37,837 nt of DNA, taken from assembly GCA_903844155.1 (NCBI GenBank), contig CAIMSU010000159.1, positions 1 to 37,837 of the forward strand, given 5' to 3'. Every line of letters begins with the position of its first letter. Positions within the stretch are counted from its first letter, which is position 1. The DNA comes from an uncultured Pseudomonadota bacterium (GTDB lineage Bacteria; Myxococcota_A; UBA796; SXON01). Under the pieces are notes generated by a model. That model ran no database searches and was not told the DNA's origin. It was given only the letters and a program-made list of their open reading frames with translations. Of this stretch, positions 1 to 37,837 are shown piece after piece. A program made the position numbers and the translations under genes.

Positions 1-49
1 AATTCAGGTGGATGGTCAGCGAGGGGTAGGCCGTCCCGCAGGGCGGCCG

Positions 50-72
50 CAGGGGCGCCTTCAGCGCCCCTG
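50..72. repeat. Perfect 9-bp inverted repeat upstream of first gene
   Basis: Bases 50-58 (CAGGGGCGC) and 64-72 (GCGCCCCTG) are perfect inverted repeats around a 5-nt loop. On the plus strand the hairpin is followed by A residues, not T residues, so it does not have the layout of an intrinsic terminator on either strand. The remainder of 1-150 shows no gene. The first gene at 151 has no clear Shine-Dalgarno sequence. Confidence 0.6.
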
Positions 73-150
73 AAAAAGGGGAGGTAGCGCCTCGATTGGA
101 ACGCGATCTCGCGCTTAGCATCACCTCCAGTTTCTTGATAGAACCCGCGG

Positions 151-1134
151 ATGGCAAGCTCAGACACCCCGAAGCGTGGAAACAGTGCCTTCGCGATCGG
201 CTGCGTCCTCGGACTCGTGTTCATCGGTGGCGGCGCGCTGGTCGTCCTGGTGATGGGTGGATTCGCCACGGCCTACCTGTGGAAGCCGGAACCACCCGCT
301 GCGGCGGAGGCCGCGCTCACCATCCAGAACCCTGGCAGCCGGCCCGTGGACGTGCGGTGCTCCGGGAACGGAAAGGAGGCAACGGTCACGGTCGAGGCTG
401 GGGAGACGAAGGTGCTGAAAGTGGCCGGCGCGCCGATTGAATGTACCGGCAAGACGGGCGACGACGACGTCTGGACCTGGAACGCGGACTCAGGAACGGC
501 GTGGTCCGTGCAGCTCCCGATCGCCTCAAGCGCCGAGCCGGTCGCGCCCGATCAGGGGGGCGGTCTGGCCACGGCCGGCACGACGCCGCCGGCCGATGGC
601 ACGGCGCCCGCGGACGGCACCGCGCCGGCCGACCCGAACGCACCCGCGACGCCGTCGACGCCCGCCACGACGGCGTCAGCAACGCCCTCGACGCCGGCGG
701 CATCAACCCCGACCGCATCGACCCCGCCTTCGTCCACCCCGGCGGCGTCGACCCCGTCCACGCCCAAGCCCGTCGCCAGCACAAAGCCCGCTGCGACGAC
801 GGCCAAGCCTGCCGCCGCGCCCGCGGCAACAACCAAGCCCTCCACGCCAGCCGCAACGCCCGCCTCCACGCCGACGGCGGCAGCGCCATCCGCCTCGACA
901 GCGGTCACCGTGAGCTTTTCCAAGAAAGCCAAGAAGGAGAAGGGCCTCTCCGTGTGGCTGGACGGGAAGTCCATCGGCGCCCTGCCAGTGAGCACCACCG
1001 TCGGCGTTGGCATGCACAGCATCGCGGTCGTGGGCTCGATCAAGGGCGGGTCGATCAACAAGTCCTGCACCATCGCCGCCTCCGGCAAGGCCTGGGACTG
1101 GGCCTTCGACCCCGAAGCCCCCGCCTGCCCGTAA
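151..1134 (+). CDS. Membrane-anchored Pro/Thr/Ala-rich protein with C-terminal PEGA-like domain
   Basis: The 327-residue protein has a short cytoplasmic N-terminus and one long hydrophobic segment (about residues 12-44). A small beta-rich domain follows (about 50-120) with two cysteines. Then comes a low-complexity Pro/Thr/Ala/Ser linker (about 125-245). The C-terminal domain (about 250-327) contains a VWLDGKSIGALP stretch resembling PEGA-type surface domains and another cysteine pair. The architecture suggests an inner-membrane-anchored protein presenting a domain across the periplasm or cell wall on a flexible stalk. No enzymatic motif is visible and I do not recognise a named family. The linker is rich in repeated GCC/ACG/CCG codons, which create long spurious reading frames on both strands. 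It lies 30 nt upstream of the E1 gene and may be co-transcribed with it. Confidence 0.75.
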   Translation: MASSDTPKRGNSAFAIGCVLGLVFIGGGALVVLVMGGFATAYLWKPEPPAAAEAALTIQNPGSRPVDVRCSGNGKEATVTVEAGETKVLKVAGAPIECTGKTGDDDVWTWNADSGTAWSVQLPIASSAEPVAPDQGGGLATAGTTPPADGTAPADGTAPADPNAPATPSTPATTASATPSTPAASTPTASTPPSSTPAASTPSTPKPVASTKPAATTAKPAAAPAATTKPSTPAATPASTPTAAAPSASTAVTVSFSKKAKKEKGLSVWLDGKSIGALPVSTTVGVGMHSIAVVGSIKGGSINKSCTIAASGKAWDWAFDPEAPACP

Positions 1135-1164
1135 CCACGCTCATCCCGCAAGCTTGAGGTCCCA

Positions 1165-3408
<2,244 letters not shown>

Positions 3409-3412
3409 GCCC

Positions 3413-4420
3413 GTGCACCCCGGCCCCACCCTGTACGCGCCTGAGGTCTTTGCAGCGCAACTGCGCGCGCTTGCACGCGGCTGGCACTACGCCCGATGCG
3501 TCCAATCGGCAGAGTGCGGATCGGACGGATCCGCTCGGTGGACGCCCGCACACGCTGGGTTGACGCCCGTCCTCCTCCACGAAGAAGCAGCGTTTTCCAA
3601 CGTCTGCACCCATCGCGGCGCCCTCCTCCTCGACAGCCCCGCTGCGACGCTGCGCTGCCCGTACCACGGCCGCGCCTTTGACGATCGCGGGCGGCTCCGG
3701 GCCGCTCCCGGCTGCTCCCCGCTCCCCGTGGGCGAGGATCTTCCGGCATTCGCCCGGGAGGATCTTGGCCCCTTCAAGTTCGTCCGTGCGCGCGGGGACC
3801 GGGCCTTCCCCACCGCGGCCCGCTGGCTCGATGGTCTCCCGATGCACGCCCTCCGCTTCGTCGACCGCAAGGTCTACCCGGTCGGCGCGCACTGGGCGTT
3901 GTGGGTGGAGAACTACCTCGAAGGCCTGCACGTCCCCTTCGTCCACCCGGGCTTGCGTGCCAGCCTCGATCTCGCCGGCTACATCACGATCATCGAGGAT
4001 GACCTCGTCATCCAGATAGCACCCGGACGCACCGGAGGGCGCGTCCCGCTGCCCGCCGCGCACCCCGCCCGCGCCGCGAACGGCCAGGACGTCGCCGGGC
4101 TGTACCTTTTCCTGTTCCCGTGCACCGCCTTGAACCTCTACGACTGGGGAGTCTCGGTGAACAGCGTGGAGCCCGTCTCGGCGACGTCAACGCGGATCCA
4201 CTACGAGCGCTGGGAGTGGGCACACACGGCAACTACCGGCGTTGGTCCTGGTGATGCCCTGGACGACGTGGAGCTGGAGGACGACGCCATCGTCGAGCGC
4301 GTGCAGGCCGGCGTCACCGCCTTGCTGGCCACGGGTGGGGCGCTGGGCTCGTACGCGCCCGCGGAGGCCGGGGCGCGGGCATTTCACCGTTGGCTCGCCG
4401 AGCTCGTCAGCGCGCGCTGA
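3413..4420 (+). CDS. Rieske-type non-haem iron oxygenase, alpha-subunit-like
   Basis: This 335-residue protein begins at a GTG 4 nt after the E1 gene. The Rieske [2Fe-2S] motif is intact: C65-x-H67 (in CTHRG) and C82-x2-H85 (in CPYHG). The C-terminal catalytic domain has the mononuclear-iron motif around N167, E170, H173 and H178 (NYLEGLHVPFVH), with acidic residues further on (DDVELEDD) that could supply the carboxylate ligand. Family members hydroxylate or demethylate small aromatics, amines or lipids, using electrons from a reductase; no ferredoxin or reductase gene is nearby. Choline-monooxygenase-like or aromatic-ring hydroxylase are both possible. Its 3' end overlaps the convergent redoxin gene by 14 nt. 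Coupling to a 2-oxo acid dehydrogenase suggests a catabolic or tailoring step, but the substrate cannot be read from sequence. Confidence 0.85.
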   Translation: MHPGPTLYAPEVFAAQLRALARGWHYARCVQSAECGSDGSARWTPAHAGLTPVLLHEEAAFSNVCTHRGALLLDSPAATLRCPYHGRAFDDRGRLRAAPGCSPLPVGEDLPAFAREDLGPFKFVRARGDRAFPTAARWLDGLPMHALRFVDRKVYPVGAHWALWVENYLEGLHVPFVHPGLRASLDLAGYITIIEDDLVIQIAPGRTGGRVPLPAAHPARAANGQDVAGLYLFLFPCTALNLYDWGVSVNSVEPVSATSTRIHYERWEWAHTATTGVGPGDALDDVELEDDAIVERVQAGVTALLATGGALGSYAPAEAGARAFHRWLAELVSAR

Positions 4421-4931
4421 GCGCCCGCTCGGAAAGGCCCGCGACGTCCGGCAGGTCCAGCGCCCCCGCGAACGCCCGCGCGTACACGATCGTCCCCTGC
4501 GCATCGATCACGAACTCACCGCCGAGATCGCCGTTCGGAACGACGAGATCCCGCCCCAGGTTGAGCCCGTCCGCCCACGCGCGCACGGTCGCCGGCCGCA
4601 GCGCGAGGAGCGTTCCGGCGCCCGTCTTGTCCCTCCCGATCTCAAAAAGCGCCCGCAGACGCCCGTCTTCGTCCGTCATCAGCGGAATGAGCACATGGTG
4701 GCGGGGCACATAGTCCCGCGCGTACTCGAGGTCCGTCCGGGTCACGATGGCCATGTCGACGCCGGCAGCGTCCAAGGCCTGACGCGCCTTTCCGAGCCGC
4801 GCGATCGCAACGCGAGCGGATGTGCCATGGAGATCGCGCACAAAGACCACGACGGTAGGCCGCCGACCAAACACCACTGGCAGCCCCGACACAGGTTGGA
4901 GCTGGGAAATCGGCACCGGTCGTCCGGTCAT
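4407..4931 (-). CDS. AhpC/TSA-fold redoxin-like protein lacking cysteines
   Basis: From ATG 4931 the protein is 174 residues; an upstream TTG at 5006 would add a low-complexity extension. The pattern PTVVVFVRDLHGTSAR, then an alpha-helix, AGVDMAIVTRTD, and a late GGEFVIDAQGTIVYAR matches the thioredoxin-like fold of PRXL2/AhpC-TSA proteins. In those families the segment after FxRxxx holds CxxC or a single peroxidatic Cys; here it reads HGTS, and the whole protein contains no cysteine. It therefore cannot act by the usual peroxidatic chemistry and may be a binding or regulatory relative. It is divergent from the HxlR regulator at 5141, a common arrangement for a regulator and its target. It overlaps the Rieske gene end by 14 nt. 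Confidence 0.65.
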   Translation of the reverse strand: MTGRPVPISQLQPVSGLPVVFGRRPTVVVFVRDLHGTSARVAIARLGKARQALDAAGVDMAIVTRTDLEYARDYVPRHHVLIPLMTDEDGRLRALFEIGRDKTGAGTLLALRPATVRAWADGLNLGRDLVVPNGDLGGEFVIDAQGTIVYARAFAGALDLPDVAGLSERALSAR

Positions 4932-5140
4932 CGTCGCATCATCCGAACGGCTCAAGAGGGCTCCAGACCGGCCCCGGCGCCTATCCGCATGCCCGGCCTC
5001 GGTCAACGTCCGGTCAACGCCGCCGCTTCCGCCGCCTTCACCCGAAGCGGCCGAACTCGTCGTGGCCGCGCGGGTGAATATGTCATGGCATCGCCGCGCA
5101 CCCGCCCATCGAGCACCTTTGTCCCCGCTTCCAGGCGGCG

Positions 5141-5485
5141 ATGGACGTCCTCGCGCGGCCCTGGACAGGCCTGATCCTGTGCACTTTGTCCCAGCGACCG
5201 GTCGGTTTTTGCGAGCTCGCCGAGCGCCTTGAGGTGATCGGCGACCGGATGCTGTCCTGCCGGCTCAAGGAGCTGGAGGCGCGGGGGATCGTGGAGCGCC
5301 AGGTCATCTCGGAGGCGCCGCTCCGGGTAACGTACCGGTTGACCGAGGTTGGTCAGGGCTTTTCGGAAGTTGCCAGGGCGATCGAGCACTGGGGCGGGGC
5401 GCTCCTGGCCGGCGCCGTCGAGCCGCCCGACGCTCAGCTTGAGCAATCCGAGCCGTCCGTGATGGACCGCTCCATCGCGCGCTGA
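5141..5485 (+). CDS. HxlR-family winged-helix regulator, probably 5'-frameshifted
   Basis: The 114-residue frame has the full HxlR winged helix: ARPWTGLILCTLSQRP, FCELAERL, MLSCRLKELEARGIVER, the wing with a P preceding TYRLTEVG, and a final IEHWGG. HxlR proteins are dimeric DNA-binding regulators, often sensing oxidants or aldehydes. The same frame continues upstream to 5078 and encodes CPRFQAA just before the ATG, which matches the conserved N-terminal Cys segment of the family, but no ATG/GTG/TTG exists in that frame. ATG 5085 lies in another frame, and one extra T in the TTT run at 5118-5120 would join them. The called start at 5141 is thus probably internal. The 3' end overlaps the globin gene by 52 nt. 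Confidence 0.75.
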   Translation: MDVLARPWTGLILCTLSQRPVGFCELAERLEVIGDRMLSCRLKELEARGIVERQVISEAPLRVTYRLTEVGQGFSEVARAIEHWGGALLAGAVEPPDAQLEQSEPSVMDRSIAR

Positions 5486-5802
5486 CCGTCCAGCCAACGC
5501 TCCGCGACCTCAGCTGGTACGCCCGCCCGCTCGATCTCCTGCCGCATCAGCGCGAGCCGACGTCGGAACTGCCCGCCGTTGATCTTGAGCGGCCGATGCA
5601 ACGGCGCGATGGGGCGCCCCGTGTACGCGACGTCCGCGCCGAGGACCGCCGCGGCATGCTCGTATTCGTGCGCCTTCACGCGCGCGCGGTCCTTCCCGGC
5701 AAAGAAGAAGCCGATGATCATGTCGTCGAACGCCCGATCCACGAAGCGGTCCACGATGCCGCGCACCACCGCCTCGCCGCCTGCCTGCTCAAAAGGGGTC
5801 AT
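5434..5802 (-). CDS. Truncated haemoglobin (bacterial-like globin)
   Basis: The 122-residue protein from ATG 5802 shows the truncated globin pattern: FEQAGGEAVVRGIVDRF (A/B helices), FFFAGKDRARVKAHEYEHAA (C-E helices), YTGRP, then the proximal histidine H69 in LHRPLKI, and a C-terminal helix around GVPAEVAERWL. Trim of the N-terminus to 5802 is supported by a purine-rich GGGGCAGG just upstream and by typical family length. Family members bind haem and handle O2 or NO. The B10 position, usually Tyr after the conserved Phe, is Val here (RFVDR), so ligand stabilisation may differ. The start is 49 bp from the divergent transporter start, which probably holds both promoters. Its 3' end overlaps the HxlR gene by 52 nt. 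Confidence 0.8.
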   Translation of the reverse strand: MTPFEQAGGEAVVRGIVDRFVDRAFDDMIIGFFFAGKDRARVKAHEYEHAAAVLGADVAYTGRPIAPLHRPLKINGGQFRRRLALMRQEIERAGVPAEVAERWLDGQRAMERSITDGSDCSS

Positions 5803-5851
5803 CCTGCCCCGTAACAACCGGCTAAGGCGCCGGGGAACCCCGGAAGGATCG

Positions 5852-7402
5852 TTGTCCCAGCCCGCCCCCACCAAGACCGCGGCCTCGTCCGCCGTTGCCG
5901 ACGTCGCCCAGCTCACGTTGATCCCCGCGATCCTCTCGTTGTCCTACGTCTTCTGGATCGTCGGCGGCATGGAGATGATCGAGCGCCTCGCGTACTACGG
6001 CGTGAAGGCCGTCGCGACGCTCTACGCCAAGGACCCGGTGTCCAAGGGCGGGCTCGGGGTCACGATGACCGACTTCGGCACGATCCTCACGGTGTGGGCG
6101 ATGACCCAGTCCGTGCTCCCGGTCTTCACGGGCGGCCTGTCGGACCGGTTCGGCTACAAGCGCACCATCTTTGCGTCGACGGTCGTGAAGATCTGCGGCT
6201 ACCTGACCATGGCCGCGTTCCCAACGTTCTACGGGTTCTTTGCAGGCGCGCTCGTGCTCGCGAGCGGAACGGCCGTGTTCAAGCCGGGGATCCAGGGCAC
6301 GCTCGTCAAGGCCACCCGCCGCGAGAACTCGTCGATGGCCTGGGGCATCTTCTACCAGACCGTGAACATTGGCGGGTTCCTGGGGCCGCTCGTGGCCGGG
6401 TACCTGCGAAAGATGGAGTGGCACTATGTCTTTCTGGCCTGCGCCGCGATCATCTCGCTGAACTTCCTGATGCTCCTGATGTACACCGAGCCCGGCAAGG
6501 CTGAGCGTGAGGCGGAACTCGCAACAAAACGGGCTGCGGGCAAGGAGAAATCCCTCGCCGCTGAATCGCTGGAGGAGCTGGCGAAGCCCCACGTCTGGGT
6601 CTACCTCCTCATCTTTTCGGGCTTCTGGTTCATGTTCAACTCCCTGTTCGACGTGCTGCCCGCGCACATCGAGGACTGGGTCGACACGCGCGACATCGTG
6701 ACCACGATCTTTGGCAGTGGCGGCCCACACAACGAGCTCGTCAAGTTCTTCGTGGACATGAACCCGTCCAACACCGAGGTCCTGCCGGAGGGCATGCTCA
6801 ACATCAACGCGATGATGATCATGCTCACGTGCTTTCTCTTCGCCTCGATCTCCGGCCAGATGAAGGCCATCACCTCGATGACCATCGGCACGTTGTTGGC
6901 CTCGCTCGCCCTCTTCCTGTCCGGGGCCTCCGCGCTCGGATGGGTCTCTATCGGGGCCATCGCGGTGTACTCGGTGGGCGAGATGCTCTCCTCTCCCAAG
7001 TTCTCCGAGTACATCGGAAACTTCGCGCCGGCGGACAAGAAAGGCATGTACCTTGGCTTCTCGCAGATCTCCCTGGCCATCGGGTGGACGCTCGAAGGCC
7101 AGGTCGGCCCGCGCCTCTACGACCAGTTCTCCTCCAAAGACCGGTTTGCCCGCGAGCTGTTGGAGAAGAACGGCATGGACCACGCCGCCGCCAAAGCCAT
7201 CCCGCAGGGCGAGGCGTTCCAGAAGCTCGTCGACTCCCTGGGCCTGCCCGCGCATGACGTGACCGCCCAGCTTTACGCCCTCCACAACCCAGGTGCGATG
7301 TGGATCTTCATGGGGGCGGTAGGCGTGGTCTCGGCAGCCGGAATCTGGTGGTACGGTACCTGGGTGCCCGGGGCGATGGCCCGGCAGGCCGCGCGCGAGT
7401 GA
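5852..7402 (+). CDS. POT/PTR-family proton-coupled transporter (MFS)
   Basis: The 516-residue protein starts at TTG 5852, chosen because GGAAGG at 5842-5847 is correctly spaced and the next residues are followed directly by the first membrane helix. It has the POT signature ExxERxxYYG at residues 41-50 (E41, E44, R45, Y48, Y49, G50), which in this family couples protons to peptide uptake. GIFYQTVNIGGFLGPL is the matching helix 4-5 region. Around 12-14 hydrophobic segments are visible, with a longer loop between the halves (about 300-330). Characterised relatives import di- and tripeptides or nitrate; the substrate here is unknown. It is divergent from the globin gene and runs into an MltA-domain gene by a GTGA overlap at 7399-7402. 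Confidence 0.85.
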   Translation: MSQPAPTKTAASSAVADVAQLTLIPAILSLSYVFWIVGGMEMIERLAYYGVKAVATLYAKDPVSKGGLGVTMTDFGTILTVWAMTQSVLPVFTGGLSDRFGYKRTIFASTVVKICGYLTMAAFPTFYGFFAGALVLASGTAVFKPGIQGTLVKATRRENSSMAWGIFYQTVNIGGFLGPLVAGYLRKMEWHYVFLACAAIISLNFLMLLMYTEPGKAEREAELATKRAAGKEKSLAAESLEELAKPHVWVYLLIFSGFWFMFNSLFDVLPAHIEDWVDTRDIVTTIFGSGGPHNELVKFFVDMNPSNTEVLPEGMLNINAMMIMLTCFLFASISGQMKAITSMTIGTLLASLALFLSGASALGWVSIGAIAVYSVGEMLSSPKFSEYIGNFAPADKKGMYLGFSQISLAIGWTLEGQVGPRLYDQFSSKDRFARELLEKNGMDHAAAKAIPQGEAFQKLVDSLGLPAHDVTAQLYALHNPGAMWIFMGAVGVVSAAGIWWYGTWVPGAMARQAARE

Positions 7403-8580
7403 GCCTCCCGCGGGACGTCGAGCGTCCTTTGGGCGGCTCGCTCCCATCGACGCCGATCCAGAACCCACATGGAACGCCGCGTTGTTCCTACGCCGTTCCA
7501 GCGCGTGTCTATGCCGTAGCCTGCGTGACTCCCCTCCTCCTCGGCTGGACAATCCTCGGGCCGAACGCCGCCTCCACGGGCACCAGCGCCACCGCCGCCA
7601 CGCGCTTTCCCAGGGTTGTCCCTGACTGGTCCACCGCGTCCATCACCACCGACCCGACCGCCCTCGGCGCCGTCGCCGCAGACACCCTCACCTACCTGCG
7701 GGCCATGCAGGGCAGCGATCCGGCTGCTGGGCCCGGCATTTTCGCGGAGATCGGCGTCACGGAGGCCCGCATGGAAGCCACCCTGGCGCTCGTCGCCGAG
7801 ACGGCCGCGCACAACCCCGCCGCGCTCTCGGACCCCACGTGGCTGACATCCAACTTTTACGTCTACGCGTGGACCCCCGACCCGGCCGACCCTCGCGTCG
7901 CCAAATGGAAGCTTGCATCGGGCGAGATCCGGCTGACCCGCTACCTCACCACGATGGCGGAGGGTGTCAGGACCCCCGACGCAACGCACACGCAGGCGCT
8001 CTACGCTGACCCCGGCGAACCCTGGCGTTCGACGTACACGCGCGCCAGGATCATGGCGGGGGCCTACGTCACCGGGCCGGCGGCGGACCGCGCCACGCCC
8101 CTCGCCTGGCTCGCGGAAAACGACGTCCACGACGCGATCATGCAGGGCTCGGCAGCCGTCCACTTCCCAGACGGCACGACCCACACCTACGGCGTCGACG
8201 TCTCCAACGGAATCCCCTACGTCGCCGCGCACTCCGGCCGCGCCCAGGACCGGTACTGGTACTTCAAGGAGCGCCCAGACGGTCCGCGGGGTTGGGGCCC
8301 ACCGGGGAGCCCGGACATCGGCCTGAAGGCTGGCGTATCGGTCGCCGGCGATGTCTACAACCTTGGGCTCGGACGGTTGATCCTGCTCGACTACCCGGAG
8401 GGGAGCCGCACGCGCCTGAAGTTGGCGGTCCTTGCGGACAGCGGAGGCGCCTTCCAACCCAATCTCTGTCAGCTCGATTGGTATGGCGGGGCCTACCCGA
8501 GCCACGATGCGCTGTACGCCGCGTGGAAGGACCTGCCCGAGCATGTGCACGCGAGCGTGCTGGTGGCGAAGGAGCGGTGA
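7399..8580 (+). CDS. MltA-domain lytic murein transglycosylase
   Basis: Counting from GTG 7399, the protein is 393 residues. Recognisable MltA-family blocks are WRSTYTRARIMAGAY (near 210), LAWLAENDVHDAIMQGSA, NGIPYVAAHSGR, RYWYFKE, and the terminal 3D-type segment with D347 (ADSGGAF) and D360 (LDWYGG). MltA enzymes cleave peptidoglycan between MurNAc and GlcNAc, forming 1,6-anhydro ends, using an aspartate of this last block. Several positions are divergent (for example QGSA for QGSG), so activity is likely but not certain. The GTG overlaps the transporter stop, but the first ~37 codons lie in a dispersed repeat (7412-7509). A second GTG at 7525, before a short hydrophobic stretch, is the alternative start. 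A secreted or membrane-anchored periplasmic location is inferred. Confidence 0.75.
   Translation: MSLPRDVERPLGGSLPSTPIQNPHGTPRCSYAVPARVYAVACVTPLLLGWTILGPNAASTGTSATAATRFPRVVPDWSTASITTDPTALGAVAADTLTYLRAMQGSDPAAGPGIFAEIGVTEARMEATLALVAETAAHNPAALSDPTWLTSNFYVYAWTPDPADPRVAKWKLASGEIRLTRYLTTMAEGVRTPDATHTQALYADPGEPWRSTYTRARIMAGAYVTGPAADRATPLAWLAENDVHDAIMQGSAAVHFPDGTTHTYGVDVSNGIPYVAAHSGRAQDRYWYFKERPDGPRGWGPPGSPDIGLKAGVSVAGDVYNLGLGRLILLDYPEGSRTRLKLAVLADSGGAFQPNLCQLDWYGGAYPSHDALYAAWKDLPEHVHASVLVAKER
7412..7509 (+). repeat. Dispersed ~98-bp repeat, copy A
   Basis: This stretch matches 32564-32660 in the same orientation. From TGGGCGGCTCG (7430 and 32581) onward, 80 positions align without gaps and 60 are identical by hand count; upstream a further ~18 nt align with one indel. 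It contains an imperfect hairpin (TGGAACGCCG at 7470-7479 against CGCCGTTCCA at 7491-7500). In both copies the same plus-strand frame would read PLGGS, NPHGTP and AVPxRV. Confidence 0.7.
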
Positions 8581-8639
8581 CCGGGAATGAAGTGGGTCGG
8601 CGAGGTCCCGCAGCGCTCCTCCATGCCTGCTGACCGGGC

Positions 8640-8691
8640 CATGGTGCCCCGTTTGGCGCGGGGCCGGACTCATGGTGCCGCAGTTGGCGCC
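8640..8691 (+). repeat. Left arm of nested inverted repeat (two 21-nt units)
   Basis: Two direct copies of a ~21-nt unit (catggtgcc-n-c-n-gttggcgc) begin at 8640 and 8671, a 31-nt period. The arm pairs with 8830-8881, whose reverse complement carries the same two units at the same 31-nt period. About 40 of 52 positions match by hand alignment. Confidence 0.65.
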
Positions 8692-8829
8692 GACCCGGAC
8701 GTTCCGCCCGAATCCCACGGCGGACGCGGGGAGCCGTCACGTAGCAACCTCTGTTTTCCCCGTGCGGGACCGCCGGGATCTCTCCCGTGCCCCGACGGGC
8801 GCACCTCGCGTGCCCCCCGCCGGCGCCGA

Positions 8830-8881
8830 CGCGCCAAACCGAGCACCTTGACTCCGAACGGGCGCCAAACGCGGCACCATG
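8830..8881 (-). repeat. Right arm of nested inverted repeat (two 21-nt units)
   Basis: The reverse complement of this segment starts CATGGTGCCGCGTTTGGCGC and repeats a diverged version of the unit 31 nt later, mirroring 8640-8691. The two arms could fold into a long interrupted hairpin across the intergenic region. Confidence 0.65.
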
Positions 8882-8917
8882 GGTCGGATCAGCCGGGCCG
8901 TCAGCCGTCGGCTCCCC

Positions 8918-10579
8918 TCACTCCGGCGTGGAGCGCGACGGGACGACCCACACCCCCCACACAAACACGTTCCGGTCCCGCCCGTCCGGCGCCACGAGAT
9001 CGTCGGCATAAGCGAGACGGAGGACATCGCCCGCGTGCACCGGCCCGAGCGGGAGGTGGGCAGGGCGCGCACGAACGGCGATGACTCGCGCCTCGCCCAA
9101 CCCCGTGATCGTCACGTGAGCAGGCCCGTCGCCGGCTTCGTCCCCGCTCACGGTCAGCTCCGCGTCTCCGTCGACGGGCACGACGTACTCGGCCGACCCG
9201 TTGGAGTAGAACGCCAGCCGCTTCGACTCCTGCCTCACCGCCGCTCCCTCCACGTGGGATGCCGCCGCTCGCACCCCGCCCTGGAGAACCACGATGACCT
9301 CGTCGGGCAGCCGATCGAGCCCGTCGCGCAGGGCTGCCGTCAACCGCGCAGCCTCGTACGCATCGGTGGCCCAAAGATCGTCCGTCAGGGTCCAGCCGCT
9401 GTACCGTCCGACGACAAGCCACTCCGCGACCAGGATCCAGTCGGAAGGCGGCCCGGAATAGCCACGGAGGCCGAACCAGGACTGCCCGATCAGCGCCGCG
9501 CGGACGGGGTGCGCGGTGAGGAGCGGCGTCAGGTCGTCGCCAGACGCGGGATCGAGGAAATGTCGGGCTGCGTCGAGGGTTCCAAGGCCGTCGAGGTCGA
9601 CGATGGCTGGGTCGCCGAGCCAGGCGATGCAGCCAAGCCAGGTGATCGCCACCGGCTCGGGCACGCCGGCGGGAGGCGAGGCAGCGAGGAACTTCGCAGG
9701 TTCCATCACGAACGCGCGCACATCGGAAGCGGCATCCGCCTGCCTGGAAGAGATGGCCCATGCGCGGGCGACCAGCGGCAGGCACGCGAGTCCGACCACT
9801 GCCGCCATGCCGCGCGGCGCCCGCGTCGGCCGCCCCACCTCCCGCAACGCTGCGGCAAGCGCGGCCACCCCAAGGAGCACACCCAACCCGACGAGGTAGC
9901 TGTCGTACCGATAGGTGTCGACGTTCGATCGCGAAAAACAGGCGTGCAACCCCGCTGCGCCCAAGAAGAGCACGGAGGCCGCCCGCGCCTCCTCGTCCCC
10001 ATGCCACCGTCTCCAGACCGCCGCAGCGTTCAGCCCTACCGGAACCAGCCACGCCGCGGACTCGACGCTTCCGAGGACCCTCTCCACCCCACCAAGGCCA
10101 GAAAATACCGGGTTCATCGACAGCAAGAGCCCGATCGGAAGCACCGGCCATCCGTGGGCGTGCGCCACCACGCCGTACAGCACGGCGGGCGCAACCCCGG
10201 CGCCGACGACCGCTACCGCCTCCAACAACCGGCGGTGAAGCACGAGAAGCACCGCGACCCCCGCCGTGACGAAGAGCGCCTCGTACCGCGCCCCCGTCGC
10301 CAGCGCAGCAAGCACGCACAGCGTCCCCAGCTCCCCGCCGCCGATCCTGGCGCTCGGCACACCTCGCGCCAGCCTCGGCGCTGAATTCCCGCAGTTCCAA
10401 GGCCACGAACCCCGCCAGCCGGCGAGTACGCCAGCCGGCACGGTTCGTGCGCGGAACCGCGCGCCGGGGGGCCATTGCCCTGCCCATCCGCGTGAATTCA
10501 GGTACTTCCGCTTCGCTTGTTTGCGGAGCGCCAGCAATGGCCCGCCGATCCTGGCGCTCGGCACACCTCGCGCCGGCAT
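8918..10579 (-). CDS. GT-C-like membrane glycosyltransferase, N-terminus lost to repeats
   Basis: The credible part runs from about 10340 down to 8918 (about 470 residues). It begins inside a typical GT-C middle region (LAALATGARYEALFV, then several hydrophobic helices) and ends with a soluble domain including VDLDGLGTLDAARHFLD, which is reminiscent of the C-terminal part of GT39-like or related membrane transferases. The expected N-terminal helices and the first-loop acidic catalytic residue are missing. Upstream codons to ATG 10579 are merely translated 204-bp repeat; PSARIGG appears twice. The gene is therefore probably a 5'-truncated remnant, although GTG 10315 could give a 465-residue product. 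If active it would transfer a sugar from a lipid carrier at the membrane; without the N-terminus that is unlikely. Confidence 0.6.
   Translation of the reverse strand: MPARGVPSARIGGPLLALRKQAKRKYLNSRGWAGQWPPGARFRARTVPAGVLAGWRGSWPWNCGNSAPRLARGVPSARIGGGELGTLCVLAALATGARYEALFVTAGVAVLLVLHRRLLEAVAVVGAGVAPAVLYGVVAHAHGWPVLPIGLLLSMNPVFSGLGGVERVLGSVESAAWLVPVGLNAAAVWRRWHGDEEARAASVLFLGAAGLHACFSRSNVDTYRYDSYLVGLGVLLGVAALAAALREVGRPTRAPRGMAAVVGLACLPLVARAWAISSRQADAASDVRAFVMEPAKFLAASPPAGVPEPVAITWLGCIAWLGDPAIVDLDGLGTLDAARHFLDPASGDDLTPLLTAHPVRAALIGQSWFGLRGYSGPPSDWILVAEWLVVGRYSGWTLTDDLWATDAYEAARLTAALRDGLDRLPDEVIVVLQGGVRAAASHVEGAAVRQESKRLAFYSNGSAEYVVPVDGDAELTVSGDEAGDGPAHVTITGLGEARVIAVRARPAHLPLGPVHAGDVLRLAYADDLVAPDGRDRNVFVWGVWVVPSRSTPE
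10338..10541 (+). repeat. 204-bp tandem repeat, unit 1 with 10-bp hairpin stem
   Basis: Unit 1 begins CCGCCGATCCTGGCGCTCGG and is followed directly by unit 2 at 10542. The shared core includes TTCCAAGGCCACGAACCCCG and CACGGTTCGTGCGCGGAAC. Near its end, GGGCCATTGC (10469-10478) pairs perfectly with GCAATGGCCC (10534-10543) across a 55-nt loop. Confidence 0.85.
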
Positions 10580-10749
10580 CGGCGGTCAATTCTCACCGTT
10601 CCAAGGCCACGAACCCCGCCAGCCGGCGAAGACGCCGCCTGTCACGGTTCGTGCGCGGAACGGCGGGCTGGGGGCCAATCCGGTTGGCCATCCTCCCAAT
10701 TTCAGGTGGATACGAACGCAATGTTTGCCGAGCGCACGGATTGGCCCCC
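10542..10749 (+). repeat. 204-bp tandem repeat, unit 2 with 13-bp hairpin stem
   Basis: Unit 2 repeats unit 1 from the same opening sequence. Its terminal stem is GGGGGCCAATCCG (10670-10682) with CGGATTGGCCCCC (10737-10749). The stem bases differ from unit 1 on both sides in a compensating way, while the loop keeps AATT(T)CAGGT and TGTTTGC-GAGCGC. It ends 22 nt upstream of the bioA start. Confidence 0.85.
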
Positions 10750-10771
10750 CCGGCCGGATAGAGCGCCCCCC

Positions 10772-12070
10772 ATGGACACCGCCGGGCTGCTGGATCTGGA
10801 CCTGCGCCACGTTTGGCACCCGTTCACGCAGGCCGACGAATGGGCGACGGAGCCGAAGCTGTGCATCGCCAGCGCAGAGGGCGTCGAGCTCATCGACACG
10901 GACGGCAAGCGCTACCTCGACGCCGTCAGCTCCCTCTGGTGCAACGTCCACGGGCATCGAAACCCACGGATCGACGCGGCGATCCGCCGCCAACTCGACA
11001 CGGTCGCGCATACCACCATGCTTGGCCTGACCCACGCGCCTGCCATCGAGCTTGCCGCTCGGCTTTGCGCGCTCACCGGCCTTGACCGCGTGTTCTACAG
11101 CGACTCCGGCAGCTCGGCCGTGGAGGTCGCGCTGAAGATGGCGTTCCAGGCCCAACAGCAGCGACCCGGGGGGAGCGCCCGCACCCGCTTTGCGGCGCTG
11201 GCCGAGGCGTACCATGGCGACACGCTCGGCAGCGTCTCCGTCGGCGGCATCGACCTTTTCCACGGGGTCTACCGGCCGTTGTTGTTCGACTGTGTGCGGA
11301 TCCCCTGCCCCGACCGGCCCGATCCCGAGGCCGAAACGCGCTGTCTGGCGCAGGCGCGCACCTTGTTCGCCGAGCACGGCCCCACCCTCGCCGGGTTCGT
11401 CTTCGAGCCGCTGGTACAGGGCGCGGCGGGGATGAGGATGCACTCCGCCAGCTTCCTCGCCGGCTTGTGCGCGATGGCGCGGGAGGCAGGCGCCCTGCTG
11501 ATCGCCGACGAGGTCGCCACCGGCTTTGGCCGCACCGGGACGATGTTCGCGCTCGAGCAAGCGGGCGTCACCGTCGACCTCCTCTGCGTCGCCAAAGGCA
11601 TCACCGGCGGCTACCTCCCGCTCGCCGCCACCCTCGCCACCGAGGCCGTCTACGACTGCTTCCGCGGGCCCTACACCGCCTGGAAAACCCTGTTCCACGG
11701 CCACACCTACACCGGCAACCCCCTCGCCTGCGCCGCCGCCCTCGCCTCGCTCGACATCTTCCGGGATGACGACGTCATCGCTGGCCTCCGTCCGAAGATC
11801 GAGGCGTTGCGAAACGGGATCCTGCTGATCGACCACCGCACAGTGATCGAGCGACGACAGCGCGGCTTGATGGCCGCTGTGCGCATCGGGCCCTTCGCGA
11901 CAGACGCCCGCGTCCCCCACCGCGTGGCGCTGGCCTGCCGCGAGGACGGCGTCATCGTCCGCTGTCTCGGCGATGCCATCGTCATGATGCCGCCGTTGTC
12001 CATGACACCGGAGCAGATCCGGCGGTGTACGGGCGCTATCAACGCGGCGCTGTCGCGGGTGGTGGGGTGA
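10772..12070 (+). CDS. bioA: Adenosylmethionine-8-amino-7-oxononanoate aminotransferase
   Basis: The 432-residue protein starts at ATG 10772, where the conserved N-terminal block HVWHPFTQ lies about 13 residues in. Class III PLP-aminotransferase and BioA blocks follow: SSLWCNVHGH, FYSDSGSSAVEVALKMA, AYHGDTLGSVSVGG, IADEVATGFGRTG, the PLP lysine K275 in CVAKGITGG, and HGHTYTGNPLACAAAL. BioA converts 7-keto-8-aminopelargonate to 7,8-diaminopelargonate in biotin synthesis, with S-adenosylmethionine as amino donor; it is cytoplasmic. No other bio gene is in the window. The 204-bp repeats lie immediately upstream, and there is no good Shine-Dalgarno sequence before the ATG. The stop overlaps a GTG (GTGA, 12067-12070) that may start the next gene, suggesting an operon with outer-membrane genes. 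Confidence 0.93.
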   Translation: MDTAGLLDLDLRHVWHPFTQADEWATEPKLCIASAEGVELIDTDGKRYLDAVSSLWCNVHGHRNPRIDAAIRRQLDTVAHTTMLGLTHAPAIELAARLCALTGLDRVFYSDSGSSAVEVALKMAFQAQQQRPGGSARTRFAALAEAYHGDTLGSVSVGGIDLFHGVYRPLLFDCVRIPCPDRPDPEAETRCLAQARTLFAEHGPTLAGFVFEPLVQGAAGMRMHSASFLAGLCAMAREAGALLIADEVATGFGRTGTMFALEQAGVTVDLLCVAKGITGGYLPLAATLATEAVYDCFRGPYTAWKTLFHGHTYTGNPLACAAALASLDIFRDDDVIAGLRPKIEALRNGILLIDHRTVIERRQRGLMAAVRIGPFATDARVPHRVALACREDGVIVRCLGDAIVMMPPLSMTPEQIRRCTGAINAALSRVVG

Positions 12071-12801
12071 GGGCGCGGAGTACCGGCGGGCGGTCGCGCA
12101 AAGGTCCGGGCCGGCCACGGGTTTCGGACGTTTTGCGTTGCAATTTGAAGAGCGCGATCCGGGATTTTGTCTACCTCGGTACAGCCACGCTCGGCCTGTC
12201 CACGACCACAGCGCTTGCCGCCGAGCGCCACCCCTCGCTCGAAGGGGGCGTTGGTCTTGGGCTTCTGGATGGCGGCAGCGGCAACGGGTACGGCATCGGC
12301 GCGTCCGAGCGCGTCGGCGTGGACATCCCCGCCGGCCCGATCCACTCCATCGCGTTGGCCGCCGAACACGCGCATCACGCCGTTGTGCGCGCCGGCGCCT
12401 ACCTGCCCGGCGCGATCGTGCCCGACGACGCGATCGAGGGCTTCCGCGACCGTTGGAATTTCTCGCTCGGTGGCCGATTCCAGCTCCAGCTCGCCGACCC
12501 CGCCGCCGACCGTCTGGTCGTCGAGCCGCTCGCCGAGCTGGCCATGAGCCTGGTCGCGACGCACAGCGCGGTGGTGATGCCCGGATTCGACGCACGCACG
12601 ACGCTCGGGTCCTGGAACCTCGCGCCGGGGCTGTGCATCGGCGTTGGCGCCGACATCCGCGTCCGCCGTTTTCTGGCATTCATACCGGCGTTTCGGATGA
12701 CCGCTGCGTTCGAGGAGGATCAACCCGAGTCGGGCGGTGCTGCCGTCCCGGGTGCCGAGGCGCGCGGCGACGTCTCGCTCAGCGCGCGCGTGACGTGGTG
12801 A
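12067..12801 (+). CDS. Predicted outer-membrane beta-barrel protein
   Basis: The sequence after about residue 25 has a clear signal peptide (NLKSAIRDFVYLGTATLG, cleavage near ALAAER). The mature part of about 190 residues alternates hydrophobic and polar residues with many Gly and Arg and ends in a Trp (SLSARVTW), a typical C-terminal outer-membrane signal. No homologous family is recognised. The start is uncertain: GTG 12067 overlaps the bioA stop, but leaves a long Arg-rich leader, while TTG 12133 gives a normal 30-residue signal peptide. The next gene follows after 4 nt. A porin-like or small barrel role is inferred from composition only. Confidence 0.65.
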   Translation: MRARSTGGRSRKGPGRPRVSDVLRCNLKSAIRDFVYLGTATLGLSTTTALAAERHPSLEGGVGLGLLDGGSGNGYGIGASERVGVDIPAGPIHSIALAAEHAHHAVVRAGAYLPGAIVPDDAIEGFRDRWNFSLGGRFQLQLADPAADRLVVEPLAELAMSLVATHSAVVMPGFDARTTLGSWNLAPGLCIGVGADIRVRRFLAFIPAFRMTAAFEEDQPESGGAAVPGAEARGDVSLSARVTW

Positions 12802-12805
12802 TCGC

Positions 12806-13561
12806 ATGACTCCGTGGCAGGTGCTCCTCGACACCGTTGGCGGGGAGCTGCGCACCCGACTGGACGGCGACCTGCTACCGGCGTTGTACGCCGCGGTCTC
12901 CGTGCCGACTGCCCAGATCCGGGCGGATCTGCGCGAGGAGGGGCTGGCGTATGTCGACTCGCAGGCCGGCCAGTGGCCGTCCAGCCAGCAGCTCGAGGAG
13001 ACGTCGAGCCGCGTGGTCAAGCACGCGAGGCGGCGGGGTGTCGGACTTGGCGTAGCCAGCGGCCTGGTAGGGGCGGTCGCGATCCCGCCCGAAGTGCTCG
13101 GCGGGCTGGTCCTGGCGCTGCGTCTCGGGCAGCGCCTCGCGGTCGTTCACGGCTTTGATCCGGAGACAAATGCCGGGCGGCTCGTGCTGTGGCGGGCCGT
13201 CGCGGCGGCCTACGACATCGACCTCCCCGCGCAGTCGCAGGTGGGCATGCGCGTTCGCGACCTTCCCGAGCTGTTGCGGTCGCAATTGCCCGCGGGCCCC
13301 CAGGCGGCGACCTGGATGGCCCGGCAGGTCGGGGTCCGCGCCGCCGTGAGCGTCGTCAGCGAGATCACCCGGTTCATCCCTGGGCTTGGCGCGGGGATCG
13401 CGGGCTTCTCGGCGCATCGACGCACGGAGGCGATGAGCGCCCGAATGCTCGTGGTGTTCCGCCGTTCCGTCGAGGCGCAGCCCTTCGATCTGCTCGACGA
13501 GAGCGTGGCAGTCGAGATCCCGACGCCGATCCCGCCGGCTGGCCAGACGCCTACCCGCTGA
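12806..13561 (+). CDS. EcsC-family-like protein
   Basis: The 251-residue protein has a helical, Gly/Ala-rich core (RRGVGLGVASGLVGAVAIPPEVLGG, LRLGQRLAVVHGFD), a second Gly/Ala block (FIPGLGAGIAGFSAH) and a Pro-rich tail. The arrangement resembles the EcsC domain (PF12787-type), whose biochemical role is not established. Two amphipathic or weakly hydrophobic stretches (about 75-105 and 185-205) suggest membrane association. It starts with ATG 12806, 4 nt after the barrel gene, and its TGA overlaps the ATG of the LptD-like gene by one base (TGATG at 13559-13563). Its tight coupling to an LptD-like gene suggests a role in envelope biogenesis; this is inference. Confidence 0.6.
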   Translation: MTPWQVLLDTVGGELRTRLDGDLLPALYAAVSVPTAQIRADLREEGLAYVDSQAGQWPSSQQLEETSSRVVKHARRRGVGLGVASGLVGAVAIPPEVLGGLVLALRLGQRLAVVHGFDPETNAGRLVLWRAVAAAYDIDLPAQSQVGMRVRDLPELLRSQLPAGPQAATWMARQVGVRAAVSVVSEITRFIPGLGAGIAGFSAHRRTEAMSARMLVVFRRSVEAQPFDLLDESVAVEIPTPIPPAGQTPTR

Positions 13562-15351
13562 TGGACGCGCTGACCGTCACCGCGCCGACGTTCACGTGCG
13601 CTGGCGATGAGGTCGTCACCTGCGCGGCGACCGCGCCAGTGGCGGTGGACATCCCGAGCGCCCTCCACGCCGAGGCCGACCGCGCCACGCTGGTGACCGA
13701 AGGCGACACGCGGACGCTGACGTTGACCCGGGGCTGGATGCAGCGCCCGGGCTCAGAGCGCGTGGACTTCGACACCGCCACCCTCACCGAGCCCGCGTCC
13801 GGAGCGCCCCAGGTCCTCTGGACTGGCCTCACCGCACCCATGGGCCAGGGCAAACTCTCCGCCTTGTCCGCCCAGACTACGCTGTCACCCGGCGCGCCCT
13901 GGTCGGCCTCCACGCTCACGTTCGCCCCCTGCGCCTGCACCGACGGCAAGGACACGGCGGTGACCATCTCCGCTCGGGAGGCCACCGTTGAACCCGCCTT
14001 CCTCCTCGTGAAGGGGGGCGTCGTCCGTGTGTTCCGCGTGCCCGTCCTGCCCCTGCCAGCGCTCCGGATTCCCCTGGCCCCCAACCGCTTCCACCTGCTG
14101 CTCCCCGAGCTTGGCTACGGCACACCCGGGTTTTCGGCCGCTGTGCTTGGGCAGGGGGGCGTTGACGGGTGGACCCTGACAGGCGGGCCGGCCTGGCGGG
14201 AGGACCGGGGATTCCGGGGGGAGATCGCGGCGAAAGGGCCAGGGCCGGGGACGGTCCTGGGCGGGAGCGGGTCCGCAGCGCTCGGGTGGGACGGCGAGAC
14301 GGGCAGCGTACGAGGGGCCGTTGCGAGTACGGCCGGGGTCGACAGGCCCGGCGGCCTGCGGACTGCCTGGGAGGGGGCATGGCAATCCGACGCCAGCTAC
14401 GCCGAGGATTACGGCCCGGACTGGGTCGCTCGGGGTCTCCCCCGGGAGGAGCAACGCGCCGTCGTCGGGCTCGGGATCGGACGGCTCGCGATCCACGGCG
14501 TGACCGATTCGACGGATGCCGTTGCGCCCTTGGAGATGGTCCAGACGCGTCTGCGAAAGGAGTGGTCGGAGAACCCGAATTCCAGGACCGTTGCCACGGT
14601 GGGGCTACGCGGCGCGCTGGCGGGCTGGGGGTCGTCGTGGGACGCGCTGCGGCCGCTGTTGAGCGTGGGGGCGGACAGCCACGGGGCCTGGAGCGGCGGC
14701 CCGTTACGGATGAGCGGGGCGGTGGACGGCGAACTACGGGCGTTGGACGAGGCGGATGTTCAAGGGCTGGGGACGGGGTCGGCGACAGCGGAGGTGCCGA
14801 TGTACACGGGCCGACTGCAGCTCTGGCCCGGGCTGTACGGCACTGGGCGCGTGCGCGCGACGCCGAACGCGATCACCGGCGCGACGACGGAGGAGCACGG
14901 GTTTGTTGGCGTTGGAAGCCGCGCGGACCTCGTCAGCGGACCGTGGCTGCTCTCCGGCGAAGCGCACGTCGGGCAAGACGAGCTTGGCTGGACCGCCCGG
15001 GGTTCTGCGGCGTTGGACGGGCCGGTTCACCTCGCCGTCCGCGCGGGGCGACGCCAGCAGGGCGGGGAGATCGGCCTGTCGACGACCCCAGCGTCCCTGA
15101 GCGCGGGCGTTGTACACGCGCTCGCGGCCGACGGCACCGAGACGCTCCTCACCTGGGGTTCCGCAGACCTGCGCCTCCATCGGGCCCGGCTCGGCGGGTC
15201 CATGAGCACGCCGGTCGGCGTTCCCGCGCTCTGGACCGCCCGCGCTTTCGCGGGGTACGACGACGGGTGTTCGAGCCTGCTCGTGACCGCAGCGCTCTCG
15301 CCGGACCGCGCGCTCCCGGATTTTGGACTGAAGCTTCAGGTTCGACGGTGA
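13561..15351 (+). CDS. LptD-like outer-membrane LPS-assembly protein (divergent, short)
   Basis: At 596 residues this is shorter than E. coli LptD (about 784). The diagnostic region is residues 115-200: a cysteine-bearing segment FAPCACTDG, an AREATVEPAFLLVKGG stretch, VFRVPVLPLPALRIP, then LLLPELGYGTPGFSAAVLG. This is the LptD pattern just before the barrel. The C-terminal 400 residues alternate like beta-strands and end in LKLQVRR. Cysteines occur near the N-terminus (two), in the CAC motif and once near the C-terminus, compatible with LptD-type disulfides. LptD inserts lipopolysaccharide into the outer leaflet together with LptE. No clear signal peptide follows ATG 13561, although the TGATG overlap with the previous gene supports that start. 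Identification is by pattern and should be regarded as probable. Confidence 0.6.
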   Translation: MDALTVTAPTFTCAGDEVVTCAATAPVAVDIPSALHAEADRATLVTEGDTRTLTLTRGWMQRPGSERVDFDTATLTEPASGAPQVLWTGLTAPMGQGKLSALSAQTTLSPGAPWSASTLTFAPCACTDGKDTAVTISAREATVEPAFLLVKGGVVRVFRVPVLPLPALRIPLAPNRFHLLLPELGYGTPGFSAAVLGQGGVDGWTLTGGPAWREDRGFRGEIAAKGPGPGTVLGGSGSAALGWDGETGSVRGAVASTAGVDRPGGLRTAWEGAWQSDASYAEDYGPDWVARGLPREEQRAVVGLGIGRLAIHGVTDSTDAVAPLEMVQTRLRKEWSENPNSRTVATVGLRGALAGWGSSWDALRPLLSVGADSHGAWSGGPLRMSGAVDGELRALDEADVQGLGTGSATAEVPMYTGRLQLWPGLYGTGRVRATPNAITGATTEEHGFVGVGSRADLVSGPWLLSGEAHVGQDELGWTARGSAALDGPVHLAVRAGRRQQGGEIGLSTTPASLSAGVVHALAADGTETLLTWGSADLRLHRARLGGSMSTPVGVPALWTARAFAGYDDGCSSLLVTAALSPDRALPDFGLKLQVRR

Positions 15352-15356
15352 CCGGC

Positions 15357-16880
15357 TCAGTACGTGCGTGAAACGCCCAGACCCACGCCCCATCCCAGCG
15401 GCACGTTGAGCTTGGAGTCGGCGACCGAGGCAAACCCCTCCCCGTGCGCGACCCAGGTGGACGCAAAGCGGCCCTCAACGCCGGCAGTCACCCGAGCGCC
15501 GACGGAGATGGGGATGTAGACCTCCGGGCCGAGCGCGGCGAAGGGGGTGACCCGGCCGGGCAGCGGGGCCCAGCGCGCCATCAGGTCGATGTGGTAGAGC
15601 TGGCGGTCGACCCAGTTGGGCTGCAGATCGTAGGGCATGTCCGCGCGCGCGACGCCAACGTCCGCCTCGACCCCGAACCGACCCACCTCACCCAGAAAGC
15701 CAAGGTCAAAGCCCGCGTGATGATGGCCGAGCAAGGACGCGTAGCCGACGGTGGCGCCGATCCGGAAATGCTCGGGGGGGTGGTCGACGACCTGCGGCAG
15801 CACGGTGTCGGCGTGAAAAAGCTTGGAGCGAGGGTCGAAGTACACGACCTTGAGCTCGCGCTCCTCCGTCGGCGGGCGCTCGGCGTCGGCTCGGGCCTGC
15901 TGGACGGCCTCGGCAAAGGTGCTGGGGACGCCGTCGCCGAAGTCCACCGGCTCGCCGTCCGCGGCCTTCGGACGGGTGGCCGGGGGCGCGGTGATGTCCA
16001 GGGCGGGGAGCGGGTGGTCGATGGTCTTGACGCGCACCTGCAGGAGTTCAAGCTCGGTGACCTGGTGCTGGGCACACCACCCCGCCAGCAGGTCGGTGAC
16101 CTCGGAGGGCGCGCTCAGCGAGTCCATCGCGCCACCGAGCTGCGCCCGGACCCAGTTTGCATCGCCCTCCTTGGTGAACTCGGGCTTGACCCGACTGGTG
16201 CGTTCGGCCAGCACTGGGACGTCCGCCGCCCACGTGCGGATGCCGTTCGGCCGCGTTGCCGTCAGCCGGTGATTCCCAGGGAGCAGCGAGATCTTGGACG
16301 GGTCCTTCACCGCGCGCCCGTCGACCTGTACGGCGATGCCGTCGAGGTCGCCCTCCACCTCGATCGTCCCTCGCCCGCCCACGAGGAGCTTGCGCGACTC
16401 GTCGAGCCACACCCGCGTGAACCGGGCGTCCTCCGTCGGGAGTCGCTGGATCACGCCGTCCCCGACCGCCGCAGCCTCCCGGAAACTATACGCTTCCCCC
16501 GCCTTCTTCTCGGCCACCCGCGCGATGCCCTGGTAGAAGTAGATGTTGAACAAGTCCTGATCGGAGACCTGCCCGGGCCAAAGAGACAGCGCGGCGAGGC
16601 CGTCCGCCACCGCCGCGTCCATCTGCGCCCAGCGTGAGCGGTCGAGCGCGTCCTGCGCGTTGAGCAGCGCCCGGTCGAAGCGATCGCGCTGGTCGCCGCC
16701 CTCCGACCAGCCCCCTGCGTCCAGGACCAGGAACAGGTCGATCGGCGTGATGGCAGGCGTGTCCCCGACAACGCCGTGGGCGTAGGTGACATCGTCCTTG
16801 CAGGTGGCGTCGTCGTCGCAGAGCAGGAGCCCGGCCAGCGGCGTCGCGGCGTTGGCGAGGTTGACGACGAGAAGGAGCAC
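15357..16880 (-). CDS. Exported protein with PEGA-like domain and C-terminal barrel-like region
   Basis: From GTG 16880 (GAGG spaced 5 nt upstream) the protein is 507 residues. The N-terminus is a hydrophobic leader (LLLVVNLANAATPLAGLLLC). A helical, possibly TPR-like region follows (about 60-155, including FNIYFYQGIARVAEKKAGEA). A PEGA-like domain comes next (about 165-230; VQVDGRAV, LLPGNHRLTATRPNG). The last ~140 residues (IGATVGYASLLGHHHAGFDLG to GVGLGVSRTY) look like an outer-membrane barrel. It is the last gene of a minus-strand run, 12 nt after the RCK protein. Its 3' end faces the LptD-like gene with a 5-nt gap. Function is unknown; an outer-membrane sensor or assembly role is possible. 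Confidence 0.65.
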   Translation of the reverse strand: MLLLVVNLANAATPLAGLLLCDDDATCKDDVTYAHGVVGDTPAITPIDLFLVLDAGGWSEGGDQRDRFDRALLNAQDALDRSRWAQMDAAVADGLAALSLWPGQVSDQDLFNIYFYQGIARVAEKKAGEAYSFREAAAVGDGVIQRLPTEDARFTRVWLDESRKLLVGGRGTIEVEGDLDGIAVQVDGRAVKDPSKISLLPGNHRLTATRPNGIRTWAADVPVLAERTSRVKPEFTKEGDANWVRAQLGGAMDSLSAPSEVTDLLAGWCAQHQVTELELLQVRVKTIDHPLPALDITAPPATRPKAADGEPVDFGDGVPSTFAEAVQQARADAERPPTEERELKVVYFDPRSKLFHADTVLPQVVDHPPEHFRIGATVGYASLLGHHHAGFDLGFLGEVGRFGVEADVGVARADMPYDLQPNWVDRQLYHIDLMARWAPLPGRVTPFAALGPEVYIPISVGARVTAGVEGRFASTWVAHGEGFASVADSKLNVPLGWGVGLGVSRTY

Positions 16881-16892
16881 GGGAACCTCGTA

Positions 16893-18497
16893 TCAAGCTC
16901 TGGTCGGCAACCCGGCGAGATCCTTCGTCGTAAGCAGCCAGGCGTCGGCGGGCGGGGCTTCGCCAGCAGGCCCGTCCCACGCGAGGTCCGAGAGCCGCAC
17001 CGAGCCGTGCTTCGCGCTCACGCTGGCCACCTCGTCGGGCGATAGCCGCATGAGATACCAGAGCTCCTTCGTCCCCTTCTGCCCGACGCAGGTTCGGATG
17101 CGCTGGGCGCTGGGCCCGTGCTGGCTCGGTGCCTGGGTGTGGGTGAGGATGGGGAAAGCGCCGTGGAAGAGCTCACGAAAGCCCGCCACGCCGATCTCCT
17201 GGTGGTTCGCGTAGGCCTCGTGGAGCGCCGCACCGGCCTCCTGGTCGAACATCCGGCTCATCGTCCGGTGGCCAGCCCGCGCCGCCCGCATCGCCATCGT
17301 CAGGTTTGCCCGGTCATTGTCGGTACAGAAAAGAACGACCGCGGCACGGCCGTCCTTCGGCATCGCATCCAGCCAGCCCCCATCCAGCGCATCGGCCGCA
17401 AGCCCGGTGACGGCGGGGCGCTCGTGGGGTGCGAGGGACCCAATCGCGGAGTCGACGGCCCGCGCCGACCGGTCCACAGCCACGAACCGCGCGTTTGCGG
17501 GTGCTGCGTCCACAAGCTGCTGGAGCACTGAACGTCCAAACCGGCCGAGGCCGACGACGATGAACACCGGTGAGGGCGGCGCCTCGCGCGCGAGCGCGAA
17601 ACCAGCCCCGCGCGCGACGAGGTTGCACGACCGGCTGACCTCCACCGAGGGAAGCCAGCCATCGCGAAACAGTCGTGCGACGAGCGCTTTCGCGGAGAGC
17701 CGGTAACTGTTGAAATAGACCAGCCCGGGGTGTTCATCGGCGAGCCCCTCCCGAAGCTCCTCGTCGTACACATGGCAGTACACCGTCGGCCCCGCCGTGC
17801 CCGCCGGGATCAACGCGCGGATTCGCGCGGCAGCTTCGATGTTGACAAGGTCGTCGGCGGCCGTGAGAAAAACCTTGTTCGCATGTTGCACCCGCGCCCG
17901 ACGCAACACGGAGGCGACCGTCATGTCGCCCACGATGACGACGTGGGGCCCAAGAGATGGCCCGCCGACCTCCTTGCCAGCGCGGTCCCGCGGGTCGCGG
18001 TCGATGAGGACCTGCATCTCGCCGAGGTCGTCCTGACGCGACGCGATGAGCGTGCCGAGGTTGCCGATGCCCCCGACGACAGTATGGCCGCGCATGCCAA
18101 AAAGCAGGAAGGTGCTGCCGCTTGCCACAACCCGAAGCGCCGTCTCAATCAGCGCGGAGGCCGAGACGAACGGGGCGGCGAAGTAGACCGCGCGCAGGAC
18201 GGCTGTGTGCGGGAACCCAAAGCGGTTTCCGGCGAAGGCGAAGAGCCCGAGGGTGTTGTAGAGCGCCTCCATCCAACCGATATGCGTCTCCCGAGCGCCG
18301 GCTTCCAGCGGAAACGCGACCTGCCCGGCGATCAGGATGAGGAGGGTGCCCCCCACGAGCGCAGGGCCCGCCCGGTTTCGAAGCCCCTCGATCGTGCCGA
18401 TCCAACGTCGGATGTAGCGGTTGCGACGAGCGCTCGGTCGGGTCTCTGGCACGCCTGCCGCTAACTCCCTGCCGCCCCGTCCGCCCACGCCCGACAA
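16893..18497 (-). CDS. Double-RCK (TrkA-N) membrane protein, ion-channel-like without TVGYG filter
   Basis: The 534-residue protein has TM1 (about 44-63), a re-entrant-like segment (about 75-95), TM2 (about 99-125) and two NAD-binding RCK domains. Their Rossmann motifs are GGIGNLG at 142-148 and GLGRFG at 316-321. The layout is that of a two-TM ligand-gated channel, but the segment aligned to the K+ filter reads ALYNTLGLFAFAGNRFG instead of a TVGYG sequence. The first RCK keeps IDRDP and GDMT, and the second keeps FVAVDRS. It starts at TTG 18497 with GGGGAG well spaced, 3 nt after the GH31 stop. Related proteins are usually annotated as TrkA-N or potassium channel family. Ion selectivity and ligand are unknown. 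Confidence 0.75.
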   Translation of the reverse strand: MSGVGGRGGRELAAGVPETRPSARRNRYIRRWIGTIEGLRNRAGPALVGGTLLILIAGQVAFPLEAGARETHIGWMEALYNTLGLFAFAGNRFGFPHTAVLRAVYFAAPFVSASALIETALRVVASGSTFLLFGMRGHTVVGGIGNLGTLIASRQDDLGEMQVLIDRDPRDRAGKEVGGPSLGPHVVIVGDMTVASVLRRARVQHANKVFLTAADDLVNIEAAARIRALIPAGTAGPTVYCHVYDEELREGLADEHPGLVYFNSYRLSAKALVARLFRDGWLPSVEVSRSCNLVARGAGFALAREAPPSPVFIVVGLGRFGRSVLQQLVDAAPANARFVAVDRSARAVDSAIGSLAPHERPAVTGLAADALDGGWLDAMPKDGRAAVVLFCTDNDRANLTMAMRAARAGHRTMSRMFDQEAGAALHEAYANHQEIGVAGFRELFHGAFPILTHTQAPSQHGPSAQRIRTCVGQKGTKELWYLMRLSPDEVASVSAKHGSVRLSDLAWDGPAGEAPPADAWLLTTKDLAGLPTRA

Positions 18498-18500
18498 TTT

Positions 18501-21029
18501 TCACTCCCCGTTCGTAGACGCGATCTCGACCTCCGAGCCACGCGTCACCACCCGGGTCCAGCCCTCGCCGGTCACCGTGGGCTCGTCGATCCAACATTCA
18601 TCGCAGCCGTCATCGCCCTCGGGAATGGCGACGCCGTCGACGTAGACCGCTGGCGTCCCGCCGTAGACCTCGATGTCCCAGCCGTCGTAGAGGGTGCCGG
18701 GGGTGAGGTGCACGATGCGTGAGGTGATGGGGTCCGTCCAGGGATCCGCGGTGAGCGTCTCCCCAGTCCCAAGTGTGAACCCCGCGCCCGTAGCGTCGAT
18801 GACCACGCGCGCGTTGAGCAGGCCGGGGTCGTCGGCCCAACTGTCGACGGAGCCGTCGCTGGGAGAGAGCGTCATCACGGTACGGCGGAGCATGGGAATG
18901 GCGCTACCCGCGCGCTGATAGAGGGGTCCCATGCCGAGGGGCGCGTCGATGGTTTGGGCGCCGGGACCGCTGACTTCGTCGCCCGTCCACCAGTGGACCC
19001 AGACACCGTCGGGGAAGTCGACGGAGCGGCTGGTGGCGCCTGCGTCCTCCACCGGTGCGACGAGGAGGTCATCGCCAACGAGGTATTCGTTCTGCGGGTG
19101 AACGCCGTCCTGCGGGTAGGCGAGGCCCATCGCTTGCACAATTGGGAGGCCCGCGGTGCGCGCACGCGTCGCAAGCTCCCAGAAGTAGGGGAAGAGGCGC
19201 GTGTGCAGGACGGCGTAGGTGCGAAAATCGTCGAGCGTCTCCTGGTCGAACTGCGAGGGTTCATCGTCGTTGTAGGCGGTGAAGTCCCAGGGATTGTGGT
19301 CCTCGCCTGCGCCGCCGTACTGCATGATGGGCAGCGTTGCGCTGTACTCCGTCCACCGGATCATCGTCTCCTTGGACGGGCGACCGCCACGGTAGCCGCC
19401 CGTGTCCGACGCGAAGAACGGGTAGCCAGACGCCGCGAGTCCGGTGCCGCCGCGGATCGCGGAGGAGAGGCCGCCGACCGGCCCATCGCCATTCCCCGAC
19501 CCACGCGTGAAGTGACTGAGATCGTTGTCGAGGTCGCCCGGCCAGATGCAGTCCGCCACCGTATCGCCTGCGAGCGCGCCCCCGCGCCCGAGGAGAAAAC
19601 CAGCGTGGGTCCCGTCGATCTGCGGCAGGCCGCTGGCATCGGCGTCGCCCGACAACGTGGGGTACGGGTCGGCATAGGCATGATCATAGTAGAGCGCATA
19701 CTGGTGATGCATCGTGCGCTCGTCCGAGCCGTCGGAGAAATGATCCGGCAGCCGTGCGACGCCGATGCCGACCTGCGCATCCTCGCCATAGTCCAGCTTC
19801 CAGCCCTCGATCCCGAGGTCCGAGGCGGCCGTCACCCGCGCCTGCCAGGCGGCCATCGCGTCCACGTTCGTGAGGTCGACCCAGTCGCCGAAATTGTTGA
19901 GGAGGATGGGCGCGTCGACGAACCAGCCGTTGGAAGCGTAGGAATCGTGGTCTGGGTCGGCGGATTCGAGGTAGGGCGTGGACCAGGCCATCGTCTTGAA
20001 ACCCTGCGCGTGCAGGTCGGTCACGAGCTGGGCCCAATCGGGGAACTGCGTGGGGTCCGGGACCATCGAATTGTAGTCGGTCTGCCAGGGGTTGTCCATC
20101 CAGATAAGGCCGGTCGGAATCCCGTTTGCGCGGATGGCGGCCATGTCGTCGTAGACCACGGAGGCGCCTGAGAGATCGTTGCGCCATTGCAACGGCGCAA
20201 AAGCCCAGGTCGGCGGAACCTCGGGCATGCCCGTGCGCTGGTGGTAGCGCGCGATGACCTCTGCGCCGGTGCCGGGGCCGTAGAGATCGAAGGTGAAGCC
20301 CTCCGCTTGGGTCTGGTCGTAGATCATCTCCACCGTGTTCGGATCCGTCGCCGCGACGTCGAACACCCCGGGCCGGTAACTCTCGGCGAGCAACCCCCAT
20401 CCTTCCGAGCTGACCAGCAGCGGCACGGGCACATGTGCCTCGTTGTTGCTGCTCTCCATGTCGCTCCAGAGCTCGAATTGCATCGCCTTGATGGTGCCGC
20501 GGTGCTCGACGTCCTCGAACTGCTCGCCGAGCCCGTAGAGGCCTTCGTCCTTGGTGACGGAGACGTCCACGCGAACGTAGGGCGCCCAGGCGGAATCGGA
20601 GGATTGGAGCAGGTGAAGCTCGATTCCGGGGCCGGTCGCGTCGATTGTGAGGGTGGCGGTGCTCCCGTCGTCGAAGGTGACGGCGTTCACGCCACCTGCA
20701 TCCGAGATGCCTGCGGCCCGCGCGCACGTGAACCCGGCGGGAATTGCGCTCGCCTGTGCGGGATCCTTCAGGTTGTAGGGGTCGTAGTTGAACGTGTCGT
20801 TCGGGTTGGAGACGAAGCAGAGCGCGACGGAGATGGTCCGCGTCACGCCGTTCGCGTCGGTGTAGTCGAGGAGTCCGCCGGGGTTCAGGACGAGTTCGGC
20901 GCCGTCCGCGTCGTCGACCAGAGGCGCGGGAGGCGTAGCGCCCGGGAAGGTCTCACCGCCACAATCCGACCCCATCCCCATCACCACGCAAGCGGTCCCG
21001 ACCACCCCCCTCGCCGCGATCCTCCACAA
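18501..21029 (-). CDS. Glycoside hydrolase family 31, exported
   Basis: From TTG 21029 the protein is 842 residues; ATG 21122 is an alternative 31 codons upstream. TTG is preferred because GGAGG precedes it and it leaves ~110 bp for divergent promoters. A hydrophobic leader (AARGVVGTACVVMG) is followed by a Cys (GSDC) that does not fit a standard lipobox. GH31 blocks are clear: an N-terminal beta-sandwich (GLYGLGEQFE), GLIWMDNPWQ, the nucleophile Asp near 413 in KLDYGED, WPGDLDND with the probable acid/base Asp, FASDTGGY and LPIMQYGG. GH31 enzymes hydrolyse alpha-glucosides, alpha-xylosides or sulfoquinovosides; the substrate is not readable. It is the first gene of a minus-strand run with the RCK membrane protein and the PEGA/barrel protein. 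Confidence 0.85.
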   Translation of the reverse strand: MWRIAARGVVGTACVVMGMGSDCGGETFPGATPPAPLVDDADGAELVLNPGGLLDYTDANGVTRTISVALCFVSNPNDTFNYDPYNLKDPAQASAIPAGFTCARAAGISDAGGVNAVTFDDGSTATLTIDATGPGIELHLLQSSDSAWAPYVRVDVSVTKDEGLYGLGEQFEDVEHRGTIKAMQFELWSDMESSNNEAHVPVPLLVSSEGWGLLAESYRPGVFDVAATDPNTVEMIYDQTQAEGFTFDLYGPGTGAEVIARYHQRTGMPEVPPTWAFAPLQWRNDLSGASVVYDDMAAIRANGIPTGLIWMDNPWQTDYNSMVPDPTQFPDWAQLVTDLHAQGFKTMAWSTPYLESADPDHDSYASNGWFVDAPILLNNFGDWVDLTNVDAMAAWQARVTAASDLGIEGWKLDYGEDAQVGIGVARLPDHFSDGSDERTMHHQYALYYDHAYADPYPTLSGDADASGLPQIDGTHAGFLLGRGGALAGDTVADCIWPGDLDNDLSHFTRGSGNGDGPVGGLSSAIRGGTGLAASGYPFFASDTGGYRGGRPSKETMIRWTEYSATLPIMQYGGAGEDHNPWDFTAYNDDEPSQFDQETLDDFRTYAVLHTRLFPYFWELATRARTAGLPIVQAMGLAYPQDGVHPQNEYLVGDDLLVAPVEDAGATSRSVDFPDGVWVHWWTGDEVSGPGAQTIDAPLGMGPLYQRAGSAIPMLRRTVMTLSPSDGSVDSWADDPGLLNARVVIDATGAGFTLGTGETLTADPWTDPITSRIVHLTPGTLYDGWDIEVYGGTPAVYVDGVAIPEGDDGCDECWIDEPTVTGEGWTRVVTRGSEVEIASTNGE

Positions 21030-21130
21030 TTTCCACCTCCCGCGCTGGTTGTCCCCAGGATGCGCCACAAGCGACGGATTCACTTTCGCGGCGAGAGGAG
21101 GCAGGGACGAGGGTTCGGGCATGAGCGCGC

Positions 21131-21136
21131 TATAAT
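21131..21136 (+). promoter_or_regulatory. TATAAT -10 box, apparently of a leaderless promoter
   Basis: A perfect TATAAT lies 5 nt upstream of GTG 21142. That spacing places the expected transcription start at or within a base or two of the start codon. No Shine-Dalgarno sequence is present, and an in-frame TAA at 21133 rules out a start further upstream. No good -35 element is evident 16-18 bp upstream. Confidence 0.6.
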
Positions 21137-21141
21137 CCGAG

Positions 21142-22191
21142 GTGTTTCCCCTTCTGGCCGTCGTGACCCTCAGCGCCTGCGCGCAGCGTCACACGATGCT
21201 CGCCCCCGGGCCCCTGGTCGGCGCCCAGGGCGGCACCATCGACCGCACGCTCTGGGTGTTCGGCGGGGAGGACAAGACCGGCGCAAAGCAGCGCGCGGTG
21301 TGGTCCGTCAGCTTCGACGACATGCGCTGGATCCAGCACCCGGACATGCCGTCGGACCGCGTGGGGGGTCAGGCGGTCTACGACGGCAAAAACGCGTTCC
21401 TGGTCTACGGCGGGTGTGCGGGCGCGGACGTCGCCGCTGGCACCTGCGCCCCTTTTGAGCGCTTCGACGTCGTCACGCAAACGTGGACGCCCCTCGCCGC
21501 TGGCCCCGGTCAGCGCCTGCAGGCCGGGCTGGCGATGGAGGACGACACGCTCTGGCTTTACGCCGGGGTCGACCCCGTCACCGGCGAGCTGTACCGCGAC
21601 ACCTGGTCGTACCTCGGCGGCTGGACGTCCTACGGACCTTCGCCCGTTTTCGGCGCCCCGGTCGGGCCGACCATCGCGGCGGGCACCGGCCCGATCAGCA
21701 CGATGTCCGGCGGCTTCTGGTTCACCTGGGTCGCCGGAGTCGCCCAGTCGACCGCGAATTTCGGCCAGACCACCGTGCCGACGTGCATGTGGGAGAGCGA
21801 CACGAACGTCTACGTGTGGCTCGGCAACGCGGCCGGCGACGTGTACGTCTGCTCGACCACGAACGGGATCTGCGTCCAGGACGACAGCATGGCGCGCGCG
21901 AGCGTCGCGGGCGTGTTGTGCGGGGCCGTCGACGCCACACTCTGGAGCTACGGGGGCGGCGACGAGCCGCCCGCCGGCGACACCGGTGATGTGCCCGCTC
22001 GGCCGGACAGCGGGTTCGTCGACAGCGGCCCCAGCGACACCGGCCTCCGGGACACGTCAACGCTCGGCGGATCGCCCCCATCCTTCGACACGTCGACCCT
22101 GGACAGCGCCAACAACGACCTCTGGCGCTACCACGACCGCACCTGGAAGCAGATGATGAACGGCGCGGCCGACCTCTCCGGCGGCGGCTGA
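21142..22191 (+). CDS. Kelch-like beta-propeller lipoprotein
   Basis: The 349-residue protein starts at GTG 21142. Its signal FPLLAVVTLSAC has an LSAC lipobox, so it is predicted to be lipidated at C13. About four to five Kelch-type repeats follow: WVFGGED, AVYDGKNAFLVYGG, LWLYAGVDPVTGELYRDTWSYLGGW and LWSYGGG, spanning about residues 30-270. A Pro/Asp/Ser/Thr-rich stretch (about 272-320, with repeated DTG/DSG) precedes a short C-terminal WRYHDRTWKQM block, which looks like a split last propeller blade. Kelch propellers bind proteins or sugars. It is coupled to the kinase gene by a TGATG overlap, suggesting that it is an envelope partner or sensor for that kinase (inference). Confidence 0.75.
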   Translation: MFPLLAVVTLSACAQRHTMLAPGPLVGAQGGTIDRTLWVFGGEDKTGAKQRAVWSVSFDDMRWIQHPDMPSDRVGGQAVYDGKNAFLVYGGCAGADVAAGTCAPFERFDVVTQTWTPLAAGPGQRLQAGLAMEDDTLWLYAGVDPVTGELYRDTWSYLGGWTSYGPSPVFGAPVGPTIAAGTGPISTMSGGFWFTWVAGVAQSTANFGQTTVPTCMWESDTNVYVWLGNAAGDVYVCSTTNGICVQDDSMARASVAGVLCGAVDATLWSYGGGDEPPAGDTGDVPARPDSGFVDSGPSDTGLRDTSTLGGSPPSFDTSTLDSANNDLWRYHDRTWKQMMNGAADLSGGG

Positions 22192-24002
22192 TGGCCGCGC
22201 TTTCACCGGGCGATGTCATCGATCGGTACGTCGTCGACGAGGTCCTCGGGCAGGGCGGGATGGCGACTGTGTACCGCGTGCATCACCAGACGCTCGGCAC
22301 GTCGCACGCGCTGAAGATCCTCTCCGTCGCCGGCCGCAGCATGCGCCAGCGCCTGCTGTTGGAAGGCAAGGTACAAGCTACCTTGCGGCACCCGAACATC
22401 GTGGCCGTGACGGACGTGCTGGAGGTGGACGGCTCCCCGGGCTTGCTGATGGAGCTGATCGACGGGCCGACGCTGGACGAATACCTGCGGGAACAGGAGG
22501 GTAGACGCCTGGAATTGGCCGACGCCGAGCGGATCTTCCGGGGCGTGCTCGCGGGGGTCGCGGCCGCCCACGCGCAAGGGGCGCTGCACCGCGATCTGAA
22601 GCCTGCGAACGTGCTCCTCGCCGGGCGCGAGCGAACGCCGAAGGTCGCCGATTTCGGGCTCGCGAAGGTGCTCGCCGAGGCCGACTCGCTCGGCGGCGGT
22701 ACGGACGGACGCCACCAGACGCGGACGGGTGCGACGCTCGGAACGCCCGAATACATGTCGCCCGAGCAGATTCGCGACAGCGCCAGCGCCGATCGTCGCG
22801 CGGACATCTTCTCCCTCGGCTGCCTGCTTTACGAGCTTGTTGCTGGCCATCGGGCGTTTGTCGGGAACGACATCGTGGAGGTGTTCAACAACGTCTGCCT
22901 CGGGCGCTACCAGCCGATCCCCACGCCGTCGCAGGGCGTGCCCGAGCGGATCGGCGACGCCATCCGGGGGTGTCTGGAGGTCCGCAGGGAGGACCGCATC
23001 GCGGATTGCGCCGGTCTCCTCGCCATTCTCGACCGTCCGGCCCCGCGCGCCAGCCTGGCCGGCAGCACGACGTTCTCGCCCGACGCGCTCGCGCCCGACA
23101 CCGGCGAGGTCGAACGGCTGCCGAGCGGGGAGGCACCGAACACGGTCCGTTCCGAGATCCCCTCGCTGGGACCGCTGCTTCCGCTCCTCTCGACCCCGCC
23201 GCCGTCGCCCACCCCCACGTTCCGCGACGGCACTGGGCTCCCTCCGCCGTCACGCGATAAAACCGGGTTCAAGGGGACGCTTTCGCCGGCTGCGCCTCCA
23301 GCCGCAGAGCCCGGTGCGGGCGCGCCGCCGTCAGCCCCCCCACCGTCGCCCCATCCCTCGCCCCAGGAGCGGCGTCGGCCCTCCTCCCGTCGACCACCCC
23401 CGCAGAAGCGCGGCGTTGGCGGCTGGATCCTCGCGGCGATCACCGGCACATCCCTGCTTGGCCTGCTGCTGGTCGGCGCGACGGCGCTCGCAGTCGTCGT
23501 GGTCATCGGGCTCATCGCGTCGCGACGCTACGAGGCGCGGATGAACGGGACCACGGACACGGGCAGCCAGCAAAACGTTGCGCCAATCGTCCAGATCCCC
23601 AGCGCCCCAGCTACGCCGAAGCCGTCCAGGCAGCCAGGGGGACGGCCGAAGGCGCAACCGGCTACGCCCGGGCCGAGCGCGACGTGTGGTCCGTTCGCAA
23701 GCTGGGGTTTTGCCATCCCGCCGGGGTTCAACCTGGAGGATTGCAACGACGATGGCGCCGGACACGCCGTGATGATGATCGTCGGGCCTGGTTCCCCCTC
23801 GGAGGGCTGCGCGGCGATCAAGGCCTGGGGCCTTCGGAGCGGGGCGAAGCTCTACGCGGAGACGTCCATGGAAGGCGACGTCTCGATCCTGATGACCCGG
23901 GGCTCCGACCAGATCGCCGTAGAATGTGGTTTGGATCAGGGGATCTCCACGCTCACCGTGGTCGCCGGTCCCTCCTATGGGATGGGCATCCCCGGGATGT
24001 AG
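22191..24002 (+). CDS. Membrane Ser/Thr protein kinase (Hanks type)
   Basis: The 603-residue protein has an N-terminal kinase domain (about 10-285) with all catalytic elements: glycine loop LGQGGMATVY, VAIK-type lysine in HALK, H133-R-D135-L-K-P-A-N, D154-F-G, GTPEYMSPEQ and DIFSLGCLLYELVAGHRAF. A Pro-rich linker (about 290-405) leads to a transmembrane helix (about 411-443). An extracytoplasmic domain of about 160 residues follows, with three or four cysteines and no PASTA or other named repeat. It is predicted to be a receptor kinase phosphorylating cytoplasmic proteins in response to an envelope signal. The ATG overlaps the Kelch lipoprotein stop (TGATG). The 3' end overlaps the convergent asd gene by 28 nt. 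Confidence 0.92.
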   Translation: MAALSPGDVIDRYVVDEVLGQGGMATVYRVHHQTLGTSHALKILSVAGRSMRQRLLLEGKVQATLRHPNIVAVTDVLEVDGSPGLLMELIDGPTLDEYLREQEGRRLELADAERIFRGVLAGVAAAHAQGALHRDLKPANVLLAGRERTPKVADFGLAKVLAEADSLGGGTDGRHQTRTGATLGTPEYMSPEQIRDSASADRRADIFSLGCLLYELVAGHRAFVGNDIVEVFNNVCLGRYQPIPTPSQGVPERIGDAIRGCLEVRREDRIADCAGLLAILDRPAPRASLAGSTTFSPDALAPDTGEVERLPSGEAPNTVRSEIPSLGPLLPLLSTPPPSPTPTFRDGTGLPPPSRDKTGFKGTLSPAAPPAAEPGAGAPPSAPPPSPHPSPQERRRPSSRRPPPQKRGVGGWILAAITGTSLLGLLLVGATALAVVVVIGLIASRRYEARMNGTTDTGSQQNVAPIVQIPSAPATPKPSRQPGGRPKAQPATPGPSATCGPFASWGFAIPPGFNLEDCNDDGAGHAVMMIVGPGSPSEGCAAIKAWGLRSGAKLYAETSMEGDVSILMTRGSDQIAVECGLDQGISTLTVVAGPSYGMGIPGM

Positions 24003-25066
24003 CCGCGGGCGACGCACAGCTCGGCGTTGGCGATGGCCGCGCCCGCTGCGCCACGGATCACGTTGTGGGCCAACGCGTAGAACTTGTAGCCAAGAACGTC
24101 GCAAACCTCGACGCGTCCGACGGTGACCGCCATCCCGCCGCCGGCGTCCGCATCCGCGCGAGGGGTGGGGCGGTCACGCTCTTCGGTGAGCACGATGGGG
24201 CGCTCGGGGAGCGAAGGCAGCGCGATGGGTCCGCGGAAGGCTGCGAGCGTTGACTTGACCTCGTCAATCGAGGGCTTTTCGCGCAAACGGACGTGGACGG
24301 CGACCAGGTGGCCATCGACCACCGGCACGCGCACACACCGCGCGGAGATGGGGAAGGCCGCGAGCCCGCCAACGTCCGAGGGCTCGCCGAGCATCTTGCG
24401 AGGTTCTTCGGAGACCTTCTGCTCCTCGTCGCCCGGATGGGGGTGGACGTTACCGAGCATGTCGTAGGCGCTCTCGCCGGGGTAGCCAGCGCCGGAGACG
24501 GCCTGGTAGCTGGCGCAGGTGGCCGCTTCTACGCCGTACTTCCGGTGCAAGGGCGCAAGCGCCATGGTCATCGGGATGCAGGTGCAATTGGGGTTGGTGA
24601 GGATGAAGCCGCCGCCGGCCTCGAGCGCGGGGGCCACGACGTCGAGGTGATGGGGGTTCACCTCGGGGATGATGAGCGGGACCCGGGGGTCCATTCGGAA
24701 CGCGCTCGCGTTGGAGATCACGGCGCGACCCGCGTCGCGGAATGCCGGTTCGAGGTCAAAAGCGACGGCCTTGTCGAGAGCGCTGAACACGATCGGGGCC
24801 AAAACCGGACCCGGGCTGGCTTCCAGAAGTCGGGCGTTTGGAAAAGGGTTTTCCCCGGAGAGGCGCCAGGGCAGGTCCCCATAGCGCTTGCCGACGGAGC
24901 GGTCGGACGCGGCGACCTCCACCACCTCGAACCACGGGTGCCCGGCGAGAAGCTGCGCGAAGCGTTGCCCGACCATGCCCGTCGCCCCGAGGATAGCGAC
25001 CGGGATCCGCGGAGCCCCGGCTGGACGGGTGTAGGCGGCAAGGGGCGAGGACGGGGCGGGCGGCAT
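23975..25066 (-). CDS. asd: Aspartate-semialdehyde dehydrogenase
   Basis: From ATG 25066 the protein is 363 residues; a TTG at 25102 is the alternative. It has the NADP-binding ILGATGMVGQRF motif (26-36), ISNASAFRMDP, and the catalytic cysteine C161 in TNPNCTCIP. It also has SGAGYPG and the substrate-binding VPVVDGHLVAVHV region. The arrangement (SNAS, NPNCT, GYPG) is that of the archaeal/fungal-type enzyme branch rather than the E. coli type. The enzyme reduces aspartyl phosphate to aspartate semialdehyde, feeding lysine, diaminopimelate, methionine and threonine synthesis in the cytoplasm. The start lies 61 bp from the divergent FabZ-like gene, and the 3' end overlaps the kinase gene by 28 nt. 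Confidence 0.92.
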   Translation of the reverse strand: MPPAPSSPLAAYTRPAGAPRIPVAILGATGMVGQRFAQLLAGHPWFEVVEVAASDRSVGKRYGDLPWRLSGENPFPNARLLEASPGPVLAPIVFSALDKAVAFDLEPAFRDAGRAVISNASAFRMDPRVPLIIPEVNPHHLDVVAPALEAGGGFILTNPNCTCIPMTMALAPLHRKYGVEAATCASYQAVSGAGYPGESAYDMLGNVHPHPGDEEQKVSEEPRKMLGEPSDVGGLAAFPISARCVRVPVVDGHLVAVHVRLREKPSIDEVKSTLAAFRGPIALPSLPERPIVLTEERDRPTPRADADAGGGMAVTVGRVEVCDVLGYKFYALAHNVIRGAAGAAIANAELCVARGYIPGMPIP

Positions 25067-25127
25067 CGCTCCGAGGTAGCCCGCGCGATAGGGCCGGGCC
25101 AACCCCCCATCGGCCGAGGCGATACCC

Positions 25128-25622
25128 GTGAGCTTCCAGGACTTTCCCCCGATCGAAGAGCTGATTCCGCATCGACACCCTCACCGGCACGTGTCGCGGA
25201 TGGTCTCGCTCGATGGCACGCGCGCCGTCGCGGAGGGCGACTTCAAGCCCGAGGACGTCGCCGGTCACTTTCCCGGTCGGCCGATCGTCCCGGGTGTCGT
25301 GATGGTGGAGGCGCTGGCACAGACGCTCTGCGCGATGGCCACGCTCGCGGGGGAACGCGGGCAGGCCGTGCTGACAGGGGTGGAAAAAGCCCGGTTTCGC
25401 GGGATCGTCGTGCCGCCCTGTACGCTGCGGTACGAGGTGGAGGTGAGCGAGCGCCGGTTCGGGGTCACCTGGGCGAAGGGGCGGGTGTTGCGCGACGGCG
25501 AGTGCGTCTGCACCGCGACATTACAGGCCGCGATCGTGTCGGAATCGGTGGTGCTGGCCGCCATTGGAGCCGCCGGGGCGGCGGGCTCGTCCAACGGCGC
25601 GCGCGGGCCGGCCGAGGCGTGA
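25128..25622 (+). CDS. FabZ-like 3-hydroxyacyl-ACP dehydratase (hotdog fold)
   Basis: The 164-residue protein starts at GTG 25128. It has the FabZ pattern IPHRHPHRHVSRMVSLDG, GDFKPEDVAGHFPGRPIVPG and VMVEALAQ. The catalytic pair is H47 (in GHFPG) and E61 (in VMVEAL). The C-terminal ~30 residues are an Ala/Gly-rich tail not usual for FabZ. FabZ-type enzymes dehydrate 3-hydroxyacyl-ACP to trans-2-enoyl-ACP in fatty acid, aryl polyene or polyketide synthesis. It is the first of five overlapping genes, and its TGA overlaps the GTG of the FAD oxidoreductase (GTGA, 25619-25622). With a ketosynthase in the same run it probably acts on a dedicated acyl chain rather than bulk fatty acid. Confidence 0.85.
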   Translation: MSFQDFPPIEELIPHRHPHRHVSRMVSLDGTRAVAEGDFKPEDVAGHFPGRPIVPGVVMVEALAQTLCAMATLAGERGQAVLTGVEKARFRGIVVPPCTLRYEVEVSERRFGVTWAKGRVLRDGECVCTATLQAAIVSESVVLAAIGAAGAAGSSNGARGPAEA

Positions 25623-27133
25623 GGCGCGCGGTCGTCATCGGCTCCGGCGCAGGGGGCCTTGCGTCCGCCGTGCTGCTGGCGGAGCGGGGCTGGGACGTGA
25701 CCGTGCTGGAGCAACATGTCCGGGCTGGCGGCTTCCTCCACCGCTTTTTTCGCGGCGGGATCGGGTACGACACGGGGTTCCATTACGTTGGCTCAGCCGG
25801 CCGGGATCAGCTCGTGTGGCGGATCCTCGGGCACCTCGGCGTGCGCGACCGGCTGACGATCACGCCGCTCGACCCGGATGGGTTCGATGTCGTCCGGTTT
25901 CCCGGCTTTGAGTTCCGGATTCCCGCGGGGCTGAACCGCTACGCTGAGCGACTCACCCGGCAATTCCCGCACGAAGCCGTCGGCATCGCTCGCTATGTCG
26001 AATTGCACCGCGCCGCTGTCAGTGCCTACGGCTGGTACAACCTCGACCTCTCGGTTCCTGTCGACGAGGTCGTGCGCGTTGAGGGCATCACGCTGCGCTC
26101 GGTCCTCGACGACTGCTTCACCGACGAGCGCGTCCGGGCGATCGTGGCCGGCCAGGCTGCGCTTTACGGCGTTCCCCCTCGCGATGCGCCGTTTGGCCTG
26201 CACGCCATCGTCACCGACCATTTCCTCCAGGGCGCCTCGACGATCGCCGGAGGGGGCGACAAGCTGGCGTTGGAGCTCGTCCATCGCCTGCGATCGCTCG
26301 GTGGACGGGTGGTCTTTCGCGCGCGCGCCGAGGGCATCGATGTCGAGGATGGCGTAGCCGTCGCCGTTCGCGCCCAAACGCCCGCCGGCAGCGTTCGCTA
26401 CGACGCCGACGTCGTCATCGCCAACGCGCACCCCAAGCACGTCCTCGACCTCCTCCCCGAGGACGCCACCCGCCCCGCCTACCGCCAGCGCGTCCGCGAC
26501 GCCCTCCCCGGCCGCGCCCACATCGGCGTCTACATGCGCGTTCGCGGCGATCTCTCAGACCTCCACAACCGCAACCTCTACCGGTTCAGCACGTTGGACG
26601 AGGACATCCTCGCCCGACCCGCGACCCCCGACGGCATTCCCTTCTGGTTCCTCACAGCACCCGGCACCCGCGATGCGGCCCGGCCCGGCGCCGAGCAGGT
26701 CGTCCTCGCGCTGCTCCAGAGCGACTGGGGGGAAGCCACGGCGCGCGCCGACGAGGTCGGGCTCCCTGGAGACCCAGCACGCTACCGGACCCCCGACTAT
26801 GACGCGTGGAAAGCCGCACTTCTGGCGCGCGCGCTGGACTCCTTTCGCGCGGACGCCCCGAGCTGGGAGATCCTGACCGCCGAGGCCTCCACCCCCATCA
26901 CCACGTTCCGTTACACCGGGTCGCCAAACGGGGCGACCTACGGTCACTATCACTCGGTCGCCCAGATGGGCCGCTACCGCCTGCCGCAAAAGACGCGGGT
27001 CAAGCACCTCTACCAGGTCGGACACGCCGTCGGCTTTCCGGGCATCTGCGGGGCGATGATGTCGGCGTACGCGGCGATCGGCGAGGTAGTAGGGGCGGAA
27101 CGGCTGGTTTCTGAGTTGAAGGAGGTGCGGTGA
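25619..27133 (+). CDS. FAD-dependent phytoene desaturase/retinol saturase-like oxidoreductase
   Basis: The 504-residue protein starts at GTG 25619, inside the FabZ-like stop. Residues 5-30 form the FAD dinucleotide-binding fold: AVVIGSGAGGLASAVLLAER, then VLEQHVRAGG. The middle holds CrtI/CrtISO-like blocks (FRGGIGYDTGFHYVG, YGVPPRDAPFGLHAIVTDHF, IAGGGDKLA). The C-terminus has SPNGATYGHYHSVAQMGRYR and a final FAD-contact segment HAVGFPGICGAMMSAYAA. Relatives desaturate, isomerise or saturate conjugated polyenes. No other carotenoid gene is present. Its position between a FabZ-like dehydratase and a FabF-like ketosynthase suggests action on a fatty or polyene acyl product. TGATG overlap with the next gene. 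Confidence 0.85.
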   Translation: MRRAVVIGSGAGGLASAVLLAERGWDVTVLEQHVRAGGFLHRFFRGGIGYDTGFHYVGSAGRDQLVWRILGHLGVRDRLTITPLDPDGFDVVRFPGFEFRIPAGLNRYAERLTRQFPHEAVGIARYVELHRAAVSAYGWYNLDLSVPVDEVVRVEGITLRSVLDDCFTDERVRAIVAGQAALYGVPPRDAPFGLHAIVTDHFLQGASTIAGGGDKLALELVHRLRSLGGRVVFRARAEGIDVEDGVAVAVRAQTPAGSVRYDADVVIANAHPKHVLDLLPEDATRPAYRQRVRDALPGRAHIGVYMRVRGDLSDLHNRNLYRFSTLDEDILARPATPDGIPFWFLTAPGTRDAARPGAEQVVLALLQSDWGEATARADEVGLPGDPARYRTPDYDAWKAALLARALDSFRADAPSWEILTAEASTPITTFRYTGSPNGATYGHYHSVAQMGRYRLPQKTRVKHLYQVGHAVGFPGICGAMMSAYAAIGEVVGAERLVSELKEVR

Positions 27134-28368
27134 TGGCTCTGGGCGCGCAGGCAGGACGGCGGGTGGTGGTGACGGGCATGGGGCTCGTCTCGCCGCTCGG
27201 CTCGGACCCGGAGGCGGTCTGGCAGGCGATCCTGCGAAAAGAGAGCGGCGTCGTGGCGATGCCGGCGTTTGAGGCCGTGCTTGACCTTGGCGCGCGCATC
27301 GGTGCGCCGGTCCGGGACTTCACGCCCGAGCGCATCCCGCGAAAGATCCGGCGTAGCATGTCCAGAATGTCGCAGTACGCCACGGCTGCGGCGACGGACG
27401 CTCTGGCGACGGCGCGGTTTCCGATGGACGAGCTCGGCGGCGGGCGCGTGGCGATCGCTGCGGGATCGACGACGGGATCACCCGACGCGATGGAGGAATT
27501 CTGGCGGGAGTACCTGGCGACGAACTCGATCCGCGGGGTGCAGAGCACGGCGTTTTTGCGGGTGATGTCGCACACCGTCTCGTCGCACCTTGCGCTCGCT
27601 TTCGGGGTGACGGGGCCGATCCACTCGCCCTGCTGCGCCTGCGCCGTCTCCAACCAGGCCGTCGGCATCGGCCTCGACCTCATCCGCTGCGACCGGGCGG
27701 ACGCGGTCATCGCAGGCGGCGCCGATGAACTGTCGGTGTTGTCCGCGGCGACTTTTGACGTCGTGCGCGCGGGATGTCGCGGGTGGGGCGACACACCCGA
27801 GCTACGGCCTGCGCCGTTTGACCGGACGCGCGACGGGGTTGTCTGCGCCGAGGGTTCTGCCGTCGTGATCCTCGAAGAACGCGAGCGGGCCCTCGCAAGG
27901 GGCGCCCCAATCCTGGCCGAGATCCTCGGCTATGGCGAGTCCTGCGACGCCAACCACATGTCCACCCCCGAGCCCGCCGGCATGCGCCACGCGATGCAGC
28001 GCGCGCTCAAGGACGCCGGGCTCGACGCCCGCGCAGTCGACTACGTCTGCGCCCACGCGACGGGCACGCCGCTCGGCGACCTCGCCGAAGCGACGGCCAC
28101 TTTCGAGGTTTTTGGCGACAGGGTCCCCGTCGCAAGCTTGAAGGGGCACTTCGGCCACATGCTCGCCGCGTGCGGCACCACCGAGCTGATCGCCTGCATC
28201 CTCGGGATGCGCGACGGCATCGTGCCGCCCACGCGCAACCTCGTCGACCCGGACGTCGCGCCGATCTTCCTGCCAACGGAGCCGTTGCGGCGGGAGCAGA
28301 ACGTGATCGTGAGCAACAACTTTGCGTTTGGGGGGATCAACGCAAGTTTGGTGGTGGGGAGGGGGTGA
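27133..28368 (+). CDS. FabF-like 3-oxoacyl-ACP synthase (ketosynthase)
   Basis: The 411-residue protein starts at ATG 27133 with GGAGG spaced 7 nt; GTG 27130 is possible. Ketosynthase blocks are VVVTGMGLVSPLG, AIAAGSTTGS, the active-site region SPCCACAVSNQAVGIG (C170 aligns with the nucleophile), H308 in CAHATGTPLGD, K337 and H342 in LKGHFGHMLAACG, and NNFAFGGINASLV. The Cys-His-His triad is complete. The segment around the nucleophile differs from the usual TACATG, reading CACAVS, as in ketosynthases outside core fatty acid synthesis. It would condense malonyl-ACP with an acyl primer. No ACP, ketoreductase or acyltransferase is adjacent, so these would have to come from elsewhere. GTGA overlap with the following lipoprotein gene. 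Confidence 0.88.
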   Translation: MALGAQAGRRVVVTGMGLVSPLGSDPEAVWQAILRKESGVVAMPAFEAVLDLGARIGAPVRDFTPERIPRKIRRSMSRMSQYATAAATDALATARFPMDELGGGRVAIAAGSTTGSPDAMEEFWREYLATNSIRGVQSTAFLRVMSHTVSSHLALAFGVTGPIHSPCCACAVSNQAVGIGLDLIRCDRADAVIAGGADELSVLSAATFDVVRAGCRGWGDTPELRPAPFDRTRDGVVCAEGSAVVILEERERALARGAPILAEILGYGESCDANHMSTPEPAGMRHAMQRALKDAGLDARAVDYVCAHATGTPLGDLAEATATFEVFGDRVPVASLKGHFGHMLAACGTTELIACILGMRDGIVPPTRNLVDPDVAPIFLPTEPLRREQNVIVSNNFAFGGINASLVVGRG

Positions 28369-30221
28369 CTCGCGCCCGCCTTCTCGCGCTCCTCCCCCTC
28401 CTGGCCTGCTCCAGCGGCTTCCTCCACGGCCGCCCCGGCAAGCCAGCCGGCGACGATTCCGCGCTTTCCACCATCGACTCCGCGCCCGTCGACTCGTCGA
28501 TTCCCGCCGACTCGACCCCGCCCTCCGACTCCGTCGACGTCGGCCCGCTCACCTACCCCGCCCACCGCGTCGGCATCTTCTACCTGACCTGGCACGCCTA
28601 CGCGTACGACGCCATCTCCAGGATCGACCCTGCCCAGCGGCTCACTGTGGAGGACGTGATCCGGTCCGGGAACCTCGACTTCTCCGACATGATCGAATCG
28701 TCGGGGCTGTACGACGACGCGCAGGCGTTCCACTGGCACCAGGAGCCGGCGCTCGGATTCTACAGCTTGTACCGGCCACGCGACGGGGAGGCCACGCCCG
28801 GGGCACCGTACGGCGCCGTCTCGTACCCCGACACCGCCACCATCGCGGACACCCACGCGCGCGAACTCTGGGACGCGGGCATCGACTTTGTGTACGTCGA
28901 TCTCACAAACCTGCCGTCCTACGGGGATTTTGCGGATGTGTTGGGCGTGCGCCCGCTGGAGGTGCTCATCGAGGAATGGGGCAGGCTACGCGCGGCCGGC
29001 CAACCGACGCCGCAGATCGCCGCGTGGGTGCCGATGACCGATGTTGGAACGGCCGAACCGACGTTCAGGAAGGTGCTGGAGGCCTACGCCGCGGCTGAGC
29101 CGGACCTCATCTTCACGCACAACGGGCAGCAGGTGCTGTTCGCGGTCGAAAACGACGGGACGCCGATCAGCGACGCCTACCGCTCGGAGGTGGCGGCGGC
29201 GGGCGTGCTGACGGTGCCGATGTGGGGCAACCTCGATCAGAGCGCGCTGGACGGGGGACGGGCCGGCTGGATGCAACCCTGCACCTCCGCCGGGACGTTT
29301 ACGACGCTGGTGACGGGTGAGACGCCATGCAGCCAGGGCTATACGACGACGTCGCCGCTTGGGACCGTGCTCTCGGCGAGCCGAAGTTTTCAGGTGGGCT
29401 ACGCAAGCCTGCCGCTGCAGGCTTCGGGTCGACTCGGGGGCTTGACGTTCCAGCAGCAGATGGCGACAGCCTTCGCGGTCCAGCCGGATTATCTCATGAT
29501 CAACGCCTGGAATGAGCATATCGCCCAGCCCCAGGCGAACAACTACGACGCGAGCCTCGGGACCTTGCGCCAGAGCATGGGCGTGACCGGGTCGACGAGC
29601 GATTCCGCCGACTGGCTCTGGGTCGACATGTACGGGTCGGATCTGAACCGTGATTTTGAGCCCACCGTACAAGACGGCGGCGCTGGCTACGATCTGCTCC
29701 AGTCCTGCCTCCGCGTGTACCGCACTGCCAGCCGCACGTGCGCGGATTCCACCGAGGCGTGCTGCCAACTCGCAGAGGATCGTGTGCTCGTCCGCAGCGT
29801 GCGCCAGTCCGGCGGGGCGACGGCCGGAGACCACGTCCCGACGGTCGATGCCGGCGAGGTCACGGCGTTGGTGGCTGAAGGTGGCTGGGACGAGGTCTGC
29901 AACCCGCTCTATGGCCCGCCGGGCTTGTGCGGCGGCGGCACAACCGGCGACGGTCCGTTCCACCTCTACGCCAGCGCCGACACGGGCCGCGTCGCGCTGT
30001 ACCGCTGCCTCACGACCGCCGACCACTTCATCAGCACAGACGCCGGGTGTGAGGGCCGGACGACCGAGCGCCTGCTCGGCTACGCAGCCACCTCGCCGTC
30101 CAGCGACGCCCCTCGCGCCCTCCACCGCTGCGTGACCGCGACCAGCTACCACTTGCACTGGTTGGACGGGCCTTGTCCCGCGGGATCCACCGATGAGTCG
30201 ATCCTTGGATACGTGCGATGA
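28365..30221 (+). CDS. GH99/GH71-like glycosidase lipoprotein with C-terminal DUF5648-like repeats
   Basis: The 618-residue protein starts at GTG 28365, overlapping the ketosynthase stop. Its signal RARLLALLPLLAC has an LLAC lipobox (Cys 15). A short Ser/Asp/Pro spacer follows (about 25-60). The main domain (about 62-440) resembles the WbsX/GH99-like TIM barrel: HRVGIFYLTWHAY, LWDAGIDFVYVDLTN, an IAAWVPMTD strand, LIFTHNGQQ and a terminal LMINAWNEHIAQPQ. The last ~90 residues (from about 532) contain two copies of a lectin-like unit with ALYRCLTTADHFISTD and ALHRCVTATSYHL. The family cleaves alpha-mannosides or remodels surface glycans, but catalytic residues could not be confirmed here. It is predicted to be outer-membrane anchored. 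Confidence 0.7.
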   Translation: MTRARLLALLPLLACSSGFLHGRPGKPAGDDSALSTIDSAPVDSSIPADSTPPSDSVDVGPLTYPAHRVGIFYLTWHAYAYDAISRIDPAQRLTVEDVIRSGNLDFSDMIESSGLYDDAQAFHWHQEPALGFYSLYRPRDGEATPGAPYGAVSYPDTATIADTHARELWDAGIDFVYVDLTNLPSYGDFADVLGVRPLEVLIEEWGRLRAAGQPTPQIAAWVPMTDVGTAEPTFRKVLEAYAAAEPDLIFTHNGQQVLFAVENDGTPISDAYRSEVAAAGVLTVPMWGNLDQSALDGGRAGWMQPCTSAGTFTTLVTGETPCSQGYTTTSPLGTVLSASRSFQVGYASLPLQASGRLGGLTFQQQMATAFAVQPDYLMINAWNEHIAQPQANNYDASLGTLRQSMGVTGSTSDSADWLWVDMYGSDLNRDFEPTVQDGGAGYDLLQSCLRVYRTASRTCADSTEACCQLAEDRVLVRSVRQSGGATAGDHVPTVDAGEVTALVAEGGWDEVCNPLYGPPGLCGGGTTGDGPFHLYASADTGRVALYRCLTTADHFISTDAGCEGRTTERLLGYAATSPSSDAPRALHRCVTATSYHLHWLDGPCPAGSTDESILGYVR

Positions 30222-31255
30222 TGCCCCTCGCCCAGCTCCTCGCCGGCCTCCTCGCCTGCAGCCGTCCGCACGAGCAAGCGGACACCGGGGTCAACCCTGC
30301 GGCCGTGTCTGCCGCCCTCGCCATCGGCCCGCGCTTCCAATGGGAGGAAAATTTCGGCTACTGCGGCGAGACGTCGTTCATCAGCGCAGGCCTGTACTAC
30401 GGGCAGTACCTGTCCCAATACGATGCCCGCGCGCTCGCCAGCCCCGGCGTGCCCCAACAACGCGCTTCCAGCCAGCTTTTGCTTGGCGTGAACGACACGG
30501 CGGCGGCCGCAGCCATGCACCTCGACGTCTCGGAGTGGCAGGGCTCCAGCGCCGACGATTTTCTCGTTTGGGTGCGCGCGAACGTCGCCGCCGGAAACCC
30601 CGTCATCATCGGGGTGTACAACAACGAGTACCTCCTTTACGGCGAGACCTCAGCCAACGCCGGCGACGCCGAGTACGACCACATCGTGCCCGTCACAGCC
30701 GTACAATCCGCCGCTCCCCTCGACGACCAGACCTTCCATTCCGACGACACGCTCACCTTCAGCGACAACGGGCTCGTCGGCGACAACACGCCGCAGGGGT
30801 CGGACTATTTCTACACGTCTGGCTTCACGGATTTTGAGATGTCGCGGGCTGAGGCCAACAAGCCGGACGCGCCGTACTACGGGCTCTCCAACACTGGGGC
30901 CAACTACGGCGTAGCCATCACCGGCGTGACGGACCCAAATCACGAGACCTCGCCCGTTTCCCTGTCGACGAGCGCAAACTTTGAGAGCCCCGAGATCATC
31001 GACGGTTCCGACACCCGCCCGGCCGCCTCGCCCGTCGACATCACCGTCACCGTGTCCGGCTTGACCGCCGGCGCCGACTACACCTTGTTCCGGTACAACG
31101 CTGCATCTTCCGTCCCCAACGCCAGCTTCGGTGTCCATGCGGGCGACGCAGCCGCGTCATGGCCCATCCATGCGACCGCCGCGACCTGGACCATGACCGA
31201 GACGACCCAGTCGAGCGACGAGGCGTTCTACCGCGCCGTCGCCGGGGCCTTCTGA
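30218..31255 (+). CDS. C39-like papain-fold cysteine peptidase lipoprotein
   Basis: The 345-residue protein starts at ATG 30218 (ATGA overlap with the glycosidase gene). The lipobox is LLAC in AQLLAGLLAC, giving a lipidated Cys near 14. The catalytic domain has C49 in FGYCGETSF and H155 in EYDHIVPV, with VIIGVYNNEY between them, the usual order of a C39/papain-like peptidase. FSDNGL or a nearby Asp/Asn could complete the site. The last ~100 residues form a beta-rich domain (VTVSGLTAGADYTLFRYN) typical of Ig-like or FnIII-like appendages. It may process a surface protein or peptide and is the last gene of the five-gene run. A hairpin spans its stop codon (31252-31269). Confidence 0.65.
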   Translation: MMPLAQLLAGLLACSRPHEQADTGVNPAAVSAALAIGPRFQWEENFGYCGETSFISAGLYYGQYLSQYDARALASPGVPQQRASSQLLLGVNDTAAAAAMHLDVSEWQGSSADDFLVWVRANVAAGNPVIIGVYNNEYLLYGETSANAGDAEYDHIVPVTAVQSAAPLDDQTFHSDDTLTFSDNGLVGDNTPQGSDYFYTSGFTDFEMSRAEANKPDAPYYGLSNTGANYGVAITGVTDPNHETSPVSLSTSANFESPEIIDGSDTRPAASPVDITVTVSGLTAGADYTLFRYNAASSVPNASFGVHAGDAAASWPIHATAATWTMTETTQSSDEAFYRAVAGAF

Positions 31256-31598
31256 CCCGACCGGGTCAGGGCACCCCTCGCCCAGCGATGGGGGCGCGCG
31301 CAGACCCGTCGCGTCCAGACTCAGCGCCAACGCGGCGATCGCGGCCGGCGGGCACGCAGCCCCAGCCAGCGCCATCACCCCGGTTCCCGCGCCGAGCCCG
31401 CCGCCGGCCACGTCCAACGCACCCTGCTCCGTCTGCCCGGACCGAAGCTCATTCACGCCTTTGTACATGCCATAAGCCGACGTCCCGACCGTCGCCCCCT
31501 CGACCGGCGCCCCCTCCGCCGCCAATCGTGCGCCCGAGCCCCGAAACCCCGGGCTTCGAGGCGGTGGTCGGCAGCTTGAGACGCGCTTGATCAGCCAT
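31157..31598 (-). pseudogene. Small Gly/Ala-rich gene interrupted by a likely frameshift
   Basis: ATG 31598 has GAGGA at 31605-31609 spaced 6 nt and begins MADQARLKLPTTASKPGVSG, a natural-looking N-terminus. The frame then dissolves into Gly/Arg and stops. In the neighbouring frame from about 31520 a protein-like stretch continues: EGATVGTSAYGMYKGVNELR, then a Gly-rich segment GGGLGAGTGVMALAGAA and a short hydrophobic helix. A single-base change in the G-run around 31510-31530 would join the two halves into a protein of about 110-145 residues. The distal end reads into the convergent peptidase gene, so the true stop is unclear. The family is unknown; the Gly-zipper look suggests membrane insertion. 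This is either a sequencing indel or a decayed gene. Confidence 0.4.
31252..31269 (+). terminator. Hairpin at the peptidase-gene stop codon
   Basis: CTGACCC (31252-31258) pairs perfectly with GGGTCAG (31263-31269) around the loop GACC. The stop codon TGA is inside the left arm. There is no T-run on either side, so this would be an atypical or Rho-assisted terminator at a convergent junction. Confidence 0.35.
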
Positions 31599-31649
31599 CC
31601 GCGGTCCTCGTCGAGTGGGCAGCCTAACAGGTGCCCGGGCGTCGGGGAC

Positions 31650-32462
31650 CTACGCCTCCGCGCGAACCGCCTCGAACAACCGCCTGTGCAGCGCATGTCC
31701 GGCCTTGTAGGCCCGCAAGCGCCCGAAGATCCGCGCGCCGAGCAACGCGGCGTCACCGACGGCGTCCAAGGCCTTGTGCCGTACGGCCTCGTCGTGCCCG
31801 CGCAGGCCACCCGGGTTGAGCACGCCATCGAGATCGTAGACGACCGTGTTGTCGAGCGAGGCCCCGCGTGCCAGCCCGCTCGCCCAGAGCCGCTCGGCGT
31901 CCGCGCGAAAGCCGAACGTCCGCGCGCCCGCGAGCTGGTGAAAATGCTCGCCGGTGACCGGGCCGCTCCAGCTCTGCCGCCCGATGTGTGGGTGCGGGAA
32001 ATCGACCGTTACATCGACCTCAAACCCGTCCGCGGGCAGCAGCTCGGCCCAGGCGTCGCCGTGCTCGACGCGCAGCGGGCGCGTGATGGTGAGCGGGCGA
32101 CAAACAGCGGCCTGCGGGCGCAATCCAGCGTTTCGTATCGCGGCGACCCAGATCCGCGCAGATCCGTCCAGGACCGGCACCTCGGGCCCCTCGACCGTGA
32201 TGCGCGCATTGTCCGCCCCCGCCGCGTGCATCGCCGCGAGCAGGTGCTCGACCATCGTGATGCGCGCAAGGCCGCTGCCGAGCGTCGTGGCCAGGCGCGT
32301 GTCGACAACCGCATCGAGCAACGCCGGGATCTCCACACCGCCGACCACGAAGACCCGCCCCGAATCCGGCGGCGCAGGGTCCACGCGCACCGCCGCGGGC
32401 GCGCCGGTGTGGAGGCCGATGCCGCGTACGAGGAACGAGCGAGCGAGGGTGTGCTGCCGCAT
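31650..32462 (-). CDS. lpxC: UDP-3-O-acyl-N-acetylglucosamine deacetylase
   Basis: The 270-residue protein has the LpxC domain pair. The first zinc histidine is H73 with the catalytic glutamate E72 (TMVEHLLAAMH). The second ligand set is H229 and D233 in VRHKALDAVGD, and the general-acid His is H256 in YKAGHALH. VLDGSARIW and ARTFGFRADAE are further signatures. The usual GHALN at the end reads GHALH. LpxC performs the committed deacetylation of lipid A synthesis in the cytoplasm, showing that the organism makes LPS. It is downstream of ruvB in the same orientation, separated by 214 nt that hold a dispersed repeat. A TATACA box lies 7 nt upstream of the ATG, with no Shine-Dalgarno sequence. 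Confidence 0.93.
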   Translation of the reverse strand: MRQHTLARSFLVRGIGLHTGAPAAVRVDPAPPDSGRVFVVGGVEIPALLDAVVDTRLATTLGSGLARITMVEHLLAAMHAAGADNARITVEGPEVPVLDGSARIWVAAIRNAGLRPQAAVCRPLTITRPLRVEHGDAWAELLPADGFEVDVTVDFPHPHIGRQSWSGPVTGEHFHQLAGARTFGFRADAERLWASGLARGASLDNTVVYDLDGVLNPGGLRGHDEAVRHKALDAVGDAALLGARIFGRLRAYKAGHALHRRLFEAVRAEA

Positions 32463-32469
32463 CGGGTTG

Positions 32470-32475
32470 TGTATA
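32470..32475 (-). promoter_or_regulatory. TATACA -10-like box close to lpxC start
   Basis: On the minus strand TATACA is followed by 7 nt (CAACCCG) and then ATG 32462. The short spacing and absence of a Shine-Dalgarno sequence resemble the leaderless arrangement at 21131. No convincing -35 sequence is seen. Confidence 0.4.
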
Positions 32476-32563
32476 CCTGCGTTCGCGCGATGTGGGAGGT
32501 GTTTTTCTTCCGGGCGGGCGGGTCAGGGCGGGAGCCTGGAGGCGCCTCGACGAGGGCGCGGGC

Positions 32564-32660
32564 GGGTCGTCGACATCCTCTGGGCGGCTCGTTCGGCCTT
32601 TCCCCGCTCCATAATCCTCATGGAACGCCGCTTCGCGCCTGCGCCGTCCCAGGGCGTGTC
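32564..32660 (+). repeat. Dispersed ~98-bp repeat, copy B
   Basis: Same-orientation partner of 7412-7509. It lies in the 214-nt gap between ruvB and lpxC, antisense to both. The hairpin of copy A is kept with two mismatches (TGGAACGCCG at 32621-32630, CGCCGTCCCA at 32642-32651). The rest of the gap (32463-32563) is G-rich and shows no gene. Confidence 0.7.
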
Positions 32661-32676
32661 GTTCAGGACCGCATGC

Positions 32677-33684
32677 TCAGAACATCGCTCCCGCCCGCGT
32701 CCCGCCGATCACCGCCCACCCCGACGACGTCAACACGCGCCCCTGCGGCGTGCGCTGGACCAGCCCCTCGCGGATCAGGAAGGGCTCGTAGACCTCCTCG
32801 ATCGTGTCCTGCTCCTCGCCGATCGCCGCCGCGAGATTGGACAATCCCACGGGGCCGCCATCAAAACGCTTGCCGATCGCCACGAGGATCTTCCGGTCCA
32901 TCGCGTCCAGCCCTCGCGCATCGACCTCCAGCCGCTCCAACGCCCGCTTTGTGAGTGCGATGTCGATCCGCCCCCCCGTCTCCACCTGCGCGAAGTCCCG
33001 GATGCGCCGAAGCAGCCGGTTCGCGATCCGCGGCGTTCCCCGGGCTCGACTCGCCAGCTCCACCGCAGCCTCCTCCTCGACCGCCAGCCCCATGCACTCG
33101 GCAGACCGCCGGATGATGATCAGCAGCTCCGCCGGCGTGTAGAAGTCGAGGACCGCGTGGATCCCGAAGCGCGCCCGGAGCGGGTTGGTGAGCATGCCAG
33201 ATCGCGTGGTCGCGCCCACGAGCGTGAAGCGCTTGAGCGGCAGGCGGAGCGTCTGGGCGGCCGGGCCGGAGCCCATCAGCAGGTCGATCTGGTAGTCCTC
33301 CATCGCCGGGTAGAGGATCTCCTCAACCGCCCGGTTCATCCGGTGGATCTCGTCGATGAACAGCACCTCGCGGGGCTGGAGCTGGGTGAGGATGCCTGCG
33401 AGGTCACCGCCTCGCTCCAAGGTGGGGCCGGCGGCCACGCGGATCGTGGTGCCAAGCTCCTCCGCGATGATGTGGGCGAGCGAGGTCTTGCCGAGCCCCG
33501 GCGGCCCGGAGAGGAGCACATGGTCGAGCGCCTCGCCACGCTGGAGCGCCGCGCGGACGTAGACGCGAAGGTTGTCCTTGACGCGGTCCTGCCCGGTGTA
33601 GTCCTCAAAACGCCGCGGGCGAAGCGCGGGATCCTGCTCGTCCGGCTGGGCTGCGGGGTCCAACTCGTCTCCGGGGCGCGCCAT
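32677..33684 (-). CDS. ruvB: Holliday junction branch migration ATPase RuvB
   Basis: The 335-residue protein is full length. It has Walker A GPPGLGKT at 60-67, Walker B LFIDEIH with D111 and E112, sensor 1 GATTR, the beta-hairpin ERGGDLAG region, the arginine-finger PLRARFGI segment and the C-terminal winged helix ([17 protein letters not shown]). RuvB hexamers drive branch migration of Holliday junctions with RuvA. Its ATG overlaps the ruvA stop by one base (TGATG at 33684). The order ruvC-ruvA-ruvB on the minus strand is the standard resolvasome operon. Confidence 0.98.
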
Positions 33685-34304
33685 CAGCGTTCACCCGGGC
33701 GCGCGATGCCGCCGGCGAGGAACCCGAGCGCCGCGGTGATCCGCTCCGTGACGGGTTTTTCTGCCAGACCGGCCGCCTTGACACGCTCAGTCGCAAGATC
33801 GATCTCGCTGCGCTTGTAGCCAAGCTGCGCGAGGGCGAGGGCGAACTGATCGTCCACCTTCGGCGGTGCCGACGCTGTGACCACGCCCGTGGCCGCGACC
33901 GGCGCTACCGACAACTTCCCGCGTAGCTCCAGCACGATCCGCTCGGCTGTCTTCTTGCCGACCGCCGGAATCGCGGCGAGCGCCCGCAGGTCGTTGGACT
34001 CGATCGCGAGCGAAAGGGCTTGCGCCGTGTACTTCCCCAGCGCGTTCAGTCCGACCCGCGGTCCGATCCCGCTCACCGAGATGAGCTGCTCGAACACCGC
34101 TTTATCCTCCTTCGCCACAAACCCGTAGAGCAGGAGCGCGTCCTCCCGAACCACCGTGTGTACCCACACCGTGACCGCATCCCCGACCACCATCGCCTGT
34201 GCGCACCGCAGCGGCACGCCGACCGCGTAGCCGACCCCGTTCACGTCCACGATCACGTCGTCCCCAGCGACGTCTGCGACGGTGCCAACGAGCCGCGCGA
34301 TCAC
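33684..34304 (-). CDS. ruvA: Holliday junction DNA helicase subunit RuvA
   Basis: The 206-residue protein has the RuvA N-terminal OB fold ([26 protein letters not shown]), the two helix-hairpin-helix motifs ([15 protein letters not shown] and [23 protein letters not shown]), a variable linker (about 140-155) and domain III ([16 protein letters not shown]), which binds RuvB. It binds the four-way junction as a tetramer. The start ATG overlaps the ruvC stop by 4 nt (ATGA), and its stop overlaps ruvB. Confidence 0.97.
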
Positions 34305-34981
34305 CGCTTGCTCCGCGAGGCCACGACCGCTGCCAGCGCCGACGAGGGCTTGACCTCCGGCATGGTGACCCCCCAGGATGCCGGGTTGCGCGGATCGAGC
34401 TTTCGGGCCCGCGGAGCACGGTTTGCCCCGTTTGGAGCCGACGCCGGGGCGAGACCGGCCACCGCCGCGATCCGCCCGGCGTGCAGGTGGTGCGTCATCG
34501 CGATCGCACAGGCGTCACGCGCATCTGCGGTCGTTGCGCCCTCCGCATCCGCGCCGAGGAGCATGCCGACCATCCGCTCGATCTGCGCCTTGTCGGCCTT
34601 TCCGCTGCCGGTCACCGATTGTTTGACGGTCGAGGCGTTGTATTCGTGGACCGCCAGCCCCGACTCGGCCAGCGCCGCCAACGCCACCCCGCGCGCCTGC
34701 CCGAGCGTGAGGGCCGAGACCGAGGACCGGTGCATGAAGATCACCTCGATCGCCGCCACATCCGGCTTCTCCTCTGCGATGATGCGGCGCAATTCGCGAA
34801 GGATGCACGCGAGGCGCACGGCCATCGCCGCAGCGGGGTCCGTATGGATGGCGCCAGCCGCTACAAGCTGAAAACACCCAGCGGACCGGGTGATCACCGC
34901 CCAGCCGGTGTGGCGGCTGCCAGGGTCGACGCCAAGCACGCGGGGCGAGGATGGGCTGCGTGGTGGGGTCACGCTGTTCAT
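34301..34981 (-). CDS. ruvC: Crossover junction endodeoxyribonuclease RuvC
   Basis: The protein is 226 residues, longer than E. coli RuvC (173) because of a ~12-residue N-terminal lead and a 50-residue C-terminal tail. The four acidic catalytic residues are present: D19 in LGVDPGS, E79 in AAIEVIF, and D153 and D156 in TADARDACAIA. RuvC resolves Holliday junctions as a dimer. The basic tail ([13 protein letters not shown]) may aid DNA binding. No Shine-Dalgarno sequence precedes ATG 34981. The upstream region is shared with the divergent gene at 35095. Confidence 0.96.
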   Translation of the reverse strand: MNSVTPPRSPSSPRVLGVDPGSRHTGWAVITRSAGCFQLVAAGAIHTDPAAAMAVRLACILRELRRIIAEEKPDVAAIEVIFMHRSSVSALTLGQARGVALAALAESGLAVHEYNASTVKQSVTGSGKADKAQIERMVGMLLGADAEGATTADARDACAIAMTHHLHAGRIAAVAGLAPASAPNGANRAPRARKLDPRNPASWGVTMPEVKPSSALAAVVASRSKR

Positions 34982-35094
34982 GTAACTGAACGGGCGTGCG
35001 GGCGCGAGGAGGCGGGAACACGCTCGCGATTGGTTCGGGACGCGCGAGGCGCCGCCGTTTGTTGATACCCTGTCGCCCTAGCGAGTCCTGCCCG

Positions 35095-36372
35095 ATGCCC
35101 CTCTTGCGCCCGCCTCCCCGGCCTTCCGCCAATCGCTCCACCGCCCTCGGCGGGCTCCTCGCCCTCACTGGCCTGACCGTGGCGATCGCGTATGCACCGG
35201 CATTCGCGGCTCCGAAAGCCTCAGCGCTGCCGACGCAGGATCTCTACGCGCAGGATGGCGAGGTCAAGACCGTCACGGGCGCCGTCCACTTTGCGATCGT
35301 CGGGGACACGCGCGCGGCGATCGCCTCGGACAAGGTCGCCAGCCGCAGCTCGCTCGACGGCGCCGAGGACGCGATCGTGGCGGACATCGCGGCGAATGTG
35401 GACCCGCTGCGGCTGAAATTCGCGGTGCTGCTTGGCGGGATGGTGGCGACGAGCTCGACGCCCGAGTGGAAGAACTTCACGAAGGACTGGATGCCCGCCC
35501 TCGCCGGATCCGAGATCAGCGAAAAGGGCGGATCGCGCGTAAAGAGCGTGCCCGTCTGCGGCGTGACCGACCGGACGGGCGACGAGTGGTTGACCGGCTT
35601 CGGCGCGGCCTTTCCCGGCGTTGGCGCGAACATCGGCGCAAACCGGGTGGCGACCTGGTACCACTTTGACATCTCGGCGGACGGCAAGGTCTGGCGTTTT
35701 GTGGTGTTGGATGCGGACAAGGCAACGCTCGGCTCACGCTGGGACGAGCAGATCGCCTGGATCCCCGACGCGCTGAAAGGCAAGTACGACCACGTCCTCG
35801 TCTTCATGAACCGCCCGTCGATGACCCTCGCTCACGGCGCGACCGACGACGACGGGGGCGGCCCGGGCGAGCTTCTGGACACGCTCGAGCAGGCGACGAA
35901 CCTCAACGCCATCGTCGCCATCTTCTCGGGAAACACCGGCACCAACGAGGTCTTCGTCCCAACCGGACGGCTCGGGGAGGCGTACATCAACGCTTCTTCC
36001 GGCGCCCCCGCGGCCACGCTCGCGCGCTGGCGGACCAAGCCCGAGCTCAAGCTCGAGAGCATCTACGATCTGCAGCTCATCAAGGGTTTTGACAAGGCGG
36101 TCGACGCGCGCCATCTCGCCGAGACGGTCGTGGACCGGGCCAAGGCCCGCGGCAACTACGCCGGGTTCGTCGGCGAGTACGAGGGGCACGGGTACCCGAT
36201 CGCCGGGTGGTGGAGCGCGAGCATCGGCGGCGACACGCTCGGGCTCGACTTCCGGATGTGGGACCCCGGCGCGGAGGACGCAACGGCGGCGGCGGCCTTG
36301 TCGACGATCTACCACATGGACTGGGACGCGAAGGACGGCTGGAAGATCGGGTCGAATGCCGCTACGCCCTGA
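35095..36372 (+). CDS. Exported metallophosphoesterase-fold protein lacking metal ligands
   Basis: From ATG 35095 the protein is 425 residues; an in-frame upstream start at 34996 would only add an Arg-rich leader. A signal peptide is visible (STALGGLLALTGLTVAIAYA, cleavage near AFAAP). The fold follows calcineurin-like phosphoesterases: AIVGDTRAA, LLGGMVATSS, VPVCGVTDRTGDEW, a KVWRFVVLDAD strand, HVLVFMNRPSMT and AIFSGNTGTNEVF. The usual metal motifs are GDxH, GDxxxxG, GNHD/E, a single His and GHxH; almost every ligand is replaced here (DTR, GGM, GVTD, NRP, GNTG). It is therefore probably a catalytically dead relative. It overlaps the Tat amine oxidase gene by 17 nt, suggesting joint function in the periplasm. 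Confidence 0.65.
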   Translation: MPLLRPPPRPSANRSTALGGLLALTGLTVAIAYAPAFAAPKASALPTQDLYAQDGEVKTVTGAVHFAIVGDTRAAIASDKVASRSSLDGAEDAIVADIAANVDPLRLKFAVLLGGMVATSSTPEWKNFTKDWMPALAGSEISEKGGSRVKSVPVCGVTDRTGDEWLTGFGAAFPGVGANIGANRVATWYHFDISADGKVWRFVVLDADKATLGSRWDEQIAWIPDALKGKYDHVLVFMNRPSMTLAHGATDDDGGGPGELLDTLEQATNLNAIVAIFSGNTGTNEVFVPTGRLGEAYINASSGAPAATLARWRTKPELKLESIYDLQLIKGFDKAVDARHLAETVVDRAKARGNYAGFVGEYEGHGYPIAGWWSASIGGDTLGLDFRMWDPGAEDATAAAALSTIYHMDWDAKDGWKIGSNAATP

Positions 36373-37744
36373 AGCGGTGCCCGGGCCGACCCGCCGGGAC
36401 GTCCTCCGGGCGGCGATGGCTGGGCTCGCGCTTCCGGTCGTCGCCCAGCTTCCCGGTTGCAAGGCGGGGAAGGGCACGAGCGTCGTCGTGGTCGGCGCAG
36501 GAGCGGCGGGGCTGTGGGCGGCCCAGTTGCTGCTGGACAAGGGCTTCGACGTGACGCTGCTCGAAGCCTCGGACCGCCACGGCGGGCGCATTCGGGACGA
36601 CACGTCGCTCGCCAGCTACCCGATCGAGCTTGGCGCCGAGGAGGTCCACGGCTCAAACAGCGTGTTCTACTCGATGTGTGCCGACGCAAACGTCTCTTTC
36701 GTCGATGAGAGCCAGACGACCGACCGCTTCTGGATGCAAGCGAGCGACGGCGCGGTCGCCCTGCACGACGAGAGCGTCGTGTCGACGGACGACGCGCTCG
36801 CCGCCGCAGACCAGTTCATCACCGACGTCTACGCCTCGACCGGCGACGACGTCACGGTGACGACCGCGATGGACTCGGCCGCGATCGAGGATCGATGCCG
36901 CTTCTACGTCGAGGCGCGCGTCGGCAACGAGTACGGGAGCGACGACGACCACGTCGGCGTCGTCTCGCTCGCAGACGACGATGCCTTGTGGTCTTCCGGC
37001 CCGTCGAGCTACGCAATCGCCGACTCGTCCATCCTCGCCATCATCGAGCTGGCCTGCTCCGACGCCTGGCCGCTCGTCCAGACCGGCGCGGTCGTCACGA
37101 CGTTGACGTCCACTCCCAGCTCCGTGACCGCGACCCTCGCAGATGGATCCACGGTCACCGCCGAATTTGCCGTGCTGACGGTGTCTCTCGGCGTGCTGAA
37201 GGCCGGGCTGATCACCTTCTCCCCGGCGCTCTCGGCCGCAAAACAGGCCGCGATCGCCGGCGTTGGCTTCGGGCACGGGATGAAGATCATCCTGGCGTTC
37301 TCGACCCGGTTCTGGCCGGACGACCTCGGCTCACTCTACGGCGCGGACCACGTCCCCGAGCTCTGGGCGACCGGGTTCGGGCGCACGGCGAACCCGCTGG
37401 AGCTCACCGCCTTCGTGATGGGTGCCTCGGCGGACGTGCTGACGGCCGCGGGCGAAGGCGCTGTCGCCCTCGTCCTGGCCGACCTCGACACGATCTTCGC
37501 CGGCGCGGCCACCCCCGCGTTCGTCGCCAGCGTGGTCCAGGATTGGACTTTGGAGCCCTTCATCCTCGGCTCCTACAGCTTCCCGTCACCCGGATCGTCG
37601 GCGTTTCGGGCGGATCTCGCGACGGCCGAGGGCAGGGTGCACTTCGCGGGCGAGGCAACCCACACGTCGGGCATGTACGCGACCGTCCACGGCGCGTTGG
37701 AGACGGCTGAGCGCGCGGTTCAGGAGATCTTGGACCTCGTGTAG
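36356..37744 (+). CDS. Tat-exported FAD-dependent amine oxidase
   Basis: The 462-residue protein starts at ATG 36356. Residues 11-35 are a twin-arginine signal (TRRDVLRAAMAGLALP), ending in a possible lipobox-like LPGC. The flavin monoamine oxidase fold follows: VVVVGAGAAGLWAAQLLL, LLEASDRHGGRI, IELGAEEVHG, VLTVSLGVLKAG, and the C-terminal FAGEATHTSGMYATVHGALE that contacts FAD. Family members oxidise amines, polyamines or amino acids with release of H2O2. Tat export implies folding with FAD in the cytoplasm and function in the periplasm or at the membrane. It overlaps the phosphoesterase-like gene by 17 nt. The substrate is unknown. Confidence 0.85.
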   Translation: MPLRPEAVPGPTRRDVLRAAMAGLALPVVAQLPGCKAGKGTSVVVVGAGAAGLWAAQLLLDKGFDVTLLEASDRHGGRIRDDTSLASYPIELGAEEVHGSNSVFYSMCADANVSFVDESQTTDRFWMQASDGAVALHDESVVSTDDALAAADQFITDVYASTGDDVTVTTAMDSAAIEDRCRFYVEARVGNEYGSDDDHVGVVSLADDDALWSSGPSSYAIADSSILAIIELACSDAWPLVQTGAVVTTLTSTPSSVTATLADGSTVTAEFAVLTVSLGVLKAGLITFSPALSAAKQAAIAGVGFGHGMKIILAFSTRFWPDDLGSLYGADHVPELWATGFGRTANPLELTAFVMGASADVLTAAGEGAVALVLADLDTIFAGAATPAFVASVVQDWTLEPFILGSYSFPSPGSSAFRADLATAEGRVHFAGEATHTSGMYATVHGALETAERAVQEILDLV

Positions 37745-37816
37745 CGTCTTTTGCGGCTTCGAGGCCGAGCGGAAGCGCGCGTCCCAAATTTATGCCAAAA
37801 CTGCGGAGAGCATTTC

Positions 37817-37837
37817 TGGTACATCTGCGATGTACCA
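37817..37837. promoter_or_regulatory. Perfect 8-bp inverted repeat at the window edge
   Basis: TGGTACAT (37817-37824) and ATGTACCA (37830-37837) are perfect inverted repeats with a 5-bp spacer CTGCG. The surrounding ~50 nt are AT-richer than the rest of the window, as expected of a promoter region. A repressor operator for a gene to the right, or the start of a structured element, are both possible; the window ends exactly at the repeat. Confidence 0.45.

What the first reader, a model, noticed from the sequence alone, without database searches (positions are those of the whole stretch)
10338..10749. Tandem 204-bp repeat with a covarying hairpin
Two adjacent units share most sequence, yet the terminal stem is GGGCCATTGC/GCAATGGCCC in unit 1 and GGGGGCCAATCCG/CGGATTGGCCCCC in unit 2. 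Both sides changed together, so pairing rather than sequence is kept, while the loop retains AATT(T)CAGGT and TGTTTGC-GAGCGC. That suggests selection on a folded RNA or single-stranded DNA, for instance a structured ncRNA, a regulatory leader of bioA or a recombination substrate.
Basis: partly seen in the sequence, partly recalled or inferred. Interest (0 to 1): 0.7.

Follow-up and report, generated by a model that had tools for sequence, protein, structure and literature searches.

The report
Mobile three-hairpin repeat between genes
The two repeats are one copy of a small, gene-less mobile DNA element present over 100 times in this bacterium; each unit folds into three hairpins whose sequences change but whose pairing is kept, an unusual but not unprecedented kind of bacterial "jumping repeat".

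Summary
Window 10338-10749 holds two ~204-208-nt units whose H3 stems differ yet stay complementary. It is not a one-off: a covariance model finds 114 copies in this genome, 62 in a congener, 21 in another genus of the family and one fragment in a fourth species, but none in 18 other family members or in the rest of 237 genomes of the phylum. Every unit has three hairpins. Across species 34 of 54 pairs show changes on both sides and 88% of cells pair (32-45% when slid). The unit's ends are imperfect inverted repeats. Copies lie almost only between genes, in all orientations. An ABC exporter gene and a RecB/AddB-like nuclease gene carry in-frame insertions absent from relatives, and one composite copy with a nested 135-bp insert occurs at two unrelated sites. 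So this is a mobile, non-autonomous, MITE-like element, not a bioA leader: bioA orthologues in three congeners lack it. G·U is not favoured over A·C, so an RNA function is unsupported; template switching or selection on folded DNA can explain the covariation. The transposase was not found; RAYT and reverse transcriptase do not fit. New variant of a known kind.

The parts
10338..10541 (+). Repeat unit 1 (H3 type A)
   Evidence: the repeat finder D1; R1 match G000:C159:10338-10544, E 1.4e-32
10542..10749 (+). Repeat unit 2 (H3 type B)
   Evidence: R1/R2 match 10542-10748 (this unit is in the models' training sets)
10339..10380 (+). Unit 1 hairpin H1
   Evidence: MFE fold, covariation
10391..10459 (+). 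Unit 1 hairpin H2 (GTTCC..CACGAACC..GGTTCGTG..GGAAC)
   Evidence: MFE fold; helix replaced with pairing kept in G004, G010 and G014
10469..10543 (+). Unit 1 hairpin H3, variable stem GGGCCATTGC/GCAATGGCCC, loop with GAATTCAGG and TGTTTGCGGAGCGC
   Evidence: not in this unit's own minimum-energy fold
10542..10585 (+). Unit 2 hairpin H1
   Evidence: MFE and centroid fold
10596..10663 (+). Unit 2 hairpin H2
   Evidence: MFE and centroid fold
10670..10749 (+). Unit 2 hairpin H3, stem GGGGGCCAATCCG/CGGATTGGCCCCC
10340..10362 (+). Unit 1 left terminal inverted repeat (GCCGATCCTGGCGCTCGGCACAC)
   Evidence: arm of I1/I3; end-to-end similarity test
10519..10541 (-). Unit 1 right terminal inverted repeat (read on - strand: GCCATTGCTGGCGCTCCGCAAAC)
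   Evidence: arm of I3
10544..10566 (+). Unit 2 left terminal inverted repeat
   Evidence: arm of I2
10723..10745 (-). Unit 2 right terminal inverted repeat (read on - strand: GCCAATCCGTGCGCTCGGCAAAC)
   Evidence: arm of I1/I2
10772..12070 (+). Downstream gene, class-III aminotransferase (bioA-like), starting 22 nt after the array; neighbour, not part of the element
   Evidence: Pfam Aminotran_3 9.5e-98; ORF heuristic

Best explanation
The window holds a head-to-tail pair of a non-autonomous, MITE-like mobile element: ~205 bp, no gene, imperfect ~23-bp inverted ends, folding into three consecutive hairpins. SHOWN: it has spread to over 100 places in this genome and dozens in related species, is found as whole-unit insertions even inside genes (once as a dimer), and keeps base pairing rather than stem sequence. 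INFERRED: a transposase supplied in trans, not found here, recognises the inverted ends and probably the folded ends, as a cruciform or single strand; copies whose hairpins still pair are the ones that spread, and template-switch repair between stem arms may help keep them matched. Insertions in genes are removed by selection unless in frame, so most copies sit between genes. The copy before bioA is one chance insertion; it may affect that promoter but has no conserved role there.
For: R1 finds 114 copies in G000, 62 in G004, 15 in G010, 1 in G014 and none in 18 other family genomes; R2 finds 21 in G010 and no other genome among 237 of the phylum: patchy and high-copy. Insertions against relatives: a G004 ABC exporter gene carries exactly one unit (69 codons, in frame) in a linker where orthologues of G000-G003 have none; a G000 AddB/RecB-like nuclease gene carries a dimer in frame where six homologues have none (PDDEXK_1). 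Whole-unit copying: a composite copy with a 123-nt H1 insert that itself holds a 135-bp nested insert occurs at two places, 94% identical over 332 nt, with identity starting at the element's left end and unrelated flanks. Inverted ends: 15.3/24, 14.0/24 and 15.7/24 matches in G000, G004 and G010 against controls of 8.6-9.7 (sd ~2). Orientation to flanking genes mixed: 17/11/13/9. Pairing: 34 of 54 pairs with double changes, 88% of cells paired against 32-45% slid; the layout is recovered by single-sequence folds in most copies. Private changes: 74 in 418 paired sites, 134 in 411 unpaired.
Against: No transposase with matching ends was found, and no target-site duplication, so the mobilising enzyme and chemistry are unknown. 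No ongoing transposition was seen (single MAGs, no strain pairs). Only two insertion sites could be compared with orthologues lacking the unit. Recombination between copies also shuffles sequence, so some similarity is not transposition. Two of four G010 units, and H3 of window unit 1, do not adopt the three-hairpin layout in their minimum-energy fold.
Confidence: 0.78

Rival explanations
1. Mutation-driven covariation: the element is mobile, but pairing is kept mainly by template switching between arms of imperfect inverted repeats during replication, not by selection on a fold. This can go together with the best explanation.
For: Template switching creates and maintains hairpins with compensatory changes (PMC8794818, found). 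No G.U preference on either strand: private A.C 24 vs G.U 19 (p 0.54), pair types 41 vs 27 (p 0.11), as expected for a DNA-level process. Stems are replaced wholesale between species.
Against: Loop segments (TTTCAG; TGTTTGC..AGCGC) are also kept across three genomes, so some selection acts. The three-hairpin layout is kept, not just palindromy.
Confidence: 0.35
2. Structured RNA: each unit is transcribed and acts as a small RNA or cis-regulator.
For: Strong fold, covariation, fewer private changes at paired sites; the array ends 22 nt before the bioA start.
Against: No orientation or neighbour preference; bioA orthologues lack it; no Rfam family; G.U not enriched on the + strand; patchy presence.
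Confidence: 0.12
3. REP/BIME/REPIN-type element moved by a RAYT (Y1, HUH) transposase acting on ssDNA hairpins.
For: Hairpins, intergenic, mosaic, no target-site duplication seen. G010 has four Y1_Tnp genes and G000 one over the cut-off.
Against: G004, with 62 copies, has no Y1_Tnp match (genome 86% complete). No unit within 1.5 kb of the Y1 genes of G000 or G010. Units are ~5-10 times a REP in length and have inverted ends.
Confidence: 0.1
4. Retron-derived repeats (msDNA-like sequences spread by reverse transcription).
For: Structured ~200-nt repeats; G000 has RVT_1 proteins.
Against: No RVT_1 in G004 or G010, which carry many units; inverted ends and tandem units are not retron features (own knowledge).
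Confidence: 0.03

Closest known systems
Bacterial MITEs (ERIC, Correia/NEMIS, QMITE)
   Same: Gene-less ~100-200 bp, multi-copy, intergenic, inverted ends, stable fold (PMC10969869, PMC2229807)
   Different: No target-site duplication found; three separate hairpins rather than one 5'-3' end stem; GC-rich; pairing kept while stem sequence is replaced between species
Rickettsia palindromic elements (RPE)
   Same: Small palindromic elements also found as in-frame insertions in protein genes (PMC10969869)
   Different: Here only 2 of ~54 examined arrays lie inside a gene; no sequence relation known; ~205 bp with three hairpins
Caulobacter CcrM-associated intergenic repeat (CIR)
   Same: Fold of separate arms joined by linkers instead of an end-to-end stem (PMC2229807)
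   Different: CIR has two arms with a GANTC loop and was not found intragenically; ours has three arms and was
REPINs/BIMEs with RAYT
   Same: Hairpin repeats, intergenic, mosaic
   Different: No RAYT in G004; unit much longer; direct tandem units

Membership tests
MITE | Short (<~500 bp), no gene, many copies | tested here: met
   ~205 bp; 114/62/21 copies
MITE | Terminal inverted repeats | tested here: met
   14-15.7 of 24 matches vs 8.6-9.7 control in three genomes; imperfect
MITE | Target-site duplication | tested here: not met
   No excess of matching flanks over 46 arrays; a fixed CC or 2-3 bp duplication cannot be resolved in this GC-rich sequence
MITE | Cognate autonomous transposon with the same ends | tested here: inconclusive
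   None in the fetched flanks; the whole genome could not be read
REPIN/RAYT | RAYT (Y1_Tnp) gene in the genome, flanked by the repeats | tested here: not met
   None in G004; none adjacent in G000/G010
REPIN/RAYT | 20-40 nt REP palindromes with a GTAG/CGTC tag | not tested
   Unit length is ~205 nt; the tag was not searched for
Retron/msDNA repeat | Reverse transcriptase in the carrier genome | tested here: not met
   No RVT_1 in G004 or G010
Rfam ncRNA family | Match to a family covariance model | tested here: not met
Rickettsia palindromic element | In-frame insertion in protein genes | tested here: met
   ABC exporter and AddB-like gene; rare, so analogy only
Rickettsia palindromic element | Sequence relation to RPE families | not tested
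   RPE sequences were not compared

The most novel reading that the evidence does not exclude
A transposable element whose unknown transposase reads hairpin architecture (three stems with fixed loop motifs) rather than end sequence, so that stems drift freely as long as they pair: structure-addressed transposition by an undescribed enzyme.
Probability: 0.15. Interest if true: 0.7.

Novelty: new variant of a known kind. Interest (0 to 1): 0.42.

Why it matters
It is an unusually clear case where a dispersed DNA element shows covariation as strong as that of a structured RNA. It warns against calling such repeats ncRNAs from covariation alone, and gives over 100 natural copies for testing selection on folded DNA against template-switch mutation. 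If structure guides its movement, the missing enzyme would be of interest.

Tried and rejected
bioA leader (absent at orthologues). Rfam family. Plasmid, phage or viral origin (no hits). RAYT and retron as movers. Composite transposons between neighbouring copies: only ORFs that look like ordinary host genes lie between them. Target-site duplication scan. Longer element with the same ends in the fetched sequence. G.U/A.C strand test: the raw excess of A.C in pooled alignments was not significant once restricted to genome subfamilies and private changes. One search used wrong coordinates; one search timed out; searches had an unbalanced structure string. Paper searches for a described repeat of this kind in myxobacteria found nothing.

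Full report
OBSERVATION. The two units are present as described. Their stems differ on both sides and stay complementary. Both fold more stably than any of 200 dinucleotide shuffles.

COPIES. A BLAST of the region against the window's own genome (G000, 8.1 Mb, 375 contigs) gave 44 matches, many at contig ends, as expected for repeats that break assembly. A covariance model R1, built from 13 units of G000 and G004 (alignment A2), finds 114 copies in G000, 62 in G004 (same genus), 15 in G010 (same family, other genus) and 1 in G014, and none in 18 other family genomes. A second model R2 (41 units) finds 21 in G010 and no further genome in the order (63 genomes) or the phylum sample (237 genomes). 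Over 40 genomes the search uses stricter filters, so weak distant relatives could be missed. There is no match on plasmids, phages or viral contigs or in Rfam.

ANATOMY. Each unit has three hairpins: H1 (unit positions 1-44), H2 (~54-122) and H3 (~130-207, a variable stem closing a ~55-nt loop). The H3 loop keeps TTTCAG and TGTTTGC..AGCGC in three genomes. The unit's two ends are imperfect inverted repeats of one motif, GCC-N5-7-SGCGCTNSGC-W-V-AC; the conserved loop segment TGTTTGC..AGCGC is the right-hand copy. A subfamily carries a 123-nt insert in H1 (at least 11 copies). Units are mosaics: H2 type and H3 type combine in all four ways in G000, so copies recombine.

PAIRING. On A5, an alignment fitted to the structure and therefore leaning towards it, 34 of 54 pairs show double changes and 88% of cells pair, against 32-45% when partners are slid and 76% in shuffles. 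The MAFFT alignment A2 (not fitted) gives 14 pairs with double changes and 89.7% paired. Folding single sequences without an alignment gives the same layout in G000 unit 2, G004, two of four G010 units and, for the part present, G014; G000 unit 1 shows H1 and H2 but not H3 in its minimum-energy fold, and two G010 units prefer other folds. H2 is a different but complementary sequence in each species.

WHAT KEEPS THE PAIRING? If a + strand RNA were selected, G.U should outnumber A.C mismatches. It does not: private 19 vs 24, p 0.54. Private changes are about half as frequent at paired sites (74 in 418) as at unpaired ones (134 in 411). This is compatible with selection on folded DNA or with template switching, which is known to maintain hairpins (PMC8794818). 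I cannot separate the two.

MOBILITY. (a) A G004 ABC exporter gene contains exactly one unit, 207 nt in frame, in the linker between its membrane and ATPase domains; orthologues in G000, G001, G002 and G003 have short linkers without it. (b) A G000 AddB/RecB-like nuclease gene contains a two-unit array in frame; six homologues lack it at that point. (c) A composite unit with a 123-nt insert that itself contains a 135-bp nested insert (with an apparent 4-bp duplication, CTCC) exists at two places with unrelated flanks; similarity starts at the unit's left end. (d) Only those two of ~54 arrays were read as lying clearly inside a gene, with a few more overlapping gene ends; the rest are between genes, in every orientation (17 divergent, 11 co-directional, 13 opposite, 9 convergent; heuristic gene calls). 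No target-site duplication is detectable.

PARTNER. Y1_Tnp is absent from G004 and not near units elsewhere; RVT_1 is absent from G004 and G010. G004 is 86% complete, so absence is not proof. The mobilising enzyme is unknown; its existence is inferred from the copies.

LOCAL CONTEXT. The array ends 22 nt before the bioA-like start codon. Orthologous bioA genes in G002, G003 and G004 have no unit upstream; G004 has a ~24-nt left-end scrap. So there is no conserved leader role; an effect of this copy on bioA expression remains possible.

COMPARISON. It works like a bacterial MITE (PMC10969869, PMC2229807), with an RPE-like ability to sit in frame in genes and a CIR-like multi-arm fold. Because the target-site duplication test was negative and no cognate transposon was found, I call it MITE-like, a new variant, not a proven MITE.

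HOST. One carrier, G014, corresponds to a record titled 'Deltaproteobacteria bacterium TH-Jun18-28'.

Noticed in passing
L131 (CALQBK020000014.1, 48088 bp), same length and unit position as G004:C14: The public record is titled 'Bifidobacterium breve', but the genome groups in the window's genus and carries this repeat; the title looks wrong.
   Followed up: partly
L029:5335-5469 and L133:4907-5041: A 135-bp nested element with ends CAGGGTCAGC/GCTGACCCTC and an apparent 4-bp duplication, inserted in the long form of the repeat at the same point at two loci; possibly another MITE.
   Followed up: partly
L047:2724-2846 and at least 10 other G000 places: A 123-nt GC-rich, hairpin-rich insert in the H1 loop defines a long-form subfamily.
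   Followed up: partly
L180 (G000:C62:1114-1707): Reverse transcriptase preceded by a small ORF that may be an Avd-like protein, suggesting a diversity-generating retroelement; not tested.
   Followed up: no
L015:5385-5409, L033:558-631, L175 upstream of bioA: Solitary left-end fragments (24-74 nt) of the unit.
   Followed up: no
L009:3277 (G000): A hybrid H3 with a type-B 5' arm and a type-A 3' arm, so the stem is broken: a natural recombinant.
   Followed up: partly
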